Source: Nocardioides sp. SLBN-35 (GTDB lineage Bacteria; Actinomycetota; Actinomycetes; Propionibacteriales; Nocardioidaceae). Taken from it: 64,000 nucleotides of DNA. The DNA lies in contig NZ_VFNU01000001.1 in the NCBI RefSeq assembly GCF_006715725.1, positions 1,116,001 through 1,180,000 of the forward strand, given 5' to 3'. Below the pieces are notes generated by a model, which saw only the letters and a list, made by a program, of their open reading frames with translations, searched no databases and was not told the DNA's origin. The translations under genes were made by a program, and so were the position numbers. Numbering within the stretch: the stretch's first letter is position 1; every line of letters starts with the position of its first letter. Below, piece after piece: positions 1 through 64,000 of this stretch.

Positions 1-275
1 GGGCCCCGGAGGAGCACTGGACGGTCCGCGAGCTCGCCAGCGCCTGCCGGGTCTCCGCGTCTCTGCTCGACGACCGCTTCCGCAGCGTCCTCGGGATGCC
101 CCCGATCCGCTATCTGACGACCTGGCGGATGCACGTCGCCCAGGACCTGCTGGCCACCACCCACCTCGGCGTCGCCGTGATCGCCCGACGGGTCGGCTAC
201 GAGTCGGAGGAGGCCTTCAGCCGCGCCTTCAAGCGCAAGCACGGCGTCGCGCCGAGCGTGTGGCGCCGCGGCTGA
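1..275 (+). CDS. AraC-family transcriptional regulator, C-terminal part (5' end outside window)
   Basis: The open frame enters from the left edge (first complete codon at base 3) and ends at TGA 273-275, giving about 90 residues. They form the double helix-turn-helix DNA-binding domain of the AraC/XylS family. The first helix pair reads TVRELASACRVSASLLDDRF. The second carries the family signature IARRVGYESEEAFSRAFKRK followed by the GVAPSVWRR tail. The effector-binding N-terminus lies outside the window, so the inducer and targets cannot be inferred. The next gene, purS, has its own promoter. Confidence 0.85.
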   Translation, partial: APEEHWTVRELASACRVSASLLDDRFRSVLGMPPIRYLTTWRMHVAQDLLATTHLGVAVIARRVGYESEEAFSRAFKRKHGVAPSVWRRG

Positions 276-339
276 TCGGGCGGCCGGCCGGCCGTGTCCG
301 CGACGGCGACCGCGAATCGGTCCCAGCGCCCGGCGGCAC

Positions 340-345
340 TAGACT
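340..345 (+). promoter_or_regulatory. -10 box of leaderless purS promoter
   Basis: TAGACT lies 7 bases before the GTG start of purS with no Shine-Dalgarno sequence between them. This places the transcription start at or next to the start codon. Confidence 0.6.
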
Positions 346-352
346 GCGGGCC

Positions 353-598
353 GTGGCCCGAGTCGTCGTTGCTGTCATGCCGAAGCCCGAGATCCTCGAC
401 CCCCAGGGGAAGGCCGTCCAGGGCGCACTGCCCCGGCTGGGCTTCGCCGGCGTCACCGACGTCCGCCAGGGCAAGCGGTTCGAGATCGAGCTCGAGGGCG
501 ACGTCACCGACGCCGTGCTCGCCGAGGTCGAGAAGATGGCGGAGACGCTGCTCTCGAACCCGGTCATCGAGAACTACACCGTGAGCGTCGAGCAGTGA
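353..598 (+). CDS. purS: Phosphoribosylformylglycinamidine synthase, PurS subunit
   Basis: An 81-residue PurS, the small structural subunit of the three-part FGAM synthase (PurS-PurQ-PurL) of de novo purine synthesis. PurS dimers bridge the glutaminase PurQ to the synthase PurL and help channel ammonia. The sequence begins [20 protein letters not shown] and shows the usual KxxxxLDPQG and [17 protein letters not shown] pattern. GTG 353 gives the standard family length. An upstream ATG would add about 30 residues with no family counterpart and would sit before the -10 box. The stop overlaps the purQ start by 4 bases, so the two are translationally coupled. purL follows 7 kb away on the same strand. 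Confidence 0.95.
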
Positions 599-1263
599 GG
601 ATCGGCGTCGTCACCTTCCCGGGCTCCCTCGACGACGTCGACGCGCAGCGCGCGGTCCGGATCGGCGGCAACGAGGCCGTTGCCCTCTGGCACGGGGACG
701 CTGACCTCAAGGGCGTCGACGCGGTCATCCTCCCGGGTGGCTTCTCGTACGGCGACTACCTGCGCTGCGGCGCCATCTCCCGGTTCGCCCCGGCGATGGG
801 CAAGGTCGTCGAGGCGGCCGCCGCCGGCATGCCGGTGCTCGGCATCTGCAACGGCTTCCAGATCCTCTGCGAGTCCCACCTGCTGCCCGGCGCGCTGATC
901 CGCAACGACCACCGCAAGTTCGTGTGCCGCGACCAGCTGCTCCGCATCGAGAACAACCGCACCGCCTGGACCTCGGCCTACGAGCAGGGCCAGGAGATCC
1001 GGATCGTGCTCAAGAACGGCGAGGGCGGCTTCGTCGCCGACGCCGAGACCCTCGCCCGGATCGAGGGCGAGGGCCAGGTCGTGGCGCGCTACCTCGAGGT
1101 CAACCCCAACGGCTCCCTCGACGACATCGCCGGCGTCACCAACGCGCGCGGCAATGTCGTGGGCCTGATGCCCCACCCCGAGCACGCGGTCGAGAAGCTC
1201 ACCGGCAGCGGCCTCGACGGGCTCGGCTTCTTCACCTCGCTCGTCGAGACCGCCTTCGCCTGA
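595..1263 (+). CDS. purQ: Phosphoribosylformylglycinamidine synthase, PurQ glutaminase subunit
   Basis: A 222-residue class I glutamine amidotransferase that releases ammonia from glutamine for FGAM synthase. The nucleophile is Cys85 in GICNGFQIL, and the His-Glu pair lies in MPHPEHAVE near residue 193. The N-terminal [11 protein letters not shown] and [15 protein letters not shown] are typical of PurQ. The GTG start overlaps the purS stop (GTGA), and the length matches the stand-alone bacterial subunit. The gene converges on the codB-type permease. The intervening space carries a long-loop inverted repeat that may end transcription from both sides. Confidence 0.96.
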
Positions 1264-1285
1264 CCCGTCCTCGGGCGGCTGTGTT

Positions 1286-1348
1286 CCGCACCCCATACGT
1301 TCTGGCTGCGGATTCAGGAGTTTCGCGACCAATTCGTATGGGGTGCGG
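1286..1348. repeat. 14-bp perfect inverted repeat with 35-base loop between convergent purQ and codB
   Basis: Arms CCGCACCCCATACG (1286-1299) and CGTATGGGGTGCGG (1335-1348) are exact reverse complements. The loop is longer than in a usual intrinsic terminator and no T-run follows. The position between two convergent genes suggests bidirectional termination or an intergenic repeat element. Confidence 0.7.
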
Positions 1349-1355
1349 TGCCGAC

Positions 1356-2660
1356 TCAGCTGAGCCGGCGGTTGAGCCCGGCGCGCCCGACGGCGTACGA
1401 GCCGCACGCGGCCAGCACGACGCCGATGACAGGTGGCACGCCGAACTCGGTCTCCTTGGCGATCCACGCGATGCCACTGGCGAGTGCGTAGACCGCGAGG
1501 TTGGGGACGTTGAGGGCGGGCAGGCGCTCGCCCTCGGGCATCCCGCCGCGGCGCCAGCGGGCGAGGTAGTCGCCGATCACCACGCCGCCGAGCGGCGGGA
1601 TGAAGACGCCGAGCAGGACCAGGTAGTCGACCAGGTGGTTCTGCACGCCGGCCAGCGCGAGCACGGTGCCGATCACCGAGCCGCCGATCACGAACGGCGT
1701 CTTCTTGGGCTTCTCGAACAGCTCGGCTCCCGCGACCCCGAAGGCGTACGCCGTGTCCGCGTTCGACTTCCACAGGTTGCCGAACAGCAGCACCAGGCCC
1801 CAGGTGACCAGGCCGAGGTCGTAGAGCACGAGCACGAAGTCGCCCTGGCCGAAGGTCATCGCGCCGGTCGCCCCGAAGAAGATCATCAGGCCGTTGCCGA
1901 TCAGGAAGCCGATCACGCAGGCGACCAGCGCCTGGCTGCCGCTGCGGGCGAACCGGGTCCAGTTGGGTGCCTGGGTGCCCGCCGAGACGAAGGTGCCGAC
2001 CACCGTGGTGATCGCGACGGCCATGGTCATCGAGCCGTTGGGCTGGACGTCGGCCAGCCCGGACCAGCCGCCGACCTCGTCGAGGGAGCGGAAGAGCACC
2101 CAGAAGGCGAGGATCAGGATGAGTGGGGTGGAGATGGCCGAGACCCAGTACATGCCGCGGTAGCCGTAGCAGGCGGTCAGGCACATGAGCACGCTGGTCA
2201 CGATCATCACCGCGGCCTTGGCGAGGTCGGACTCCCAGGAGAACGCCTGCGCGGTGAGGTCGCCGATGGTGCCGATGACGACGCCGTACCAGCCGATCTG
2301 GGTGCCGCCGAGCAGGATCGAGCCGAGCTTGCTGCCGCGGTGCCCGAGCACGTAGCGGGCCATCACGACCGTGGTGAGGCCGGTGTTGGCGCCGATCCAG
2401 CCGAGCAGTGCGACGTAGGTGCCGAGGACCAGCGAGCCGAGCAGGATCACCCGGACCAGCTCGCCGAGGGCGAACGCCGAGCCGAGCTGGGCGCCGGCGA
2501 GCATGGTCGGGGTGAACACGGTGAACCCGAGCAGCACCACCGCGAGCGAGAGGAACGACTTGCGGGCGTGGGCGGGGACCGGGGTGACCGGGTAGTCGGG
2601 GTCGACGACGGCCTGCGTGCTCCCGGCGGCGGGCTGGACCGTGTCGTCGGACAGGGTCAT
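1356..2660 (-). CDS. codB: Cytosine permease (NCS1 family)
   Basis: A 434-residue integral membrane protein with about 12 hydrophobic segments, collinear with E. coli CodB. Shared blocks are the GLTT motif after the second segment, LLGGTQIGWYGV, SAGTQAPNWTRFARSG, LFGNLWKSNADTAYAFG, and IPPLGGVVIGDYL near the end. NCS1 carriers import nucleobases with a cation. The ATG at 2660 overlaps the stop of the upstream deaminase gene by 4 bases, so permease and deaminase form an operon for uptake and use of cytosine. A PucR-type regulator is divergent from this operon and is the likely controller. The exact substrate (cytosine or a related base) is inferred from this pairing. Confidence 0.9.
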   Translation of the reverse strand: MTLSDDTVQPAAGSTQAVVDPDYPVTPVPAHARKSFLSLAVVLLGFTVFTPTMLAGAQLGSAFALGELVRVILLGSLVLGTYVALLGWIGANTGLTTVVMARYVLGHRGSKLGSILLGGTQIGWYGVVIGTIGDLTAQAFSWESDLAKAAVMIVTSVLMCLTACYGYRGMYWVSAISTPLILILAFWVLFRSLDEVGGWSGLADVQPNGSMTMAVAITTVVGTFVSAGTQAPNWTRFARSGSQALVACVIGFLIGNGLMIFFGATGAMTFGQGDFVLVLYDLGLVTWGLVLLFGNLWKSNADTAYAFGVAGAELFEKPKKTPFVIGGSVIGTVLALAGVQNHLVDYLVLLGVFIPPLGGVVIGDYLARWRRGGMPEGERLPALNVPNLAVYALASGIAWIAKETEFGVPPVIGVVLAACGSYAVGRAGLNRRLS

Positions 2661-3115
2661 GCCTCCTCCCCGATGTCCTCGGCCCACAGGTCCGGCTTCT
2701 CCCGCATCATCGTGGCCATCAGGTCCAGGCAGGTCGGGTCGTCGAGCACGTCGACCACGACGCCGCGCGAGCGCAGCCACTCCTCGGAGGCCTGGAAGCT
2801 CCTGTTCTCGCCGACCACGATCCGCGGGATGTCGTAGAGCACCGAGGTGCCCGCGCACATGAAGCAGGGGGACAGCGTGGTGTACAGGGTGCTCGCCCGG
2901 TAGATCTTGGCGGGCAGCCGGCCGGCGTTCTCGATGCAGTCGGTCTCGCCGTGCCGGATCGCGGAGCCGAGCTGGACCCGGCGGTTGCGGCCGACGGCGA
3001 GCACCTCGCCCTCGTGGACGAGCGCGGCGCCGATGGGGATGCCGCCCTCCTCCCAGCCGATCCGGGCCTGCTCGATCGCCAGGTCGAGGAACCTGCGGTC
3101 GTCGTCGGTGCTCAT
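2657..3115 (-). CDS. Cytosine deaminase, yeast FCY1-type (nucleoside deaminase fold)
   Basis: A 152-residue zinc deaminase of the CDA superfamily. The zinc site is visible as His55-Gly-Glu57 (HGETDCIENAG) and Cys84-x-x-Cys87 (LSPCFMCAG). The match to yeast cytosine deaminase extends past the zinc site: TLYTTLSPC, IPRIVVGEN, and the ending WAEDIGEE parallel FCY1 closely, so this is not an E. coli CodA-type amidohydrolase. The product would convert cytosine to uracil and ammonia in the cytoplasm. It is the first gene of an operon with the codB permease (4-base overlap). A promoter is expected in the 119-bp space shared with the divergent PucR gene. Confidence 0.9.
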   Translation of the reverse strand: MSTDDDRRFLDLAIEQARIGWEEGGIPIGAALVHEGEVLAVGRNRRVQLGSAIRHGETDCIENAGRLPAKIYRASTLYTTLSPCFMCAGTSVLYDIPRIVVGENRSFQASEEWLRSRGVVVDVLDDPTCLDLMATMMREKPDLWAEDIGEEA

Positions 3116-3234
3116 GGGTGCCTCCGCGTCGGGGTGGGGACGGTGTGTCGGGGCTCACATCACCACGCGCACCGGAGGTCGACAAGGGACATACTGTCTG
3201 GTGTGAGCGTCAATTCTGCGGACGGAACGTCCTG

Positions 3235-4776
3235 ATGGGGGCAACTCTCGCCGAGGTGCTGGCCCTGCCGTCGTTCCGGGCTGCCAACACCGAGGTGCTC
3301 GTCGGCGACGTCGAGCGGGTCCAGGTCCGCTGGGTGCACTCCTCGGAGGTCTTCGAGATGGGGGCGCTGCTCGCGGGCGGCGAGGTGCTGCTGACCACCG
3401 GGCTGGGCCTGCACGGGCGCACGGCCGACCACCTGGCGTCGTACGTCGACCAGCTGGCCGACGCGGGCGTCGCGGCCCTCGCGCTGGAGCTGGGCCGGAC
3501 CTTCTTCACGGTGCCCGAGCCGATCCTGGCCGCCGCGCGTCGGCGCGACCTGGCGCTGCTGGCGTTCCCGACGATGGTGCCGTTCGAGCGGATGGTCGAG
3601 GACTTCCACGAGCTGCTCGTACGACGACGGGTCGCCTCGGGCGGGGACGCCGGGGACGCCGGTTGGCGGGCGCTGACCCAGGTGGTGATCGAGGGCCGCG
3701 GGCTGCGTGCCCTGCTCGACGAGGTGTCCCGGCTCGCGGGCTGCGGCGTCGAGCTGCGCGACCCCGACGGCCAGACCGTCGAGCGGAGTCGGATCGCGTC
3801 GGTGTCGGAGGAGGCCGGCGTCTCGACCCCGGTCCGTGGGCCGTCCGGCCCGCTCGGCGTGCTGCGCCTGCTCGGCGAGGAGAGCCAGGACCGGCTGCGG
3901 CTGGCCGAGGTCGCGGCGCACGCCGTGGCGCTCGAGGTGGGGCGGGGGAGCGGGGCCGGGCACCGGCCCGGGCCCGCGCAGTCGCTGGTCTCCGACCTGG
4001 TCGCCGGCGTGGTGGTCTCCCGGGCCGACGTGCTGCACCGGCTGACCGCGCTCGGCTGGCCGCCGCAGGAGGGTCGCCACCTGGTCGTGGCGGCGGTCGA
4101 GGTTGATGCCGCCGTACCGCTGACGGACGCGGTGGCCGCCACCGAGGCGGTGTTCCACGAGGAGGAGCGGGGCGACCCGGCGGTGCTGGTCGGCATCAGC
4201 GGCGGGCATGTCGTGGTCGTGCACCGCGGCGGCCGGCGGCCGGTGCCGGCCCAGGTCCGCGACGAGCTGGAGGCCGCGCGGGAGCGGCTGGCCGACCGGC
4301 TCCCGGGCCGGGTGCTGGTCGCCGCGACGACGCCGGTCGCCGACGCCGGCGACCTCGCCGCGGCCGTCGGCCGCGCCCGGCAGGTGCTGCGCACCGCGCG
4401 GCGCTACGGCCGGCGCGACGGTGTCGTGATGGAGCGCGACGTGGCCGCCCACCGGCTGGTCACCTCGGCCGTCGACCCGGCGGTGATGCGGGCGTTCGTC
4501 CGCGAGCAGATCGGGCCCCTCGTCGACCACGACCGCGAGCACCGCAGCGAGCTGCTGCGCACGCTCGACGCCTACCTCGCCTGCTCGCTCTCCAAGGCCC
4601 GGACCGCAGACCTGCTGGGGATCCGCCGGCAGTCGCTCTACGACCGGCTGTCCCGGATCGAGCGGCTGCTCGGCGTCTCCCTCGACGAGCCCGACCACCG
4701 CACCGGCCTCGGGATCGCGCTCCTGGGCTGGCGGATGCGGACCGGGCTCGACCCGCAGGTCGGCTTCGGCGGCTGA
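3235..4776 (+). CDS. PucR-family transcriptional regulator, divergent from codB-deaminase operon
   Basis: A 513-residue regulator. Residues 1-125 match the PucR N-terminal ligand domain (LAEVLALPSFRAANTEVLVG, LLTTGLGL). The C-terminus carries the PucR helix-turn-helix (LLRTLDAYLACSLSKARTAD, then LGIRRQSLYDRLSRIERLLG). PucR proteins control purine, pyrimidine or other nitrogen-ring catabolism. Divergence from the cytosine deaminase/permease operon makes that operon the likely target. ATG 3235 is chosen because the PucR domain begins right after it; the frame is open for about 40 more codons upstream but these overlap the promoter space. The downstream end is followed by a long-loop inverted repeat. 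Confidence 0.87.
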   Translation: MGATLAEVLALPSFRAANTEVLVGDVERVQVRWVHSSEVFEMGALLAGGEVLLTTGLGLHGRTADHLASYVDQLADAGVAALALELGRTFFTVPEPILAAARRRDLALLAFPTMVPFERMVEDFHELLVRRRVASGGDAGDAGWRALTQVVIEGRGLRALLDEVSRLAGCGVELRDPDGQTVERSRIASVSEEAGVSTPVRGPSGPLGVLRLLGEESQDRLRLAEVAAHAVALEVGRGSGAGHRPGPAQSLVSDLVAGVVVSRADVLHRLTALGWPPQEGRHLVVAAVEVDAAVPLTDAVAATEAVFHEEERGDPAVLVGISGGHVVVVHRGGRRPVPAQVRDELEAARERLADRLPGRVLVAATTPVADAGDLAAAVGRARQVLRTARRYGRRDGVVMERDVAAHRLVTSAVDPAVMRAFVREQIGPLVDHDREHRSELLRTLDAYLACSLSKARTADLLGIRRQSLYDRLSRIERLLGVSLDEPDHRTGLGIALLGWRMRTGLDPQVGFGG

Positions 4777-4779
4777 TCG

Positions 4780-4878
4780 GCTTGTAACTAAGTGTTACGC
4801 GCCGAATTCCGGTGCAACAGCGCCCGGGTAGCAGCCACAACGCCCGGGTGGTCGGGTACGTAACACTTAGTTACAAGC
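4780..4878. repeat. 20-bp perfect inverted repeat with 59-base loop
   Basis: Arm 4780-4799 (GCTTGTAACTAAGTGTTACG) and arm 4859-4878 are exact reverse complements. The arms are AT-richer than the surroundings, and each contains the internal dyad GTAAC...GTTAC. The loop contains CGCCCGGGT twice. The element fills the space between the convergent PucR and DUF1906 genes, so it could act as a terminator. Its symmetry also allows a protein-binding or mobile-repeat role. Confidence 0.75.
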
Positions 4879-4886
4879 GGCGCGGC

Positions 4887-6074
4887 TCAGCTCCCGAGCA
4901 GCGACGCCCAGTTCTTCTTGGTCCAGCTGTCCTTGACCTTCTGCCCGGCCTGTCCCTGCCAGGCGTGGATGCCGGCGCGCAACAACTTGTTGTACTTCTT
5001 CGACATCTTGCCCGGGTAGTGGCCCTTCTGCTGCAGCAGGCACTTCAGGGCGCGGACCTGGCGCGGCTTGGCCTTGCGCGGCGCGACCTTCTTGTAGGTC
5101 TTCAGGCTCACCTTGATGCCGCCGCAGCCGTAGCCGGGCACCGTCGTGGCGCCGAGCTCGAGCCAGTTGCGGTCGATGTTGATCGTCACGCCGCCCCAGG
5201 TCTCGTTGTGGCCGCCCTGGTACTGCTTCACCCGGCCGCCGGGACGCCAGCCGTCCTCGGCGATGTAGCTGGTCGAGGTGTTCGCGACGCCGTCCCAGCG
5301 CGCGATCCAGATCCGGTCGGGCAGGACGACGTCCGCGCGGCCCTGGACGCGGGCCTGGTCGAGGATCTTGATGCCGGATCCGGCGCTGGAGTAGACGCCC
5401 GAGAGGTAGCCGAGCTGGCGCACCCGCGTGGTCCAGGCGCTGAGGAAGGCCAGCGCCGGCTCGGTGCACCCCGCGTTGGCCTTGCTCAGGCTCCAGCCCT
5501 CGAGGTCGTACCAGAGCGTGCTGCCCGGCACGATGCCCAGCGCGGTCGCCGCGGCCACGGCGCTGTCGGCCTCCGCGGAGCCCTGGGCGCGCGCGGCGGC
5601 GTACCCGTTCGTCGTGTCGTTGATGATCGTCGGGTCGATCGTGGCGCCGTAGCGCGGGAACCGGCCGACGCAGCTCGACTGCGGGCCGAGCGTGATCGCC
5701 AGGATCTGCCAGCCCTTGGCCAGCTGGGTCGACACCCAGGTCGGGGTCAGCTTCTTCTGCTCGCGGCAGAACCGCGAGGCCCCGGAGATGTAGACGCCGA
5801 CGGCCCGGAACGGCGAGTGCGCCAGCCAGGTGTCCATCTTGGCCTGCGACTGGGTCTCGCACTGGTCGAAGCCCAGGCCGGTGAAGTTGCCCGGCGTCGG
5901 CGGGTTCGTGGACTTCGCCGCCAGGTCCACCGGCGCGTCGGTGCTGTTCGCCGTGGGCGTGCCACTCAGCGGGGAGAGCACCAGCGCGAGCAGGACCAGC
6001 AGGACGCCGGCACCGGTGCCCAGCAGGGGGAGGTGGAAGCGGCGGTGGGACGGACGAACGGGCCGGGAAGGCAT
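4887..6074 (-). CDS. Secreted DUF1906 (Rv2525c-like) glycoside-hydrolase-fold protein
   Basis: A 395-residue exported protein. Residues 1-43 hold a basic start (including SHRRFHL, a possible but imperfect twin-arginine motif) and a hydrophobic segment. Residues about 62-295 match the DUF1906/Rv2525c-like TIM-barrel domain: GLGFDQCETQSQAKMDTW, AVGVYISG, LWYDLEGW, SGVYSSAGSGIKIL, IWIARWDGVANT. Acidic residues at YDLEGW sit where lysozyme-like relatives have catalytic acids. The C-terminal roughly 80 residues are Lys/Arg-rich and resemble a peptidoglycan-binding repeat (VRALKCLLQQKGHYPGKMSK). A role in cell-wall turnover or binding is inferred. The gene diverges from the Ser/Thr kinase gene across 120 bp. 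Confidence 0.82.
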   Translation of the reverse strand: MPSRPVRPSHRRFHLPLLGTGAGVLLVLLALVLSPLSGTPTANSTDAPVDLAAKSTNPPTPGNFTGLGFDQCETQSQAKMDTWLAHSPFRAVGVYISGASRFCREQKKLTPTWVSTQLAKGWQILAITLGPQSSCVGRFPRYGATIDPTIINDTTNGYAAARAQGSAEADSAVAAATALGIVPGSTLWYDLEGWSLSKANAGCTEPALAFLSAWTTRVRQLGYLSGVYSSAGSGIKILDQARVQGRADVVLPDRIWIARWDGVANTSTSYIAEDGWRPGGRVKQYQGGHNETWGGVTINIDRNWLELGATTVPGYGCGGIKVSLKTYKKVAPRKAKPRQVRALKCLLQQKGHYPGKMSKKYNKLLRAGIHAWQGQAGQKVKDSWTKKNWASLLGS

Positions 6075-6159
6075 CTCGGACTCCAGGGGAAGAGGGGTCG
6101 GCAGGTAAAGGCCGAGTCACGATAACCACAAGATTCACACGAGTAACAGGGCTTCGGAT

Positions 6160-6179
6160 GAACTACAGAGTTGTAGTTC
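6160..6179. promoter_or_regulatory. Palindromic operator candidate in the kinase promoter
   Basis: GAACTACA-GAGT-TGTAGTTC is a perfect 8-bp inverted repeat with a 4-base centre. It lies just upstream of the TACGGT -10 box of the kinase gene, in the -35/spacer zone. A protein bound here would block that promoter and could also affect the divergent DUF1906 gene. Confidence 0.55.
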
Positions 6180-6182
6180 GTC

Positions 6183-6188
6183 TACGGT
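6183..6188 (+). promoter_or_regulatory. -10 box of leaderless kinase promoter
   Basis: TACGGT ends 6 bases before GTG 6195, with no ribosome-binding site between them. Confidence 0.5.
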
Positions 6189-6194
6189 GGCGGA

Positions 6195-8009
6195 GTGCCG
6201 CTGCAACCGGGTGATTCGTTCGGTCGGTACGACGTGACCGGGCACCTCGGACGAGGCGGCATGGGCGTCGTGCTGGCCGCCGTCCACCGCGACCTGGACC
6301 GGCCCGTCGCGCTCAAGGTGCTCGCCCCGCACCTCGTCGACGACGCCGGATACCGGGCGCGGTTCCTGCGTGAGGCGAAGGCCCTCGCGCGGCTGGACTC
6401 GCCGTACGTCGTCCGGGTCTTCGACGCGGGCGAGGAGGAGGGCGCCCTCTTCATCGCGACCGAGCTGGTGGCCGGCGGCGACCTCAACCAGCTGCTGCGC
6501 GGGCGGGGTGCGCTGCCGGCCGCCGACGCCGTCGCGCTGGTCCGCGACCTGGCCGTCGGGCTCGGCGCGGCCCACGACGTCGGGATCCTGCACCGCGACA
6601 TCAAGCCGTCCAACGTGCTCGTCGCCCGGCTCCCCGACGGGCGGATCCGGCCGGTGCTCTGCGACTTCGGCATCGCCGCGGTCGCCGACCTCGAGCAGCT
6701 CGCCACCACCGGTGCGGTGGGGACGCCCGGCTACATGGCACCCGAGCGGCACCAGGGCTCGGACGCCAGCGTCGCCTCCGACATCTACGCGCTCGGCTGC
6801 CTGCTCTGGGCGGCACTGACCGCGCGGGCGCCGTACGAGGGGATGACCGGGCAGGTCCTGCTCGGTCACCTCCAGGGCCCGATCCCGCAGCTGCCGGCCA
6901 CCTCGAGGGAGGCGCGGGCGCTCAACGAGGTGCTCACCGTCGCGCTGGCCAAGGACCCCGCCGACCGGTTCGGTACGACGGCCGAGCTGGTCGCCGCGCT
7001 CGACGCGGTCCCGCTCGGTCCCGTCGAGCACACCCTGATCGCCCCGCCCCCGCCGCCGCTCCCGGCCGGGCGCCGGTCGCGGCGTACCCCGCTCCTCGCC
7101 GGTCTGATCGGCCTCGTCGCGACGCTCGCCCTGGTCGCGGGCGCGATCGTCTGGGCCCTCGACGGCTCGGACCCGGCCCCGCCGGCGCGCGCGAGCGACC
7201 CGTCGACCGATGGCGCCGAGCCGGAGGACGACCCGCTGCTCGCCGCCTTCCCCCGGGCGGCCGACTGCGGGGTGGTGCCCGATCCCAAGTCGGCCCGGGT
7301 GCAGGCGCGGTGGTGCCTCGACGACACGTCGTCGGTGTACTACGCCCAGTGGCGCACCTGGGACGCCATGGACGCCAACTACCGGGACCGGATCGAGCGG
7401 GACCACTCCTACCGTCCCGACGTGAAGGCAGCCTGGGTGGAGCTGGCCGAGGTCGACCGCGACCACTGCCGGCGCAAGCTCGCCGTCTGGTACGCCGACC
7501 GCACGGCGCCGTACTCGATCACCGTCTGCGCGGACAGCGAGCAGGAGGTGCTCGACGTGCTCGACGCCATCGACCTGCCCTCGGGCGACGAGGTCGTCGC
7601 TCGTGCCGGTGCGGTCCCCGATGCGCTCGTCACCGCCTTCCCGAGCGCCGCCGTCTGCAAGGTCGTCGCCGAGCCGAAGCCGATCCGGGTCCGCGCGCGC
7701 TGGTGCCACGACGCGACCTCGTCGGTGCACTACACGCAGTGGACCGACTGGGACGCGATGGACGCCAACTACCGCCGTCAGACCCTCACCCCGGTCACCG
7801 ACCTGGGTGAGGACCTCACCGCGGCGTGGGTCGAGCTGACCAAGGCCGAGGGCGAGACCTGGGAGACCAAGCTCGCGGTCTGGTACGCCGACGAAGGCGC
7901 GCCGTACTCCGTGACCATCTATGCCGACACCCGGGAGGCCGCCCGGCGGGTGTTCGACAGCCTCGACCTGCGGCCCGGTGACGAGGTCGCCGCCGTCCCA
8001 CGGGGCTGA
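6195..8009 (+). CDS. Membrane Ser/Thr protein kinase with duplicated extracytoplasmic domain
   Basis: A 604-residue PknB-type receptor kinase. The catalytic domain (residues 8-270) has all key motifs: LGRGGMG glycine loop at 18-24, Lys41 (VALKVL), Glu60, HRDIKPSN at 133-140 with Asp135, DFG at 157-159, and [10 protein letters not shown] proline-rich linker leads to one membrane segment at about 299-321. The outer part consists of two copies of a roughly 120-residue module (about 350-466 and 472-600). Both copies share FP-AA-C-VV...[33 protein letters not shown] and LPSGDEV/LRPGDEV. This outer region is not PASTA; I do not recognise the family. The signal sensed is unknown. The GTG start is set by the -10 box 6 bases upstream. 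Confidence 0.92.
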
Positions 8010-8169
8010 GCCCCGACCCATCGGTGGCTGGCTGCTGCGCGCCACCGCAGCGGCGCGCTCGCTGCGTTGCAGGTGCTCGATGGGCGGACGAGCACTACTT
8101 CGCACCTGCGCCTTGCGATCGCACCCCTGCGATGACGCTCGCGACGCCACCCACCGATGGGTCGGGGCT
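8009..8169. repeat. 19-bp perfect inverted repeat enclosing a 123-base structured spacer upstream of purL
   Basis: Arms 8009-8027 (AGCCCCGACCCATCGGTGG) and 8151-8169 are exact reverse complements, with an imperfect extension inward. Inside lie further inverted repeats: GCAGGTG 8069-8075 with CACCTGC 8103-8109, and GTGCTCG 8073-8079 with CGAGCAC 8089-8095, which overlap and so could be alternative folds. The element begins at the kinase stop codon and ends 33 bases before the purL -10 box. It may terminate the kinase transcript or be an intergenic repeat. No reading frame is evident in it. Confidence 0.7.
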
Positions 8170-8201
8170 GAGCCGAAGCAGGTGATCGGCCCGGTCACGG
8201 A

Positions 8202-8207
8202 TACCCT
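8202..8207 (+). promoter_or_regulatory. -10 box of leaderless purL promoter
   Basis: TACCCT ends 7 bases before the GTG start of purL, the same layout as for purS. Confidence 0.55.
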
Positions 8208-8214
8208 TGGGGCC

Positions 8215-10488
8215 GTGGCCGACACCGCTTCCGCACCCGTACGCTCCGCACTCGACACCGTGGCCGTGGCGGCCGGTGACCCCGACCGGGAGCAGCCCTG
8301 GTCCGAGCTCGGCCTGAAGGCCGACGAGTACGAGCGGATCCGCGAGATCCTGGGCCGTCGCCCCACCGGCGCGGAGCTGGCGATGTACTCGGTCATGTGG
8401 AGCGAGCACTGCTCCTACAAGTCCTCCAAGGTGCACCTCAAGCAGTTCGGCGAGATCCCGCAGGAGACCCCGATCGGCCCGATGCTCGCGGGCATCGGCG
8501 AGAACGCCGGCGTCATCGACATCGGCCAGGGCTACGCGGTCAGCTTCAAGGTCGAGAGCCACAACCACCCGTCGTACGTCGAGCCCTACCAGGGTGCCGC
8601 GACCGGTGTCGGCGGCATCGTCCGCGACATCATCGCGATGGGTGCGCGTCCGGTCGCGGTCGTGGACCCGCTGCGCTTCGGCCCGCTCGACGCCGACGAC
8701 ACCCACCGCGTGCTGCCCGGGATCGTCGCGGGCGTCGGCGGCTACGGCAACTGCCTGGGCCTGCCCAACATCGGCGGCGAGGCCGTCTTCGACGAGACCT
8801 ACCTCGGCAACCCGCTCGTCAACGCGGGATGCATCGGGGTGCTGCGCCACGAGGACCTCCACCTCGCCAAGGCGTCCGGAGAGGGCAACCTCGTCGTCCT
8901 GTACGGCGCCCGCACCGGTGGCGACGGCATCGGCGGTGTCTCGGTGCTCGCCTCCGAGACCTTCGACGCCGACGGCCCGGCCAAGCGCCCGAGCGTCCAG
9001 GTCGGCGACCCGTTCATGGAGAAGCTGCTCATCGAGTGCACGCTGGAGCTGTTCCGGGCCGGCGTCGTCGCCGGCATCCAGGACCTCGGCGGCGCGGGCC
9101 TGTCCTGCGCGACCTCCGAGCTGGCGTCCGCCGGCGACGGCGGCATGCACGTCCACCTCGACAAGGTGCCGCTGCGCGACTCGACCCTCTCGCCCGAGGA
9201 GATCCTCATGAGCGAGAGCCAGGAGCGGATGATGGCGGTCGTCGAGCCCGGCGACATCGCCGCCTTCCTGGCGATCACCACCAAGTGGGACGTCGAGGCC
9301 TCGGTCATCGGCGAGGTCACCGAGACCGGCCGCCTGGTCATCGACTGGCACGGCGAGACCGTGGTCGACGTGCCCCCGCGGACCGTCGCGCACGACGGCC
9401 CCGTCTACGAGCGCCCGTTCGCCCGCCCGGAGTGGCAGGACGCGCTGCAGGCCGACGGTGCCGAGAAGCTCGCCCGGCCCACCACCGGCGACGAGCTGCG
9501 CGCCACCCTGCTCCAGCTGGTCGCCAGCCCCAACCTGTGCGACAAGTCGTGGATCACCGACCAGTACGACCGCTACGTCCAGGGCAACACCGTCCTCGCG
9601 CAGCCGGCCGACTCCGGCATGGTCCGCGTCGACGAGGAGACCCACCTCGGGGTGTCGATCTCCACCGACTGCAACGGCCGCTTCGCCAAGCTCGACCCGT
9701 ACGCCGGCGCCCAGCTCGCGCTCGCCGAGGCCTACCGCAACGTCGCCACCGGCGGCGCGCTGCCGCTGGCGGTCTCCGACTGCCTCAACTTCGGCTCGCC
9801 CGAGGACCCGGCCGTGATGTGGCAGTTCGCCGAGGCCTGCCGAGGCCTGAAGGACGCCTGCCTCGAGCTCGGCATCCCGGTCACCGGCGGCAATGTCAGC
9901 CTCTACAACCAGACCGGCGAGACCGCGATCCTGCCGACCCCCGTCGTCGCCGTGCTCGGCGTGATCGAGGACGTGCGTCGTCGTACCCCCTCGTCCTTCC
10001 AGGCCGCCGACGAGCGGATCGTGCTGCTCGGCACCACCCGCGAGGAGCTGTCCGGCTCGGAGTGGGCCAACGTCGCCCACGGCCACCTCGGCGGCCTGCC
10101 GCCGCGGGTCGACCTGCGTGCCGAGCGCAACCTCGCCCGCCTGCTCAAGGACCTCGTCGGCATCGCGACCAGCGCCCACGACCTCTCCGACGGCGGCCTG
10201 GCCCAGGCCCTCGCCGAGGCGGCCATGGTCAGCGGGATCGGCGCGCGGGTCGAGCTCGAGGGCGACGCCTTCGTCGGCCTGTACGCCGAGTCCGCCGCCC
10301 GCGCGGTCGTCACCGTCGCCGCCGGCGACCTCGACGAGCTGCGTGCGCTGTGCGCGCGCCACGACGTCCCCCTGACCGAGCTCGGCGCCACCGGTGGCGA
10401 CGTGCTCGCGGTCGAGGGGCAGTTCGAGGTGGCGCTCGGCGAGCTGCGCGACGCGTGGAGCGCGACGCTGCCCACCGCGCTGGGCTGA
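8215..10488 (+). CDS. purL: Phosphoribosylformylglycinamidine synthase, PurL subunit
   Basis: A 757-residue small-type PurL that makes FGAM from FGAR, ATP and the ammonia delivered by PurQ through PurS. Visible motifs include [11 protein letters not shown] (61-71), the catalytic-region SHNHPS (115-120), [21 protein letters not shown] and SGMVRVDE. The roughly 750-residue size matches the PurS-dependent form. GTG 8215 is chosen because it is preceded by a -10 box and starts just before the conserved region; earlier in-frame codons run through the inverted repeat. The 3' end converges on a lipoprotein gene across a short hairpin. Confidence 0.95.
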
Positions 10489-10501
10489 GCCGAATCGACC
10501 G

Positions 10502-10524
10502 GGCGCGCCTACTTCAGGCGCGCC
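10502..10524. terminator. Terminator-type hairpin between purL and lipoprotein gene
   Basis: GGCGCGCCT (10502-10510) and AGGCGCGCC (10516-10524) form a 9-bp perfect stem with a 5-base loop. The stem spans the stop codon of the minus-strand lipoprotein gene. It can serve purL and, in reverse, the lipoprotein gene. No T-run is present. Confidence 0.6.
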
Positions 10525-11549
10525 GTGGCGTTGACCTTCAGGTCCAGGGTGTCCGTCGCCTCGCTGCCGCCGAAGACGGTGGCCAGGCGCAGGTCGAAGT
10601 CCTGCTCGATCGCCAGCGCCCGCGACGGCTTGCCCTCGACGTCGAAGACGACCTTGAACTCGGTGGTGCAGGCGCCGCTGTTGGTCAGGTCCGGGCAGGC
10701 GGTGTTGGTCGAGTTCCGGATCACGTGGGCGGCCTCGACGTCGCCGAGCCGGTAGCTGCTCTCGACGTTGTCGGCGTAGTAGACCGCACCTGACTTGAGG
10801 TCGTCGGCGACCTCGGTCCAGCGGCCGAGCGTGGTCCGCACGGTCACCACCCGCCAGCTGTGGCCCTCCGCCGCCCAGGCGTCGCCGGCGTACGGCAGGT
10901 CGACCGGGCGGGTCACGGTGCAGGTGAACTCCGGCGCGCGCGGCGTCGTCCGCCCGAACTCGACCTCCGGTGAGCACGGGAAGCGCTTCGCGCGGGGCTT
11001 GGTGATGTCGTAGAGCGGGGCCGCTCGGCCCTCCTCGACCTCGCCGCTGGCCAGGTCGACCTTCTGGGTGACGCCGTCGAAGTCGACGTCGAGCTTCGGG
11101 TCGGCGCCGGTGCCGGACACCAGCACGTAGAACGAGCTGGAGCCCTCGCCCGTGAGCTCCGGGGCCGGGATCCGGTACGACGCCCCGTCGGCCACCAGGT
11201 CGATCACCGGGCTCGCATCGGTCGTGAGGTAGCCGGACAGTGCGCCGAAGGTGGCGGCGTCGTACTGCCAGGTGATCGGCACGAACGCACTGCCCTCCGG
11301 GGCCACGACCTTCGCGACCTGGCGGGTGTCGGCTGCCGAGATCTCCGTGACCGGCTTGCCCGCGGTCACCTCGAGGCGCCCCACCGGCAGGGCCACGACG
11401 GACTCGACGCCCTGTCCGGAGAACTGGGCGTCGTCCGCAGCGGCCACCACGTCGCCGACCTCGATCCCGCTGTCGCCCCCGCACGCAGCGAGGACGGGCG
11501 CGAGCAGGAGCAGACCGAGCAGGCCCGTGGAGCTGCGACGAAGGAGCAT
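10509..11549 (-). CDS. Lipoprotein of unknown function
   Basis: A 346-residue predicted lipoprotein with a basic start, a hydrophobic stretch and the lipobox LAAC (Cys23). It should therefore be anchored on the outer face of the membrane. The mature part is acidic with beta-rich segments and four later cysteines (in RFPCSPE, FTCTV, TACPDL and GACTTEF) that could form two disulfides. I do not recognise a domain. The start at 11549 is favoured because a CACAAT -10 box on this strand (11557-11562) ends 7 bases before it; an ATG at 11558 would begin inside that box. It lies 23 bases downstream of the MFS gene on the same strand. Confidence 0.75.
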   Translation of the reverse strand: MLLRRSSTGLLGLLLLAPVLAACGGDSGIEVGDVVAAADDAQFSGQGVESVVALPVGRLEVTAGKPVTEISAADTRQVAKVVAPEGSAFVPITWQYDAATFGALSGYLTTDASPVIDLVADGASYRIPAPELTGEGSSSFYVLVSGTGADPKLDVDFDGVTQKVDLASGEVEEGRAAPLYDITKPRAKRFPCSPEVEFGRTTPRAPEFTCTVTRPVDLPYAGDAWAAEGHSWRVVTVRTTLGRWTEVADDLKSGAVYYADNVESSYRLGDVEAAHVIRNSTNTACPDLTNSGACTTEFKVVFDVEGKPSRALAIEQDFDLRLATVFGGSEATDTLDLKVNATARLK

Positions 11550-11556
11550 GGGCCCC

Positions 11557-11562
11557 ATTGTG
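11557..11562 (-). promoter_or_regulatory. -10 box of leaderless lipoprotein promoter
   Basis: Read on the minus strand, CACAAT is followed by 7 bases and then the ATG at 11549. This deviates from TAnnnT at the first base. Confidence 0.4.
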
Positions 11563-11572
11563 GTGGTCGCGG

Positions 11573-12844
11573 TCACGCGGCGTGTGCGGGACTCCGATCC
11601 GGAGGGGTGAGCGGTGTCCACCGCGAGGGCCGCGGCACCGCACGGACCGACCGCGACAAGGTGGGCACGAGTGCGACGGCAGCGGTCAGCGCGCCGAGGG
11701 CGAGCACGGCGTCCCGGCCGCCGAGCAGGGTGAGCAGGGCGCCGGCCAGCGCGGGGGCGAGCGGGATGGTCAGCATCGACACCGCCTGCATCGACGCCTG
11801 CATCCGCCCGACCAGGTCGGGCGGCGTGATCGCGAGGCGGTACGAGCCGAGGGCCGCGTTGCCGGCCGGGTTGAGGAGCATGCCGGCCGAGGAGGCGAGG
11901 GCGAGCGACCACGGGTGGTTCCACAGCGCGAGGGGTACGGCGAGCGGCACGAAGCTCCACGCCACGACCACCACGAGTGCGCCGGTCGCGCACCGCTCGA
12001 TGAGGACCGGCGCGGCGAGCGCGCCGAGGATGCCGAAGGTGCCGATCGCGGTCTCCGCCAGCCCGATCTGCCAGGCCGGGAAGCCGGCCTCGACCAGGCG
12101 CAGCAGCGAGACGAAGAAGAGCGCGTTGACCACCAGGTTGGCCGCCGGCGACCAGCACAGCACGATCCGCAGGAACCGGTGGCCCCACAGGAACCGCAGG
12201 CCCTCGCCGAGGTCCCGCAGCGGGCGGCCGGGGACGCCCGGGGCGGCGGTCCGCGGCTCGGGGGAGAGGTCGGTGCGGACCCGGCCGAGCAGCACCCAGC
12301 TCAGCGCGTAGGTGACGGCGTCCGCGGCGAACGGCGCCCACCGCGCGACGCCGTACAGCGCGCCCCCGAGGGGACCGCCGAGCAGGCTCGCGATGTGCTG
12401 GCGCGCCTGTTGCTGGCTGAGCGCGGTGGGCAGCTCCACGCGGTCGACGACCCGGCGGATCGCGGAGTTCTCGGCCGGGAGGAACAGCCCCGCGACCAGG
12501 CCGCTGGCGACGGCGACGGCGAGCAGGTGGGGGAGGGCGAGCCGGCCGGCCACGCCCGCGGCGACCAGTGAGGCGTGCAGGACGACGCCGGCGCCGAGGG
12601 AGAGGCGCATCAGGCGCAGCCGGTGGTACCGGTCGGCGAGCACGCCCGCGGGCAGCAGCATCACCACCATGCCGAGCAGGTACGCCGCCTCGGCCGCCGC
12701 GGCCCACAGTGCCGACCCGCTGAGCGCATAGGCCACCAGAGGCAGCGCGAAGGTCGTGATGCGGGTGCCGAGCTCGGAGACGGTCGCCGCGATCCAGAGC
12801 GCGGTGAAGTCGTGGTTGCGCGCCAGCGAGCGGTAGGACGACAT
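11573..12844 (-). CDS. MFS exporter (EntS/MFS_3-like)
   Basis: A 423-residue major facilitator with about 12 membrane segments. It has the loop 2-3 signature GVLADRYHRLRLM and begins SLARNHDFTALWIAATVSEL, typical of the MFS_3 enterobactin-exporter-like group. It is divergent from an ArsR-like repressor gene. The 67-bp space between them holds two TTGCGCAA sites, so the pair resembles a repressor-controlled efflux module. The exported compound is unknown. A TATGGT -10 box on the minus strand (12851-12856) ends 6 bases before ATG 12844, which supports this start. Confidence 0.88.
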   Translation of the reverse strand: MSSYRSLARNHDFTALWIAATVSELGTRITTFALPLVAYALSGSALWAAAAEAAYLLGMVVMLLPAGVLADRYHRLRLMRLSLGAGVVLHASLVAAGVAGRLALPHLLAVAVASGLVAGLFLPAENSAIRRVVDRVELPTALSQQQARQHIASLLGGPLGGALYGVARWAPFAADAVTYALSWVLLGRVRTDLSPEPRTAAPGVPGRPLRDLGEGLRFLWGHRFLRIVLCWSPAANLVVNALFFVSLLRLVEAGFPAWQIGLAETAIGTFGILGALAAPVLIERCATGALVVVVAWSFVPLAVPLALWNHPWSLALASSAGMLLNPAGNAALGSYRLAITPPDLVGRMQASMQAVSMLTIPLAPALAGALLTLLGGRDAVLALGALTAAVALVPTLSRSVRAVPRPSRWTPLTPPDRSPAHAA

Positions 12845-12850
12845 TCCCGC

Positions 12851-12856
12851 ACCATA
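12851..12856 (-). promoter_or_regulatory. -10 box of leaderless MFS promoter
   Basis: On the minus strand TATGGT is followed by 6 bases and then ATG. The TTGCGCAA sites lie immediately upstream. Confidence 0.5.
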
Positions 12857-12858
12857 TG

Positions 12859-12880
12859 TTGCGCAACACATATTGCGCAA
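12859..12880. promoter_or_regulatory. Twin palindromic operator (two TTGCGCAA sites) between MFS and ArsR-like genes
   Basis: TTGCGCAA occurs at 12859-12866 (inside the longer palindrome TGTTGCGCAACA) and again at 12873-12880 (inside ATTGCGCAAT). The centres are 14 bp apart. The sites lie between the divergent -10 boxes of the MFS and regulator genes, the expected place for autoregulation by the adjacent ArsR-like protein. Confidence 0.65.
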
Positions 12881-12899
12881 TGAGTCCTGCGGATGTCGG

Positions 12900-12905
12900 T
12901 AGGGT
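12900..12905 (+). promoter_or_regulatory. -10 box of leaderless regulator promoter
   Basis: TAGGGT ends 6 bases before ATG 12912, with no Shine-Dalgarno sequence between. Confidence 0.5.
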
Positions 12906-12911
12906 GGTGCC

Positions 12912-13475
12912 ATGGTGATGTACGACGACCCGCGGATCCTCCGCGCGATCGCGCACCCCACCCGCAACCGGGTGCTCCACGAGCTCTCCGCGGCGGGCTC
13001 GATGCGCGCCGCCGACATCGCCCGGGTCCTCGACATCCCGGCCAACCAGGCCAGCTTCCACCTGCGCCAGCTGGCGAAGTACGGCCTGGTCGAGGATGAC
13101 CCCGACGCCGCGCGCGACCGCCGCGACCGGGTCTGGCGGCTGGTCGACCCCGACGGGATCCGGTTCCGCACCGCCGACATGCTCGCCCAGCCGGGTGGCC
13201 GTGCGGCGTACGCCGTCTTCCGGCGCAACGCCGTCGCCCACGGCCAGCACCTCGTCGAGCGCGCCTTCGCCGTCGCCGACGACGCCGAGCAGCCGGGCCG
13301 TAGCGTCTCGGAGTGGTCGCTCCTGCTCAGTCCCGACGAGGCCCGCGAGCTGATGGACGAGCTCATCGAGGTCGTCGAGCGCCGGCGCGAGGCCGGCCGC
13401 GAGCACGGTCCCGGCGAGGGGCGCGAGACCTACTCGGTGCTCCAGCTCATCCAGCCCTACCCCGAGGACCTCTGA
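12912..13475 (+). CDS. ArsR-like winged-helix transcriptional regulator
   Basis: A 187-residue protein. Residues about 5-80 form an ArsR-like winged helix: ILRAIAHPTRNRVLHELSAA, MRAADIARVLDIPANQASFH, LRQLAKYGLVEDDPD. The C-terminal half is helical and holds a predicted dimer or effector region without recognisable metal-binding cysteines. It is divergent from the MFS exporter with the twin TTGCGCAA palindromes between, so it probably represses the exporter and itself. The sterol-carrier-like gene starts 2 bases after its stop and is likely co-transcribed. Confidence 0.85.
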   Translation: MVMYDDPRILRAIAHPTRNRVLHELSAAGSMRAADIARVLDIPANQASFHLRQLAKYGLVEDDPDAARDRRDRVWRLVDPDGIRFRTADMLAQPGGRAAYAVFRRNAVAHGQHLVERAFAVADDAEQPGRSVSEWSLLLSPDEARELMDELIEVVERRREAGREHGPGEGRETYSVLQLIQPYPEDL

Positions 13476-13476
13476 C

Positions 13477-13836
13477 ATGCCCGCCCGGCTCAAGCCCGCC
13501 CCTGCCGCCGAGGTCGCCGCGGCCCTGGCCCGCCTCGATGCGGGTACGGCGCAGCGCGCCGACCTGCGGCTGCTCACCAAGCACTTCCTCGCCCTGCTCG
13601 AGACCCTCGCCCCGGGCCGCTCGGTCGAGGTCCGGGTGCCGCCGTACGCCGCCGTGCAGGTGATCGAGGGCGTGCGGCACACCCGCGGCACCCCGCCCGC
13701 CGTCATCGAGACCGACGCCGCCACCTGGATCGCGCTCGCGACGGGCCGGCTCGCGTGGACCGACGCCGTCGAGAGCGCGCGGGTGCAGGCCAGCGGGGAG
13801 CGGACCGACCTGACGCTCTACCTGCCGCTGGGATAG
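13477..13836 (+). CDS. Sterol-carrier-family (SCP2-like) small protein
   Basis: A 119-residue cytosolic protein resembling the bacterial sterol-carrier orthologue family: VRVPPYAAVQVIEGVRHTRG, PPAVIETDAATWIALATGRL, LYLPLG. SCP2-like folds bind lipids or hydrophobic ligands; the ligand here is unknown. It starts 2 bases after the ArsR-like regulator and converges with a lipoprotein gene, leaving only 3 bases between stops. Homologues are often found near purF/purM in actinobacteria, as here. Confidence 0.72.
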   Translation: MPARLKPAPAAEVAAALARLDAGTAQRADLRLLTKHFLALLETLAPGRSVEVRVPPYAAVQVIEGVRHTRGTPPAVIETDAATWIALATGRLAWTDAVESARVQASGERTDLTLYLPLG

Positions 13837-13839
13837 GCC

Positions 13840-14388
13840 TCAGCCCTCCGCGCCCTCCAGGGCGTCGGCCAGCGCCTCGGCCTCGTCGCGGTCCAGGTCG
13901 CCGGCGATCTGCACCTTGCCGTCAGTGATCGCGGACTGGATGACGGGCGCGGTGACGATCCGCCCGCCGGTCACGATCGCCACCTGCTGCTGGGTCCCGA
14001 CCAGCTCGCGGGTGATGGCCTCGAAGGTCGTGGTCGCCTCGTCGTCGAGCTCGACGGCGACCGTCCAGCCGCCGCCGTCGGGGCTCATCGCAGCCTCGGC
14101 GTCGTCGACGCCGCCGACGATCTCGGCCGGCGCCAGCCGGTGGGCGGTGCCCTCGTCGTCGCAGGCGATCGCCTCCGCCGCCGGGTCCGGCTGCACCGCC
14201 GGGCCGGGGCAGGCGTCGGTCGTCTGCTCGAGGACGCGGCGGAACTGCACGGGCTCGGCCGGCGTACCGCCGTCGCCGCGCTCGGTGTCGTCGCTGTCGT
14301 CGCTGTCGTCGCCGCCGCCGCACGCGGCGAGGGCGAGGACGAGGGTCGCCGCGGTGGTCATGGCCGTGAGGGTCCGAGAAAGTGCCAT
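13840..14388 (-). CDS. Lipoprotein with an isolated SecD P1-head-like domain
   Basis: A 182-residue predicted lipoprotein (lipobox LAAC, Cys23) followed by a low-complexity GGGDDSDDSDD linker. Residues about 105-180 (ELDDEATTTFEAITRELVG, QVAIVTGGRIVTAPVIQSAI, KVQIAGDLDRDEAEALADAL) align by eye with the first periplasmic head domain of the protein-export factor SecD. No SecD membrane segments are present. The role is unknown; a binding function at the outer face of the membrane is plausible. It diverges from the M20 peptidase gene across 30 bp. Confidence 0.75.
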   Translation of the reverse strand: MALSRTLTAMTTAATLVLALAACGGGDDSDDSDDTERGDGGTPAEPVQFRRVLEQTTDACPGPAVQPDPAAEAIACDDEGTAHRLAPAEIVGGVDDAEAAMSPDGGGWTVAVELDDEATTTFEAITRELVGTQQQVAIVTGGRIVTAPVIQSAITDGKVQIAGDLDRDEAEALADALEGAEG

Positions 14389-14405
14389 GCCTCGATGCTG
14401 CCCCA

Positions 14406-14411
14406 TAGATT
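14406..14411 (+). promoter_or_regulatory. -10 box of leaderless M20 peptidase promoter
   Basis: TAGATT ends 7 bases before ATG 14419. Confidence 0.5.
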
Positions 14412-14418
14412 GGCGGGC

Positions 14419-15771
14419 ATGACCGGACCCGTCTCCACCACCGACCTGCGTACGCGCCTCGCCGAGATCCTCCCGGGTGTCCGATCGGACCTCGAGGCCC
14501 TCGTCCGCATCCAGTCCGTCAGCGCCGACCCCGCCCGCCTCGACCAGGTCGAGGTGAGCGCCCAGGCCACTGCTGACCTGTTCGCCGCGGAGGGCGTCGA
14601 CGTGCGGATCGTGCGCGCCTTCGACGGCGCCCCGCCCGCCATCATCGGGGAGAAGAAGGGGCCCGAGGGTGCGCCCACGGTGCTCCTCTACGCCCACCAC
14701 GACGTGCAGCCCGAGAACGACCACGCCGAGTGGGACTCCCCGCCGTGGGAGCCCACCGAGCGCGACGGCCGGCTCTACGGGCGCGGCGCCGCCGACGACA
14801 AGGCCGGCATCCTCACCCACGTCGCCGCGCTGCGGATGCTCGGCGACGACCTGCCGGTCACCGTCCGGCTGTTCATCGAGGGCGAGGAGGAGGTCGCCAG
14901 CGCGACCCTCCCGCAGCTGCTGCAGAAGTACGTCGAGGAGCTGCGCTCCGACGTCATCGTGATCGCCGACTCCGGCAACTGGGACATCGGCGTCCCGGCG
15001 CTCACCACCAGCCTGCGCGGCCTGGTCCGCGTCAACGTCGAGGTCCGTACCCTCAGCCACGCCGTCCACCAGGGCATGTGGGGCGGCCTGGTCCCCGACG
15101 CCCTGATCACCCTGTCGCGGCTGATCGCGAGCCTCCACGACGACGCCGGCAACGTCGCTGTCGCGGGCCTGCACTCCGGGCCCGCCGCCGACGTCGAGTA
15201 CCCCGAGGAGCGGCTCCGCGCCGAGTCCGGGGTCGCCGAGGGCGTCGAGTGGATCGGCTCCGGCCCGGCCGTCGAGCGGCTGTGGACCAAGCCCGCGCTG
15301 TCGGTCATCGGCCTCGACGCCCCCAAGGTCGACGGCTCGTCCAACACCCTCATCCCGTCGGCCCGCGCCCGCCTCGCGCTGCGCACGGCGCCCGGCGAGA
15401 CCTCCGAGAACGCCCTCGCCTGCCTGCGCGCCCACCTCGAGAAGCAGGTCCCGTGGGGCGCGCAGCTCACCATCGACGTCGTCGACACCGGCGAGCCGAT
15501 CGCGCTCGAGGTCACCGGTCCGGCGTACGACGCCGCGCGGGCCGCGTTCACCGAGGCCTGGGACGGCACCGCCCCGGTCGACATGGGCGTCGGCGGCTCG
15601 ATCCCGTTCATCGCGGAGTTCCTCGAGTCCTTCCCGCAGGCCTCCGTGCTGGTGACCGGCGTCGAGGACCCCGACACCCGCGCCCACGGCCCCAACGAGG
15701 GACTGCACCTCGCCGAGTTCGAGAAGGTGCTGCTCGCCGAGGCGCTGCTGCTGCGCAACCTCGGCGCCTGA
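14419..15771 (+). CDS. M20-family metallopeptidase (dipeptidase)
   Basis: A 450-residue cytosolic zinc peptidase of the M20/ArgE/CPG2 family, in the dipeptidase subgroup. Zinc and catalytic positions are visible: His93-x-Asp95 (YAHHDVQPE), Asp126 in GRGAADDKAG, and the Glu pair in FIEGEEEVAS (156-157). The dimerisation domain lies in the middle (about 200-320), with HxVHQGMWGG typical of the group. It hydrolyses small peptides or N-acyl amino acids; the exact substrate cannot be told. The start follows a -10 box by 7 bases. The gene ends just before a large inverted repeat. Confidence 0.9.
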   Translation: MTGPVSTTDLRTRLAEILPGVRSDLEALVRIQSVSADPARLDQVEVSAQATADLFAAEGVDVRIVRAFDGAPPAIIGEKKGPEGAPTVLLYAHHDVQPENDHAEWDSPPWEPTERDGRLYGRGAADDKAGILTHVAALRMLGDDLPVTVRLFIEGEEEVASATLPQLLQKYVEELRSDVIVIADSGNWDIGVPALTTSLRGLVRVNVEVRTLSHAVHQGMWGGLVPDALITLSRLIASLHDDAGNVAVAGLHSGPAADVEYPEERLRAESGVAEGVEWIGSGPAVERLWTKPALSVIGLDAPKVDGSSNTLIPSARARLALRTAPGETSENALACLRAHLEKQVPWGAQLTIDVVDTGEPIALEVTGPAYDAARAAFTEAWDGTAPVDMGVGGSIPFIAEFLESFPQASVLVTGVEDPDTRAHGPNEGLHLAEFEKVLLAEALLLRNLGA

Positions 15772-15780
15772 CCTCGCGTC

Positions 15781-15912
15781 GAGTTGCCCCTGACTCACCG
15801 TTGAGTTGCCGCATCCTCACGTCCGAGTTGCCACTTCGATCGGCCGCCGGCGCAGGAATCGGCAACTCAACGGTGAGGATGCGGCAACTCAACGGTGAGG
15901 ACGGGGCAACTC
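15781..15912. repeat. Inverted repeat with 52-base arms built from a 22-base periodic motif
   Basis: GAGTTGCC occurs at 15781, 15803 and 15825 (22-base steps). Its complement GGCAACTC occurs at 15861, 15883 and 15905 (again 22-base steps). Between copies the sequence is also partly conserved (CTCACCGTT and its complement AACGGTGAG). The two 52-base arms are separated by 28 bases. The element lies between the M20 peptidase stop and the promoter of the next gene on the same strand. It could fold as a long stem or be a multi-site protein-binding array. Confidence 0.75.
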
Positions 15913-15938
15913 GAACTGGCTTAAGTGCAGTGATTCGC

Positions 15939-15944
15939 TAGACT
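15939..15944 (+). promoter_or_regulatory. -10 box of leaderless promoter for FAD/NAD(P)-binding protein
   Basis: TAGACT ends 7 bases before ATG 15952. Confidence 0.5.
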
Positions 15945-15951
15945 CACTCGC

Positions 15952-17358
15952 ATGACGGCGACGAGCATCCCGACGGCGACCCCGACGTCCCCCCGCACGC
16001 GGACCCGGGTGGCGGTGATCGGCGGTGGCGCGAGCGGGGTCCTCACTGCCATCAACCTGCTGGTGCGATCCGACGACCCGGGCCTCGAGGTCGTCGTCCA
16101 CGAGGCCAGCGGCATCGTCGGCCGGGGCGTCGCCTACGGCACCAACGACCAGCGCCACCTGCTCAACGTCCGCGCCCGGCACATGAGTGCCTTCCCCGAC
16201 GCGCCCTCGGACCTGCTCGACTGGGCGCTGCGTACCGGTCGCAGCAGCGACCCGCAGGGCTTCCTGCCGCGCGCCGACTACGCGATCTACCTCCAGGACC
16301 GGCTGGCCGACGTCGCCGACGACCGGCTCCGGATCCGCGCCGGCCGGGTCCTCGACGTCGTCCCCACCGGCGCCGGCTTCGAGGTCGTCACCGAGCGGTC
16401 CGCCGCGCACGCCGACGCCGTCGTGCTGTGCCACGGGAACCAGCCGCCCCGTCCGCTCGCCACCGCGGGCGGGGCGGCTCTGCCCGATGCGCCCTGGCAT
16501 GTCGCCAACCCCTGGGAGCTGGCGCGGCTGCGCGCCCTCCCCGCCGACGCCCGCGTGGTCGTCGTCGGCACCGGGCTGACCGGCATCGACACGACCATCA
16601 CACTGCTCGAGGACGGCCCTGCGCGCCACGTCACGCTCGTCAGCCGCAACGGGCTGCTGCCCAAGCCGCACGTCGGCCAGGCCCACACCGCCTGGGTCAC
16701 CAAGGTCCCCGACGACGCCGTCACCGCCGACGGCATCGCCGCGGCGCTCGCCGACGAGTGCCGCGCCGCCGCCGAGCGCGGGGTCGGCTGGCGTGCGGTC
16801 GTCGACGGCCTGCGTCCGCTCACCCAAGAGCTGTGGCGCCGCCTTCCGGTCGCCGAGCGCCGCCGCTTCCTCGACGTCCACGCCCGGGACTGGGAGGTGC
16901 GCCGGCACCGGATGGCGCCCGAGGTCGCGCTGCGCCTCCAGTCCTACCGGTACGACGACCGGCTGGCCGTCCACGCCGGCAGCCTGCACGCCGTGGAGGA
17001 CCTCGGCGAGCGCTGCCGGGTCACCACCGCACCCGGCCACGCACCGGTCGACGTCGACGCGGTCGTCAACTGCACCGGCCCGCTGCCCGACGTACGCCAC
17101 AGCTCCGACCCGCTCCTGCGCGCCCTCGTCGCCCGCGGCACCGTGACCCCCGATCCCCTCGCGCTCGGCATCGACGCCACCGTCGACGGAGCCGTCCTCG
17201 GGGCCGACGGCCGGGTCGTCGACGGGCTGTTCGTGGTCGGCCCGCCGCGCAAGGGCACGCTGTGGGAGTCGACCGCGATCCCCGAGATCCGGGGGCAGGC
17301 GGCACAGGTCGCGACGGCGGTGGTGCAGCGCACGTCTCGGAGCATCGTCGCGAACTGA
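15952..17358 (+). CDS. FAD/NAD(P)-binding oxidoreductase (NAD_binding_9 family)
   Basis: A 468-residue flavoprotein-like enzyme. The N-terminal FAD-binding Rossmann motif is VAVIGGGASGVLTAINLL (about 20-37), followed by GIVGRGVAYGTNDQRHLLNV, characteristic of the NAD_binding_9/YdhS-like family. A second dinucleotide motif VVVVGTGLTGIDTTITLL lies near residue 205. The conserved ending with GPPRKGTLWESTAIPEIRGQ is also typical. The substrate is unknown. It has its own leaderless promoter and lies 34 bases upstream of purF on the same strand, but purF also has its own promoter. Confidence 0.82.
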   Translation: MTATSIPTATPTSPRTRTRVAVIGGGASGVLTAINLLVRSDDPGLEVVVHEASGIVGRGVAYGTNDQRHLLNVRARHMSAFPDAPSDLLDWALRTGRSSDPQGFLPRADYAIYLQDRLADVADDRLRIRAGRVLDVVPTGAGFEVVTERSAAHADAVVLCHGNQPPRPLATAGGAALPDAPWHVANPWELARLRALPADARVVVVGTGLTGIDTTITLLEDGPARHVTLVSRNGLLPKPHVGQAHTAWVTKVPDDAVTADGIAAALADECRAAAERGVGWRAVVDGLRPLTQELWRRLPVAERRRFLDVHARDWEVRRHRMAPEVALRLQSYRYDDRLAVHAGSLHAVEDLGERCRVTTAPGHAPVDVDAVVNCTGPLPDVRHSSDPLLRALVARGTVTPDPLALGIDATVDGAVLGADGRVVDGLFVVGPPRKGTLWESTAIPEIRGQAAQVATAVVQRTSRSIVAN

Positions 17359-17378
17359 GCGATCCGCGCCCCGGCCGG

Positions 17379-17384
17379 TAGGCT
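17379..17384 (+). promoter_or_regulatory. -10 box of leaderless purF promoter
   Basis: TAGGCT ends 8 bases before GTG 17393, whose second codon is the catalytic cysteine. Confidence 0.5.
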
Positions 17385-17392
17385 TGCGCAAC

Positions 17393-18853
17393 GTGTGCGG
17401 AGTCTTCGGTGTATGGGCCCCGGGTGAGGACGTCGCGAAGCTGACGTACTTCGGCCTCTACTCGCTGCAGCACCGCGGGCAGGAGTCCGCGGGCATCTCG
17501 GTCAGCAACGGTCGGCAGATCCTCGTCTACAAGGACATGGGCCTCGTCTCCCAGGTCTTCGACGAGAACACCCTCGAGTCGTTCGCGGGCCACCTCGCGG
17601 TCGGTCACTGTCGCTACTCGACCACGGGCGCGAGCACGTGGCAGAACGCGCAGCCGACCTTCCGGCCCACCGAGGACGGCTCGATCGCGCTCGGCCACAA
17701 CGGCAACCTGATCAACACCGCGCACCTCGCGGAGATGGTCCAGGCGCTGCCGAGCGAGGACGGCGAGCTCGACATCCACGCCCACAACCTCGAGTCGTCC
17801 ACCAACGACACGAGCCTGGTGACCGCGCTCCTCGCGCACCACCCCGACCAGTCGCTGGAGGCTCGCGCGCTGGAGCTGCTGCCGCAGGTCGAGGGCGCGT
17901 TCTCGTTCGTGTTCATGAACGAGAACACGCTGTACGCCGCCCGCGACCCCGAGGGCATCCGGCCGCTCGTGCTGGGCCGCCTCGAGCGGGGTTGGGTCGT
18001 CGCGAGCGAGGACGCCGCCCTGGCGACCACCGGCGCGAGCGTCGTGCGGGAGGTCGAGCCGGGCGAGCTGATCGTCATCGACGAGGACGGTCTGCGCTCC
18101 CACAAGTTCGCCGAGCCGCGCCGCAAGGGCTGCGTGTTCGAGTACGTCTACCTCGCCCGTCCCGACGCCACCATCGCCAACCGCAGCGTGCACGAGGCGC
18201 GGGTCGAGATGGGCCGCCAGCTCGCGCGCGAGTTCCCGGTCGAGGCCGACCTGGTCATCCCGGTCCCCGAGTCCGGCACCCCTGCCGCGTCCGGCTACGC
18301 GCTGGAGAGCGGCATCCCGTTCGGCCAGGGCTTCGTCAAGAACGCCTACGTCGGCCGCACCTTCATCCAGCCCTCGCAGACCCTGCGCCAGCTCGGCATC
18401 CGGCTCAAGCTCAACGCGCTCGAGCACATGATCCGCGGCAAGCGGATCGTCGTGGTCGACGACTCGATCGTGCGCGGAAACACCCAACGCGCCCAGGTCC
18501 GGATGCTCCGCGAGGCCGGCGCGCTCGAGGTCCACGTCCGGATCTCCTCCCCGCCGGTGAAGTGGCCGTGCTTCTACGGCATCGACTTCGCGACCCGTGC
18601 CGAGCTGATCGCCAACGGCCTCGACGTCGACGAGATCGCGGCCAGCGTCGGCGCCGACAGCCTCGGCTACATCTCGCTCGAGGGCATGGTCCAGGCGACC
18701 GGCCAGCCGCAGAGCACCCTGTGCACCGCCTGCTTCACCGGCGACTACCCGATCGAGCTCCCCGACGAGAGCCTGCTCGGCAAGCACCTCCTCGAGGCCA
18801 CGCTCACGCCGAGCACCCACGGCGAGGCCCTCCCTGTTTTCAACAATCCGTGA
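17393..18853 (+). CDS. purF: Amidophosphoribosyltransferase
   Basis: A 486-residue enzyme for the first committed step of purine synthesis (PRPP plus glutamine to phosphoribosylamine). GTG 17393 is chosen because it gives MCGVFGVW, placing the glutaminase nucleophile Cys directly after the initiator, as in forms without a propeptide. The PRPP loop VVVDDSIVRGNT lies at about 352-363. Cysteines in RKGCVFEYVYL and TLCTACFTGDYP fit the iron-sulfur-containing B. subtilis-type PurF. purM follows after 12 bases, so the two form an operon. Confidence 0.96.
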   Translation: MCGVFGVWAPGEDVAKLTYFGLYSLQHRGQESAGISVSNGRQILVYKDMGLVSQVFDENTLESFAGHLAVGHCRYSTTGASTWQNAQPTFRPTEDGSIALGHNGNLINTAHLAEMVQALPSEDGELDIHAHNLESSTNDTSLVTALLAHHPDQSLEARALELLPQVEGAFSFVFMNENTLYAARDPEGIRPLVLGRLERGWVVASEDAALATTGASVVREVEPGELIVIDEDGLRSHKFAEPRRKGCVFEYVYLARPDATIANRSVHEARVEMGRQLAREFPVEADLVIPVPESGTPAASGYALESGIPFGQGFVKNAYVGRTFIQPSQTLRQLGIRLKLNALEHMIRGKRIVVVDDSIVRGNTQRAQVRMLREAGALEVHVRISSPPVKWPCFYGIDFATRAELIANGLDVDEIAASVGADSLGYISLEGMVQATGQPQSTLCTACFTGDYPIELPDESLLGKHLLEATLTPSTHGEALPVFNNP

Positions 18854-18865
18854 TCGAGGAGAACC

Positions 18866-19927
18866 GTGGCTGACAATGCAACCGGGGCCTACGCCCGTGC
18901 CGGTGTCGACATCGAGGCCGCGGACCGCGCCGTCGACCTGATGAAGGAGTGGGTCGCGAAGTCCCGCCGTCCCGAGGTGCTGGGTGGCCTGGGCGGCTTC
19001 GCCGGCCTCTTCGACGCCTCGGCACTGAAGAAGTACGAGCGTCCGCTGCTCGCGACCTCCACCGACGGCGTCGGTACCAAGGTCGACATCGCGCGGAAGA
19101 TGGACAAGCACGACACGATCGGCTTCGACCTCGTCGGCATGGTCGTCGACGACCTCGTGGTCTGCGGTGCCGAGCCGTTGTTCATGACCGACTACATCGC
19201 CACCGGCAAGGTCGTGCCCGAGCGGATCGCCGCGATCGTCAAGGGCATCGCCGAGGCGTGCACCGAGGCGGGCTGCGCGCTCGTCGGCGGTGAGACCGCC
19301 GAGCACCCCGGCCTGCTCGCCCCCGACGAGTACGACGTCGCCGGCGCCACCACCGGTGTCGTCGACGCGCACCGCCTGCTCGGCGCCGAGAAGGTCGCGG
19401 AGGGCGACGTCGTCATCGCGATGAAGGCCTCCGGACTCCACTCCAACGGCTACTCCCTGGCCCGGCACGTCTTCTTCACCGAGCTCGGCTGGGAGCTCGA
19501 CCGTCAGGTCGACGAGCTCGGCTCGACGCTCGGCGAGGAGCTTCTCGTGCCGACGAAGATCTACGCGAAGGCCTGCCTCGCGCTCGCCGACGCGACCGGC
19601 ACGCACGCGATGGCCCACATCACCGGTGGCGGACTGGCCAACAACCTGGCCCGCGTCATGCCCGCTCACCTCAGCGCCACGCTCGACCGCGCGAGCTGGA
19701 CCCCGCAGCCGATCTTCGACGTCGTCCGCACGGCGGGCGGTGTCGACCAGGCAAGCCTCGAAGCGACCCTCAACTGCGGCGTCGGCATGGTCTCCCTCAC
19801 CCCGGCCGCAGAGGTCGACGCGGCGATCGCCACGCTCGGGGAGCACGGCGTCCAGGCCTGGGTCGCGGGCGAGGTCGTGGCCGGCGACGGCAGCGTGACG
19901 CTGGTCGGTCAGCACCCCGGTTGGTGA
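18866..19927 (+). CDS. purM: Phosphoribosylformylglycinamidine cyclo-ligase (AIR synthetase)
   Basis: A 353-residue PurM that closes the imidazole ring (FGAM plus ATP to AIR). Typical blocks are GLGGFAGLFD, TDGVGTK, DLVVCGAEPLFMTDYIA, GCALVGGETAEHPG, SGLHSNGYSL and the glycine-rich HITGGGLANNLARVMP. GTG 18866 is preceded by GAGGAGAA at suitable spacing. It is 12 bases from purF and probably co-transcribed. A hairpin just after the stop is the likely operon terminator. Confidence 0.96.
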   Translation: MADNATGAYARAGVDIEAADRAVDLMKEWVAKSRRPEVLGGLGGFAGLFDASALKKYERPLLATSTDGVGTKVDIARKMDKHDTIGFDLVGMVVDDLVVCGAEPLFMTDYIATGKVVPERIAAIVKGIAEACTEAGCALVGGETAEHPGLLAPDEYDVAGATTGVVDAHRLLGAEKVAEGDVVIAMKASGLHSNGYSLARHVFFTELGWELDRQVDELGSTLGEELLVPTKIYAKACLALADATGTHAMAHITGGGLANNLARVMPAHLSATLDRASWTPQPIFDVVRTAGGVDQASLEATLNCGVGMVSLTPAAEVDAAIATLGEHGVQAWVAGEVVAGDGSVTLVGQHPGW

Positions 19928-19932
19928 CCTGC

Positions 19933-19967
19933 GCCTCATCCGCGCGCGCCACGCGTGCGGATGAGGC
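19933..19967 (+). terminator. Hairpin terminator after purM
   Basis: GCCTCATCCGC (19933-19943) and GCGGATGAGGC (19957-19967) form a perfect 11-bp stem with a 13-base loop, 6 bases after the purM stop. No T-run follows, which is usual in such GC-rich genomes. Confidence 0.6.
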
Positions 19968-20081
19968 TCCCAGCGTGCGGGAACACCCACCGGCCATGTA
20001 CCGTTGGACCCACGAGACTACGTATTCAGCAGTCCGGGGCCCGGAGGGCTACCGGCCAAGTGTGCGAGGGGGCTGGACCCT

Positions 20082-20267
20082 ATGGGCCGCGGCCGTGCGA
20101 AAGCCAAGCAGACCAAGGTCGCTCGCGACCTGAAGTACCGCACTCACGAGACTGACCTCTCGGCGCTGGCGGCGGAGCTCCATGGAGAGCCCGCATCGTC
20201 CAGCGCCGACGAGGTGGAGCCCGAGGTGCTCGACAAGTGGTCGGACTACGCCGACCGCCGCGACTGA
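20082..20267 (+). CDS. DUF3073 small protein
   Basis: A 61-residue basic-then-acidic cytosolic protein. The opening GRGRAKAKQTKVARDLKY and the acidic tail ending VLDKWSDYADRRD match DUF3073, a short actinobacterial family commonly found behind purM. ATG 20082 is preceded by a GAGGGGG ribosome-binding site about 9 bases upstream. An upstream in-frame ATG would add a non-conserved extension. Function unknown. Confidence 0.85.
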   Translation: MGRGRAKAKQTKVARDLKYRTHETDLSALAAELHGEPASSSADEVEPEVLDKWSDYADRRD

Positions 20268-20475
20268 GCTGAATGGCGCGAGCGCGTCGCTCGTTCCTCG
20301 CGCCGCGCTGCCGCGCCGCAGTCGAGGTCCGTGGTCGTCACGTCCGCGTGGCGGCAACACGGTCGGCTCGCGGAAAGACTCGGCTCCTCCGCTCCGGTCG
20401 CTCGTTCCTCGCTCCCTGCGCTCCGTCGCCATTGCTTCCCGCGATGACCGACGACGTGGGTTGACGCGGATCGGG
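20268..20475. other. 208-bp non-coding space with a repeated 16-mer
   Basis: No gene is seen here between the convergent DUF3073 and glycosidase-fold genes. The 16-mer GTCGCTCGTTCCTCGC occurs at 20286-20301 and again at 20397-20412, and the whole stretch is rich in CGCTCG-like words. It looks like intergenic repeat sequence. Confidence 0.5.
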
Positions 20476-21798
20476 TCACGCCGGCGCGGCCTGTCGCATG
20501 ACCACCACGTCTCCGTGGGTGCCGTAGCCGGCGAGCCGGCCACCTGAGCGGCGCCCGTCGAACGTCACCAGCCGCCACTCGTCGCCCGGCACGTCCGGGT
20601 CGGGCGGCAGGACGCTCGGCCACGGGATGTTGGTGGGGTACGGCGCGCTCAGGGCGCCGATCTCGGTCATCGTCGTGTCGAAGACCGGGTAGCGGCCACG
20701 GACCGCCCGGCGGTTGTCCCTTCCGTCGCTGGCCAGGACCCTCCAGTCCTCGCCGACGCGGAGCAGGGTGGTGCCCTCGGTCGCCCGGCGGTCGGTCGCC
20801 GCGCCCCGCAGGGCGAGGTGGTCGAGCGACGGGCCGGCGGCGAGCAGCGGGTGGAAGTCGAAGAACCTGCGCGCGCTGACGAAGCCGACCAGCCACCCGC
20901 CGTCCGGGGTCCGCGCCAGGTGCGGGTCCCAGGTCCCGACCGTGGGGCCGTCGGTGGGCAGGTCCAGGCGCCGGGTGGGCAGCACGTGCTGCCCGCGGGT
21001 GAGGTCCTCGGCCGACTCGGCCAGGGTGACACCGAGCGCGCCCGGGACCCGGTCCGCCTTGCGCGCTGGGAAGTCCGACCAGGTGCTGGTGGCGACCAGC
21101 CAGCGATCGCCGTCGCGGACCAGGTGGGTGGCGTGGTCGCCGTACACCCCCGGTCGGTCGGGACGCTCGAAGAACAGGTCGCTGCGCCAGCTGATCCCAC
21201 CGGACCGGGACAGCGACCAGACCGAGGTGTGCGCGGTGTCGAAGAATCCCGGCCCGGCGCTGGTGGCGGTCAGCAGCACCTCCGAGCCGATCCGGTACGG
21301 CGACCCGTCGGCGTGCGACACCACCCGGATGTCACGCAGCCCGAGCTGCCCGAAGCTCCCGGCGCGCACCTCGCTCGCCCCCGTGGCGTCGTGGGTGAGC
21401 CCGGCCAGCCAGTCCGGATCGCGGGTGTCGGGGCCGCCGATCTCGCGCAGGTCGATGCGCCCACGCGCGACCCAGGCGCCGTCCTCGTGGGTCAGCACCG
21501 CGAGGTGGCTGCCGGTCAGGGTCAGGCCCAGCCGGGTGGGGGGTGAGGAGACGCGACCGAACCGCCGGCTGCGCAGCGCGTGCTCGGCGCCGCCGATCCG
21601 GACCAGCAGCGAGGCCCGGCCGTCCTCGAGGCGCACCGCCAGCCGCGTCCCGTCGGCCCCCTCCAGTGCCAGCCCGGCCGCGCCGTCCCCGGACACCGCC
21701 GCCTCGACTGCGCCGAAGGGGGCGCGGAGGGGGAGGCCCTCGGCCGCCACCAGGGTGATCGGGCGGTGGCGGGCGGCGATCTCGAAGGACGGCAGCAC
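20476..21798 (-). CDS. Glycoside hydrolase family 43-like (beta-propeller) protein, cytosolic
   Basis: A 440-residue protein without a signal peptide. Repeated beta-blade-like segments such as GVYGDHATHLVRDGDRWLVA, TVGTWDPHLARTPDGGWLVG and RRATEGTTLLRVGEDWRVLA suggest a five-bladed propeller like GH43/GH32-type glycosidases. Asp residues in WDPHLA and GDHATH are candidate acids, but I cannot confirm a catalytic triad. The GTG start at 21798 follows a TAGGGT -10 box on the minus strand (21805-21810) by 6 bases. It is divergent from the alpha/beta hydrolase gene with only 29 bases between. Confidence 0.6.
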   Translation of the reverse strand: MLPSFEIAARHRPITLVAAEGLPLRAPFGAVEAAVSGDGAAGLALEGADGTRLAVRLEDGRASLLVRIGGAEHALRSRRFGRVSSPPTRLGLTLTGSHLAVLTHEDGAWVARGRIDLREIGGPDTRDPDWLAGLTHDATGASEVRAGSFGQLGLRDIRVVSHADGSPYRIGSEVLLTATSAGPGFFDTAHTSVWSLSRSGGISWRSDLFFERPDRPGVYGDHATHLVRDGDRWLVATSTWSDFPARKADRVPGALGVTLAESAEDLTRGQHVLPTRRLDLPTDGPTVGTWDPHLARTPDGGWLVGFVSARRFFDFHPLLAAGPSLDHLALRGAATDRRATEGTTLLRVGEDWRVLASDGRDNRRAVRGRYPVFDTTMTEIGALSAPYPTNIPWPSVLPPDPDVPGDEWRLVTFDGRRSGGRLAGYGTHGDVVVMRQAAPA

Positions 21799-21804
21799 GG
21801 GCGC

Positions 21805-21810
21805 ACCCTA
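21805..21810 (-). promoter_or_regulatory. -10 box of leaderless promoter for GH43-like gene
   Basis: On the minus strand TAGGGT is followed by 6 bases and the GTG at 21798. A second candidate -10 box, CATGAT (21816-21821, plus strand), serves the divergent gene. Confidence 0.5.
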
Positions 21811-21827
21811 CGCGGCATGATGCGTCC

Positions 21828-23105
21828 GTGCCCGCCCCCACCCTGACCCCGTTGACCGGCGGCAACGGCATCGCGCTGAGCGCCGCCCGCCCCGGCCCCG
21901 ACCTCGCTGCCCTGGGCTGGTCCGAGGAGGAGTACGCCGCCAGCGGCACCGCCCGGGCGGTCGACGCCGCACACGGAGAGGCGCCGTACACGACCCGGGT
22001 CGTCGTACGGCGTCCGGTGACGGCGCCGGCCAGCGGGACCCTCGTCGTCGAGTGGCTCAACGTGAGCAGCGGCGCCGACGCCGCCCCCGACTGGACCTAC
22101 CTCGCCGAGGAGCTGGTCCGTCAGGGTCATGCCTGGGCCGGCGTCTCCGCCCAGCGCAACGGCGTCGAGAACGGCGCCGCGACCGTCACGGTCGAGGGCG
22201 CGGCACTGCAGGGTCTCAAGGCCGTCGACCCGGTCCGGTACGGCGACCTGCACCACCCCGGGGACGCCTACGCCTACGGCATCTTCACCGACGTCGCCCG
22301 GGCCGCGGCCGAGCTGACCGGGGCGGAGCGGGTTCTCGCGATCGGTCAGTCGCAGTCGGCGTACGCGCTGACGACCTATCTCAACCACGTCCACCCGACC
22401 GAGCGCTTCTTCGACGGCTTCCTGGTCCACAGCCGCGGCGACGTCGCCGCCCCGCTCGGCGAGCCCGGCCGCGGCATCGACCTCCTCGCCGCGCGTGCCG
22501 CCGGCGAGCCGACGCCGGTCCGCGACGACCTCGACGTACCGGTCCTCGTGCTCGAGGCCGAGGGCGACCTGCTCGGCCGGATCAACTACCTGCCGGCCCG
22601 CCAGCCCGACGGGCCCCTGCTGCGCGTGTGGGAGGTCGCCGGCGCCGCCCACGCCGACCTGTTCCAGATCGGCGAGTTCGAGGCCTTCCTCGGCTGCCCC
22701 GACCCGGTCAACCGCGGCCAGCACGCGTACGTCGCCCGCGCCGCGCTCCGCCACCTCGAGGCCTGGGCTCGCGGCGGCCCTGCCGCCCCCTCCGCGCCGC
22801 CGCTGGAGATCGTCGGCGGCGCCTTCGTCCGCGACGACCTCGGCATCGTCCGCGGCGGCATCCGCACGCCCGTCGTCGACGCACCCGCCGATGTCGTCTC
22901 CGGCGACGCCGGTCCCGATGCGTCGGTCATCTGTGGCCTGTTCGGCCGCACCCTCCCGCTGCCCGCGGGAGCCGGCGCGCGGCTGTGGGCGACGCACGAG
23001 GCGTACCTGTCGGCGTACGAGAGCGCGACGGAGGCTGCCATCGCCGCCGGGTTCGTGCTCCGGGAAGACCGGGACGCGGTGCTGGCAGAGGCGCGTCAGG
23101 CCTGA
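21828..23105 (+). CDS. Alpha/beta-hydrolase domain protein (Abhydrolase_10 type)
   Basis: A 425-residue protein. The motif GQSQSAYALTTYLNHVHP carries a nucleophile elbow GxSxS, preceded by FTDVARAAAEL. The LVVEWLNVSSGADAAPDW block and the later VPVLVLEAEGDL and AGAAHADLFQ (acid and histidine regions) agree with the PF20091-like alpha/beta-hydrolase family. There is no signal peptide, so it is cytosolic; esterase or lactonase activity on a non-polymeric substrate is plausible. GTG 21828 follows a CATGAT -10-like box by 6 bases. Its 3' end overlaps the convergent CoA-transferase gene by 10 bases. Confidence 0.78.
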   Translation: MPAPTLTPLTGGNGIALSAARPGPDLAALGWSEEEYAASGTARAVDAAHGEAPYTTRVVVRRPVTAPASGTLVVEWLNVSSGADAAPDWTYLAEELVRQGHAWAGVSAQRNGVENGAATVTVEGAALQGLKAVDPVRYGDLHHPGDAYAYGIFTDVARAAAELTGAERVLAIGQSQSAYALTTYLNHVHPTERFFDGFLVHSRGDVAAPLGEPGRGIDLLAARAAGEPTPVRDDLDVPVLVLEAEGDLLGRINYLPARQPDGPLLRVWEVAGAAHADLFQIGEFEAFLGCPDPVNRGQHAYVARAALRHLEAWARGGPAAPSAPPLEIVGGAFVRDDLGIVRGGIRTPVVDAPADVVSGDAGPDASVICGLFGRTLPLPAGAGARLWATHEAYLSAYESATEAAIAAGFVLREDRDAVLAEARQA

Positions 23106-24271
23106 GGCTCCCCGGCCTGCACGGGAGCCCGGCTGAGCCAGTCCATGAGGACCGTGTCGCGATCGCCCCCCAGGGCCGGGCTGGTACGGGCTCCGGGAAC
23201 CCGCGGGACGGAGCCGGGGAAGCGCAGTGGCTGGGTCAGGAACGGAGTGCGTCCGAGGATCGGGTGGTCGAAATGCTCCACCAGGCCACGATGGGTGGCC
23301 TGCTCGCTGGCGAGGGCCTGGGCCAGGTCCCAGATCGGCGCTGCCGGCACACCGACCTCCTCGGCGGCCGCTACCGCCTCGGCCGTCGTACGTGCTGTCG
23401 ACCAGCACGTCGCGAGGGCCTCGATGTCGACGCGGTGCGCGGTACGTGAGGAGTCGTCCCCGAAGCGGGGGTCGTTCGCGGCCTCGGGATGTCCGACGAG
23501 CGCACAGAACCGAGCGAACACGCTGTCGTTGGCCACCGCGATCGCGACGAGCCCGTCGTTGGTCGGGTAGGTGTCGAAGGGCGCGGAGACCGGGTGCCGG
23601 TTGCCCACCCGCCCCGGCAGCGCCCCGGTCGCCGTCAAGATGCTCATCGCGGTGACCTGGAGGGAGACCAGAGAGTCGAACATCGCGATGTCGACGTGGC
23701 GGCCGATGCCGGTCCGCTCTCGCTCGAAGAGCGCGGCGGTGACGCCCCAGGCGGCGTACAGGCCGGCGATGACGTCGCCGACGGACTCGCCCACCCGCGT
23801 CGGCCCGCCCTCGACCGTTCCGGTGCCTGCCATCAGGCCCGACATGGCCTGGACCACCAGGTCGTACGCCGGGGCATGGGCGAGCGGGCCATCCTGCCCG
23901 AACCCGGAGATGCTGGCGTAGACGAGCCGTGGGTTGATCGCGTTCAAGCTGGCGTGGTCGATGCCGAGGCGGGCGGTCACGCCCGGCCGGAAGTTCTCGA
24001 CCAGGACGTCGGCGGCACGAACCAGGTCCAGCAGGGTGGCATGGTCGTCGGGGTCCTTGAGGTCCAGCGCGATGCTGCGCTTTCCGTGGTTGAGCTGGGC
24101 GAAGTAGACGCTCTCGCCGTCGCGGAACGGGCCGAGGTGGCGGGCGTCGTCGCCCTGATGCGCCTCGACCTTGACGATGTCGGCACCCAGATCTCCCAAC
24201 ATCGCGGTGCAGTAGGGGCCGGCCAGCACCCGGCTCAGGTCGAGCACCTTCACGTCGGTCAGCAGCGGCAT
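23096..24271 (-). CDS. Family III (CaiB/BaiF) CoA-transferase
   Basis: A 391-residue class III CoA-transferase that moves CoA between carboxylic acids. N-terminal VLDLSRVLAGPYCTAMLGDL and GADIVKVE are diagnostic. Asp166 in GESVGDVIAGL sits where the acyl-anhydride-forming Asp of formyl-CoA transferase lies. GLVAIAVAND and GVPAAPIWDL belong to the small domain. It is divergent from an acyl-CoA dehydrogenase gene across 201 bp, which suggests joint activation and oxidation of an organic acid. The 3' end overlaps the hydrolase gene by 10 bases on the opposite strand. Confidence 0.9.
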   Translation of the reverse strand: MPLLTDVKVLDLSRVLAGPYCTAMLGDLGADIVKVEAHQGDDARHLGPFRDGESVYFAQLNHGKRSIALDLKDPDDHATLLDLVRAADVLVENFRPGVTARLGIDHASLNAINPRLVYASISGFGQDGPLAHAPAYDLVVQAMSGLMAGTGTVEGGPTRVGESVGDVIAGLYAAWGVTAALFERERTGIGRHVDIAMFDSLVSLQVTAMSILTATGALPGRVGNRHPVSAPFDTYPTNDGLVAIAVANDSVFARFCALVGHPEAANDPRFGDDSSRTAHRVDIEALATCWSTARTTAEAVAAAEEVGVPAAPIWDLAQALASEQATHRGLVEHFDHPILGRTPFLTQPLRFPGSVPRVPGARTSPALGGDRDTVLMDWLSRAPVQAGEPQA

Positions 24272-24365
24272 CGTCGTCCTCCTCGGTCGATCAGGGGCTT
24301 CGGGCCGATCCCTGCGACCGTCCCGAGCGCGGCAACCGTAGGGACGCCTTGTCTCGGAGGACCAC

Positions 24366-24408
24366 GTGCAAGTGCCTAATCATCGTCGCCGCCATAGGGC
24401 GTTTGCAC
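24366..24408. promoter_or_regulatory. Spaced inverted half-sites between CoA-transferase and acyl-CoA dehydrogenase
   Basis: GTGCAA (24366-24371) and TTGCAC (24403-24408) are reverse complements with centres 37 bp apart, within the 201-bp divergent promoter space. They could be an operator, possibly for the PucR-type regulator nearby. This is tentative. Confidence 0.3.
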
Positions 24409-24472
24409 ATTGCGTGAGCCGGGTCACCTCGGCCTGAATAGTGCCGCAACGATCCCCGTCGAAAGCGAACCC

Positions 24473-25609
24473 ATGTACCTCCTCGATGACGTCCACCACG
24501 AGCTCCGCGCCGCCGCCCGCCGCGTCAGCACCGAGAAGCTGGCCCCCCGCGCCGCCGCGGTCGACGAGGAAGCGGTCTTCCCCAAGGAGAGCTACGACGT
24601 CCTGGTCGCGGCCGGTCTGCATGCCCCCGGGATCCCCGAGCAGTACGGAGGAGACGGTGTCGACGCGATCGCGTCGGCCATCACGGTCGAGGAGGTCGCC
24701 CGGGCCTGCGCCTCCAGTTGCGCGATCATCACCTCCAACAAGCTGGGGGTGGTCCCGCTGCTGAAGTACGGCAGTGAGGAGCAGCGCCGGCGCTACCTGC
24801 CCGAGGTCGCCTCGGGCGAGGCACTGATGGCCTACGCGATCAGCGAGCGCGAGGCGGGCAGCGATGTCGCCGCGATGCGGACATCGGCCCGGCTGGAGGG
24901 TGACTCCTGGGTGCTCAACGGCGTCAAGACCTGGATCACGTCGGCCGGGATCGCCCGCTACATCGTGGTCTTCGCGGTCACCGATCCGGGGCATGCATCG
25001 CGGTCGCTGTCCGCCTTCCTGGTGCATGCCGACGACGGCGGCATCTCCTACGGCGAACCCGAGCGGAAGATGGGCCTCAAGGGATCGGTGACGCGGGAGG
25101 TCTATTTCGAGGACTGCCGGATCCCGCTGGACCGGCTGATCGGCGAGCGTGGCCGCGGGATGCGGGTGGCGCTCGGGACCCTCGACCACACCCGGGTCTC
25201 GATCGGTGCCGAGGCGGTGGGCATCGCCCAGGGGGCGTTGGATGCTGCTGTCACCTACGTGAAGGAGCGTCGGCAGTTCGGGCAGGCCATCGCCGAATTC
25301 CAGGGGATCCAGTTCATGGTCGCCGACATGGGGATGCGCGTGGAGGCGGCACGCCAGATGGTGTACGCCGCCGCGGCCCGCAGCGAGGCGGGAAGTGACG
25401 ACCTCACCTTCTTCGGCGCGGCGGCCAAGTGCCTCGCGTCGGACACCGCCATGGCCGTGACCACGGACGCCGTCCAGCTGCTCGGTGGCTACGGGTACAC
25501 CCGCGACTTCCCGGTGGAGCGGATGATGCGCGACGCCAAGATCACCCAGATCTACGAGGGCACCAACCAGATCCAGCGGGTGGTCATGGCCCGCCACCTC
25601 CTCGCATGA
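24473..25609 (+). CDS. Acyl-CoA dehydrogenase
   Basis: A 378-residue FAD-dependent acyl-CoA dehydrogenase. Family features include [20 protein letters not shown] (FAD/substrate loop), [41 protein letters not shown], and the catalytic base Glu362 in [10 protein letters not shown]. It should introduce an alpha,beta double bond into an acyl-CoA and pass electrons to ETF. ATG 24473 gives the usual N-terminus ([17 protein letters not shown]). It is divergent from the CoA-transferase and converges, 8 bases apart, with a PucR regulator. Chain length or branching of the substrate cannot be read from the sequence. Confidence 0.92.
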
Positions 25610-25617
25610 TCACCCAC

Positions 25618-27117
25618 TCAGGCCGGCGGACCCTCGGTCCTGCCGCGGTCCCCGGCGGCGTCGAGGGCGGCGAGTGCGAGGGCGAGCTCCATGCGATCGG
25701 TCAGCCGGTCGAGATCGCGGCCGAGGAGTTGCTCGATCTGCTCCAGCCGGTAGCGCAGCGTGTTGCGGTGGATGACCATCGCCGCGGCGGTCGCGCTGGG
25801 CACGCAGTCGTGGTCGAGGAAGCTGCGCAGCGTGAGGAGCAGGTGGTTGTCGCCCGGGTCCTCGCGCTCGAGGAGCGGTCCGAGGACCTCGTGGCCGAGC
25901 TCGGCGAGCGGCAGGTCGAGGTTTCCGAGGAGCAGGCCGGTGAGCGACAGCGGAGCGGACCTGCCGACGCCGTCGGGCACAGCGGCTTGGCGGGCCTCGT
26001 AGTAGCCGAGGCGCAGACCGGCCACTCCACGGCGGGCCGATCCCAGGCCCACCGCCGGACGGTGTCGTGCCTCGCGCAGCTGGGCATGCAGTCCCTCGGC
26101 GACCTGACCGGCGTCGACCCCCTCGGGCACGACGACCGCGACCGCATCATCCAGCAGGGCCGTGGGGAGGGGATCGCCCTCGCGGGCGAGGACCGACCTC
26201 AGCTCCCACGGCACCCGACGCAGACGTTCGGGAGTCTCGTCCAGCACCGCCACGACCATCGTCTGGAGAGCGTCCGCCTGGACGTTCAGCCGGCGCAGCC
26301 GGTTGCGGGCGGCGTGGTCGGAGACCAGGCCGTGCAGGACGTCCTCGAGGACCTGGCCGAGCAGCTCGCGACGACCCGTGAGAAAGGCCTGCTCCCTGGC
26401 GAGCTCGAGGCCCAGCACGGTGGCCGCGAAGGGCAGCACGCCCTCGTAGGCCGGAGTCGGCTCCGTGTGCAGCACCGCGACGGGGATGTCGTCGACGACC
26501 ACTTCGGCGGATGCGGATCCCCGCGTCCCGGCGGCGGCCGAGGAGGAGGGCTTCCAGCGCGAGTTGCGGGGCGAGCGGTGGAGGACGTGACCGCCGGGCT
26601 CGGCCAGCACGACGGCGTCCAGGCCGAGCTGTCGACGCAGCTCGCTCAGCATGCCATCGACGCCTCGACGCGAGAGCAGCTCCCGCACCAGGCGGTCCTG
26701 CACCTGGAGGTTGGTCTGCACGGCGGCGTAGGTCTCCGCGTAGATCTGGTCGGCGAGCCAGTGGCTGATCGCGATGAACGGCACCTCCACGGGCGAGACC
26801 AGCAGGGTCAGCCCGGCGTCTCGCGCCGCTGTGAGCAGCTCAGCAGGCGGCTGATCGTGGACCAACCCGATCCCCAGGCAGACGGCGGCGACCGGTACTG
26901 CCGCCAGGCGGGTGGCCAGGTCACGCCACTCGTCCATGGTGCGGTCGAGCAGCGCCGTGGTCATCACCAGCTCCTGGCCGCGCAGGAAGGGCACTGGGTC
27001 AGGGAGCTCCGTGGTCGAGCCCCAGCTGATCGGCTGCTCGGCGGCGCCCTCGGGCAGCACCACCGCCCTGACCTTGAGGCTCGGCTCGTCGAGCAGGTCG
27101 CGCAGCACCACGGGCAT
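25618..27117 (-). CDS. PucR-family transcriptional regulator
   Basis: A 499-residue regulator: PucR N-terminal domain (VVLRDLLDEPSLKVRAVVLP, WGSTTELPDPVPFLRGQELV), a middle GGDEF-like region, and a C-terminal helix-turn-helix (LLLTLRSFLDHDCVPSATAA, then VIHRNTLRYRLEQIEQLLGR). It sits between the acyl-CoA dehydrogenase and a five-gene ABC importer that starts 172 bp away on the other strand, so it probably controls the importer and the CoA-ester genes. The inducer is unknown. The start at 27117 begins the PucR domain directly; earlier in-frame codons run into the promoter space. Confidence 0.87.
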   Translation of the reverse strand: MPVVLRDLLDEPSLKVRAVVLPEGAAEQPISWGSTTELPDPVPFLRGQELVMTTALLDRTMDEWRDLATRLAAVPVAAVCLGIGLVHDQPPAELLTAARDAGLTLLVSPVEVPFIAISHWLADQIYAETYAAVQTNLQVQDRLVRELLSRRGVDGMLSELRRQLGLDAVVLAEPGGHVLHRSPRNSRWKPSSSAAAGTRGSASAEVVVDDIPVAVLHTEPTPAYEGVLPFAATVLGLELAREQAFLTGRRELLGQVLEDVLHGLVSDHAARNRLRRLNVQADALQTMVVAVLDETPERLRRVPWELRSVLAREGDPLPTALLDDAVAVVVPEGVDAGQVAEGLHAQLREARHRPAVGLGSARRGVAGLRLGYYEARQAAVPDGVGRSAPLSLTGLLLGNLDLPLAELGHEVLGPLLEREDPGDNHLLLTLRSFLDHDCVPSATAAAMVIHRNTLRYRLEQIEQLLGRDLDRLTDRMELALALAALDAAGDRGRTEGPPA

Positions 27118-27289
27118 GGCCGCATTGTGCCGGACGGTCCGCCAGGCAGTTGCGCTGCGTGGGGTCGCCCCAGGTGATCCCCACTGAATGAGAACGGCGG
27201 TCGCGGCGTGAGCCTCGATCGTCCGGGGCGTCGCCCGAGACGCCCCTCCACCCCTGGTCGTCAGCGACCTCGAACAACAAGGAGTACGC

Positions 27290-28441
27290 ATGCGAATCCG
27301 CTCTCTGATGGCCGGCACGCTCGTCGGCCTGCTGGCCGCGACGACCGCCTGCTCAGGAGGTGAGTCCAGCAGCGACACCCTCAAGATCGGCTTCTTCGCC
27401 CCCGAGTCCGGGTTCGGGTCGGCGGACGGACGCAGCGCCCTGGCGGGTGCGAGGCTGGCTGTCGCCCAGGCGAACGCGGACGGTGGCGTCGATGGCAAGA
27501 AGGTCGAGCTGGTCACCTACGACGACGCGAGCGATCCCAAGCAGGGCGCCGTGATCGCGACCAAGCTCGTTTCCCAGGACCGGGTCGTCGCGGCCGTCAG
27601 CGGCTCGTACAGTCCCCAGACCCTCGCCGGAGCGACCATCTTCCAGCGCAACAGGATTCCCCTCGTCTCCGCGTACGCCGTGAACCCGGGCATCCCGGAG
27701 ACCGGTGACTTCATCTTCCAGCAGGACTACGACGGCGAGGTCCAGGGCCGCGCTGGAGCCGTCCAGTTCGCCGAGGACGGAGTGAGGAAGCCCGCGATCA
27801 TCGCGATCGACAACGACTTCGGCAACGCGCTCGTCGACGGCTTCAGCGACCAGGCGAAGGAGAGCGGGCTGGACGTCGTCTCCGTGGACAAGAACGAGTT
27901 CGGCGAGAAGGACTTCGACACGATCATCCGTCGCGCCGTCGACGCGGGCGCGGACGGCATCTACCTCGTCCAGTACGTCGCCGAGGGCACCCAGTTCTTC
28001 CGCGCCCTGCGGAAGTCAGGCGTGGGTCTCCCTGTGCTGAGTACCGAGGGCATCGACTCGGCGGGCTTCCTCGAGTCGATCGGTGACCTCGCGGACGGCG
28101 CCAAGATCACCACGAACCTCAACCGCGACGCCGAGGCTCCCGCGACCAGGTCCTTCCTGGAGGACTTCGCGAAGGAGAACGACTTCCCGGCGGACATGGT
28201 GGCCGCCTCGTCGTACGACGCCGTGAAGTTGATCCTCGACGCCGCCGACGCGACGGGGACCAGTGCGGGCGACATCCAGAAGGGCCTGCTCGGCACGTCT
28301 GACCACCAGGGAGCGACCGGAACGCTGGCGAAGTTCACCGACGGACGCCAGGTGGTCAAGCCCGTCCAGATCCTTCAGTTCGACGGCGCCACGCTGGTCT
28401 CGGTCGGCGAGGTCACCGACACGGCCGTCATCACTCCGTGA
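27290..28441 (+). CDS. ABC transporter substrate-binding lipoprotein (branched-chain amino acid/amide type)
   Basis: A 383-residue periplasmic-binding-protein-type lipoprotein, with lipobox TTAC at Cys21 and a GGESSSDT linker. The mature part follows the Leu/Ile/Val-binding family: LKIGFFAPESGFGSADGRSA, NADGGVDGKKVELVTYDDAS, GSYSPQTLAGATIFQRNRIP, IDNDFGNALVDGF. It captures a small amino-acid-like, amide or acid ligand outside the membrane for the following permeases. The start has an AAGGAG site 7 bases upstream. It leads a five-gene operon with short gaps or 4-base overlaps. Nearby CoA-transferase and acyl-CoA dehydrogenase genes hint at an organic acid ligand, but this is inference. Confidence 0.9.
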   Translation: MRIRSLMAGTLVGLLAATTACSGGESSSDTLKIGFFAPESGFGSADGRSALAGARLAVAQANADGGVDGKKVELVTYDDASDPKQGAVIATKLVSQDRVVAAVSGSYSPQTLAGATIFQRNRIPLVSAYAVNPGIPETGDFIFQQDYDGEVQGRAGAVQFAEDGVRKPAIIAIDNDFGNALVDGFSDQAKESGLDVVSVDKNEFGEKDFDTIIRRAVDAGADGIYLVQYVAEGTQFFRALRKSGVGLPVLSTEGIDSAGFLESIGDLADGAKITTNLNRDAEAPATRSFLEDFAKENDFPADMVAASSYDAVKLILDAADATGTSAGDIQKGLLGTSDHQGATGTLAKFTDGRQVVKPVQILQFDGATLVSVGEVTDTAVITP

Positions 28442-28448
28442 GCTGCTG

Positions 28449-29312
28449 ATGGAAACCACAGTCGATGGACTCGTCATCGGGTCCCTGTACGCCCTGGTCG
28501 CGCTGGGGCCGTGCCTGGTCTACGGGTTGCTGCGCGTGCTCGACATCGCGAACGCCGCTTCCCTCACTCTCGGCGGCTACCTCGTCCTCGTCCTCGCCGA
28601 GCGCGCCGGCAGCCCGCTCCTGGGCGTCCTTGCCGGGCTCGCCGCCGGCGCCGCGCTCGGATGGGTGATCCAACGCTGGATCTACCTGCCGATCCTGGAT
28701 CGCGGACCGATCGTCACCCTCGTGACGGGCATCGGTCTCTACATCGTGGCGACCGAGCTGTTCCGCCTCGTGTTCGGGCCGTCCCAGCGCAGCGCCCACG
28801 TCGACCTCCCTCTGCCCGACGCCGAGCTCGGCGGCGTGCGCCTCGAGGGCATCGACCTCCTGGTCCTCGCAGTGACGTTCGGAGTCATCGGCGCGACGTG
28901 GTACGTGCTGACCCGGACGCGCAGCGGCGTGCTGTGGCAGGCCGTCGCGCAGGACAGGAAGGTGGCCGGGGCGGTCGGCGTCAACAGCCCGCGGGTGATC
29001 GCTGCCGTCTTCGCGATCGGCTATCTCCTGTCGGCCCTCGCGGGTGCCCTGCTCTCGGTGAAGTACGACGCGGTGTACCCCACGCTGGGTGACATCCCTG
29101 CCTACAAGATGCTGGCGATCATCATCCTCGGCGGTCTCGGCAGCCCGCTCGGCACGATCGTCGCCGCACTCCTGATCGGCCTGGTCGAGTCCTGGGTAGT
29201 CGCGTCGTTCGGCTTCGCGCTCCCGCGCGACGCCATCGCGTTCGTCGCCCTCATCGCGATGCTCCTGATCCGGCCGCAGGGCCTGATCCCCTCCCGGGTG
29301 GTGAAGGCATGA
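28449..29312 (+). CDS. Branched-chain amino acid-type ABC permease (LivH-like)
   Basis: A 287-residue inner-membrane permease with about eight hydrophobic segments. LivH features: VDGLVIGSLYALVALGPCLV, VLDIANAASLTLGGY, and the loop GGLGSPLGTIVAALLIGLVE that contacts the ATPases. ATG 28449 is 7 bases after the binding-protein stop. The stop overlaps the next permease start by 4 bases. Confidence 0.92.
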   Translation: METTVDGLVIGSLYALVALGPCLVYGLLRVLDIANAASLTLGGYLVLVLAERAGSPLLGVLAGLAAGAALGWVIQRWIYLPILDRGPIVTLVTGIGLYIVATELFRLVFGPSQRSAHVDLPLPDAELGGVRLEGIDLLVLAVTFGVIGATWYVLTRTRSGVLWQAVAQDRKVAGAVGVNSPRVIAAVFAIGYLLSALAGALLSVKYDAVYPTLGDIPAYKMLAIIILGGLGSPLGTIVAALLIGLVESWVVASFGFALPRDAIAFVALIAMLLIRPQGLIPSRVVKA

Positions 29313-30220
29313 CCTACGCGATCGTCGTGGCCGTGACCGCGATCTTGATGGCGAGCGTGGTGGTGAGCCTCAACCTGACCGCCGGGTACGCCGGCCAGCC
29401 GAACCTCGCACAGAGCGCGTTCTTCGGGCTGGGCGCGTACTTCGCCGCCGTCCTCTCCGTCGAGCACGGCATGTCCTTCTGGTCGGTGTTGCCCGTGGCC
29501 GCGTTGGTCTCGGGTCTGGCCGGCGCCGTCCTGGGGGCGATCAGCCTGCGGTTGCGCGAGGACTTCTTCGCGATCACGACCGTCGGCTTGAACTTCGTGG
29601 TCGTCGCGCTGTTCAAGAGCGTCGACTTCTTCGGTGGTGCGACCGGCATCTACGGCCTGCCGCTGCCCATGATCGGCGGCACCGCGTTCACCAACGACCA
29701 CTTCCTGGTGCTCTCACTGGCCCTGCTCGGCCTGGTCGTGGTCGTCGCGAAGGTGGTGCGTGACAGCTGGTACGGCGGGATGTTGATGGCGATCCGCGAG
29801 GACGAGCTCGTGGCGGCCTCGCTCGGGGCACCGGTCGCCCTGTTCAAGGCGTCCGCCTTTGCTCTCAGCTCACTGCTGGCGGGGGTGGTGGGTGCCGTGT
29901 ACGCATTCTTCATCAGCAGCATCACTCCCGAGACGTTCGGCTTCAGCCAGTCGGTGCTGCTGCTGTCCATGCTCATCATCGGCGGGATGGGCACGATCCG
30001 AGGAGCCATCGTCGGCGCGGTACTCCTCACGCTGATCCCTGAGCTCTTCAGGTTCGCGTCGGACTACCGCAACCTCATCTACGGCGTCTTCCTCGTCCTG
30101 GTCCTGCGGTTCCAGCCGCAGGGACTCGTCGGAGACGCCAGCTGGCTGGCCAGGGCTGCGGCTCGGGTCCTCGGTCGTGCCCGTCCTGCGTTGTCGACCA
30201 CGAAGGAGGTGGCCCGATGA
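29309..30220 (+). CDS. Branched-chain amino acid-type ABC permease (LivM-like)
   Basis: A 303-residue inner-membrane permease, partner of the LivH-like protein. It has LNLTAGYAGQPNLAQSAFFG near the N-terminus, SLRLREDFFAITTVGLNFVV, and the coupling loop IGGMGTIRGAIVGAVLLTLI near the C-terminus, all typical of LivM. The ATG overlaps the upstream stop by 4 bases, and the next gene again overlaps by 4 bases, so translation of the operon is coupled. Confidence 0.92.
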   Translation: MTYAIVVAVTAILMASVVVSLNLTAGYAGQPNLAQSAFFGLGAYFAAVLSVEHGMSFWSVLPVAALVSGLAGAVLGAISLRLREDFFAITTVGLNFVVVALFKSVDFFGGATGIYGLPLPMIGGTAFTNDHFLVLSLALLGLVVVVAKVVRDSWYGGMLMAIREDELVAASLGAPVALFKASAFALSSLLAGVVGAVYAFFISSITPETFGFSQSVLLLSMLIIGGMGTIRGAIVGAVLLTLIPELFRFASDYRNLIYGVFLVLVLRFQPQGLVGDASWLARAAARVLGRARPALSTTKEVAR

Positions 30221-31038
30221 CTGCGGGCAGCCAAGCCGTACCGCTGGCCGAGGTCCGGGGGATCGGCGTTCGCTTCGGCGGGCTCCAGGCGCTGGACGAC
30301 GTGTCCTTCTCGGTCCGGCCGGGGGAGTTCGTCTCGGTGATCGGTCCCAACGGTGCCGGGAAGTCGACTCTCTTCAACGTGATCTCCGGGGTGCAGAAGC
30401 CGACGTCGGGGGACGTGCTCTTCGACGGGGAGCCGGTGCGCCGCTTCCGCCCGGACCTGGTCCACGCCCGTGGGGTGGGTCGCAGCTTCCAGGTCGCGCG
30501 GCCGGTCGGCTCGCTGACAGTGCGGGACAACGTGCTGCTCGGCGCTGGCGGTCACCGGCTGCGCGGCGTGCTGAGCAGCCTGCGGCCGCGGGGCCGGGAC
30601 CGGGCGCTGCAGGACCGGGTCGACGAGCTCCTCGAGCTCGCCGGTCTCACGACGGTCGCACACCGCCAGGCGGGGGAGATCAGCCCCGGCGACCTGCGCC
30701 GGATGGAGATCGCCCGGGCGCTGGGTGACGATCCTCGGCTGGTGCTCCTCGACGAGCCGGCTGCCGGAGTCGGCTCGGACGGGCTCACTCCGCTGGCCGA
30801 GCTTCTCGGGAAGATCCGAGACAGGGGGGTGGCCGTGCTCCTGGTCGAGCACTACGTCGGGCTCGCCCTGTCGCTCTCGGACCGGGCCGTCGTTCTCAAC
30901 CGCGGCCGGTTGCTGGCAGTGGGCGACCCGGATGCGATCCGGCGGAATCAGGCCGTCATCGACGCCTACCTCGGAACCAAGCGTTCCCGGGCCGGGGGCG
31001 TCACCAAGCATTCGACAGGAACCGAGGGCGAACGATGA
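30217..31038 (+). CDS. ABC transporter ATP-binding protein (LivG-like)
   Basis: A 273-residue cytoplasmic ATPase. Walker A is GPNGAGKST (43-51), and Walker B is LVLLDEPAAGV. The signature region reads GEISPGDLRRMEIARAL; the usual LSGGQ is replaced by SPGD, comparable to the PYGxQ variants of LivG proteins. The switch histidine is in VLLVEHYVGL. It pairs with the LivF-like ATPase encoded next, whose start overlaps by 4 bases. Confidence 0.92.
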   Translation: MTAGSQAVPLAEVRGIGVRFGGLQALDDVSFSVRPGEFVSVIGPNGAGKSTLFNVISGVQKPTSGDVLFDGEPVRRFRPDLVHARGVGRSFQVARPVGSLTVRDNVLLGAGGHRLRGVLSSLRPRGRDRALQDRVDELLELAGLTTVAHRQAGEISPGDLRRMEIARALGDDPRLVLLDEPAAGVGSDGLTPLAELLGKIRDRGVAVLLVEHYVGLALSLSDRAVVLNRGRLLAVGDPDAIRRNQAVIDAYLGTKRSRAGGVTKHSTGTEGER

Positions 31039-31742
31039 GCCTGCTGACCATCGAGGACGTGAGTGCCGGATATGGGCGGAGCACCGTCCTGCACGGCGTC
31101 AGTCTCGGAGTGGAGACGGGGGAGTTCGTGGTCGTGCTCGGCTCCAACGGAGCCGGGAAGTCGACGTTGATGCAGGCGGTGATGGGGTTGCTGCCGCTCA
31201 CCGGCGGCAGTCTGCGGCTGCGCGACGTCGACCTCGGCGCCCTGCCGGTGCACGCGCGGGTCCGGCACCGGGTGGCCTACGTGCCGGAGGGGCGCCGGGT
31301 GTTCCCGGCGCTCACCGTCGAGGAGAACCTGGTGACTGCCTGGCGCCCCTCGGGGCGTGCGCAGGCCGACTCGCTGGACCTCCAGTACGCCACGTTCGAG
31401 CGGCTCCGCGAACGTCGAAACCAGCTCGCCGGCACGCTCTCCGGGGGTGAGCAGCAGATGCTCGCACTGGCTCGGGCGCTGATCAGCGAGCCCGAGCTGC
31501 TCGTCGCCGACGAGATCTCCCTCGGTCTCGCTCCGATGGTCGTGGAGGAGCTCTTCGAGGTGTTCGCCCAGCTCAACCGGGCCGGCACGGCGATCCTGTT
31601 GGCGGAGCAGAGCGCCCGTCTGGCCTTGGAGTACGCCACCACGGCGTACGTCATGGAGACCGGCCGGATCACCCTCTCGGGTGCGGCCGCCGACCTCGCA
31701 GACGACCCACGGGTCGCCGACGCCTACCTGCGGATGAGCTGA
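31035..31742 (+). CDS. ABC transporter ATP-binding protein (LivF-like)
   Basis: A 235-residue cytoplasmic ATPase, the second motor subunit. Walker A is GSNGAGKST (36-44), the signature is canonical LSGGEQQMLALARAL, Walker B is LLVADEISLGLAP, and YVPEGRRVFPALTVEENLV is a LivF hallmark. It is the last gene of the operon. A hairpin 16 bases past the stop is the likely terminator. Confidence 0.93.
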   Translation: MSLLTIEDVSAGYGRSTVLHGVSLGVETGEFVVVLGSNGAGKSTLMQAVMGLLPLTGGSLRLRDVDLGALPVHARVRHRVAYVPEGRRVFPALTVEENLVTAWRPSGRAQADSLDLQYATFERLRERRNQLAGTLSGGEQQMLALARALISEPELLVADEISLGLAPMVVEELFEVFAQLNRAGTAILLAEQSARLALEYATTAYVMETGRITLSGAAADLADDPRVADAYLRMS

Positions 31743-31757
31743 TCCGCAGCCGAGCTG

Positions 31758-31798
31758 CCGCCGGCACGGGTCGAGTCGTGGTCGGCCCGTGCTGGCGG
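31758..31798 (+). terminator. Hairpin terminator after the Liv-type ABC operon
   Basis: CCGCCGGCACGGG (31758-31770) pairs with CCCGTGCTGGCGG (31786-31798) through 13 bases including one G-T pair, with a 15-base loop. It lies 16 bases after the stop codon. Confidence 0.65.
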
Positions 31799-32007
31799 TA
31801 TGGCCCCAACCTCCCCGACCCTAGGGCGTCGCGATCCCCGTCGACCCGGTCAGGTCTTTACCAAGAGCCGGCCGCCCGTAGGGCAACTCTCGCCGGTGCT
31901 GTCCCTTACCACCCGCCACCAAGATCTCCCGAAAGTGGCGCCCGACACATCCGCCTCGGGGCGGGCCCCAGGACGGTCGGGCACCGGGACTCTGAAGAGG
32001 TGGCACC
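31799..32007 (+). other. 209-base leader/promoter region of the BMP operon
   Basis: No gene is seen here. The region must contain the promoter of the nucleoside-type ABC operon. A GAAGAGG ribosome-binding site lies 7 bases before the first start codon. Several GC-rich potential stems are present, but I could not match the sequence to a known riboswitch. Confidence 0.4.
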
Positions 32008-33006
32008 ATGCGCGGACTCATTCGACTTCTGGCGGCCCTGACGGCCGTCCTGCTGGTCGCGGCCGGCTGTGGAGGCGGCGACGGCGGCGGCTCCGGCGAC
32101 GGAAAGGTGAGGATCGCCGCGATCTTCTCCGGCCCGACCACGGACGCCGACTACAACGCCCTCGGCCTCGAGGCGCTCAAGGCGGCCGAGAAGGACGGCG
32201 CCGAGGTGTCGTACTCCGAGAGCGTCGCGGTGCCCGACATCGAGCGCGTCCTGCAGGAGTACGTCGCCGACGGCTTCAACGTGATCTGGACGCACGGCTC
32301 GCAGTTCTACGAGGCCACCTCGAAGATCGCGAAGCAGAACCCGGACGTCCGCTTCATCGGCGAGTTCGACGGTGAGCCCGAGGGCCAGCCGGAGAACGTC
32401 TGGGTCATCGACCGCAACTTCCACACCGTCTTCTACCCGCTCGGCGTGCTCGCGACGAACCTCACCAAGTCCGGCAAGGTCGGCTACCTCGGCGGTCTCA
32501 GCCTGCCGTTCTCCTACTCCGAGGTCCACGCCGTCGAGCAGGCGATCGGCGACAGCGGCAAGGACGTGGAGCTGACCCCCGTGTGGAGCGGCGACTTCAA
32601 CGACACGGTCAAGGCGCAGCAGCTCACCAGCCAGCTCATCTCCGGCGGCGCGGACGTCGTCGTCACCTCGCTCAACCTCGGTGTGGTCGGTGCGTTCAAG
32701 GCCGTCAACGACACCGACCCCGGCTCGGCCTGGGTGACCGTCAAGTACACCGACAAGTCGCAGAACGGTCCCGAGCACTACGCCGCCACCGTCCTCTACG
32801 ACTTCGTGCACCCGTTGACCGAGATCCTCGCCGACATCGACAAGGGCACCACCAAGGGCCACTACGTCATCGGGTTCGGCCAGGGCGCCAGCGTCGACGT
32901 GGGCGACAACGTGCCCGCCGAGGTGAAGGCCGAGGTCGAGAAGGCCGTCGCCGGCATCTCCGACGGCTCGATCGAGGTCGCGCTCGACCAGTCCGAGGTG
33001 AAGTGA
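32008..33006 (+). CDS. BMP-family ABC transporter substrate-binding lipoprotein
   Basis: A 332-residue lipoprotein (lipobox AAGC, Cys21) of the basic membrane protein (BmpA/Med/PnrA) family, which binds purine nucleosides in characterised members. Typical blocks: VRIAAIFSGPTTDADYNALG, HGSQFYEATSKIAKQNPDVR, GYLGGLSLPF and YDFVHPLTEILADIDKGTTK. It leads a four-gene operon with an ATPase and two permeases. Import of nucleosides fits the purine-rich neighbourhood, though the ligand is inferred from family membership. Confidence 0.9.
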   Translation: MRGLIRLLAALTAVLLVAAGCGGGDGGGSGDGKVRIAAIFSGPTTDADYNALGLEALKAAEKDGAEVSYSESVAVPDIERVLQEYVADGFNVIWTHGSQFYEATSKIAKQNPDVRFIGEFDGEPEGQPENVWVIDRNFHTVFYPLGVLATNLTKSGKVGYLGGLSLPFSYSEVHAVEQAIGDSGKDVELTPVWSGDFNDTVKAQQLTSQLISGGADVVVTSLNLGVVGAFKAVNDTDPGSAWVTVKYTDKSQNGPEHYAATVLYDFVHPLTEILADIDKGTTKGHYVIGFGQGASVDVGDNVPAEVKAEVEKAVAGISDGSIEVALDQSEVK

Positions 33007-33008
33007 CC

Positions 33009-34574
33009 ATGGAGGACCCGCGTCTGGAGATGCGGGGGATCGTCAAGACCTTCGGCCCGGTGACGGCGCTCGACGCCGTCGACCTGGTGGTCGGGCGCAA
33101 CGAGGTCCACGGCCTGCTCGGCGGCAACGGCGCCGGCAAGACCACTCTGATGAACGTCCTCTACGGGCTCTACCGGCCCAACGCCGGCGAGGTGCTCCTC
33201 GACGGCCGGCCGGTCAGCATCGGCTCGCCGAAGGACGCCATCGCCGCCGGGGTCGGCATGGTCCACCAGACGTTCCTCCAGGTCGACAACTACACCGTCA
33301 CCGAGAACATCGTGCTCGGCACCGACGTCCCCGGCCCGTTGCGGCTCGACCTGTCCGACGCGAAGGCGCGGATCCGCGAGCTCAGCGAACGGTTCGGGCT
33401 CACCGTCGACCCCGATGCCGTCGTCGAGGACCTGCCGGTCGGCGTACGCCAGCGGGTGGAGATCCTCAAGGCGCTCTACCGCGGGGCGAAGCTGCTCATC
33501 CTCGACGAGCCGACGACCAACCTCACCCCGCAGGAGGTCGACGACCTGTTCGGCTCGATGCGGGCGATGGTCGACGACGGGATGAGCGTCGTGCTCATCA
33601 CCCACAAGATCCGCGAGACGCTCAGCGTCTGCGACCGGATGACGGTGATGCGCGACGGCCGCCGGGTCGAGACGATCGAGCGCGCGGACACCGACGCCGA
33701 GCACCTCGCCGAGAAGATGGTCGGCAGCACGACCGACCCCGGCGCCGCGGTCGACGCGGCGCTCGGGGCGGTCGATGCGACCCAGGTCGAGGTGGACCTG
33801 TCCGCCGTCGGTACGACGACCGCGGTCGCCGTTCGCGACCTTGTCGTCGCCAACGACCAGGGCCACGAGCTGGTCCGCGGCTTCGAGCTGGAGCTGCGTG
33901 AGGGCGAGATCGTCGGCATCGCCGGTGTCGCCGGGAACGGCCAGGTCGAGCTCGCCGAGGCGTTGGCCGGCGTACGCCCGGTGCGCTCGGGCAGCGTCGA
34001 GGTCACCGGCCGCGCCATGGTCGGGCTGCCGACCGCGGCATGGCTGGGCCACGGCGTCGCCTACGTGCCGGAGGACCGGCACCGCGACGGCATCCTGCCG
34101 ACCGCGAGCATCACGGAGAACCTGGTGCTCGGCTCGCAGCGCAGCGCCCAGGTCCGCAAGCGCGGGCTGATCGACTGGGGTGCCGCGAAGCAGCGGGCCG
34201 TGGATGCCATCGCCGAGTTCTCGGTGCGCGCCAACGGCCCGGGCACGCTGGTCGGCGACCTGTCCGGCGGCAACATCCAGCGGGTCATCCTGGCCCGGGC
34301 CTTCGCCCGGCAGCCTCGGATGCTGATCCTGCACAACCCGACCCGCGGCCTCGACATCGGCTCGACGCGATTCGTGTACCAGCAGGTGCGGAAGGCCACC
34401 GCGGCCGGCTGCGCCGTCCTCCTCATCTCGGAGGACCTCGACGAGGTGATCGCCCTGTCCGACCGGGTGATCGCGCTCTACCAGGGGTCGCGCGCGGGGG
34501 AGTGGCAGCACGGGTCGGTCGACGCCTACGAGGTCGGCCGCAGCATGACTGGACTGGGAGAAGCCCGTGTCTGA
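33009..34574 (+). CDS. Nucleoside-type ABC transporter ATP-binding protein (two ABC domains)
   Basis: A 521-residue cytoplasmic ATPase with two tandem ABC domains, as in YufO/NupA and RbsA. The first half has a complete Walker A (GGNGAGKTT, near residue 40), signature LPVGVRQRVEILKAL and Walker B LLILDEPT. The second half has a degenerate Walker A (GVAGNGQVEL, no Lys) but a good signature LSGGNIQRVILARAF, so probably only one site hydrolyses ATP, which is normal for this group. ATG 33009 begins 3 bases after the binding-protein stop. Its 3' end overlaps the first permease by 8 bases. Confidence 0.92.
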   Translation: MEDPRLEMRGIVKTFGPVTALDAVDLVVGRNEVHGLLGGNGAGKTTLMNVLYGLYRPNAGEVLLDGRPVSIGSPKDAIAAGVGMVHQTFLQVDNYTVTENIVLGTDVPGPLRLDLSDAKARIRELSERFGLTVDPDAVVEDLPVGVRQRVEILKALYRGAKLLILDEPTTNLTPQEVDDLFGSMRAMVDDGMSVVLITHKIRETLSVCDRMTVMRDGRRVETIERADTDAEHLAEKMVGSTTDPGAAVDAALGAVDATQVEVDLSAVGTTTAVAVRDLVVANDQGHELVRGFELELREGEIVGIAGVAGNGQVELAEALAGVRPVRSGSVEVTGRAMVGLPTAAWLGHGVAYVPEDRHRDGILPTASITENLVLGSQRSAQVRKRGLIDWGAAKQRAVDAIAEFSVRANGPGTLVGDLSGGNIQRVILARAFARQPRMLILHNPTRGLDIGSTRFVYQQVRKATAAGCAVLLISEDLDEVIALSDRVIALYQGSRAGEWQHGSVDAYEVGRSMTGLGEARV

Positions 34575-35655
34575 CACCCTCACCGCCCCACCGTCCGCCC
34601 CGCCGGACGGCGCCTCGAGGCGGCCGTCCCGGCTCGCCGAGGCGCTCTGGCTGGTGGTGCCGTACGTCGTCTCCGTGGTCCTCGCCTTCGTCGTCGGCGG
34701 CCTGGTCATCGCCGCCATCGGCCGAGACCCGTTCGCCGCGTTCGAGTCGGTGCTCACCACCAGCTTCAACACCAGGTTCGGCACCATCGAGACCCTGCAC
34801 AAGTGGGTGCCGGTCCTGCTGTGCGCCTACGCCTTCGCGATCCCGCTGGCCACCGGCAAGTTCAACATCGGCGCCGAGGGCCAGCTCCTGGTCGGCGCGA
34901 CCGGCGGCGTGGCCCTCGGCATCCTGTGGTCCGACCTCCCGATGGTCGTGCTGCTGCCGTGCGTCCTGGTCGCGGGTGCGCTCTCCGGCGCGGTCTGGGC
35001 TGGGATCGCCGCCTTCTTGATGACGAAGTTCCAGGTCAACGAGATCCTCAGCACCGTCGTGCTGAACTTCATCTCGTTCCAGCTGATCGACTACGTCGCC
35101 AGCCACGTCTGGCCCGACCGCGGCGCCGGGCACCCGGCCACCACCCCGGTCGGCGAGGGCGCTCTGCTGCCCGGCATCGGCCAGGCGCCGCCCATGCACG
35201 CGGGTGTCCTGCTGACCGTGGTCCTCGTCGTCGTGATCGCCGTGTTCATGCGGCGGACGTCGACCGGCTTCGAGATGCGCGCGGTCGGCGCCAACCTGCG
35301 GGCCGCGCAGGTGCACGGCATCCGGACCTCGCGGCTCGCGGGTGCGGGCCTCGTGGTCGGTGGCGCCGTCGCCGGCCTGGCCGGCGCGATCGAGGTGGCC
35401 GGCGTGCACGGCAAGATGCTGGAGGGGATGCAGTCGAACTTCCTGATCCTCGGCATCATCGTCGGCCTGATGGCGCGCGGCAGCATGCTCGCGCTGCCGT
35501 TCATCGCCTTCGGCATCGCGGTGCTCGAGGTCGGCGCGGGCTCGATGCAGCGCACCGCGCAGGTGCCCGTCGAGATGGTGCTCATCATCGAGGCGCTGAT
35601 CCTGCTCTTCCTGCTCCTGTCCGATATCGCCCGCGCGAAGCTCAGGAGGAACTGA
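34567..35655 (+). CDS. Nucleoside-type ABC transporter permease 1
   Basis: A 362-residue membrane permease of the BPD_transp_2/YufP-NupP type, with a cytoplasmic N-terminal stretch of about 25 residues and roughly nine hydrophobic segments. KFNIGAEGQLLVGATGGVAL, STVVLNFISFQLIDYV and TGFEMRAVGANLRAAQVHGI are diagnostic. The GTG start overlaps the ATPase gene by 8 bases. The second permease starts 2 bases after its stop. Confidence 0.9.
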   Translation: MSDTLTAPPSAPPDGASRRPSRLAEALWLVVPYVVSVVLAFVVGGLVIAAIGRDPFAAFESVLTTSFNTRFGTIETLHKWVPVLLCAYAFAIPLATGKFNIGAEGQLLVGATGGVALGILWSDLPMVVLLPCVLVAGALSGAVWAGIAAFLMTKFQVNEILSTVVLNFISFQLIDYVASHVWPDRGAGHPATTPVGEGALLPGIGQAPPMHAGVLLTVVLVVVIAVFMRRTSTGFEMRAVGANLRAAQVHGIRTSRLAGAGLVVGGAVAGLAGAIEVAGVHGKMLEGMQSNFLILGIIVGLMARGSMLALPFIAFGIAVLEVGAGSMQRTAQVPVEMVLIIEALILLFLLLSDIARAKLRRN

Positions 35656-35656
35656 C

Positions 35657-36589
35657 ATGGGTGAGATCACCGAGTTCCTGACGCTGATGATCCCGGCGAT
35701 GGTGCCCTTCCTGCTCGCGGCGCAGGGCACCGTCCTCAGCGGTCGGGCGGGCGTCTTCAACGTCTCGCAGGAGGGCCTGATGGTCCTCGGCGCGGCGGTC
35801 GGCTTCCTGGTCAGCTTCAAGGTCGGCAGCAACACCGTCGGCATGGCGGCGGCGTTCGCGATCGCCGGCGTCTTCGGCCTGGTGCTGGCCTACATGACCA
35901 CGCAGCTGCGCCTCGACCAGTTCGTCGTCGGCCTCGCGCTCTACTTCGCCGCACTGGGCGCCGCCGGTCTCCTCTACCGCGAGGTCATCGGCGTCACCCT
36001 CGAGCCGCCGCTGATCCCGACCCTGCAGGACAAGCCGATCCCACTGCTCTCGGACATCCCGTTCGTGGGGGAGGTGCTGTTCGACCACGACCTGGTCGTC
36101 TATGCGGCCTTCCTCATCTCGGCCGCGATCTACTGGTTCATGTACCGCACCCGCAGCGGTCTCGCGTTCCGCTCGATCGGCGAGAACCCGAAGGCCGCCG
36201 ACAGCCTCGGCATCAACGTCACCTGGGCCCGGACCTGGTCCACCGTCGTCGGCTCCGGCCTGGTCGGCATGGCCGGCGCGTACCTGCCGATGGTCTACAC
36301 CGGGCTCTACACCGAGGGCATGGTCGCCGGCCGCGGCTGGCTGGTGATCGCGCTGGCGTTCCTCGGAGGCTGGCGGCCGCACCTCGTGGTGGCCGGCGCG
36401 GCGTTCTTCGCCGGCATGGAGGTACTCGCCCTGCGGGCCCAGGTCGCCGGCATCGGCATTCCGCACCAGTTCGTGCTGATGCTGCCGTACGTCGCCACCC
36501 TGCTCGTGATGGTCTTCGCGTTCCGCTGGGCGCGGCAGCCGTCCTTCCTCGGACGCAACTACGACCGCGAGAGCCGCCTGGTCGGCTGA
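35657..36589 (+). CDS. Nucleoside-type ABC transporter permease 2
   Basis: A 310-residue membrane permease of the YufQ-NupQ type. It begins with a hydrophobic stretch and has GTVLSGRAGVFNVSQEGLMV, RTRSGLAFRSIGENPKAADS and LAFLGGWRPHLVVAGAAFFA, paralleling the first permease. It completes the BMP transporter (binding protein, double ATPase, two permeases). A perfect hairpin starts 20 bases after the stop. Confidence 0.9.
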   Translation: MGEITEFLTLMIPAMVPFLLAAQGTVLSGRAGVFNVSQEGLMVLGAAVGFLVSFKVGSNTVGMAAAFAIAGVFGLVLAYMTTQLRLDQFVVGLALYFAALGAAGLLYREVIGVTLEPPLIPTLQDKPIPLLSDIPFVGEVLFDHDLVVYAAFLISAAIYWFMYRTRSGLAFRSIGENPKAADSLGINVTWARTWSTVVGSGLVGMAGAYLPMVYTGLYTEGMVAGRGWLVIALAFLGGWRPHLVVAGAAFFAGMEVLALRAQVAGIGIPHQFVLMLPYVATLLVMVFAFRWARQPSFLGRNYDRESRLVG

Positions 36590-36608
36590 CCGGCAGCGTC
36601 ACCCGAGC

Positions 36609-36645
36609 ACGAGGCCCCCGCCACGAGTCCCGGCGGGGGCCTCGT
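36609..36645. terminator. Bidirectional terminator between ABC operon and marR-type gene
   Basis: ACGAGGCCCCCGCC (36609-36622) and GGCGGGGGCCTCGT (36632-36645) form a perfect 14-bp stem with a 9-base loop, midway between convergent genes. Confidence 0.85.
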
Positions 36646-36651
36646 CCTGTG

Positions 36652-37143
36652 TCAGCGGTCCGCCGGCTCGGTCCCGGCGAGCTCGTCGGCCAGGCGACCG
36701 GCAGCGTGGCTGGCGCCGGCCAGCCAGCGCTCCACCACCGCGATCTCGGCGTCGTCGAGGTCGGCCAACGAGTCGCGCAGGGCGCCGGCCAGGGGGCCGA
36801 AGAAGGTGCTGGCCACCTCCCGGGCGTTGTCGGTGAGGGACAGCAGCTGCCGGCGCCCGTCGGCGTCGTCGGGGCGGCGCTCGACGTGACCGCTCGCCTC
36901 GAGGCGGCGCAGGAGCGCGGTGGTCGCCGGCTGGCTGAGGTCGATCGAGCGCGCCAGCGAGCTGGGCGTCATCGCGTCGTGGCGCATCGCGGCCTGGTGG
37001 AGGTGCGCGAGGGCGTCGACGTCCGTGGGGTGCAGGCCGTGGCGGTGGGCGAAGAGGTGCGAGAACCGGGTGAGCTCGTAGGAGAGCTGCTGGACCAACA
37101 CCGGGACGCGGACGCCGGCGGGCTGTTCACCCGTGGGGGACAT
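36652..37143 (-). CDS. MarR-family transcriptional regulator
   Basis: A 163-residue winged-helix regulator: LSYELTRFSHLFAHRHGLHP, MTPSSLARSIDLSQPATTAL, LLRRLEASGHVERRPDDADG (the recognition helix and wing with the DxDGR motif). It is divergent from an MMPL-type exporter, with a symmetrical CTTCCATCATGGAAG site between the starts. It is therefore a likely repressor of that exporter and of itself. ATG 37143 is preferred because GGAAGG lies 8 bases upstream on this strand; ATG 37149 would add two residues but leaves the site only 2 bases away. Confidence 0.85.
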   Translation of the reverse strand: MSPTGEQPAGVRVPVLVQQLSYELTRFSHLFAHRHGLHPTDVDALAHLHQAAMRHDAMTPSSLARSIDLSQPATTALLRRLEASGHVERRPDDADGRRQLLSLTDNAREVASTFFGPLAGALRDSLADLDDAEIAVVERWLAGASHAAGRLADELAGTEPADR

Positions 37144-37148
37144 GTGCA

Positions 37149-37154
37149 TATCCT
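37149..37154 (+). promoter_or_regulatory. -10 box of leaderless MMPL promoter
   Basis: TATCCT ends 6 bases before ATG 37161 and overlaps the left arm of the palindromic operator. Confidence 0.45.
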
Positions 37155-37167
37155 TCCATCATGGAAG
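37153..37167. promoter_or_regulatory. MarR-type operator overlapping the MMPL start codon
   Basis: CTTCCAT-C-ATGGAAG is a perfect 15-bp palindrome. Its right arm contains the ATG of the MMPL gene, and its left arm overlaps the -10 box. The size and symmetry fit a MarR dimer site. Confidence 0.65.
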
Positions 37168-39194
37168 TATCTCCGGTGGACACTCGACTCCGAGGCATTC
37201 TCCGCCCTCGGGTCGCCTGGATCCTCCCTGTCCTCTACCTGCTGGTGGGCGGTGCCCTCATCGGGGCGGTCGGGACGGCGCCGGTGGACCGCGGCGCAGC
37301 CGACCAGCTGCCCGACGGCTACGACTCGACCCAGGTCGTCCGGCTGCTGGAGGACTTCCCCTCCGGCGACGGCCAGGTGGCGGTCGTGCTCTTCTCCGCC
37401 GACGAGGCGATCGACGCGGCAGGCCGGGCGAGTCTCGGGCAGGTCTTCGAGCGAGCGGCGGGCGACACCGCGGTCGCTGCGCTGCAGCCGGCGCAGGACG
37501 GTACGGCGCTGGTCGGCATCGTGTCGATGGAGAGCACCGACGCGGCCGTGCTGGCAGATGACGTCGAGGCACTGCGCAAGGCACTGCGCACGGGACTGCC
37601 CGACGGCGTCCGGGCCCAGGTGACCGGTCCTGCGGCGATCCAGGGCGATCTCGCACAGGTCTTCGACGGTGCGGACGTCACCCTGCTGGCGGTGACCGCC
37701 TCGGTGGTGGCCCTGCTGCTGATCATCACCTATCGCTCGCCCTTCCTGTGGCTGGTGCCGCTGAGCGTGGTCGGGATCGCGGATCGCCTCGCGGCCGTGG
37801 CTGCGACCCACGGGCTCACCGCGCTCGGGGTGGCCTTCGACCAGTCGACGACCGGCATCCTGTCCGTGCTCGTCTTCGGGGCGGGGACGGACTACGCCCT
37901 GCTCCTGATCTCCCGCTACCGCGACGAGCTGCATGGCACCGCGAGTCGTCCGGAGGCGATGGTGCGCGCGTGGCGGCGGACCGCAGAGGCAGTGGCGGCC
38001 AGCGCCACCACCGTCGTCGTGGCCCTGCTCGCGCTGCTCCTCTCGGCGTTCCCCACCACCCGGGGGCTCGGCCTGGCGTGCGCCATCGGCGTGGTCGTCG
38101 CGGCGCTCGCAGTGCTGGTCGTGCTGCCGCTGGCCCTGGTGGCCTTCCCGCGGGGGATCTTCTGGCCGCGCCGCCCCGTGGTCGGCCAGGCCCCTGCGTC
38201 GGAGGGACGGTCGGTGTGGCGTCGCGTCGGCGACGTGGTGGCGCGACGCCCGCTCGGCGCCGCGGCGGCGGCCGTCGTACTGCTCGCCCTGCTCGCCGGC
38301 GGGATCCTCGGCATCCGCAGCGGCCTGTCCGAGGCCGACCAGTTCATCGACACCCCCGAGTCGATCGCGGCCGCGGCCCGGCTCGCCGAGTCGTTCCCGG
38401 CCGGGAGCACCGACCCCGCCGTCGTGCTCACCCGGGGCGACGTGGCCGCGGTGGTCGCTGCGGCCGAGTCCGCGCCGGGCGTGGACACCGTCCGACCGGC
38501 CGGCGAGCACGACGGGCTCACTCGCCTCGACGTCGTGCTCGACCATGCGCCAGGCACCCCGCAGGCACGCGAGGACGTGCGCTCGCTCCGCGCCGCTCTC
38601 GCGGACCTCCCCGCGACGCTGGTCGGCGGGACCGATGCCCAGGACGTGGACTCCGACGCCGCCACGCGGGACGACCGGGCCCTCGTGCTGCCCCTGATCC
38701 TGGTCGTCGTGCTCCTGGCCCTGGGCCTGCTCCTGCGCTCGGTCGTGGCGCCCGTCGTGCTCGTGCTGACCGTGGTCGCCACCTACCTCGCCGCACTCGG
38801 TGCGGGCTGGGTGCTCAGCAGCTCGGTGTTCGGCTTCGACCGGCTCGACGTGGGCGTGCCGCTGCAGGCGTTCTTGTTCCTGGTCGCCCTCGGCGTCGAC
38901 TACAACATCTTCCTCGTGGCGCGCGCCGCCGAGGAGGCGGAGCGGTACGGCGCCCGCGAGGGCATGCTGCGCGCCCTCGGCTCCACCGGCGGCGTCATCA
39001 CCAGCGCCGGCGTACTGCTCGCCGCCGTGTTCGCGGTCCTCGGCGTGCTGCCGCTCGTCGTGCTCGCCCAGCTGGGCATCGTCATCTGCGTCGGCGTCCT
39101 GCTGGACACGCTGGTGGTCCGCACGGTCCTCGTCCCGGCGATCGCGCTCCGCCTCGGCGACCGGTTCTGGTGGCCCCGGCGTCCCGGGCTGTAG
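37161..39194 (+). CDS. MMPL-family RND-type exporter
   Basis: A 677-residue membrane transporter with two symmetrical halves of about six membrane segments each, and two extracytoplasmic loops (about 35-165 and 390-500). VLVFGAGTDYALLLISRYRDEL in the first half and FLVALGVDYNIFLVARAAEE in the second are the paired GxDYxxFL-type motifs of MMPL proteins. Members export lipids or hydrophobic drugs using the proton gradient. Divergence from a MarR gene suggests induction by a toxic hydrophobic compound. ATG 37161 lies in the operator; a GTG at 37176 is an alternative start. The gene ends at a strong hairpin. Confidence 0.9.
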   Translation: MEVSPVDTRLRGILRPRVAWILPVLYLLVGGALIGAVGTAPVDRGAADQLPDGYDSTQVVRLLEDFPSGDGQVAVVLFSADEAIDAAGRASLGQVFERAAGDTAVAALQPAQDGTALVGIVSMESTDAAVLADDVEALRKALRTGLPDGVRAQVTGPAAIQGDLAQVFDGADVTLLAVTASVVALLLIITYRSPFLWLVPLSVVGIADRLAAVAATHGLTALGVAFDQSTTGILSVLVFGAGTDYALLLISRYRDELHGTASRPEAMVRAWRRTAEAVAASATTVVVALLALLLSAFPTTRGLGLACAIGVVVAALAVLVVLPLALVAFPRGIFWPRRPVVGQAPASEGRSVWRRVGDVVARRPLGAAAAAVVLLALLAGGILGIRSGLSEADQFIDTPESIAAAARLAESFPAGSTDPAVVLTRGDVAAVVAAAESAPGVDTVRPAGEHDGLTRLDVVLDHAPGTPQAREDVRSLRAALADLPATLVGGTDAQDVDSDAATRDDRALVLPLILVVVLLALGLLLRSVVAPVVLVLTVVATYLAALGAGWVLSSSVFGFDRLDVGVPLQAFLFLVALGVDYNIFLVARAAEEAERYGAREGMLRALGSTGGVITSAGVLLAAVFAVLGVLPLVVLAQLGIVICVGVLLDTLVVRTVLVPAIALRLGDRFWWPRRPGL

Positions 39195-39198
39195 ACGA

Positions 39199-39232
39199 CG
39201 AGACCCCCGCCGGTCACCCGGCGGGGGTCTCG
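39199..39232. terminator. Bidirectional terminator between MMPL gene and tRNA-Phe
   Basis: CGAGACCCCCGCCGG (39199-39213) and its exact complement (39218-39232) form a 15-bp stem with a 4-base loop, followed by TTGCTT. It can stop the MMPL transcript and, in reverse, the tRNA-Phe transcript. Confidence 0.9.
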
Positions 39233-39239
39233 TTGCTTG

Positions 39240-39313
39240 TGGGCAGGGGCGGGGTCGAACCGCCGACCTATCACTTTTCAGGCGATCGCTCGTACCAACT
39301 GAGCTACCTGCCC
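39240..39313 (-). tRNA. tRNA-Phe (anticodon GAA)
   Basis: On the minus strand a 74-base cloverleaf begins GGGCAGGTAGCTCAGTTGG and ends CCTGCCC plus discriminator A. The anticodon loop CTGAAAA gives GAA. The anticodon stem ATCGC/GTGAT has one G-T pair. The T-loop TTCGACC is intact. CCA is not encoded. Confidence 0.95.
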
Positions 39314-39385
39314 AAGCAGTCGCCCACCTTACCGGAGGGTGTGCCGAGGTACGAAAGTGGCGGGCACCTGTGGACGCCGGCCGCC

Positions 39386-39391
39386 TAGGCT
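39386..39391 (+). promoter_or_regulatory. -10 box of leaderless acetyltransferase promoter
   Basis: TAGGCT ends 6 bases before GTG 39398. Confidence 0.5.
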
Positions 39392-39397
39392 GGCACG

Positions 39398-39895
39398 GTG
39401 CCGGACCTGTCGGGCGTCGTGCTCCGCCCCCTCTCGACCGACGACGCACCCGCGATGGCCCGCCTCCACGTCGCCGTCTGGGACGAGGCGTACGCCGGAC
39501 TCGTGCCCGAGTCGATCCTCGCCGAGCGTCGCGCCGACCTCGACGGGCGCACCGAGCGCTGGCGGCGGACCGCCGCGACCTCGCCCGCGGCCACGACCGT
39601 GGCCGTGCACGACGGCGAGCTGGTCGGCTTCGTGTCCGTGGGGCCGGGCCGCGACGCCGACCTCGACCTGGCCGAGGAGCTGTGGGCCCTCTACGTCCGC
39701 GCCGCCTGGTGGGGACACGGGCTCGGGCACCGGATGCTGGCCGCGACCCTGGCCGACCGGCCGGCGTACCTGTGGGTGCTGGCGGGCAACGACCGCGCCC
39801 TGGCCTTCTACCGCCGCCAGGGATTCGCGCCCGACGGGGTCGAGCGGCACGAGCCCGAGGGCCGCGAGCTGCGGCTGGTCCGGGGCTCTCGATGA
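39398..39895 (+). CDS. GNAT-family N-acetyltransferase
   Basis: A 165-residue single-domain acetyltransferase. VVLRPLSTDDAPAMARLHVA opens the fold, LWALYVRAAWWGHGLGHRML holds the acetyl-CoA loop (a variant of R/QxxGxG), and LAGNDRALAFYRRQGFAPDG forms the C-terminal strand-helix. The acceptor is unknown. The start is fixed by the -10 box 6 bases upstream. tRNA-Glu lies 63 bases downstream. Confidence 0.88.
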   Translation: MPDLSGVVLRPLSTDDAPAMARLHVAVWDEAYAGLVPESILAERRADLDGRTERWRRTAATSPAATTVAVHDGELVGFVSVGPGRDADLDLAEELWALYVRAAWWGHGLGHRMLAATLADRPAYLWVLAGNDRALAFYRRQGFAPDGVERHEPEGRELRLVRGSR

Positions 39896-39917
39896 GCGGG
39901 CGCGAGGCGCCGGGCAC

Positions 39918-39923
39918 TATGCT
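39918..39923 (+). promoter_or_regulatory. -10 box for tRNA-Glu
   Basis: TATGCT lies 35 bases before the first base of the tRNA-Glu gene. Confidence 0.45.
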
Positions 39924-39958
39924 GGCCCGCGCTGCGGAGGCTTCGTCCTCCACGGTGG

Positions 39959-40031
39959 GCCCCCATCGTCTAGCGGCCTAGGACACCGCCCTTTCACGGC
40001 GGGTACGCCGGTTCGAATCCGGTTGGGGGTG
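39959..40031 (+). tRNA. tRNA-Glu (anticodon TTC)
   Basis: A 73-base cloverleaf starting GCCCCCATCGTCTAGCGG. The loop CTTTCAC (39991-39997) gives anticodon TTC at 39993-39995, with stem CCGCC/GGCGG. The T-arm has TTCGAAT. The acceptor closes with TGGGGGT and discriminator G. CCA is not encoded. Confidence 0.95.
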
Positions 40032-40058
40032 CGGCTCGTCCGCCGAGGTGGCTCCCGA

Positions 40059-40089
40059 TTGGGAGTCGCGGAGGAGGATGGGTTAGAGT
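40059..40089 (+). promoter_or_regulatory. Promoter of tRNA-Asp
   Basis: TTGGGA (40059-40064) and TAGAGT (40084-40089) make a -35/-10 pair with 19-base spacing, 38 bases before the tRNA. A CCGCTT...AAGCGG hairpin lies in the short leader. Confidence 0.45.
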
Positions 40090-40127
40090 TCCATCCGCTT
40101 CACCACGCGAAAGCGGAGTGAGCGACT

Positions 40128-40204
40128 GGCCCTGTAGCGCAGTTGGTTAGCGCGCCGCCCTGTCACGGCGGAGGTCGCGAGTTCGAGTCTCGTCAGGGTC
40201 GCCA
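40128..40204 (+). tRNA. tRNA-Asp (anticodon GTC), CCA encoded
   Basis: A cloverleaf of 74 bases plus encoded CCA (40202-40204), starting GGCCCTGTAGCGCAGTTGG. The anticodon GTC is at 40162-40164, within stem CCGCC/GGCGG. The T-loop TTCGAGT is intact. A 74-bp triple tandem repeat begins 2 bases later. Confidence 0.96.
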
Positions 40205-40206
40205 GT

Positions 40207-40424
40207 CTCAGGCGGCTTGTGTCTGCGGAAATCGCAGACCAGGTCGCCTGGTGTGCTTTTGGCGGCCTCCGGCCGCGGGACTCAGGCGGCTTGCGTCTGC
40301 GGAAATCGCAGACCAGGTCGCCTGGTGTGCTTTTGGCGGCCTCCGGCCGCGGGACTCAGGCGGCTTGCGTCTGCGGAGATCGCAGACCAGGTCGCCTGGT
40401 GTGTTTTTGGCGGCCTCCGGCCGC
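40207..40424 (+). repeat. Three tandem copies of a 74-bp hairpin-rich unit downstream of tRNA-Asp
   Basis: Units run 40207-40280, 40281-40354 and 40355-40424 (the last slightly shortened). Units 1 and 2 differ at one base; unit 3 differs at two positions before its end. Each unit contains GTCTGCG...CGCAGAC, CCAGG-TCG-CCTGG followed closely by a T-run, and GCGGCC-TCC-GGCCGC. The CCAGG stem with T-run resembles an intrinsic terminator, so the array could act as three terminators in series. No coding sequence is seen. Confidence 0.9.
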
Positions 40425-40469
40425 GAGGCGCGGGGCCCCAACCCCACGCCCGGGCTGGGTGAGTCCCGG

Positions 40470-40475
40470 CACAAT
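40470..40475 (+). promoter_or_regulatory. -10 box of leaderless metallopeptidase promoter
   Basis: CACAAT ends 6 bases before GTG 40482. Confidence 0.45.
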
Positions 40476-40481
40476 GGCGCT

Positions 40482-40838
40482 GTGCCTGTCGAGATGAGCC
40501 CCGAGGACTTCGACGCCCTCGTCGACCGCGCCCTCGACGACATCCCCGAGGAGCTGGCCCGGCTGGTCAACAACGTGGTGGTGCTCGTCGAGGACGAGCC
40601 GCCCGAGGGGGAGCCCGACGACCTGCTCGGCCTGTACGACGGCGTCGCGCTCACCGAGCGCGGCGGCGGCTTCGAGCCGCATCTGCCCGACCGGATCTTC
40701 CTGTTCCGCGGCCCGCTGCTCGACATGTGCGAGGACGAGGCGGACCTGGCCGACGAGGTCCGGATCACCGTCGTGCACGAGGTCGCCCACCACTTCGGGA
40801 TCGACGACGCCCGGCTGCACGACCTCGGCTACGCCTGA
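40482..40838 (+). CDS. Metallopeptidase-family (minimal zincin) protein
   Basis: A 118-residue small protein with the zinc motif HEVAHHFGIDD (HExxH plus downstream Asp). It belongs to the TTHA0227-like minimal zincin family (DUF1025). It is acidic, with VEMSPEDFDALVDRALDDIP at the N-terminus and PDRIFLFRGPLLDMC in the middle. There is no signal peptide, so it is cytosolic. The substrate is unknown. GTG 40482 is chosen from the upstream -10 box; ATG 40494 is an alternative 4 codons later. It converges on the ATP-binding regulator gene 22 bases away. Confidence 0.85.
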   Translation: MPVEMSPEDFDALVDRALDDIPEELARLVNNVVVLVEDEPPEGEPDDLLGLYDGVALTERGGGFEPHLPDRIFLFRGPLLDMCEDEADLADEVRITVVHEVAHHFGIDDARLHDLGYA

Positions 40839-40860
40839 CGATCGCGCGGCGAGGCTGAGG

Positions 40861-41847
40861 TCACGCCTGCAGGCTGGGGCGCGAGCCGGAGCTGGTGCCG
40901 CTGCCCTGCCAGGCCACCGGCGGGGCGCCGACCGACTGGCGGCGGAACTCGCCGAGGAACCAGATCTGGAAGGAGCGCTGTTCGGCCGTGCGCGGCGCGG
41001 TGAGCAGCCGCTGGGCCCGGGAGAACTCGTCGGCCGCGTCGAGCAGGTCGATCAGGCCGCCGATCTGCCGGGCGGTCTCCCGCGGCATCCGCAGCCGCAG
41101 GTCGATCGACTCGCGCCCGTCGGCGTGCGCCTTGTCGACCTGCTCGCGCCCCATGTTGGCGCGAAGCGGCCGCTCGAGGGCGTCGAAGTGCTCGGAGAGG
41201 ACCTTCGCCAACGGGTAGTCGTCCTCGTGGGCCAGGGCGAGCAGCCGGATCTCGCGGCTCAGGTCTCGGTAGTGGCGCTGGAAGCGCCCGAAGTGGCCGA
41301 TCGGGACACCGTTGATCTGGACGCCGACCTCGCCCACGCGGGTGTGGTCGGCGGCCAGCGACGGCATGCTGTGGGTCTGCTGGTACGGCGCACCGCCGGT
41401 CTCGGACAGCTCGGGGGCGGGCTCGAACCAGACCGCCTTGCCGTCCTCGTCGATCTCGGCGCCCCACGCGGCGGAGGCGCGGGCGACGATGTCGAGGCCG
41501 CGGCCGACCGTGGTCAGCGCGGCCAGCTGGTCCTCGTCGAGCGCGTCGAAGGCGTCGAGGTCGAAGGCGTCGAGGTCGAAGCCGCCCGCCTGGCTCACCG
41601 GCTGCGGCGGGATCACGGAGGCGTCGTGCACCTCGAACCGCGGGTGGTCGGCGGTGCCGCGGACCTGGAGCCGGATCGGCGCGGTGCCGTGGAGGACCGC
41701 GTTGGTGACCAGCTCGGAGACCGCGAGCTCGGCGCAGTCGGCGAGGTCGGTGCGCCCGAGCTGACCGCAGGTCTGGACGACCCAGCGTCGTGCGTCGTGC
41801 ACGATGCGTGGCCCGGGGGCCAGGTCCAGGGTCTGCCGGTGCTGCAC
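40861..41847 (-). CDS. Anti-sigma-factor-type ATP-binding (HATPase_c_2) protein
   Basis: A 328-residue cytosolic protein. Residues about 5-140 form a GHKL ATP-binding domain of the RsbW-like kind: ARRWVVQTCGQLGRTDLADC, the N-box ELAVSELVTNAVLHG, and TTVGRGLDIVARASAAWG. The domain contains an in-frame duplication FDLDAFDLDAFDALDED. The C-terminal roughly 160 residues (GRFQRHYRDLSREIRLLALA, RLRMPRETARQIGGLIDLLD) are helical and found on related actinobacterial proteins without an assigned function. It could bind a sigma factor or anti-sigma antagonist. GTG 41847 is preceded by GGAAGG at 7 bases; the open frame extends further but lacks domain content. Confidence 0.8.
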   Translation of the reverse strand: MQHRQTLDLAPGPRIVHDARRWVVQTCGQLGRTDLADCAELAVSELVTNAVLHGTAPIRLQVRGTADHPRFEVHDASVIPPQPVSQAGGFDLDAFDLDAFDALDEDQLAALTTVGRGLDIVARASAAWGAEIDEDGKAVWFEPAPELSETGGAPYQQTHSMPSLAADHTRVGEVGVQINGVPIGHFGRFQRHYRDLSREIRLLALAHEDDYPLAKVLSEHFDALERPLRANMGREQVDKAHADGRESIDLRLRMPRETARQIGGLIDLLDAADEFSRAQRLLTAPRTAEQRSFQIWFLGEFRRQSVGAPPVAWQGSGTSSGSRPSLQA

Positions 41848-42096
41848 GGAGGAACCTTCCGGTGTCGCGGCCCGAGTGTTGTGGTCGATGTCCGGTGGAT
41901 GGGGGTGGCGTTCCCGGGTGCGATACCCCACCCGGTTGACAACTAAACCAACCTCCGCGAGGTCGTTTGGTGACGGTCCGGGAGGGATGTGACCGACCAG
42001 ACCTTGACCTCGGGTTGGGGGTCGTGCAGGCGACGCGGAATGATGGGCCCCAGAGGACGTCATCCGTCGTCATCCGAGGTGCTCCAGGAGGAAGCC

Positions 42097-43587
42097 ATGG
42101 CAGCAGGCGACACCCAGCCCGACCTGCCCGATCGCATCATCGTCCCGCGTTCCGACCGTCACCAGGTCGTCGTCATCGGCTCCGGCTTCGGTGGCCTCTT
42201 CGGCACCAAGCAGCTGCGCAAGGCCGACGTCGACGTCACGATGATCGCGAAGACGACCCACCACCTCTTCCAGCCGCTGCTCTACCAGGTGGCGACCGGC
42301 ATCCTCTCCGAGGGCGAGATCGCCCCACCGACCCGTGAGGTGCTGGCCAACCAGAAGAACGCCCAGGTCCTGCTGGGCGAGGTCACCGGCATCGACCTCG
42401 AGAACCGCCAGGTCACTTCCCACGTCCTGGGCCGCGAGCTCGTGACGCCGTACGACTCCCTGATCGTCGCCGCCGGCGCCGGCCAGTCGTACTTCGGCAA
42501 CGACCACTTCGCCGAGTTCGCTCCCGGCATGAAGAGCATCGACGACGCCCTCGAGCTGCGCGGCCGGATCTTCGGCGCCTTCGAGATGGCCGAGCTCGGC
42601 GCCTCCCGCGGCGAGAACGTCGACCACCTGCTGACCTTCGTGGTCGTCGGGGCCGGCCCGACCGGTGTCGAGATGGCCGGGCAGATCGCCGAGCTCGCCC
42701 ACCGCACCCTGACCCGCGACTTCCGCGCGATCTCGAGCCGCCACGCGCGGGTCATCCTGGTCGACGCGGCGCCCCAGGTGCTTCCGCCGTTCGGACACAA
42801 GCTCGGCCAGTGGACCCAGGAGAAGCTCGAGAAGCTCGGCGTCGAGGTCATGCTCGGCGCGCTGGTCTCCCAGGTCGACGAGCGCGGCCTGACCGTGAAG
42901 TACAAGGACGGCTCCGAGGAGCGCATCAACGCGGTCACCAAGGTGTGGGCCGCCGGCGTGCAGGCCAACAAGCTCGGCAAGACCCTCTCCGAGCAGACCG
43001 GTGCCCCGCTCGACCGCGCCGGCCGGATCTCGGTCAACCCCGACCTCACCCTCCCGGGCTACCCGGAGGTGTTCGTGGTCGGCGACATGATCTCGCTCGA
43101 CAACCTCCCGGGTGTCGCGCAGGTGGCGATCCAGGGCGCGAAGTACGCCGCCAAGGAGATCGAGGGCCGGATCCAGGGCAAGCCCGCCCAGCCGCCGTTC
43201 AAGTACTTCGACAAGGGCTCGATGGCCATCATCAGCCGCTTCCGCGCGGTGGCGATGGTCGGCAAGCTCCGGCTCACCGGCATCCTGGCCTGGCTGATGT
43301 GGCTGGTCGTGCACCTCTTCTACATCACCGGCTTCAAGAACCGGGTCACCGCGGTGATGCACTGGTTCGTCTCGTTCATCGGCAAGGGCCGCTCCGAGCG
43401 CACGTCGACCGAGCAGCAGATCTTCGCCCGGGTGGCGCTGCAGCGGCTCGCCCGCGGTGCGACGGACCTGGTCTCCGAGCCCGGTGAGTACGACGAGGCG
43501 GTGCGCCGCGCCGAGCTCGAGGAGGTGGCCGCCGAGGAGGCGCGCCTGTCCGACGAGAACAAGCGCGGGGTCAAGGTCGGCGGCTGA
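42097..43587 (+). CDS. ndh: Type II NADH dehydrogenase (NAD(P)/FAD-dependent oxidoreductase)
   Basis: A 496-residue NDH-2, a single-subunit, non-proton-pumping NADH:quinone oxidoreductase attached to the inner face of the membrane. The FAD motif is VVVIGSGFGGLFGTKQL (25-41), and the NAD motif is FVVVGAGPTGVEMAGQIAEL. The TTHHLFQPLLYQVATG block and KYFDKGSMAIISRFRAVA are characteristic. C-terminal hydrophobic segments (ILAWLMWLVVHLFYITGF) provide membrane contact. ATG 42097 has an AGGAGGAA site 5 bases upstream. It converges with the thioesterase gene over a short hairpin. Confidence 0.93.
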   Translation: MAAGDTQPDLPDRIIVPRSDRHQVVVIGSGFGGLFGTKQLRKADVDVTMIAKTTHHLFQPLLYQVATGILSEGEIAPPTREVLANQKNAQVLLGEVTGIDLENRQVTSHVLGRELVTPYDSLIVAAGAGQSYFGNDHFAEFAPGMKSIDDALELRGRIFGAFEMAELGASRGENVDHLLTFVVVGAGPTGVEMAGQIAELAHRTLTRDFRAISSRHARVILVDAAPQVLPPFGHKLGQWTQEKLEKLGVEVMLGALVSQVDERGLTVKYKDGSEERINAVTKVWAAGVQANKLGKTLSEQTGAPLDRAGRISVNPDLTLPGYPEVFVVGDMISLDNLPGVAQVAIQGAKYAAKEIEGRIQGKPAQPPFKYFDKGSMAIISRFRAVAMVGKLRLTGILAWLMWLVVHLFYITGFKNRVTAVMHWFVSFIGKGRSERTSTEQQIFARVALQRLARGATDLVSEPGEYDEAVRRAELEEVAAEEARLSDENKRGVKVGG

Positions 43588-43603
43588 CGCCGGCTGCACG
43601 GAT

Positions 43604-43621
43604 CGCCTGACAGGTCAGGCG
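43604..43621. terminator. Short hairpin between ndh and thioesterase gene
   Basis: CGCCTGAC (43604-43611) and GTCAGGCG (43614-43621) form a perfect stem with only 2 bases between, overlapping the stop of the minus-strand thioesterase gene. Possible shared terminator. Confidence 0.5.
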
Positions 43622-44253
43622 AGCCGCTCCCGGATGTGGCGCGGCAGGATGAACACCCCCTCGGCCTCGGCGGTGACGCCGTCGGGGCCGATCATCCGGG
43701 CCTTCGCCCAGGTCTTGATGCCGTCCTCGCGGTCGATCCACGCCTCGGCGCGCAGGTCGCCGAGCGGCGTGCCCTGCCGGTACACGATCGTCAGGGTGCC
43801 GGTCATGCCCGGGCGGCCCGCCGCGCCCACGGCGTGCCCCAGGATCTGGTCGAGGATCAGGGACACCACGCCGCCGTGCACCAGCCCCGGTGGTCCTTCG
43901 TACGCCGCCCCGCAGTGGAAGTCCGTCTCCGCGCGGCCGGTCGCGTCGCTCACGACCTGCAACGGCGGGGCGATCGGGTTGCGCAGCCCGATGACCGGGT
44001 TGCCCCACGGGCGGCGCCGGCCGGCGGTGAGGTGCTGCTGTCCGAGCGTCTGGGTGCGCCGTACCTTCCGCAGCCGGGCCACCGCCGCCTCGACGTCGGC
44101 CCGGGCGGCGCGTACCTCGTCCTCCTCGACGTCCGACATCACACACAGGTCGACCAGCTCCCGGGCGGCCTCGGCGAGCGGGCGCCACACGGCGGCCTCC
44201 CGCTCCACCTCGGCGGCGGGCGTCTCGTCGGTGTCGGGGAGGTGCCAGTTCAT
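43615..44253 (-). CDS. PaaI/hotdog-family thioesterase
   Basis: A 212-residue protein whose C-terminal part (about 105-205) is a hotdog-fold thioesterase: TDFHCGAAYEGPPGLVHGGV (the GxxHGG catalytic segment), LTIVYRQGTPLGDL, AEAEGVFILPRHIRERL. The N-terminal roughly 90 residues are helical and charged. It should hydrolyse an acyl-CoA. A KstR-like palindrome lies 12 bases upstream of the start, so it may be induced with sterol or fatty-acid catabolism. The ATG at 44253 begins MNWHLPDTDE. Confidence 0.85.
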   Translation of the reverse strand: MNWHLPDTDETPAAEVEREAAVWRPLAEAARELVDLCVMSDVEEDEVRAARADVEAAVARLRKVRRTQTLGQQHLTAGRRRPWGNPVIGLRNPIAPPLQVVSDATGRAETDFHCGAAYEGPPGLVHGGVVSLILDQILGHAVGAAGRPGMTGTLTIVYRQGTPLGDLRAEAWIDREDGIKTWAKARMIGPDGVTAEAEGVFILPRHIRERLA

Positions 44254-44264
44254 GCCCGTCAGAG

Positions 44265-44278
44265 TAGAACACGTTCTC
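44265..44278. promoter_or_regulatory. KstR-like operator upstream of the thioesterase gene
   Basis: TAGAACACGTTCTC matches the KstR consensus TnnAACnnGTTnnA at every fixed position except the last. KstR is the TetR-type repressor of cholesterol catabolism in mycobacteria and rhodococci. Binding here is a prediction. Confidence 0.5.
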
Positions 44279-44326
44279 GTTATGCCGGTGCGGAAACCCG
44301 TTGACCGGGATGGTGGGATGGGAGCC

Positions 44327-44872
44327 ATGACCGCCCTCGTGCCGCCCGACGTCGCCCGCTGGCAGTCCTGGGCGGCGATGATCGAGGACTTCGGCGGGAC
44401 CGACGAGATGCACGGCTCTGGCCACTGGAACCTCGACGGCGCCCCCGTGCCGACCGAGGCCGGCTGCGCGGCGTACGTCGCGATGACCGAGCTGACGTCG
44501 ACCGCCGACCTCGACGGGACGCGGGTCCCTTCGACGTACTTCTGGATCACCGACGGCGACGGCGGGCCCGACGACGAGGTCCTCGGCTTCCTCCACCTGC
44601 GCCACGTCCTCAACGACTGGCTCCTCGAGGAGGGCGGACACATCGGGTACGCCGTCCGGCCGTCCGCCCGGCGCCGCGGGCACGCCTCCCGGGCGCTCGC
44701 TCTCGGTGTCCGCGCCGCGGCCGGGCTCGGGATCGAGCGGGTGCTGGTCACCTGCGACCTCGACAACGCCGCGTCGCGGCGCACCATCGAGGCCGGCGGC
44801 GGGGTGCTCGAGGACGAGCGGCACGGGAAGCTGCGGTACTGGATCGCCTGCGGCGGCGCTACGGCCGGCTGA
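44327..44872 (+). CDS. GNAT-family N-acetyltransferase
   Basis: A 181-residue acetyltransferase. DDEVLGFLHLRHVLNDWLLE leads into GGHIGYAVRPSARRRGHASR, the acetyl-CoA-binding RxxGxA loop, followed by GIERVLVTCDLDNAASRRTI and EAGGGVLED, typical of GNAT enzymes. The acceptor is unknown. ATG 44327 is used; in-frame ATGs at 44318 and 44282 would lengthen it slightly. Its 3' end overlaps the convergent membrane-protein gene by 14 bases. Confidence 0.85.
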   Translation: MTALVPPDVARWQSWAAMIEDFGGTDEMHGSGHWNLDGAPVPTEAGCAAYVAMTELTSTADLDGTRVPSTYFWITDGDGGPDDEVLGFLHLRHVLNDWLLEEGGHIGYAVRPSARRRGHASRALALGVRAAAGLGIERVLVTCDLDNAASRRTIEAGGGVLEDERHGKLRYWIACGGATAG

Positions 44873-45812
44873 CGGCGTCGGCGTCCGGGCGCAGTCCGGG
44901 GCGCAGCCGGTAGAGCACGGTCGTGAACCAGTGCGGGTCGACCATCGAGCGGGTGACCACGACCAGCGGCAGGCCCTCGCGCTCGATCAGCACCGTCCAG
45001 CGGCGCTCGCCCGGCTCGCCGACGATCGCGACCGGTGTGTAGGGGCTGGCCAGGTCGACCAGCTCGGTCTGTCCGTTGCGCTTGATCGAGAGCTGACCGC
45101 GGCGCACGGCGAGCTCGGTGGTCGTGCAGCCGGCGCGCACCGCCCACACGACGAGCAGCAGGAACCCGAGGGTGGCGGCCACGCCGATGGAGGCGGTGGT
45201 CGGCTCCTTCGCGGCGGCGTACGACGCCACGGCGGTGCCGGCCAGCACGACCAGCAGTACCCACGAGAGGACGCGGCGGACCCCGCCGCGCACCGGGAAC
45301 TGCGCGTCGGTGCTCGCGTTGAGCGCGGTCAGGTTGTCCTCGGGCTCGGTCCAGCGGCCGTGCTTGACCTCGGGGTTGCTGCGCACGCGCGGGGGCGGGG
45401 TCGGGCGCACCGGTTCGGCGGGGACCTCGACGGGAACGGGCGCGGCCGGCGGCGAGGGGGCCGGCGCCGGGGCCGCGGGCCTCGGCTTCCGCGGCATGTC
45501 GGCGCGCAGCGCCTCCACGACCGAGCGGCCCAGGTCGGTGCTGTCGAGCCCGCCGGCCTGCGCGATCCGTGACGGCGGCTCGGGCGGCGACTCGACGCCG
45601 AGGGCCTCGAGCACCGAGCGCCCGGCCCGGAGGGAGTCGGCGCGGCCCTGGGGCGTCGTACCGGGCACGGGGGGAGGGGGCGTGGGGGCGACCGACGGGG
45701 CGCCGCCCCGGGGTGCGCCGACGACCCGCGCGTCCCGGGCATAGGTGCCCCGCTTGTCCAGCCAGGCGCGGATGCTCTCCGTGTCCGGACCGAACTCGTC
45801 CTTGCTCCCCAC
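44859..45812 (-). CDS. Membrane protein with proline-rich cytoplasmic N-terminus, unknown function
   Basis: A 317-residue protein. The first about 175 residues are hydrophilic and rich in Pro/Ala, with two similar short segments (RAGRSVLEALGVESPPEPPS and DLGRSVVEALRADMPRKPRP). Two membrane segments follow (VLSWVLLVVLAGTAVASYAA and IGVAATLGFLLLVVWAV). The C-terminal roughly 85 residues (LAVRRGQLSIKRNGQTELVD, WTVLIEREGLPLVVVTRSMV) look like a PH-type beta domain. GTG 45812 has GAGAGGA at 7 bases, which fixes the start. It is divergent from the Fur/Zur gene. Function unknown. Confidence 0.65.
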   Translation of the reverse strand: MGSKDEFGPDTESIRAWLDKRGTYARDARVVGAPRGGAPSVAPTPPPPVPGTTPQGRADSLRAGRSVLEALGVESPPEPPSRIAQAGGLDSTDLGRSVVEALRADMPRKPRPAAPAPAPSPPAAPVPVEVPAEPVRPTPPPRVRSNPEVKHGRWTEPEDNLTALNASTDAQFPVRGGVRRVLSWVLLVVLAGTAVASYAAAKEPTTASIGVAATLGFLLLVVWAVRAGCTTTELAVRRGQLSIKRNGQTELVDLASPYTPVAIVGEPGERRWTVLIEREGLPLVVVTRSMVDPHWFTTVLYRLRPGLRPDADAVSRP

Positions 45813-45942
45813 GAGCGAGTCCTCTCTGTTCCCTCTCCCGCGGTCAGGGTACCGGGGGTGGGTCCCGGTCGTCGTCGGTCCGCCGGTCCCGTCCGGGTGG
45901 TCCGAACGGGCCATGTCTGCATGGCTCTCCCCGCCAGCACGG

Positions 45943-45963
45943 TAGATTTGAGACTGATTCCCA
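45943..45963 (+). promoter_or_regulatory. Promoter and Zur/Fur-box-like site of the Fur-family gene
   Basis: TAGATT (45943-45948) can act as -10 box. TGAGACTGATTCCCA (45949-45963) directly after it is a near-palindrome (TGAGA/TCCCA) at the transcription start, consistent with autoregulation. Tentative. Confidence 0.35.
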
Positions 45964-45985
45964 GTCGACTGCCCCAGGAGGCCCG

Positions 45986-46399
45986 GTGCCCGACACCGAC
46001 GCGCGCCCGAGCGCACTCCGGCCGACCCGCCAGCGCCGCGCGATCACCGACGCACTCGCCCGCGCGGCGGACTTCCAGAGCGCGCAGGAGATCCACGACA
46101 CCCTGCGTCGTACCGGCGACAAGGTCGGGCTCGCCACCGTCTACCGCACCCTGCAGGCCATGGCCGAGACCGGCGACGTCGACGTGCGCCACAACCCGGC
46201 GGGCGAGGCGACGTACCGCCGCTGCAGCGACTCGCACCACCACCACCTGGTCTGCCGCTCCTGCGGCCGCACCGTCGAGATCACCGGCTCCGCGGTCGAG
46301 AAGTGGGCGCACGCCGTCGCCGACGAGCACGGGTTCACCGAGGTGAGCCACACGGTGGAGCTGGTCGGGCTGTGCGCGGAGTGCGCGCGGCAGCAGTGA
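45986..46399 (+). CDS. Fur-family metalloregulator, Zur-like
   Basis: A 137-residue metal-responsive repressor. The winged helix includes LRPTRQRRAITDALARAADF, SAQEIHDTLRRTGDKVGLAT and VYRTLQAMAETGDVDV. The metal region is rich: SDSHHHHLVCRSCGRTVEI supplies His and a CxxC pair, and LCAECARQQ supplies a second CxxC, as in Zur/FurB. Zinc sensing is therefore more likely than iron, but this is inference. GTG 45986 has a strong AGGAGG site 6 bases upstream. It is divergent from the proline-rich membrane protein gene. Confidence 0.88.
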   Translation: MPDTDARPSALRPTRQRRAITDALARAADFQSAQEIHDTLRRTGDKVGLATVYRTLQAMAETGDVDVRHNPAGEATYRRCSDSHHHHLVCRSCGRTVEITGSAVEKWAHAVADEHGFTEVSHTVELVGLCAECARQQ

Positions 46400-46405
46400 T
46401 CTGGG

Positions 46406-46478
46406 TAGGCCGTGTCGGGCTCGAACCGACGACCCTCGGATTAAAAGTCCGGTGCTCTACCAACTGAGCTAACGGCCC
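46406..46478 (-). tRNA. tRNA-Lys (anticodon TTT)
   Basis: On the minus strand a 73-base cloverleaf begins GGGCCGTTAGCTCAGTTGG. The anticodon loop CTTTTAA gives TTT (46443-46445). The T-loop TTCGAGC is intact. The acceptor 3' strand ACGGCCT pairs with one G-T. The top pair of the anticodon stem is a C-A mismatch. CCA is not encoded. The CPBP gene upstream on the same strand ends inside it. Confidence 0.94.
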
Positions 46479-47214
46479 GGACCGAGCCTAGCGAGAGGCC
46501 TCGGCCGCGGAACAACGGAGGCAGGAAACGCAGCATCAGCGCCGACCACGTCGCGTGCGTGATGAGCGGGGCCTGGATGCCGCCGGACGCGCGCCGCTGC
46601 AGCCCGAAGAGGGTGCCCATCACGCCGGCGGCCAGGACGAGGGCGGGATTGCGGGTCGTCGAGGTCGCCACGGCGTAGACCGCGGTCGAGGACAGGACGG
46701 GGCTCCGGTCGCCGAGCACGGCGTAGAGCGCACCACGGAAGAACACCTCCTCGCCGACGCCGTTGGCGAGGGTGGTCGCCAGTACGAGGCGGTCGTCGCC
46801 CTCGTCGGCGAAACGGAGCACCCGGGCCACCGCCTCGCCCAGGACGGGAACCCGGCGCGCGACGAGCGCTGCGGCGTAGAACAGGCCGAAGGCCGCGACG
46901 CCCGTCGCGACCGGGGTGAGCACGGGGCGGCGCAGCGTCGCGTCCCGGTTCTCGATCCAGCCCCGGTGCAGGGGCCCCGAGGCCAGGCCGCCCACGGTCC
47001 ACACGCCGGCCACGGAGGCGGTGGACAGGTAGAACTCCCTCGAGCCGGGCCGCGTGGAGAGGGAGGCTCCGAGCAGCCCGGCGCCCGCCAGGGCCGTCGC
47101 GCCGACGACTCGCCGCCGGCGGCGGCGTACCGACGACGTCTCGAGCACCTCGGCCACGGCGACGTGCGAGAGCGGCTTCGGCACCAGGCGGTCCCACCGG
47201 AGGGCGCGTCTCAT
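46441..47214 (-). CDS. CPBP-family intramembrane protease, 3' end inside tRNA-Lys
   Basis: A 257-residue membrane protein with about six hydrophobic segments. NGVGEEVFFRGALYAVLG carries the EExxxR motif (Glu155, Glu156, Arg160), and LITHATWSALM supplies the downstream His, so it belongs to the CPBP (Rce1/CAAX-like) family. The frame has no stop before the tRNA-Lys gene; the last residues SSVGRAPDF are encoded by the tRNA itself, with TAA at the anticodon loop. The start at 47214 overlaps the upstream epimerase stop by 4 bases. It is the last gene of the cluster facing the MerR-DICT regulator. Confidence 0.8.
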   Translation of the reverse strand: MRRALRWDRLVPKPLSHVAVAEVLETSSVRRRRRRVVGATALAGAGLLGASLSTRPGSREFYLSTASVAGVWTVGGLASGPLHRGWIENRDATLRRPVLTPVATGVAAFGLFYAAALVARRVPVLGEAVARVLRFADEGDDRLVLATTLANGVGEEVFFRGALYAVLGDRSPVLSSTAVYAVATSTTRNPALVLAAGVMGTLFGLQRRASGGIQAPLITHATWSALMLRFLPPLFRGRGLSLGSVRAVSSVGRAPDF

Positions 47215-48113
47215 CGGGCTGCGGCCCGCTCCATGAGGGCCATCCGGACCGCGTCGTCGTACGTCATCGGTTGGAACGGTACGACGTCGCGCACGCTGGT
47301 GTCGGTGACCACGACCTCGTTGACCATCGAGTCCACGAGGTTGCGTCCGGCGCGCACGTCGACGTCGGTGACCAGGGCCAGCCACCGCGACGACAGGCCC
47401 GGGGTCAGGAGGGGCACCGGCACGATCGGCAGTCGGCGCCCCTCGACCGCAGCGACTCGCTCGAGCATCTCGGCGTACTCGAGCACGTCCGGTCCGCCGA
47501 TCTCGAACACCCGTCCCGCGGCGTCCGGACGGCCGAGTACCCCGACCAGGTAGCGGACCACGTCGGCGACCGCGATCGGCTGGGTGCGGGTGCGCACCCA
47601 CCGTGGCGTCACCATCGCCGGCAGGTGCTCGACGAGCTGGCGGGTGATCTCCCACGAGATGCCACCGTGCCCGACCACGATGCCGGCCCGGAGCACGGTG
47701 ACCGGGACGCCGCCGGCGCCGAGGAGGGACTCGACCTCGCGGCGGCTGCGCAGGTGGGCGGACAGGTCGTCGCCGTCCTTGCCGAGCCCACCGAGGTAGA
47801 CGAGCTGCCCCAGCCCGGCGCGTGCGGCGCGGGTGCCGAAGGCCTCCGCCGCCCGGGCGTCGCGGGTCTCGAAGTCCGTGCGGCCGAGCGAGTGGACCAG
47901 GTAGTACGCCGCCGTGCAGCCGTCGAGCGGTCCGTCGAGCGTGGCGGGATCGCTGACGTCGCCGCGCACGGCCGTCCCGGGGCCGTCGTACCGGTCGGGG
48001 TGCCGGGTCATCACGCGGACGTCGTGACCCTGCTCGACCAGCGCGGCGACCAGGCGACTGCCGACGAACCCGGTGCCGCCGGCGACCAGGACGGGTGCCC
48101 CGGAACCGTTCAC
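47211..48113 (-). CDS. NAD(P)H-binding atypical SDR / epimerase
   Basis: A 300-residue atypical short-chain dehydrogenase. The N-terminal LVAGGTGFVGSRLVAALVEQ is the GxxGxxG nucleotide motif (10-29). YYLVHSLGRTDFETRDARAA and VTVLRAGIVVGHGGISWEIT resemble NmrA/complex-I-assembly type proteins. It has no classical YxxxK pair at the usual place. It is part of a tight operon: its GTG overlaps the stop of the FAD oxidase gene by 4 bases, and its own stop overlaps the CPBP start by 4 bases. Substrate unknown. Confidence 0.82.
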   Translation of the reverse strand: MNGSGAPVLVAGGTGFVGSRLVAALVEQGHDVRVMTRHPDRYDGPGTAVRGDVSDPATLDGPLDGCTAAYYLVHSLGRTDFETRDARAAEAFGTRAARAGLGQLVYLGGLGKDGDDLSAHLRSRREVESLLGAGGVPVTVLRAGIVVGHGGISWEITRQLVEHLPAMVTPRWVRTRTQPIAVADVVRYLVGVLGRPDAAGRVFEIGGPDVLEYAEMLERVAAVEGRRLPIVPVPLLTPGLSSRWLALVTDVDVRAGRNLVDSMVNEVVVTDTSVRDVVPFQPMTYDDAVRMALMERAAAR

Positions 48114-49378
48114 CGGCTGCTCCGGTCCGGAGCGCCCGGCCGGGAGGCGGTGGCCAGGCGTCGGAGCACGGAACGGCCGACCCGGTCGCCGGAGACCAGT
48201 GCGCCCTGGATCGAGCTGGTGTCGCGGTGGTCGCCCGCGACCCACACCCCGGCGCCGGGCAGGTACGCCGGCCGGCGCAGCGGGTGCGGGGCGGTCATGG
48301 ACGGCAGCGCGAACGGGACGTCGTGCGTGGCGACCAGGTCCCAGTCGTCGTCGGGAGCATGGTGCAGCGTGGCGGCGGTGCGTCGCGCGGTGGCGGCGTC
48401 CACTCGCGCCCGGCCGTCGGTGTGCAGCACCGAGGTGGCCACGAGTGCCCGCCCGTCGTTCGAGTACGACGGTGCCGACGCCGTGAGGACCACCGAGTTG
48501 GTGACGCCCGAGCCGTCCGCGTCGACGGCGAGCGTCCCGTCCAGTCCCTGCCACGGGCGGGCCGCGAACCAGAAGGTCGTCACGCCGCGCGGCTGCGGCG
48601 CCGTGCCCAGCGCAGGCACCAGGGACGGCGCCGTCCAGGGGTCGGTGGCGACCACGACCGCGCGGGCCTCGAGGGTGGTGCCGTCGGCGAGCGTGACCCG
48701 GTCCGCCCGCACCTCGGCCACGGGGCTGTCGAGCCGTACGGAGCCCGGCGGAAGCTGCCGGGCGAGGGCGTGGGGGAGGGCCTGCATGCCGGTCGACGGC
48801 ACCGCCGAGCGGCCGGTGGCGAACATGCGCATCATCAGGTCGGTGAACACGCGGCTGGTCGTCAACTCGTCCTCGAGGACCACGCCGGAGACGAACGGCA
48901 CCAGGACGTCTCGCACCAGGCCGGTCGGCAGGGTCGCCCACGCCTCGCCGGCCGTCACGTCGCGGCGCTGCTTGAGCCGGCCGGCGTCGGTGGCGAGCAC
49001 CGAGCCGGCGTACCGGGCGAGTGCGGCCTTCCCGCGCAGCCCGGTGGCGGAGGACGCCAGTGCGCGCAGGGGCGCGGTCGGCGAGGAGGCCGGGTGCGGC
49101 AGGTCGTGCAGCCGTCCGCCCCGCCGGACGCGGATCCCGCTCGGCAAGGGACGCAGGTCCAGGTCCCGTAGCCGGACCGCTCGCCGCAGGGCGGGATAGG
49201 CGGTGTTGATCACCTGGAACCCGCGGTCGACCGTGAAGCCGTCCACGACGTCGCTGCGCACGCGCCCGCCGACGCGGTCGCCGGCTTCGACCACCAGCGC
49301 GGCAACGCCCTCCCGGTGCAGCCGGGTCGCGCACGCGAGTCCGGCGAGACCGCCGCCGACGACGAGGACGGGGACCAT
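48110..49378 (-). CDS. FAD-dependent amine oxidase / protoporphyrinogen-oxidase-like protein
   Basis: A 422-residue flavoprotein. The N-terminal VLVVGGGLAGLACATRLHRE (4-23) and VVEAGDRVGGRVRSD are the FAD dinucleotide and GG-doublet motifs of the amine oxidase/phytoene desaturase superfamily. The C-terminal GVWVAGDHRDTSSIQGALVS closes the FAD domain. Members oxidise porphyrinogens, carotenoids or amines; the substrate here is unknown. It is co-directional with the sigma-region-2-like gene (stop and start share one base) and with the epimerase. Confidence 0.85.
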   Translation of the reverse strand: MVPVLVVGGGLAGLACATRLHREGVAALVVEAGDRVGGRVRSDVVDGFTVDRGFQVINTAYPALRRAVRLRDLDLRPLPSGIRVRRGGRLHDLPHPASSPTAPLRALASSATGLRGKAALARYAGSVLATDAGRLKQRRDVTAGEAWATLPTGLVRDVLVPFVSGVVLEDELTTSRVFTDLMMRMFATGRSAVPSTGMQALPHALARQLPPGSVRLDSPVAEVRADRVTLADGTTLEARAVVVATDPWTAPSLVPALGTAPQPRGVTTFWFAARPWQGLDGTLAVDADGSGVTNSVVLTASAPSYSNDGRALVATSVLHTDGRARVDAATARRTAATLHHAPDDDWDLVATHDVPFALPSMTAPHPLRRPAYLPGAGVWVAGDHRDTSSIQGALVSGDRVGRSVLRRLATASRPGAPDRSSR

Positions 49379-49683
49379 CACGCGCCGACCGGGAGGGCGT
49401 CGGTCCGGGACAGGGGCGGCATCAGGTCGGGCGACAGGCTCAGCAACCACGCCCGCGCGCTCAGCCCCGACCCGGCCTGAGCGGCGGCGTGCAGCCAGGC
49501 GCCGACGTACCTCCTGGTCGTCGAGTCCTTCGCGAGTGCGGGGTCGCCGTGGCGGCACAGCTCCAGGCGCCAGGTGACGGCGCAGGTCGCGTCGTAGAAA
49601 TCGAGGAAGGCCTCGACATCGCCGGTCGCGGCGCGCACGAGGAGGCGCCGCAGGTCGGCGTCGGACGGGTTCGCCTTGCTCAT
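49378..49683 (-). CDS. Small protein resembling sigma-70 region 2 only
   Basis: A 101-residue protein. DLRRLLVRAATGDVEAFLDF, YDATCAVTWRLELCRHGDPA and GSGLSARAWLLSL resemble region 2 of ECF sigma factors (LLxRxAxGDxxAFxxLYD ... SARAWLLxL), but no region 4 follows. It has a clear AAGGGGAG site 5 bases before ATG 49683. It is first in the operon divergent from the MerR-DICT gene. It could be a sigma remnant, an anti-sigma-like binder or a regulator; the comparison is by eye. Confidence 0.6.
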   Translation of the reverse strand: MSKANPSDADLRRLLVRAATGDVEAFLDFYDATCAVTWRLELCRHGDPALAKDSTTRRYVGAWLHAAAQAGSGLSARAWLLSLSPDLMPPLSRTDALPVGA

Positions 49684-49700
49684 CGGATCTCCCCTTGGCC

Positions 49701-49727
49701 TAAACAAGAACATCAACAATCTGTTTA
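49701..49727. promoter_or_regulatory. Operator candidate TAAACA...TGTTTA between sigma-like and MerR-DICT genes
   Basis: TAAACA (49701-49706) and TGTTTA (49722-49727) are exact reverse complements with a 15-base spacer, in a strikingly AT-rich 54-bp divergent promoter. They suit binding by the adjacent MerR-type dimer. Confidence 0.5.
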
Positions 49728-49731
49728 AGAT

Positions 49732-49737
49732 TAGGCT
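49732..49737 (+). promoter_or_regulatory. -10 box of leaderless MerR promoter
   Basis: TAGGCT is followed by 6 bases (which include an ATG) and then ATG 49744. Confidence 0.45.
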
Positions 49738-49743
49738 ATGAGC

Positions 49744-50646
49744 ATGGACCAGGACCTCGACGCGACGCAACCCCCGGCAGGCTCGGGCGTCGCGGACGAG
49801 GAGGGCCGCGAGGGCGAGCTGACCATCGGCGACCTCGCGCGCCGCGCGGGCGTGAGCACGGCCGTGCTGCGGATGTGGGAGTCCCGGCACGGGTTCCCCG
49901 AGGCGCGCCGCCTGGCCAGCGGGCATCGCCGCTACACGGAGGACGACGTCGACCTCGTCCGACAGGTCCTGCGGCGCAAGGCCGCCGGCGTCCGGCTCGA
50001 GGTGGCCATCGCCGAGTCCGCGGCGAGCGCTGCGCCGGCGACCCCGTCGATCTTCGCGGAGCTGCGGCGGCGGCACCCCACGCTGGCGGTGCACCGGCTG
50101 CGGAAGTCCACGCTCATCGCGCTGTCGTGGGCGATCGAGGACGAGTGCTGTGCGGTCGCCGACCATCCGGTGCTCTTCGGCGCCTTCCAGCGCGGCAGGT
50201 TCTACGAGGCCTCAGCCGGACGCTGGGCCGAGCTGTCCCGGGTCGCTCGCTCGGCGATGGTCTTCGCCGACGAGTGGGACCCCGGGGCCCGCGCGGACCG
50301 CGGGCCGGTGCGGGTGGACCTGGCAGCCGACGCCCCGATGCGGCGCGAGTGGGCGGTCGTCTGCGACGCGCTGGACTCCCCGGCGTGCCTGTCGGCGTGG
50401 GAGCTGCCCGGGCAGTCCGGCGTACCGGACCGGGAGCGGGTCTTCGAGGCGGTGTGGACGGTCGACCCGGTCGCCGTGCGGGACGCCGCCCGGGTCGCGG
50501 CAGGCGTGGCAGCCGGCGCGGGAGTGGCCGAGGCGATCCCGCTCCTCCACGACCTCGCCGAGCCGCCGGCCTCGCGGATCACCACGCCGGTCGCGGTCAC
50601 CGCCCTCTTCAACCGGGTCGTGGCGTACGTCGACCGGCTGGTCTGA
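49744..50646 (+). CDS. MerR-family regulator with DICT sensory domain
   Basis: A 300-residue regulator. Residues about 24-75 form a MerR helix-turn-helix (LTIGDLARRAGVSTAVLRMW, then ESRHGFPEARRLASGHRRYT). The remainder matches the DICT domain, which in bacteria often accompanies light sensing (SIFAELRRRHPTLAVHRLRK, LSWAIEDECCAVADHPVLFG). No B12-binding motif is present. The divergent operon (sigma-like, FAD oxidase, epimerase, CPBP) is its likely target, and light or redox stress is a possible signal. ATG 49744 is preferred from the -10 spacing; ATG 49738 would add two residues but abuts the -10 box. Confidence 0.85.
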   Translation: MDQDLDATQPPAGSGVADEEGREGELTIGDLARRAGVSTAVLRMWESRHGFPEARRLASGHRRYTEDDVDLVRQVLRRKAAGVRLEVAIAESAASAAPATPSIFAELRRRHPTLAVHRLRKSTLIALSWAIEDECCAVADHPVLFGAFQRGRFYEASAGRWAELSRVARSAMVFADEWDPGARADRGPVRVDLAADAPMRREWAVVCDALDSPACLSAWELPGQSGVPDRERVFEAVWTVDPVAVRDAARVAAGVAAGAGVAEAIPLLHDLAEPPASRITTPVAVTALFNRVVAYVDRLV

Positions 50647-50655
50647 CCGGTCGGG

Positions 50656-50922
50656 TCAGTCGTCCTCCGGGGCCAGCACCGGCAGCGTGCCGTCGACGAC
50701 CGCCTGGCCGATGCTCTCGCGCAGCCGGTCGCAGACCGGCGGCAGTCCCTTGATGGCGGAGCCGGGGGACCAGGAGGTGCAGGCGGCCATCGCCTCGTCG
50801 GACCACTGGACGGAGGTCTGCTGCCAGCTGGCCTTGCGGACCAGCACCCGCGCGGCGCACGACGTGCACGTCAGCGGGTGCATCGGGGCCTCGGCCAGCC
50901 GGTTGTCCGGCCGCACGCCCAT
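50656..50922 (-). CDS. Small cysteine-containing protein downstream of kshA, unknown function
   Basis: An 88-residue soluble protein. HPLTCTSCAARVLVRKASWQ contains a CxxC pair, with further Cys in MAACTSW and PPVCDRL. It has a Trp-rich middle and an acidic tail. Its start overlaps the kshA stop by one base (TGATG), so it is translated with kshA. Mycobacterial kshA is also followed by an unassigned gene. The cysteines could bind iron-sulfur or zinc, but there are too few spacing matches for a ferredoxin. Not recognised. Confidence 0.6.
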   Translation of the reverse strand: MGVRPDNRLAEAPMHPLTCTSCAARVLVRKASWQQTSVQWSDEAMAACTSWSPGSAIKGLPPVCDRLRESIGQAVVDGTLPVLAPEDD

Positions 50923-52124
50923 CAGGCGTCCTGGGGCTGGGGGACCGCTGCGGCAGACTCGGCGGCGGCCTCGGCGCGGCGGGCGAGGTTCTCCTCGACC
51001 TCGCGCTTCCAGGCCTCGACCGGCTTGGTGGTGTCGAGCTCGAACTCGAAGCGCTCGGTCATCTCGGGGGTGACCTGGTCGGCGTCGACGTAGAACTGCT
51101 CGTACCAGCGGCGCAGCTGGTAGACCGGGCCGTCCTCCTCGCACAGCAGCGGGTTGTCGATCCGGGTCTTGTTCTTCCAGATCTCGACGTCCTGCTCGAA
51201 GCCGAGGCGGACCGTGGCGACCATCTTCGCGGCCAGCGCCTCGGCGGCGGCCGGGTCGTCGTCCTCGACCTCGGGGCGCTGCATGCTGATGCCGTAGAGC
51301 AGCATGAAGGAGTTCTCGTCGATCGGGTAGTGGCAGTTGATCAGCACGGTGCGGGTGTCGCCGTGCTCGTAGTGGTAGATCAGGTCGTCGATCATGAACG
51401 ACGGGCCGTGGTACGTCGCCACCGACGTGTTGCCCAGGCGCTTCGGGGCGCCGATGGCGACCTCGGCGGGCCGCATGTCGTCGCGGTTGACGCCCTTCTG
51501 CAGCTGGGTCGCCGTGTGGCCCTCGAAGGTGTTCTTGAAGTACGTCGGGAACGCGTGGTGCACGTAGAAGAAGTGCGCCATGTCCACGACGTTGTCGATG
51601 ATCTCGCGGCAGTTCGTGTTGACGATCGTGCTCGCCCACGCCCAGTCGGTCCAGGTCGGGTCGGACGGGCCGCCGTCGATGAGAGGGATGGCCTGCTCGG
51701 GGATCGGGGCCTTGCCCTCGTGGTCGTGCCACACGAAGACCAGGCCGTCCTGCGTCATCGCGTGCCAGGTGCGGGTGCGGGCACGCAGCGGGACCCGCCG
51801 CGAGTACGGGATCTGCTTGCAGCGGCCGTCGCCGCCCCAGCGCCAGTCGTGGAACGGGCAGGCGACCTCGTCGCCCTTGATCGATCCCTGCGACAGGTCG
51901 CCGCCCATGTGGCGGCAGTACGCGTCGAGGACCTTGATGTCGCCCTGGCTGTCGGCCCACACGACGAGCTTTGTGCCGAACGCCTGGATCGAGTGCGGCC
52001 TTCCGTCGCGGAACTCCTTCTCGAGACCGATGCAGTGCCAGCCGCGGGCGAACCGGGCGGGGGCGGCCTCGAACTCGATGTGGCGGACCTCGTCGGCGCC
52101 CGTGCTGTTCTGCACCGCAGTCAT
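50922..52124 (-). CDS. kshA: 3-ketosteroid 9-alpha-hydroxylase, oxygenase component (Rieske)
   Basis: A 400-residue Rieske non-heme-iron oxygenase collinear with mycobacterial and rhodococcal KshA. The Rieske cluster ligands are Cys70-x-His72 and Cys89-x-x-His92 (AYCRHMGGDLSQG, ACPFHDWRWGGDGRCKQIPY). The mononuclear iron site lies in NVVDMAHFFYVHHAFP (Asp181, His184, His189). The blocks PSFMIDDLIYHYE, NKTRIDNPLLCEEDGPVYQL and RRWYEQFYVDADQVTPEMT are near-identical to KshA. It opens steroid ring B together with KstD. The KshB reductase is not in the window. ATG 52124 has GAGGAGA 5 bases upstream; an ATG at 52154 is less likely. A 15-bp palindrome lies about 108 bp upstream. Confidence 0.93.
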   Translation of the reverse strand: MTAVQNSTGADEVRHIEFEAAPARFARGWHCIGLEKEFRDGRPHSIQAFGTKLVVWADSQGDIKVLDAYCRHMGGDLSQGSIKGDEVACPFHDWRWGGDGRCKQIPYSRRVPLRARTRTWHAMTQDGLVFVWHDHEGKAPIPEQAIPLIDGGPSDPTWTDWAWASTIVNTNCREIIDNVVDMAHFFYVHHAFPTYFKNTFEGHTATQLQKGVNRDDMRPAEVAIGAPKRLGNTSVATYHGPSFMIDDLIYHYEHGDTRTVLINCHYPIDENSFMLLYGISMQRPEVEDDDPAAAEALAAKMVATVRLGFEQDVEIWKNKTRIDNPLLCEEDGPVYQLRRWYEQFYVDADQVTPEMTERFEFELDTTKPVEAWKREVEENLARRAEAAAESAAAVPQPQDA

Positions 52125-52231
52125 CTCGATCTCCTCGTGGTGGGGCTGGGTCATGAGCTCGTGGGGGCGGGGACGGAGAGCCCTGCCGATGCTGGGACGT
52201 TATGGACGGCGAACCCGTCTGGGCACGAAGG

Positions 52232-52246
52232 TCCCGCTGATCGGGA
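52232..52246. promoter_or_regulatory. Shared 15-bp palindrome, site 1 (kshA / SDR divergent promoter)
   Basis: TCCCGCTGATCGGGA is a near-perfect palindrome. The same pattern occurs at 56625, 56715 and 63712. Here it serves the space between kshA and the SDR gene starting at 52288. Confidence 0.65.
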
Positions 52247-52287
52247 TCCCCGGCCGAGTGCGTCGACGGCGGGGCTTCCCTACCGTC

Positions 52288-53076
52288 ATGACCTCCATCA
52301 CAAGCCAGTCCGCACCTGCCCCCGATACCGCTTCCGGCCGCGTCGCCGACAAGGTCGTCATCGTCACCGGCGGCTCGCGTGGCATCGGTGCCGCGTGCGT
52401 CCGCCGGCTCGTGCAGGAGGGCGCGCGGGTGGTCATCGCCGACGTCCTGGAGGCCGAGGGCAAGGCGCTCGCCGACGAGCTCGGCGACCGGGCGTCGTAC
52501 GTCGCCCTCGACGTGACCAGCGAGGACGGCTGGGAGCGGGCGATCGCCGAGGCGGAGGCCGCCTTCGGGCCGGTGTCCGGCCTGGTCAACAACGCCGGCA
52601 TCGTGCACGTCGACCCCATCGAGCAGCACAGCGAGGCGGACTACCGCCGCGTCATCGACGTCAACCAGGTCGGTGTCTTCCTCGGCATGAAGGCCGCGAT
52701 CCCCTCGCTGCGCAGGGCCTCCGTGGCCGGCGTGGGCGGCTCGATCGTCAACATCTCCTCGACCGGCGGCCTGATCGCGTACTCGCGGATCATCGGGTAC
52801 GTCGCCTCGAAGTGGGCCGTGCGCGGCATGACCAAGACCGCGGCCCAGGAGCTCGGCCCCGACAACATCCGGGTCAACTCCGTGCACCCGGGCTTCACCC
52901 GCTCCGAGATGACCGCCAACTCCGCGCGGTCGCACGAGGGCGCCCAGCACCAGCCCCTGGCCCGCCAGGCAGAGGCGGTCGAGATCGCCAACCTCGTGCT
53001 GTTCCTGATCTCCGACGAGTCCAGCTACAGCACCGGATCCGAGTTCGTCGCCGACGGCGGCTTCACCTCGCTCTAG
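52288..53076 (+). CDS. Short-chain dehydrogenase/reductase (hydroxysteroid-dehydrogenase-like)
   Basis: A 262-residue classical SDR. The cofactor motif is TGGSRGIG (27-34), the NNAG motif is at 101-104, and the catalytic set is Ser157/158, Tyr171 and Lys175 (GYVASK). VRVNSVHPGFTRSEM and the C-terminal YSTGSEFVADGGFTSL resemble bacterial 3-alpha/20-beta-hydroxysteroid dehydrogenases. Asp in IADVLEAEG after the second strand suggests NAD(H). It would oxidise or reduce a hydroxyl/keto group. It is divergent from kshA and co-directional with the next SDR 38 bases downstream. Substrate inferred from context. Confidence 0.85.
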   Translation: MTSITSQSAPAPDTASGRVADKVVIVTGGSRGIGAACVRRLVQEGARVVIADVLEAEGKALADELGDRASYVALDVTSEDGWERAIAEAEAAFGPVSGLVNNAGIVHVDPIEQHSEADYRRVIDVNQVGVFLGMKAAIPSLRRASVAGVGGSIVNISSTGGLIAYSRIIGYVASKWAVRGMTKTAAQELGPDNIRVNSVHPGFTRSEMTANSARSHEGAQHQPLARQAEAVEIANLVLFLISDESSYSTGSEFVADGGFTSL

Positions 53077-53114
53077 GCACCCGCCGCCGAGCGCACCGAC
53101 AAGGAGAGACACCC

Positions 53115-53933
53115 ATGAAGGACTTCAACGGCAAGGTCGTCGTCATCACCGGCGCCGGCGCCGGCATCGGCCGCGAGCTCGCGGTCCAGCTCGCCCGCGA
53201 GGGTGCCCGGCTGGCTGTGTCCGGACGCAGCATCGCCAACGTCGAGGAGACCGCCGAGCTGTGCCGCAAGGCCGGCGCCGAGGCCCGCGCGTACGAGGTC
53301 GACGTCACCGACCGCAACGCGGTCATCAAGCACGCCGACGAGGTCGTCGCCGACTTCGGCAAGGTCAACGTCGTCATCAACAACGCCGGTGTCTCGCTGG
53401 TCGCCAGCGTCGACGAGGTCAGCTGGGACGACCTCGACTGGATCGTCAACATCAACTTCTGGGGCGTCGTACACGGCACCAAGGCGTTCCTGCCGCACGT
53501 CATCGCCTCCGGCGACGGCCACATCGCCAACATCTCCAGCATGTTCGGCCTGGTCGCCTGCCCGACGCAGAGCGGCTACAACGCCACCAAGTTCGCGGTC
53601 CGCGCGTTCACGGACTCGCTGCGCCAGGAGATGAGGATGTACGAGCACAAGGTGGGCGTCAGCAGCGTCCACCCCGGCTCGATCCGCACCGACATCGCCA
53701 AGAAGGCCCGCGCCGGCGGCGACCGCGACGTCGCCCAGCTCGCCGCGAACTTCGACCGGATCGCCAAGATGACGGTCGAGGAGTGCGCCGACATCATCAT
53801 CAAGGGCATCCGCAAGGACAAGGCGCAGATCCTGTGCGGCAACGACGCCAAGTTCATGGCGGTCCTGCCGCGGGTCATGGGCCCGGGCTACCAGAAGGTC
53901 ATCACCGCGCTGTTCAAGAAGGACGTGAAGTAG
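53115..53933 (+). CDS. Short-chain dehydrogenase/reductase
   Basis: A 272-residue classical SDR: TGAGAGIG at 12-19, NNAG at 89-92, Ser141/142, Tyr155 and Lys159 (SGYNATK). After the core it continues DSLRQEMRMYEHKVGVSSVH, AKKARAGGDRDVAQLAANFD and KDKAQILCGNDAKFMAVLPR, a long C-terminal tail typical of lipid- or retinol-dehydrogenase-like SDRs. AAGGAGAG lies upstream of ATG 53115 in the same leader found at 58502. It probably forms an operon with the preceding SDR. A hairpin follows 24 bases after the stop. Confidence 0.85.
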   Translation: MKDFNGKVVVITGAGAGIGRELAVQLAREGARLAVSGRSIANVEETAELCRKAGAEARAYEVDVTDRNAVIKHADEVVADFGKVNVVINNAGVSLVASVDEVSWDDLDWIVNINFWGVVHGTKAFLPHVIASGDGHIANISSMFGLVACPTQSGYNATKFAVRAFTDSLRQEMRMYEHKVGVSSVHPGSIRTDIAKKARAGGDRDVAQLAANFDRIAKMTVEECADIIIKGIRKDKAQILCGNDAKFMAVLPRVMGPGYQKVITALFKKDVK

Positions 53934-53957
53934 CCACCCCCTCGTCCGTCGTACGAC

Positions 53958-53992
53958 GAAGCCCCCGGATGCATCGAGCGTGCGGGGGCTTC
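53958..53992. terminator. Terminator hairpin after the SDR pair
   Basis: GAAGCCCCCG (53958-53967) and CGGGGGCTTC (53983-53992) form a perfect 10-bp stem with a 15-base loop. It lies between the plus-strand SDR and the convergent phosphotransferase-like gene. Confidence 0.75.
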
Positions 53993-54180
53993 TCGCTCCG
54001 GACGTCGAGGAGGTTGCGCAGCAACCGTCACGAGACGACGCGAGGTGATGCCGGAACCGTCCGCAGACAGTCCCGGCATCACCTCGCCTGGTCTCGTGAC
54101 GCGCCACGACCTTGCTTGCTCCGCGGCGCGAGCTCGTCGGCGCTCCTCGACCTTCGGCCGCTGACCGCGGGTTCGCGAGC

Positions 54181-56538
54181 TCACCCGCGGGCGGCCTCCA
54201 GCACCTCGACCGTGCCGGCGGCGCCGTCGACGCGGACGAGCATCCCGTCGGTGAGGCTGGTGGAGGCGTGCTTGGTGTCCACGACGCAGGGGATGCCGAA
54301 CTCGCGGGCCACGATCGCGGCGTGGGAGGCGGCGCCACCGATGTCGGTGACGACGGCGGCGGCGTACCCGAACATCGCGGTGTGGCCCACGTCGGTGACG
54401 GACGCGACGAGGACCTCGTCGGGCTCGATGTCGTCGTCGGGGGTGCGTAGGACGCGGACCCGGCCCTCGACGGTGCCCGCGCTGACGCCGATGCCGCCGA
54501 TGGTGTCGCCGACCGCGACGCCGTCGTGCACGCCCTCGGGGGCCCAGGTGCCGACGACGACGTCGGGCATCCGGATGCCCTGCAACCGCACCCGCTCGGT
54601 ACGACGCCGGGCGACCCGCTCCTCGAGGCCGGCCGGGTCGACGAACAGCTCGTCCAGGGTCAGGTAGAACGCGTCGTCCACCGCCGAGAGCCGGCCCGCG
54701 GCGACCAGCCGCCCACCCCGCTCGCGTACGGCGAGCCGCAGGGCATGGGTGTAGCGGACCACGCCGTCGCGGGCGCGCTCGCGGGCCAGGATCGCGCCGG
54801 CGGCCATCTTGCCGGTGCGCGACTTCATGACCGGCGCCGCGTCACGCGACGCAGCCGGCCGCAGGGCGGCCGCAGCGGCGGAGCCGACCAGGTGCGCCGG
54901 CCGGTCGGAGAAGGACGGGTTCGCCAGCTCGCACTCGCCGGGGCCGCGGTGGCCCATGACGGCGAGCTGTGCGTCGAGCGCGGCCGCGAACGACGGGGAG
55001 GCGGCGCGCAGCGCCTCGACGTCGCCCTCGCCGGCCAGCTTGAGCAGGTGGTCGTCGCCGCGCAGCTCGTCGGCGAGGCGCTCGACGGCGAGCATGGTGC
55101 GCGCCGACTCGAGGAGCTCGACGTCGACCGCGACGTGCTCGGGCTCCTTGCCCCGCTCGTGGATCCCGTCGGCGGCGCTGGTCATCATCACGCCGATCGA
55201 CGCGACGGACCAGGCGTGGGCGAGACGGTCGCGCCACAACAGGGCGCGGGTGTGCAGCTGGTCGTCGCTCAACGCGGCCACCTGCTCGGCGGTGAGGCTC
55301 TCGGCCGCCGCGGCGGTGTGCACGGCCTCGGCCTCCTCCTTGAACTTCCGCGCCCGGGCGATCACCCGGCTGGTCGCGGTGAAGGTGGCGATCCGGCTGG
55401 CGAGGCCGGTCGGCATCGGCGGGCCGCCCTGGGGCCGGAAGACGACCTCCTCGGGGATGTTGCCGTAGACGTCCTTGCGGACGGTGGCCTCGTCCCAGCC
55501 GGGCATGTTCTCGACGATGTTCACCCCGACCGAGGCGTTGATGTAGACGCAGTGGCCGAGCACGCCGAGCACCAGGCTGGTCTGCTGCTCCAGCGCCGCC
55601 CCCTCGAGGGCGAGCATCCGGCCCATGCCCTCGTTGGAGATCCGCTGCGCACCGAGCTGGAGGTCCAGCGACATCGGGGTGAGCGGGCCGGGCAGCGCCT
55701 CGGACGTGTTCGTCGCCGTCAGTACGGCGAGCCGCGGGTCGACCAGCGTGTCGAACTCGCCCTGGTACTCGGCCGACGACGCCGCCGCCACGAGCGAGCC
55801 GCCGTCGCTGGCGGGCAGGTTGTTGGGGATGACGTACGTCGGCAGGCCGAACCGCCCGGACTCGACCGCCGCGCCGCGCTTGGTGATCCGGGTGCCGCGC
55901 AGGCCGCGGGCGAGGTCCTCGACGGCCTCGCGGGCGGTCCAGCCGTAGCCGAAGCCGGCCGGCACCGCGCTCTCGGCGAGCGGGGCGGCGGGTCGGGCCG
56001 AGACACCGGGCACGGCGGGCTTCACGCCGGCGACCTGAAGCAGCCTGCGCGCTTCGGAGCCGCTGACGGTGCCGGGCGCGGCGAGCACGAAGGGGCCGGG
56101 AGCGCCATCGACGGCGACGGCCGCCAGAGCACGGTTCAGGTCGTCGTGGTGCACGACCTGCCGCGCGGCCGAGCCGCTGCCGAGCAGGTCCGCGAGGGTC
56201 TGCAGCGCCGCCCGGTCGGTACGGCGACCGGCGACCGGGGCGACCTCGACCACCACGACCTCGGCTCCTGCGGACGACAGCGCGGCCGCTGCAGCAGAGC
56301 TCTCGCCGAGCGGGACGGGGAGCACGATCCGGGTGCCGGGCGCGACGGGGAGCGGGCCACCGGCGAGGTGCACGACGACATCGACCGAACCGGCGGCGTC
56401 GACGTCGGCGACCACGACGACGCCCGGGTCCAGGTAGCGGTGCTGCCCGACTCCGACGACCTCGTGGCCGGCGGCCAGCAGCAGGCGGGCGACGTCGCGC
56501 CCGTCCTCGGTGGCGACTCCCGTGATCAGGACGCGCAT
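54181..56538 (-). CDS. PEP-utiliser-type phosphotransferase subunit with N-terminal Rossmann domain, lacking ATP-grasp
   Basis: A 785-residue fusion. Residues 1 to about 200 look like a Rossmann/epimerase domain (MRVLITGVATEDGRDVARLL) with a degenerate glycine motif. Residues about 255-680 resemble the acceptor-binding middle domain of rifampin-phosphotransferase/PEP-synthase-like proteins (VDPRLAVLTATNTSEALPGP, then LTPMSLDLQLGAQRISNEGM). Residues about 690-785 form the swivelling phosphohistidine domain, with His739 in GGAASHAAIVAREFGIPCVV. There is no ATP-grasp domain, so it cannot take phosphate from ATP alone. A partner with ATP-grasp is encoded at 59265. GGAGGAGA precedes ATG 56538. Two copies of the shared palindrome lie upstream. 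Confidence 0.8.
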   Translation of the reverse strand: MRVLITGVATEDGRDVARLLLAAGHEVVGVGQHRYLDPGVVVVADVDAAGSVDVVVHLAGGPLPVAPGTRIVLPVPLGESSAAAAALSSAGAEVVVVEVAPVAGRRTDRAALQTLADLLGSGSAARQVVHHDDLNRALAAVAVDGAPGPFVLAAPGTVSGSEARRLLQVAGVKPAVPGVSARPAAPLAESAVPAGFGYGWTAREAVEDLARGLRGTRITKRGAAVESGRFGLPTYVIPNNLPASDGGSLVAAASSAEYQGEFDTLVDPRLAVLTATNTSEALPGPLTPMSLDLQLGAQRISNEGMGRMLALEGAALEQQTSLVLGVLGHCVYINASVGVNIVENMPGWDEATVRKDVYGNIPEEVVFRPQGGPPMPTGLASRIATFTATSRVIARARKFKEEAEAVHTAAAAESLTAEQVAALSDDQLHTRALLWRDRLAHAWSVASIGVMMTSAADGIHERGKEPEHVAVDVELLESARTMLAVERLADELRGDDHLLKLAGEGDVEALRAASPSFAAALDAQLAVMGHRGPGECELANPSFSDRPAHLVGSAAAAALRPAASRDAAPVMKSRTGKMAAGAILARERARDGVVRYTHALRLAVRERGGRLVAAGRLSAVDDAFYLTLDELFVDPAGLEERVARRRTERVRLQGIRMPDVVVGTWAPEGVHDGVAVGDTIGGIGVSAGTVEGRVRVLRTPDDDIEPDEVLVASVTDVGHTAMFGYAAAVVTDIGGAASHAAIVAREFGIPCVVDTKHASTSLTDGMLVRVDGAAGTVEVLEAARG

Positions 56539-56624
56539 GGACTCTCCTCCTCGTGGTTCCCCGGCCCCTCGTACCGGAGCCAGACGAGGAGCGTCCGGCC
56601 CGTGAGGCCGGTCACGTCCCGGAG

Positions 56625-56639
56625 TCCCACTCAGCGGGA
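56625..56639. promoter_or_regulatory. Shared 15-bp palindrome, site 2
   Basis: TCCCACTCAGCGGGA; its complement TCCCGCTGAGTGGGA differs from site 1 at two bases. It lies about 87 bp upstream of the 785-aa phosphotransferase gene. Confidence 0.6.
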
Positions 56640-56641
56640 GA

Positions 56642-56656
56642 CTCCTGAAGCGGGAG
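56642..56656. promoter_or_regulatory. Shared palindrome, weaker site 3
   Basis: CTCCTGAAGCGGGAG, centred 17 bp from site 2; the complement begins CTCCCGCTTCAGG. It keeps the TCCCGCT half but has a poorer second half. Confidence 0.4.
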
Positions 56657-56714
56657 CGGAGCGGGCCGCAGGCTCCCGGTCCGGGCCGCCCCCGCCGTGC
56701 CCGACGACCGCGCT

Positions 56715-56729
56715 TCTCGCTGAACGGGA
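56715..56729. promoter_or_regulatory. Shared 15-bp palindrome, site 4
   Basis: TCTCGCTGAACGGGA, about 90 bp upstream of the KstD-family gene. It differs from site 1 at two bases. Confidence 0.55.
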
Positions 56730-56818
56730 CTTGCGCCCCACCGCCGCACGCCGGTCCGTTGTCTAGGACCGCACCCCCCACGACCGAGCAGCCCCGCAGC
56801 ACGCCCCAGGAGGACACG

Positions 56819-58489
56819 ATGACGGACCCGACCACGACGGCCTGGCAGCACGAGGTCGACCTGCTCGTGGTCGGCGCGGGCGCGGGCGGCATGACCGCCG
56901 CGCTCACCGGCGCCCTGTCCCGGCTCGACACGCTGCTCGTCGAGAAGGCCGCGACGTACGGCGGCACCACCGCCCTGTCCGGAGGCGGCATCTGGGTCCC
57001 GAACAACCCGACCCTGGAGCGCGCGGGCATCACCGACCCCGAGGAGCGGGTGGTCGAGTACCTCGAGCACATCACCCACGGCACGATCGCCCGCGACCGG
57101 CTCCAGGCCTACGCGCACCACGGTCCGGCGATGTTCCGGATGTTCGAGAAGCAGACCGAGCACCTCGAGTTCAGCTGGTGCCCCGGCTACTCGGACTACC
57201 ACCCCGAGGCGCCGGGGGGACGTCCTGAGGGTCGCTCCGTCGAGTGCCCGCCGTTCGACATGCACAAGCTCGGCGAGCTCGCCTACACCCAGCGCGGCAG
57301 CGCGATGAAGATCCCCGGCGGCCTGATCATCACCTCCGCCGACTACGTGCACCTCAACATGGTCACCCGCACCTGGCGCGGCCGGTGGCGCGCGCTCAAG
57401 CTCGGCGTGAAGGCCACCCTCAACAAGCTGCGCCGCCGCCAGATGGTCTCGCTCGGCCTGGCGCTGGTCGCCCGGCTGCGGATCTCGCTGCGCGACGCCG
57501 GCGTCCCGGTCTGGCTGGAGACCCCGCTGCTCGACCTCGTCCGCGACGAGGACGGCACGGTCGTCGGCGCTGTCGTCGAGCGCGACGGTGCGCCGTACCG
57601 GATCCGGGCCCGACGCGGCGTGATCATCGCCAGCGGCGGGTTCGACCACAACGAGGCGATGCGCAAGGAGTACCTCCCCGAGGTCGGCCGCGCCGGCGTG
57701 TCCGGCGGCGCCGACACCAACACCGGCGACGGCATCCTGATCGGCCACGCGGCCGGCGGCGCCCTCGACCTGATGGACGACGCCTGGTGGATGCCCGCGG
57801 TGCGCAAGCCCGACGGCCGCGTGCACTCGCTGGTCTCCGAGCGTTCGATCCCCAACTCGGTCATCCTGTCGCCCGAGGGCGAGCGGTTCACCAACGAGGC
57901 GTCGCCGTACGTCACCTTCGTGCACGACCAGATCGCCCACGGGCACCCCTACCTCTGGTTCGTGATGGACCAGACCGCGCGACGCCGCTACCCGTTCGGC
58001 GCCACGGTCCCGGGCGCCGACCTGCCGCAGAAGTGGTACGACGCCGGCACCGCCCACAAGGCCGGAACCCTCGACGAGCTGGCGCGGCAGACCGGCATGG
58101 ACGCCGCCACCCTCACCGCCAGCGTGCGGCGCTGGAACGAGATCGTCGCCAGCGGCAAGGACACCGACTTCGGTCGCGGCGAGAGCGCCTACGACCGCTA
58201 CTACGGCGACCCGACGCTGCCCAACCCGGTGCTCGGCGCGGTCGACAACGCGCCGTACTACGCCGTGCGGATCGAGGCCGGCGACCTCGGCACCAAGGGC
58301 GGCCTGGTGACCGACCGCGTCGGCAAGGTGCTCGACGCCGACGGCAATGCCGTCGTGGGCCTCTACGCCACGGGCAACGTGGCCGCCTCGGTCATGGGCA
58401 ACGACTACGCCGGTGCCGGCGCGACCATCGGCCCCGCCATGGTCTTCGGCTACCTCGCCGCGCTGCACGCCGCCGGCGCCACCAACTGA
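56819..58489 (+). CDS. FAD-dependent 3-ketosteroid delta-1-dehydrogenase family protein
   Basis: A 556-residue flavoprotein of the KstD/fumarate-reductase group. The FAD motif is VVGAGAGGMTAALTGAL (17-33). The KstD-type substrate region is recognisable: GYSDYHPEAPGG (123-134), FTNEASPYVTF, and the C-terminal VMGNDYAGAGATIGPAMVFG, whose Tyr corresponds to the conserved tyrosine of KstD. It introduces a 1,2 double bond into 3-keto rings in characterised relatives; KstD-like paralogues act on other cyclic ketones. It pairs functionally with kshA. AGGAGG lies 6 bases before ATG 56819. It leads an operon with an SDR, a PPDK-like gene and another SDR. Confidence 0.85.
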   Translation: MTDPTTTAWQHEVDLLVVGAGAGGMTAALTGALSRLDTLLVEKAATYGGTTALSGGGIWVPNNPTLERAGITDPEERVVEYLEHITHGTIARDRLQAYAHHGPAMFRMFEKQTEHLEFSWCPGYSDYHPEAPGGRPEGRSVECPPFDMHKLGELAYTQRGSAMKIPGGLIITSADYVHLNMVTRTWRGRWRALKLGVKATLNKLRRRQMVSLGLALVARLRISLRDAGVPVWLETPLLDLVRDEDGTVVGAVVERDGAPYRIRARRGVIIASGGFDHNEAMRKEYLPEVGRAGVSGGADTNTGDGILIGHAAGGALDLMDDAWWMPAVRKPDGRVHSLVSERSIPNSVILSPEGERFTNEASPYVTFVHDQIAHGHPYLWFVMDQTARRRYPFGATVPGADLPQKWYDAGTAHKAGTLDELARQTGMDAATLTASVRRWNEIVASGKDTDFGRGESAYDRYYGDPTLPNPVLGAVDNAPYYAVRIEAGDLGTKGGLVTDRVGKVLDADGNAVVGLYATGNVAASVMGNDYAGAGATIGPAMVFGYLAALHAAGATN

Positions 58490-58518
58490 GAACACCGGCA
58501 GGACAAGGAGAGACAGCC

Positions 58519-59268
58519 ATGGGAACGCTGGACGGACGCGTCATCATCATCACGGGCGGAGCCCGCGGCATGGGGGCCTCGCACGCCCGGCACCTGGTCG
58601 CCGAGGGTGCGAAGGTGGTCATCGGCGACGTCATCGACGACGCCGGTGAGCTCCTCGCCAAGGAGCTCGGCGACGCCGCCGTGTTCGTGCATCACGACGT
58701 CACCTCGGCGGCGGACTGGGACGCGATCGTGGCGGCCGCCGTGGAGGCCTTCGGCGCCGTGCACGGCCTGGTCAACAACGCCGGCGTGCTCAGCTTCGGC
58801 TCGCTCGCCGACACCACGCCCGAGGCGTTCCAGCGGATCATGGACATCAACGTGACCGGCTCCTTCCTCGGCCTGCGCGCGGTCGCCCCGGTGATCACCG
58901 ACGCCGGCGGCGGATCGATCGTCAACATCTCCTCGATCAACGGCCTGCTCGGCACCGGCTTCACGACCGCCTACACGGCCAGCAAGTTCGCGGTCCGCGG
59001 CCTCACCAAGGCCGCCGCCCAGGAGCTCGGCCCGGCCGGGATCCGGGTCAACTCGATCCACCCCGGCGGCATCGCCACCCCGATGACCCAGCACGAGGGC
59101 GGCGACGCCGCGGGTGCGGCGTTCGCGAAGTTCCCGATCCCCCGCTGGGGCCAGCCCGAGGAGGTCTCGCCGCTCGTGGCGTTCCTGCTGTCCGACCTGT
59201 CCAGCTACTCGACCGGCGGCGAGTTCGTCGTCGACGGTGGCATCACCAGCGGCCTGTACTTCTCATGA
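58519..59268 (+). CDS. Short-chain dehydrogenase/reductase (hydroxysteroid-dehydrogenase-like)
   Basis: A 249-residue classical SDR: TGGARGMGASHARHL (12-26), NNAG at 86-89, Ser138, Tyr152 and Lys156 (AYTASK). GGEFVVDGGITSGLYFS ends the protein. The GGARGMGASHAR pattern and overall size are those of 3-alpha/20-beta-hydroxysteroid dehydrogenases. GDVIDDAG after the second strand suggests NAD(H). It is the second gene of the KstD operon, 29 bases after the first. Its stop overlaps the PPDK-like start (ATGA). The leader GACAAGGAGAGACA-CCATG is nearly identical to that of the SDR at 53115. Confidence 0.87.
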   Translation: MGTLDGRVIIITGGARGMGASHARHLVAEGAKVVIGDVIDDAGELLAKELGDAAVFVHHDVTSAADWDAIVAAAVEAFGAVHGLVNNAGVLSFGSLADTTPEAFQRIMDINVTGSFLGLRAVAPVITDAGGGSIVNISSINGLLGTGFTTAYTASKFAVRGLTKAAAQELGPAGIRVNSIHPGGIATPMTQHEGGDAAGAAFAKFPIPRWGQPEEVSPLVAFLLSDLSSYSTGGEFVVDGGITSGLYFS

Positions 59269-60716
59269 TGGCGACCATCGACCGACCGGCCATCGCTGCC
59301 GGCATCCGTGCCGACGTCGTCCGTCTCGACGGCACCTGCGAGCTCGACCGCGCCGCCATCGGCGGCAAGGCGTGGAGCGTCAACGCGATGCGTGCGCTCG
59401 GCCTGCCCGTCCCGCCCGCCGTGGCCCTGACGACCGGCTGCTGCGCGGCCTTCTACGCCGCCGACGGCGCGCTCCCCGACGACGTCTGGGAGCAGGTACG
59501 ACGCGGCGTCGCCTTCCTCGAGGAGGAGACCGGCCGCCGCTTCGGGAGCACCGAGCGTCCGCTGCTCGTCTCGGTGCGCAGCGGTGCGCCGGTCAGCATG
59601 CCCGGGATGATGGACACCGTCCTCAACCTCGGCCTCACCGACGCGACCGCGGCCGCACTGGTCGCCGAGAGCGGCGACGAGGCGCACGTCGCCGACACCC
59701 GCGAGCGCTTCGTGCGGCAGTACCAGGAGACCGTGGCCGAGGGCCCGGTCCCCGACGACGCGTGGGCCCAGCTGCGCGCGGCCGTGGCGGCCGTCTTCGG
59801 CTCGTGGCAGTCCGCCCGCGCCCGGACCTACCGCCGCACGCGGGGGATCGCCGACGACCTCGGCACCGCTGTCACCGTGCAGGCGATGGTCTTCGGCAAC
59901 CTCGACGACGACTCCGGCACCGGCGTGCTCTTCTCGCGCGATCCGAGCACCGGCGACCCCGCCCCGTTCGGCGAGTGGCTCGTCCGCGGCCAGGGCGAGG
60001 ACGTCGTGTCCGGCCGGGTCACTCCGAAGGCGCTGGCGACGCTCGCCGAGCAGATGCCGTCCGTGCACGCCGACCTGATGAAGGCGACCGCGACCCTGGA
60101 GGAGTCCGGGCGCGACGTGCAGGACATCGAGTTCACCGTCGAGGGCGGGCGGCTGTGGCTGCTGCAGACCCGGGCGGCCAAGCGGACGGCGGCGGCCGCC
60201 GTACGGATCGCGGTCGACCTGGTCGACGAGGGCGTCCTCACGCCGGCCGAGGCCGTGGCCCGGGTCAGCGCCGAGCAGCTGCAGGCGGTCGTCGAGGCCG
60301 CGTCCGGCGCCGGGACCGGTACGCCGGTCGCGACCGGCGAGTCGGCCTGCCCCGGCCTGGCGTACGGCGTCGCCGTCGCCGACCCCGACGAGGCCGAGGA
60401 GCGCGCGGAGGCCGGTGAGGACGTCATCCTGGTCCGCTCCGCCACCTCGCCCGACGACCTGCACGGCATGCTCGCCGCCAACGGCATCGTGACGGAGTAC
60501 GGCGGTGCGACCTCGCACGCCGCCGTCGTCAGCCGCGAGATCGCGCGTCCCTGCGTCGTCGGCTGCGGTGCCGGCACGGTCGAGTCGCTGGTGGGTCGCG
60601 AGATCACCGTCGACGGCGCGACCGGCGAGGTCTGGGAGGGCCGGATCGAGACCGTCGCCGCCGAGGAGAACCCCTACCTCGCCCGGCTCCAGGCCTGGGC
60701 GGCGGAGATCGGGTGA
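59265..60716 (+). CDS. Truncated pyruvate-phosphate-dikinase-like protein (ATP-grasp plus phosphohistidine domain, no PEP barrel)
   Basis: A 483-residue protein collinear with the first 500 or so residues of pyruvate, phosphate dikinase (usual length about 870-900). The ATP-grasp part shows AAIGGKAWSVNAMRALGLPV, LLVSVRSGAPVSMPGMMDTV, QAMVFGNLDDDSGTGVLFSR and DIEFTVEGGRLWLLQTRAAK. The swivelling domain carries His418 in EYGGATSHAAVVSREIARPC. The PEP/pyruvate-binding C-terminal barrel is missing. This is not a frameshift, since the gene ends cleanly with a 4-base overlap into the next SDR. It could use ATP to phosphorylate its His and pass phosphate to a partner or acceptor, possibly the 785-residue protein nearby. 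Confidence 0.85.
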   Translation: MMATIDRPAIAAGIRADVVRLDGTCELDRAAIGGKAWSVNAMRALGLPVPPAVALTTGCCAAFYAADGALPDDVWEQVRRGVAFLEEETGRRFGSTERPLLVSVRSGAPVSMPGMMDTVLNLGLTDATAAALVAESGDEAHVADTRERFVRQYQETVAEGPVPDDAWAQLRAAVAAVFGSWQSARARTYRRTRGIADDLGTAVTVQAMVFGNLDDDSGTGVLFSRDPSTGDPAPFGEWLVRGQGEDVVSGRVTPKALATLAEQMPSVHADLMKATATLEESGRDVQDIEFTVEGGRLWLLQTRAAKRTAAAAVRIAVDLVDEGVLTPAEAVARVSAEQLQAVVEAASGAGTGTPVATGESACPGLAYGVAVADPDEAEERAEAGEDVILVRSATSPDDLHGMLAANGIVTEYGGATSHAAVVSREIARPCVVGCGAGTVESLVGREITVDGATGEVWEGRIETVAAEENPYLARLQAWAAEIG

Positions 60717-61531
60717 GTGTCGCGGTCGTGACCGGTGCCTCGCGGGGCGCCGGCCGCGGCATCGCCCGGGCGCTCGGCGACCTCGGCGCGACCGTCTACC
60801 TGACCGGTCGTTCGGCCTCGGTCGCGGACGTCGCCGAGGAGGTCACCGCTCGCGGCGGCCACGGGATCGGTGTGGTCTGCGACCACGGGGACGACGACGC
60901 CGTGGCGGCCCTGTTCAGCCGAGTGGGGGAGGAACAGGGGCGCCTCGACGTCCTCGTCAACAACGCGATCGCGCTGCCGTCCGGGCTCGGCGAGGACCAG
61001 CCGTTCTGGGAGCGGCCGCTGGACCACCAGCGGATGTTCGACGTCGGCCTGCGCTCGACGTACGCCGCCGGCTGGTACGCCGCGCCGCTGCTGATCGAGG
61101 CCCGCGGGCTGCTCGTGAACACCTCGTCCTTCGGCGGCGGGTGCTACATGCACGGTCCGGCGTACGGCGCCGCGAAGGCCGGTGTCGACCGGCTGGCGCA
61201 CGACATGGCGATCGACCTGGAGCCCCACGGCGTCACCGCGATCTCGCTGTGGATGGGGATCCTGCGCACCGAGCGGACGCTCGCCGCGCTCGCGGCCGAT
61301 CCCGACAAGTACGGCGACCTGGCTGCCCGCACCGAGTCCGTGGAGCTTCCCGGCCGGGTGATCGCGGCGCTGTGGCAGCACCCCGACCGGGCGCGGTGGA
61401 ACGGGCAGGTCGTCGTCAACGCGGAGCTCGCCGTCGAGCTCGGCGTGACGGACGTCGACGGCGGGCAGCCGCCCTCGCACCGGTCGATGCTGGGCGGACC
61501 GCCCGCGGTCAACCCCGCGATCGTGCGCTGA
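60713..61531 (+). CDS. Short-chain dehydrogenase/reductase (DHRS1-like)
   Basis: A 272-residue SDR starting at a GTG that overlaps the previous stop (GTGA). The cofactor motif is TGASRGAGRGIARALGD (7-23), and the strand-2 TGRS suggests NADP(H). The usual NNAG is NNAI (83-86). Catalytic Ser138/139, Tyr151 and Lys155 (YGAAK) are present. NTSSFGGGCYMHGPAYGAAK and WMGILRTERTL resemble DHRS1-type SDRs. It is the last gene of the KstD operon and abuts the convergent FAD gene with no spacer. Substrate unknown. Confidence 0.85.
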   Translation: MSVAVVTGASRGAGRGIARALGDLGATVYLTGRSASVADVAEEVTARGGHGIGVVCDHGDDDAVAALFSRVGEEQGRLDVLVNNAIALPSGLGEDQPFWERPLDHQRMFDVGLRSTYAAGWYAAPLLIEARGLLVNTSSFGGGCYMHGPAYGAAKAGVDRLAHDMAIDLEPHGVTAISLWMGILRTERTLAALAADPDKYGDLAARTESVELPGRVIAALWQHPDRARWNGQVVVNAELAVELGVTDVDGGQPPSHRSMLGGPPAVNPAIVR

Positions 61532-63019
61532 TCACGCGCCGAGCGCCCGGGCGCTCGCCCGTCGACCCGCGATCCGGCCGAACGCCAGCGCGTCGGCGAT
61601 GTGCATGCCGCCGTCCTTGCACCAGCTGTAGGTCGTGCTGACCCCGCCCGCGGCGTACAGGCCGGGGATGGTCTCGCCGAACGGGTCGAGCACCTCGGCG
61701 TGCTCGTTGCGGCGCGGGCCGCCGTTGCTCCAGGCGACCATCGGCGCCGACGTGAACGCGTAGTACGGACCGTCGCCGAGCGCGACCAGGGTCGACGGCT
61801 CGCGGCCGAACTGCTCGTCGAAGCCGGCCGCGCAGGCCGCGTTGTAGCGGGCCACCGATGCGACCAGCAGCTCCGGGTCGACGCCGATCAGCGGTGCGAG
61901 CTCCTCGAGCGTGTCGGCCTTGTGCAGCCATCCCTTCTCGACCTCGACGCTGTTGTCCCAGCTCCACTCGTAGCCCTCGACCAGCACGTTCCAGCCGACC
62001 GGCAGCATCGCCGCGGTGGGCGAGACGGGCCCGGCCAGGCGGGTCTCCTCGTCGAAGACGGCGTGCAGGCTGCGGACGGGGACGTGCTCGTAGGCCCCGT
62101 GCACCAGGCCCTGGCCGTGCCCGGTCCGGGGCAGCTCGTCGACGCAGCGCCGACCGTCGCCATCGACGTACAGGAAGCCCTTGCGGAAGGAGAACCGCGT
62201 GTAGAAGCCGCTCTCGAAGCCCGGGACGCGGAAGCCCTCGATGCTGGTCATGTTGTCCATGTGCCACAGGTCGGCGCCCGCCTTCTGGGCCATCCGGTGC
62301 CCGTCGCCGGTGTTGTACGGCGAGCCCCAGGTCAGCGTGTCCGGGAAGCGGAGGTAGTCGCGGACCATGCCGGCGTCGCCCTCGAAGCCACCGGTCGCGA
62401 GCACGACGCCGCCCGCCGCAGGGAGGGTGCGGCGGGTGCCGTCGGCGTCGGTGACCTGGACCCCGACGACCGTGCCGTCGGCGTCCTGGACGAGGCGCTC
62501 GGCACGGGTTCCGAGGAGCACCGTGATGTCGCGGCGGGCGAGTGCCTCGGTGAGTGCGGTCAGCAGCCGGGAGCGGCCGAGCGCGCCGCCGACGGCACGC
62601 CAGCCGGTGACCGCGTCGCTGCCCTCGAGCTCGGGGAACTCCGGCGGGATCTCGACGACCGTGCCGGCGATGCCGCGGTCCAGGGTGCCCGGGACGGCGC
62701 CGACCTCGGCGCCGACGGTGTCCCGCATCCACGCGGTGGTGCGGGTGCACTCCTCGGCCCATGCCGCGATGACCGGCTCGGGGACGCGGCGCTCGCCGCA
62801 CAGGCTGCGCAGGTAGACCGCGGCCCGCTCGGCGCTCGACGGCTCCCACCACGCGCCACCGGACACGCGGGTGCTGCCACCCTCGAGGCCGGCGGCCATC
62901 TTGTCGACGAGCACCACGCGGGCGCCCGCGTCGTGGGCCTCGATCGCCGCGGCGCAGCCGGCCGCGCCGTGGCCGAGGACGACGACATCGGCCACGAGGT
63001 CGGCCGCGAGGTCGCCCAT
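61532..63019 (-). CDS. FAD-binding dehydrogenase (fumarate reductase/KstD-like)
   Basis: A 495-residue flavoprotein. The FAD motif is VVVLGHGAAGCAAAIEAHDA (12-31). Mid-region ATGGFEGDAGMVRDYLRFPD and the C-terminal GLYAAGGVSTTYSWCKDGGM follow the FAD_binding_2 family. The terminal part differs from the KstD-type GATIGPAM, so it is a separate dehydrogenase, perhaps acting on a related ring ketone. It is translated behind the 208-residue protein (the stop TGA and this ATG share one base). It converges with the SDR at 60713 with no spacer. Confidence 0.83.
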   Translation of the reverse strand: MGDLAADLVADVVVLGHGAAGCAAAIEAHDAGARVVLVDKMAAGLEGGSTRVSGGAWWEPSSAERAAVYLRSLCGERRVPEPVIAAWAEECTRTTAWMRDTVGAEVGAVPGTLDRGIAGTVVEIPPEFPELEGSDAVTGWRAVGGALGRSRLLTALTEALARRDITVLLGTRAERLVQDADGTVVGVQVTDADGTRRTLPAAGGVVLATGGFEGDAGMVRDYLRFPDTLTWGSPYNTGDGHRMAQKAGADLWHMDNMTSIEGFRVPGFESGFYTRFSFRKGFLYVDGDGRRCVDELPRTGHGQGLVHGAYEHVPVRSLHAVFDEETRLAGPVSPTAAMLPVGWNVLVEGYEWSWDNSVEVEKGWLHKADTLEELAPLIGVDPELLVASVARYNAACAAGFDEQFGREPSTLVALGDGPYYAFTSAPMVAWSNGGPRRNEHAEVLDPFGETIPGLYAAGGVSTTYSWCKDGGMHIADALAFGRIAGRRASARALGA

Positions 63020-63645
63020 CAGTGCGCCCGGCCCGCGACCGCCTCTTCGAGCCGGGTACGGCCGCTGAGCTGGATCAGGTCCTCGTGGAGCTCGAACCAC
63101 ACCGTGTGGTAGCTGTCGAGGATCGGGCGCGCCACCCAGGTGGTGTCGCCCTCGGCCAGTCGGTCCTGCGCGTGCTGCAGGCGCTGGGGATAGCGGGCCA
63201 GGCGCGGCGCGACCTGCGCGAGCCGCTCGACGAGCGGGAGAACCCGGGCGTGCAGGTCGGCGAGGCGCGCGAGCACCTCGGCGTCGTACGCCGCGTCGGT
63301 GTGGTCGTTCGGCGTGCCGTCGGCCCTGAGCTGCCACGCGGTCACGATGGTCTTGAGGTCGGAGTTGACGACGCAGAAGTCGTCGTACGCCGAGGCGAGG
63401 GAGGGCTGGTCGACACTCGCCGCGTCGGCGGCGAGCAGCTCGGCCAGGCGGTCGCGGCCGGGGTCGGCGAGCCGGAAGCCGGCGCCGGCCTTGACCAGCT
63501 CGCCCGCGGCCGCGAGATCCGTCAGCAGGGCGCCAGCCGCCTCGGGGGTGATCCCCAGGGGCGTGGCCACGTCGGCCTCGCGGACCCGGCCCTTCAGCTC
63601 GACGACGCGCAGCACGCTGAGCAGGGTGGGCTCGGCAACGGACAT
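63019..63645 (-). CDS. Winged-helix-like protein of unknown function
   Basis: A 208-residue soluble protein. Residues about 5-62 (LLSVLRVVELKGRVREADVA, then TPLGITPEAAGALLTDLAAA) look like a winged helix. The rest is helical (LARLADLHARVLPLVERLAQ, then HTVWFELHEDLIQLSGRTRL). It may be the regulator of the surrounding genes or an accessory subunit. It has no CBS domain or metal motif. GAGGAGA lies 5 bases before ATG 63645 in a leader identical to that of kshA (GAGGAGATCGAGATG). A copy of the shared palindrome lies 67 bp upstream. Confidence 0.6.
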   Translation of the reverse strand: MSVAEPTLLSVLRVVELKGRVREADVATPLGITPEAAGALLTDLAAAGELVKAGAGFRLADPGRDRLAELLAADAASVDQPSLASAYDDFCVVNSDLKTIVTAWQLRADGTPNDHTDAAYDAEVLARLADLHARVLPLVERLAQVAPRLARYPQRLQHAQDRLAEGDTTWVARPILDSYHTVWFELHEDLIQLSGRTRLEEAVAGRAH

Positions 63646-63711
63646 CTCGATCTCCTCGTCTCGTTCGGTTCACCCGAGGTTCACCTGATCGCGCGGTGTG
63701 AGGGCCGTCGC

Positions 63712-63726
63712 TCCCGATCAGCGGGA
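63712..63726. promoter_or_regulatory. Shared 15-bp palindrome, site 5 (right divergent promoter)
   Basis: TCCCGATCAGCGGGA, midway between the divergent 208-aa gene and the phosphatase-family gene. A further half-site TCCCGATCA occurs at 63775-63783. Confidence 0.6.
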
Positions 63727-63797
63727 CGAGTACGCGCCGAGCCGGTCGCTGCCGGGATCGTGACAACGTCGTCATCCCGATCAAGACGGAGGCAGTT

Positions 63798-64000
63798 GTG
63801 GGCACGGTGAGCGAGGCCACCCGGTGGCTCGACCTGGCAGAGGTCGACAACATCCGCGACCTCGGCGGCCTCCCCGTCGCGGGCGGCGGCTGCACGCGCT
63901 CGGGCGTGGCGTTCCGGGCCAGCACCCTGCAGGAGATCTGTGCCGCCGACGTGACCGAGCTGGTCGACGTACGCCGGCTGCGGACGATCATCGACCTGCG
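63798..64000 (+). CDS. Tyrosine-phosphatase-family protein (Y_phosphatase3), 3' end outside window
   Basis: The first 67 residues are visible. WLDLAEVDNIRDLGGLPVAG followed by CTRSGVAFRAS and VDVRRLRTIIDL is the N-terminal pattern of the Y_phosphatase3/Siw14-like family (NxRDLGG ... GxxxRS ... LRTIIDLR). The catalytic CxxGKDRTG-type loop would lie beyond the window, so activity cannot be judged. GGAGG lies 6 bases before GTG 63798. Relatives remove phosphate from tyrosine or small phosphorylated compounds. Its place beside a phosphotransferase-type gene set is suggestive. Confidence 0.75.
   Translation, partial: MGTVSEATRWLDLAEVDNIRDLGGLPVAGGGCTRSGVAFRASTLQEICAADVTELVDVRRLRTIIDL

What the first reader, a model, noticed from the sequence alone, without database searches (positions are those of the whole stretch)
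54181..64000. Split dikinase-type phosphotransferase embedded in a steroid-like catabolic cluster, with a phosphatase gene
Sequence: the 483-aa protein has ATP-grasp and phosphohistidine domains (His418) but no PEP barrel. The 785-aa protein has an acceptor-like domain and phosphohistidine domain (His739) but no ATP-grasp. Each lacks what the other has. Around them are a KstD-type dehydrogenase, a second FAD enzyme, SDRs, kshA and a Y_phosphatase3 gene. Known precedents: phenylphosphate synthase of Thauera and the CreHI 4-cresol phosphorylating pair of Corynebacterium glutamicum use split PEP-synthase-like proteins to phosphorylate a hydroxyl, with later dephosphorylation in the cresol route. 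Inference: an undescribed pathway may phosphorylate a hydroxylated ring compound, oxidise the ring, and then remove the phosphate.
Basis: partly seen in the sequence, partly recalled or inferred. Interest (0 to 1): 0.88.

Follow-up and report, generated by a model that had tools for sequence, protein, structure and literature searches.

The report
Modular phosphate-relay kinase in steroid cluster
Two bacterial genes in a steroid-breakdown-like cluster look like the donor half and the acceptor half of one modular enzyme that puts phosphate on a small molecule, and the same donor half, lately described in the tuberculosis bacterium as a regulator, travels with such acceptor halves in many bacteria.

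Summary
The 483-aa protein (59265-60716 +) is an intact short pyruvate-phosphate-dikinase (ATP-grasp + His418 swivel, no barrel), of the family lately named VadK. The 785-aa protein (54181-56538 -) has an epimerase-like domain, an acceptor domain folded like rifampin phosphotransferase (Z 20.8) and a swivel with His739. Donor and acceptor co-occur: 12 genomes have both (15 and 18 carriers among 344); 68 (73 and 77 among 158 Mycobacterium). In 9 of 9 named Nocardia genomes the donor, the 208-aa part and a Y_phosphatase3 gene adjoin. Best reading: a three-part small-molecule phosphotransferase, ATP to His418 to His739 to a hydroxyl, probably of a steroid-like compound; relay and substrate are inferred. 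It works like HpeHI/CreHI but is not a member. In Mycobacterium the same parts (VadK, Rv1126c-type, Rv2047c-type beside a pks12-like gene) suggest that VadK charges a lipid phosphotransferase. Exceptions exist. New variant of a known kind.

The parts
50922..52154 (-). KshA-type Rieske oxygenase, 410 aa (neighbourhood gene)
   Evidence: PF19298 E 7e-86; a homologue lies upstream in Nocardia L135 and L136
52288..53076 (+). SDR oxidoreductase, 262 aa
   Evidence: adh_short_C2; homologue at 68-71% in Nocardia-like G543, L136, L138
53115..53933 (+). SDR oxidoreductase, 272 aa
   Evidence: adh_short; homologue at 66-68% in G543, L136, L138
54181..56538 (-). acceptor protein, 785 aa: epimerase-like fold (1-226), RPH-like substrate domain (about 258-660), swivel domain (about 680-781)
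   Evidence: R586, E587 and H739 invariant in 15 sequences; the phmmer stretch starts at R586 = residue 666 of RPH, the catalytic Arg
54322..54324 (-). codon of His739, proposed second phosphohistidine
   Evidence: GGAASHAAIVARE motif
56819..58489 (+). KstD-type FAD dehydrogenase, 556 aa, first gene of a + strand run that holds the donor
   Evidence: FAD_binding_2; PRK12835 778.7 bits, below its cut-off of 837; homologue at 49-52% in G543, L136, L138
58519..59268 (+). SDR, 249 aa; overlaps the donor gene by 4 bases
59265..60716 (+). donor protein, 483 aa: short PPDK (ATP-grasp + swivel), VadK family
   Evidence: NCBIfam PRK05878 685 bits, cut-off 456; PPDK_N + PEP-utilizers; catalytic residues intact
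60516..60518 (+). codon of His418, proposed first phosphohistidine (His422 of VadK)
   Evidence: GGATSHAAVVSRE motif
60713..61531 (+). SDR, 272 aa; overlaps the donor gene by 4 bases
61532..63019 (-). second FAD_binding_2 enzyme, 495 aa, overlapping the end of the 208-aa gene
63019..63645 (-). third component, 208 aa: winged helix + helical domain with motif DSYHTVWFELHEDLI (Rv1126c family)
   Evidence: present in 18 of 18 genomes with the short dikinase; fused to it in Nocardia; model pLDDT 89.3
63798..64000 (+). start of Y_phosphatase3 gene (256 aa, ends 569 bases beyond the window), divergent from the 208-aa gene
   Evidence: PF13350 E 5e-51; orthologue contiguous with donor and 208-aa part in 9 of 9 named Nocardia genomes

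Best explanation
The 483-aa, 208-aa and 785-aa proteins form a modular small-molecule dikinase. The 483-aa donor binds ATP and passes a phosphate to its own swivel histidine, His418 (shown for the Mycobacterium relative VadK by others, inferred here). The 208-aa protein binds the donor, and I think docks it to acceptors (inferred). The phosphate goes on to His739 on the swivel domain of the 785-aa acceptor, which carries it to a hydroxyl (or enol) of a compound held in its RPH-like pocket (inferred). The Y_phosphatase3 next to the 208-aa gene removes the phosphate at a later step (inferred). The compound is probably a hydroxylated steroid or steroid-like terpenoid handled by the surrounding second, divergent set of Hsa/KshA/KstD-like genes (inferred from context).
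For: Complementary halves with intact catalytic residues. Co-occurrence: 12 genomes with both among 15 and 18 carriers in 344 genomes (p 1.7e-15); 68 with both among 73 and 77 in 158 Mycobacterium genomes (p 3e-28). All 3 acceptor-only genomes of the class set carry a truncated PPDK of another lineage beside the 208-aa gene. Linkage: 2.7 kb apart here, about 12 kb in G543, 13 kb in G525, at most 13.1 kb apart in 10 of the 68 Mycobacterium genomes that have both (coordinates); roughly 0.4 expected if genes were placed at random (a 20 kb reach in 6.2 Mb). In 9 of 9 named Nocardia genomes with the 785-aa orthologue there is one short dikinase, contiguous with the 208-aa part and the phosphatase. 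Fusions of the 208-aa domain to the donor (Nocardia) and to a swivel protein (R. opacus B4). Swivel His intact in 17 of 17 RPH-type acceptors aligned that have a swivel domain. Stand-alone swivel proteins of 122 and 138 aa beside the 208-aa gene. VadK autophosphorylates on the equivalent His; H422A, H422D and R106K fail to restore growth on propionate; co-expression with Rv1126c improves its solubility (PMC13400623, sections and passages).
Against: No biochemistry on these proteins. The authors of the VadK paper read it as a regulator of methylcitrate enzymes, and its pull-down gave PrpC and PrpD, not Rv2047c. Not every carrier has both: 5 of 73 and 9 of 77 in Mycobacterium lack the other; M. 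arenosum (G622/G702) has acceptor, PKS and phosphatase but no PPDK-family donor at E 1e-60 genome-wide. One 3.3 Mb genome (G641) keeps an intact VadK with a broken Rv2047c-type gene, another (G610) has both broken. The 208-aa family occurs in 53 further genomes of 344 without a short dikinase at my cut-off. Of 14 plasmid loci read, 4 show no acceptor within 12 kb. A His-to-His step between two swivel domains has no precedent that I know of among dikinases.
Confidence: 0.66

Rival explanations
1. Direct charging, as in HpeHI: the 785-aa swivel docks on the donor's ATP-grasp and takes the phosphate itself; the donor's own His418 swivel is regulatory or serves other acceptors.
For: HpeI and CreI have no swivel and work this way (PMC12167813, part 1 and passages). 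The PRK12320-type paralogue has lost its swivel yet keeps acceptor motifs, so swivels can be re-assigned.
Against: The donor swivel and its His are kept in the short PPDKs aligned (34 of 35; the 35th, from L103, was misaligned and is not read), and the VadK His422 mutants fail in vivo.
Confidence: 0.22
2. VadK-type proteins are regulatory protein histidine kinases; the 785-aa gene is an unrelated neighbour.
For: The VadK paper: autophosphorylation, co-immunoprecipitation of PrpC and PrpD, altered methylcitrate flux.
Against: Conserved linkage and co-occurrence with acceptor proteins in many lineages; in the 14 plasmid records the neighbourhood is catabolic, and no methylcitrate gene is named in the annotated stretches printed. 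No phosphorylated PrpC or PrpD is described in the sections I saw.
Confidence: 0.1
3. The phosphate is a leaving or activating group rather than a protecting group: the acceptor phosphorylates a hydroxyl or enol that is then eliminated or condensed, as in prodigiosin ligases PigC/RedH, and the phosphatase is only a repair enzyme.
For: The acceptor's sequence relatives include RedH and PigC; this chemistry would fit catabolism of tertiary or angular hydroxyls.
Against: The phosphatase is kept beside the donor in 9 of 9 Nocardia genomes, which suggests a regular step.
Confidence: 0.25
4. The 483-aa gene is a decaying PPDK copy.
For: It lacks the barrel that gives PPDK its pyruvate site.
Against: ATP and swivel residues intact; passes the PRK05878 cut-off; 53-65% identity to relatives in Nocardia, Rhodococcus and Diaphorobacter; full-length PPDK present elsewhere in the genome.
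Confidence: 0.01

Closest known systems
HpeHI / CreHI / PpsAB two-component small-molecule dikinases (PMC12167813 part 1 and passages; PMC9618137 passages)
   Same: ATP-grasp and acceptor on separate chains; acceptor chain = substrate domain + C-terminal swivel with catalytic His; RPH-like fold; catabolic cluster with a phosphatase.
   Different: Their donor chain is PEP-synthase-like and has no swivel; acceptors are PRK08296-type. Here the donor is PPDK-derived with its own swivel, a 208-aa third component is present, and the acceptor has an epimerase-like domain. The genome has an HpeHI-type pair elsewhere (2.194-2.197 Mb).
VadK (Rv1127c) of M. tuberculosis (PMC13400623; abstract, four sections, part 1 of 4 of Results, passages)
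   Same: The same family (PRK05878), same two domains, same neighbour family (Rv1126c).
   Different: The paper gives it a regulatory role and does not mention Rv2047c or acceptor proteins in its main text.
Rv2047c (PRK05865) (PMC7058343, passages)
   Same: Epimerase-like N-terminus and PEP-utiliser C-terminus; acceptor motifs.
   Different: The 785-aa protein scores 325 bits against a cut-off of 1509; Rv2047c lies in an operon with pks12, not with steroid genes.
Rifampin phosphotransferase RPH (5HV1, 5FBT; PMC4844700 passages)
   Same: Fold of residues 258-781; catalytic Arg-Glu and His.
   Different: RPH is one chain with its own ATP-grasp.

Membership tests
Two-component small-molecule dikinase (HpeHI/CreHI/PpsAB) | ATP-grasp on one chain; substrate domain and swivel on another | tested here: met
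Two-component small-molecule dikinase (HpeHI/CreHI/PpsAB) | donor chain is an ATP-grasp without swivel domain | tested here: not met
   the 483-aa donor has PEP-utilizers 385-454 with His418; the genome's HpeI-like donor at 2.19 Mb is 364 aa and matches PEP synthase only at the ATP-grasp end
Two-component small-molecule dikinase (HpeHI/CreHI/PpsAB) | donor of PEP-synthase type | tested here: not met
   PRK05878 685 and PPDK 479 bits versus PEP synthase 120 and 104 bits
Two-component small-molecule dikinase (HpeHI/CreHI/PpsAB) | ATP-dependent phosphorylation of a small molecule by the pair | not testable with these tools
   needs biochemistry
VadK / PRK05878 | passes the curated NCBIfam cut-off | tested here: met
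   685.3 bits, cut-off 456; note that full-length PPDKs also pass it, at up to 536 bits
VadK / PRK05878 | no pyruvate/PEP barrel; intact catalytic His | tested here: met
VadK / PRK05878 | Rv1126c-family neighbour | tested here: met
   63019-63645 (-); 48% identical to the gene beside the donor in Mycobacterium G310. That this gene is Rv1126c is inferred from its place
VadK / PRK05878 | autophosphorylation with ATP and Mg | not testable with these tools
   shown for VadK by others
Rv2047c / PRK05865 | passes the curated cut-off (1509 bits) | tested here: not met
   324.7 bits; a distant relative of the same architecture
Rifampin phosphotransferase | RIF-binding-domain fold with catalytic Arg-Glu and His | tested here: met
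Rifampin phosphotransferase | three domains in one chain | tested here: not met
   no ATP-grasp in the 785-aa protein
Pyruvate phosphate dikinase | C-terminal PEP/pyruvate barrel | tested here: not met
Steroid 9,10-seco pathway genes (HsaA, B, C, D) | NCBIfam equivalog cut-offs | tested here: not met
   best matches but below: HsaA 380 and 370.5/450, HsaB 177/230, HsaC 343/450, HsaD 241/400
Y_phosphatase3 (PF13350) | gathering score 22.2 | tested here: met
   174.4 bits

The most novel reading that the evidence does not exclude
An ATP-driven phosphorelay for small molecules: one donor module (short dikinase + 208-aa docking protein) serves interchangeable acceptors, through swivel domains that may be part of the acceptor or free-standing proteins, much as enzyme I serves many sugars in the PTS. 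Several unrelated acceptor types use it (RPH-like, and a second type of about 480 aa without known domain). In Mycobacterium the donor is VadK and one acceptor is Rv2047c, so that VadK would be half of the kinase that phosphorylates the pks12 polyketide alcohol, and its metabolic and virulence phenotypes would follow from a lost phospholipid or phosphometabolite rather than from lost regulation.
Probability: 0.4. Interest if true: 0.93.

Novelty: new variant of a known kind. Interest (0 to 1): 0.82.

Why it matters
It ties together proteins that have been studied or annotated apart. The VadK paper concludes that the truncated dikinase of M. tuberculosis is a regulator, in part because the genome has no missing barrel half; the comparison here says that a different kind of other half exists, an RPH-like acceptor, and names it. 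Published TnSeq labels already place rv1127c, rv2047c and pks12 in the same mycobactin-sensitivity group (PMC7058343, passages). For catabolism it widens phosphorylation-first pathways, known for phenols and hydroxyacetophenones, to what is probably a steroid-like substrate, and gives a family, the 208-aa protein, by which further such kinases can be found.

Tried and rejected
Decayed PPDK copy: rejected, catalytic residues intact and family conserved. Identical to CreHI/HpeHI: rejected on layout and lineage. The 208-aa protein as a plain MarR regulator (its label in some plasmid records): doubted, because only the N-terminal third is a winged helix, the helical remainder carries the most conserved motif, it is fused to enzymes, and Foldseek gave no PDB match at E 0.001 or better; this does not show that its fold is new, and DNA binding is not excluded. 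The donor and its 208-aa partner were not found as a pair in every place: of 14 plasmid loci read out of 20 records with a match (25 places), a short PPDK lay in 12, an 835-aa PPDK-like protein in 1 (L130) and none in 1 (L128); an RPH-type acceptor in 5, a swivel of the second type in 4, an unclear case in 1 (L128), none in 4 (L110, L126, L127, L131). In L129 the 383-aa neighbour of the swivel matched only itself, so its role as acceptor is a guess.

Of the 53 genomes with the 208-aa gene but no short dikinase at my cut-off, nine were looked at: truncated PPDK in 3 (G256, G274, G300), a short PEP-synthase-type ATP-grasp + swivel in 3 (G258, G326, G450), a longer PPDK-like protein in 2 (G439, G456), nothing in 1 (G032). 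Of the six donor-only genomes of the class set, G270 has an RPH-type acceptor and G297, G403, G529 the second type beside the donor; G444 shows none within the 20 kb read and G434 was read for 4.7 kb only.

Limits: Fisher p-values ignore kinship (most shared carriers are one genus). The genome search scored only the best few candidates per genome (2 to 8) and used E cut-offs that I chose, so counts are lower bounds; the 77 donor carriers at E 1e-100 include one full-length PPDK (G576), one cut by a contig end (G562), one read in two pieces (G565) and one broken (G610); with stricter cut-offs the table is 62 with both, 5 and 11 with one, 80 with neither. The tree was read without support values; its row L103 was misaligned and is not used. 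A search of plasmids with the 785-aa protein at E 1e-30 found nothing. My first frame for the phosphatase was wrong (no hit) and was corrected. No paper linking VadK with Rv2047c was found; searches: Rv2047c, Rv1127c, Rv1126c, phosphomycoketide/pks12/kinase, steroid/RPH terms, phenylphosphate synthase, CreHI, PEP-utilizing enzyme, in an open-licence library only.

Full report
What is there. The window's genome is one contig of 5.37 Mb; its name is not given. Both proteins of the finding exist as described. The 483-aa protein passes the NCBIfam model PRK05878 (685 bits, cut-off 456) and its ATP-site and swivel residues match those of the genome's own full-length PPDK, which lies at 3.17 Mb. Full-length PPDKs also pass that model, at up to 536 bits in this order, so I used a stricter cut-off to count short ones. 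The 785-aa protein has weak family matches to PRK12320 and PRK05865 ('sugar epimerase family'), both far below cut-off. Its predicted structure (pLDDT 74.7, pTM 0.80) has an epimerase-like fold at 1-226 and aligns at 258-781 with rifampin phosphotransferase (Z 20.8, rmsd 4.4, 461 residues; Foldseek E 7.6e-14). R586-E587, which fall on the catalytic Arg666-Glu667 of RPH, and His739 are invariant in 15 aligned relatives.

A third component. The 208-aa gene at 63019-63645 (-) has no Pfam or NCBIfam match. Relatives sit beside the short dikinase in Mycobacterium, G525, G230 and many plasmids. With a profile of seven of them, the gene was found in 71 of 344 genomes of the class, among them 18 of 18 with the short dikinase and 15 of 15 with the Rv2047c-type acceptor; in 17 of the 18 it lies within 6 kb of the dikinase (coordinates; the exception, G288, has them on different contigs). 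In the Nocardia-like genome G543 and in Nocardia loci it is fused to the dikinase in one frame of about 700 aa (two of the five named loci are cut at the locus end), and in R. opacus B4 a relative is fused to a swivel-bearing protein, in Rhodococcus LW-XY12 to an AMP-binding protein. The VadK authors found that co-expressing the operonic partner Rv1126c improves VadK solubility. All this speaks for a physical partner of the donor. Its model is good (pLDDT 89.3): a winged helix and a helical domain with the motif SYHTVWFELHEDL.

Co-occurrence. In the same 344 genomes of the class, 15 have the Rv2047c-type acceptor (NF004520, E 1e-50), 18 the short dikinase (NF004531, E 1e-175) and 12 have both (p 1.7e-15). 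The three acceptor-only genomes carry a truncated PPDK of another lineage beside the 208-aa gene. Four of the six donor-only genomes have another acceptor next to the donor. In 158 genomes of one genus, shown to be Mycobacterium by contigs shared with named records, 73 have an acceptor of this family, 77 the donor, 68 both, 76 neither (p 3e-28). In 10 of the 68 the two lie at most 13.1 kb apart on one contig; the four of these fetched all show acceptor, PKS, donor and 208-aa gene together, and one of them the phosphatase too. G525 has all five. Ten of ten Rv2047c-type loci of the PKS-linked kind that were checked have the PKS adjacent or overlapping the fetched edge: L044-L050, L051, L142 and L243. 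The five other mycobacterial loci checked of other kinds (L141, L143-L145) and the PRK12320-type (L062-L068) do not.

The steroid-like setting. Downstream of the window lie homologues of HsaA (two), HsaB, HsaC and HsaD, an IclR-type regulator, a BVMO-like protein and another KstD-like protein. All score below the equivalog cut-offs, and the genome has closer-to-canonical copies together at 3.917-3.924 Mb (KshA 67%, extradiol dioxygenase 73% identical). So the cluster is a second, divergent ring-degradation set. Nine named Nocardia genomes carry the 785-aa orthologue at 53-58%; each has one short dikinase, contiguous with the 208-aa domain and the phosphatase. Of the nine loci as fetched, two (L136, L138) also show the orthologues of the two + strand SDRs, the KstD-like gene and the third SDR, and two (L135, L136) the KshA-like gene; the others are cut short or were not read that far. 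In the window's own order (245 genomes) the whole 785-aa protein is found only in this species (G000, G208); G007 holds a C-terminal piece beside an HsaA-like gene, and no 208-aa gene.

Mechanism. Precedent: in RPH and HpeHI one swivel His takes phosphate from ATP and gives it to the substrate (PMC4844700, PMC12167813; passages). Here there are two swivels: one on the donor, kept in 34 of 35 short or PPDK-like proteins aligned (the 35th misaligned), and one on the acceptor, with its His in 17 of 17 RPH-type acceptors that have a swivel. The acceptor's Arg is kept in 19 of 19 and the Glu in 15 of 19 (Gly in four). VadK charges its own His, and mutants of it do not restore growth on propionate. 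The simplest scheme that needs both is ATP to donor His to acceptor His to substrate. Free-standing swivel proteins (122 aa in Rhodococcus sp. 008, 138 aa in R. oxybenzonivorans) fit a relay; a second acceptor type of about 480 aa without known domain lies beside such swivels in G297, G403 and G529, and in Novosphingobium both occur within 12 kb. The PRK12320-type has lost its swivel and must borrow one if it is active.

Mycobacterium. That NF004520 proteins beside the PKS are Rv2047c is inferred from the description in PMC7058343 (epimerase and PEP-utilising domains, operon with pks12). In that paper's table the labels over six iron conditions are rv1127c NE ES GD NE NE ES, rv2047c NE ES ES NE NE GD, pks12 NE GD GD NE NE GD; other genes such as mmpL5 and murI have like patterns, so this is suggestive only. 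Those authors already suggest that Rv2047c may act in mycoketide biosynthesis. The link to the short dikinase is not in the passages seen. The VadK paper's main text names neither Rv2047c nor pks12. Against: its pull-down listed PrpC, PrpD, Mfd, Rv1179c and PpsE, and its lipid TLC saw no change, though the passage names PDIM and would not obviously detect a trace phospholipid. HpeH and HpeI also form no stable complex.

Verdict. The donor is a member of the VadK family. The system works like the two-component small-molecule dikinases but is not a member: two defining features, a donor without swivel and of PEP-synthase type, were tested and not met. It is a new variant: PPDK-derived donor with its own swivel, a third docking component, and interchangeable acceptors. 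The pair as a phosphotransferase is well supported by comparison; the relay order, the substrate and the role of the phosphatase are inferred.

Noticed in passing
G000 2.1938-2.1967 Mb; L094:6759-9700: A separate HpeHI/CreHI-type two-component kinase (364-aa PEP-synthase-like ATP-grasp; 616-aa PRK08296 protein, 1167 bits) with an SDR and, by position and sequence start only, P450-, ferredoxin- and aldehyde-dehydrogenase-like neighbours.
   Followed up: partly
L119, L120, L121, L112, L130: A second acceptor type, about 480 aa with no Pfam or NCBIfam match (one tested), with a stand-alone swivel protein near the short dikinase and the 208-aa gene.
   Followed up: partly
L220, L222, L227: The 208-aa family also stands beside short PEP-synthase-type ATP-grasp + swivel proteins (about 390-500 aa) without acceptor domain: the same truncated layout from another lineage.
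   Followed up: partly
L106:7572-9671; L062-L068: PRK12320-type paralogue in Mycobacterium: epimerase and acceptor domains kept, swivel domain absent.
   Followed up: partly
G610 and G641 (3.3 Mb mycobacterial genomes): The Rv2047c-type gene is in pieces in both; the short dikinase is intact in G641 and broken in G610.
   Followed up: no
L130:12393-14900; L228: PPDK-like proteins of 835 aa or so beside a 208-aa relative, with a C-terminal part of 324-357 residues that looks to me like a degenerate barrel.
   Followed up: no
G007:C2 about 618.8-619.3 kb; L093:10798-11313: C-terminal piece of a 785-aa-type protein (68% over 172 residues) beside an HsaA-like gene, with no 208-aa gene in the genome: perhaps a remnant of the cluster.
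   Followed up: no
L092:8760-9668; L117:5133-6005; L108:9356-10234; L124:15763-16623; L129:12375-13463: A DUF7065 protein recurs near short-dikinase clusters.
   Followed up: no
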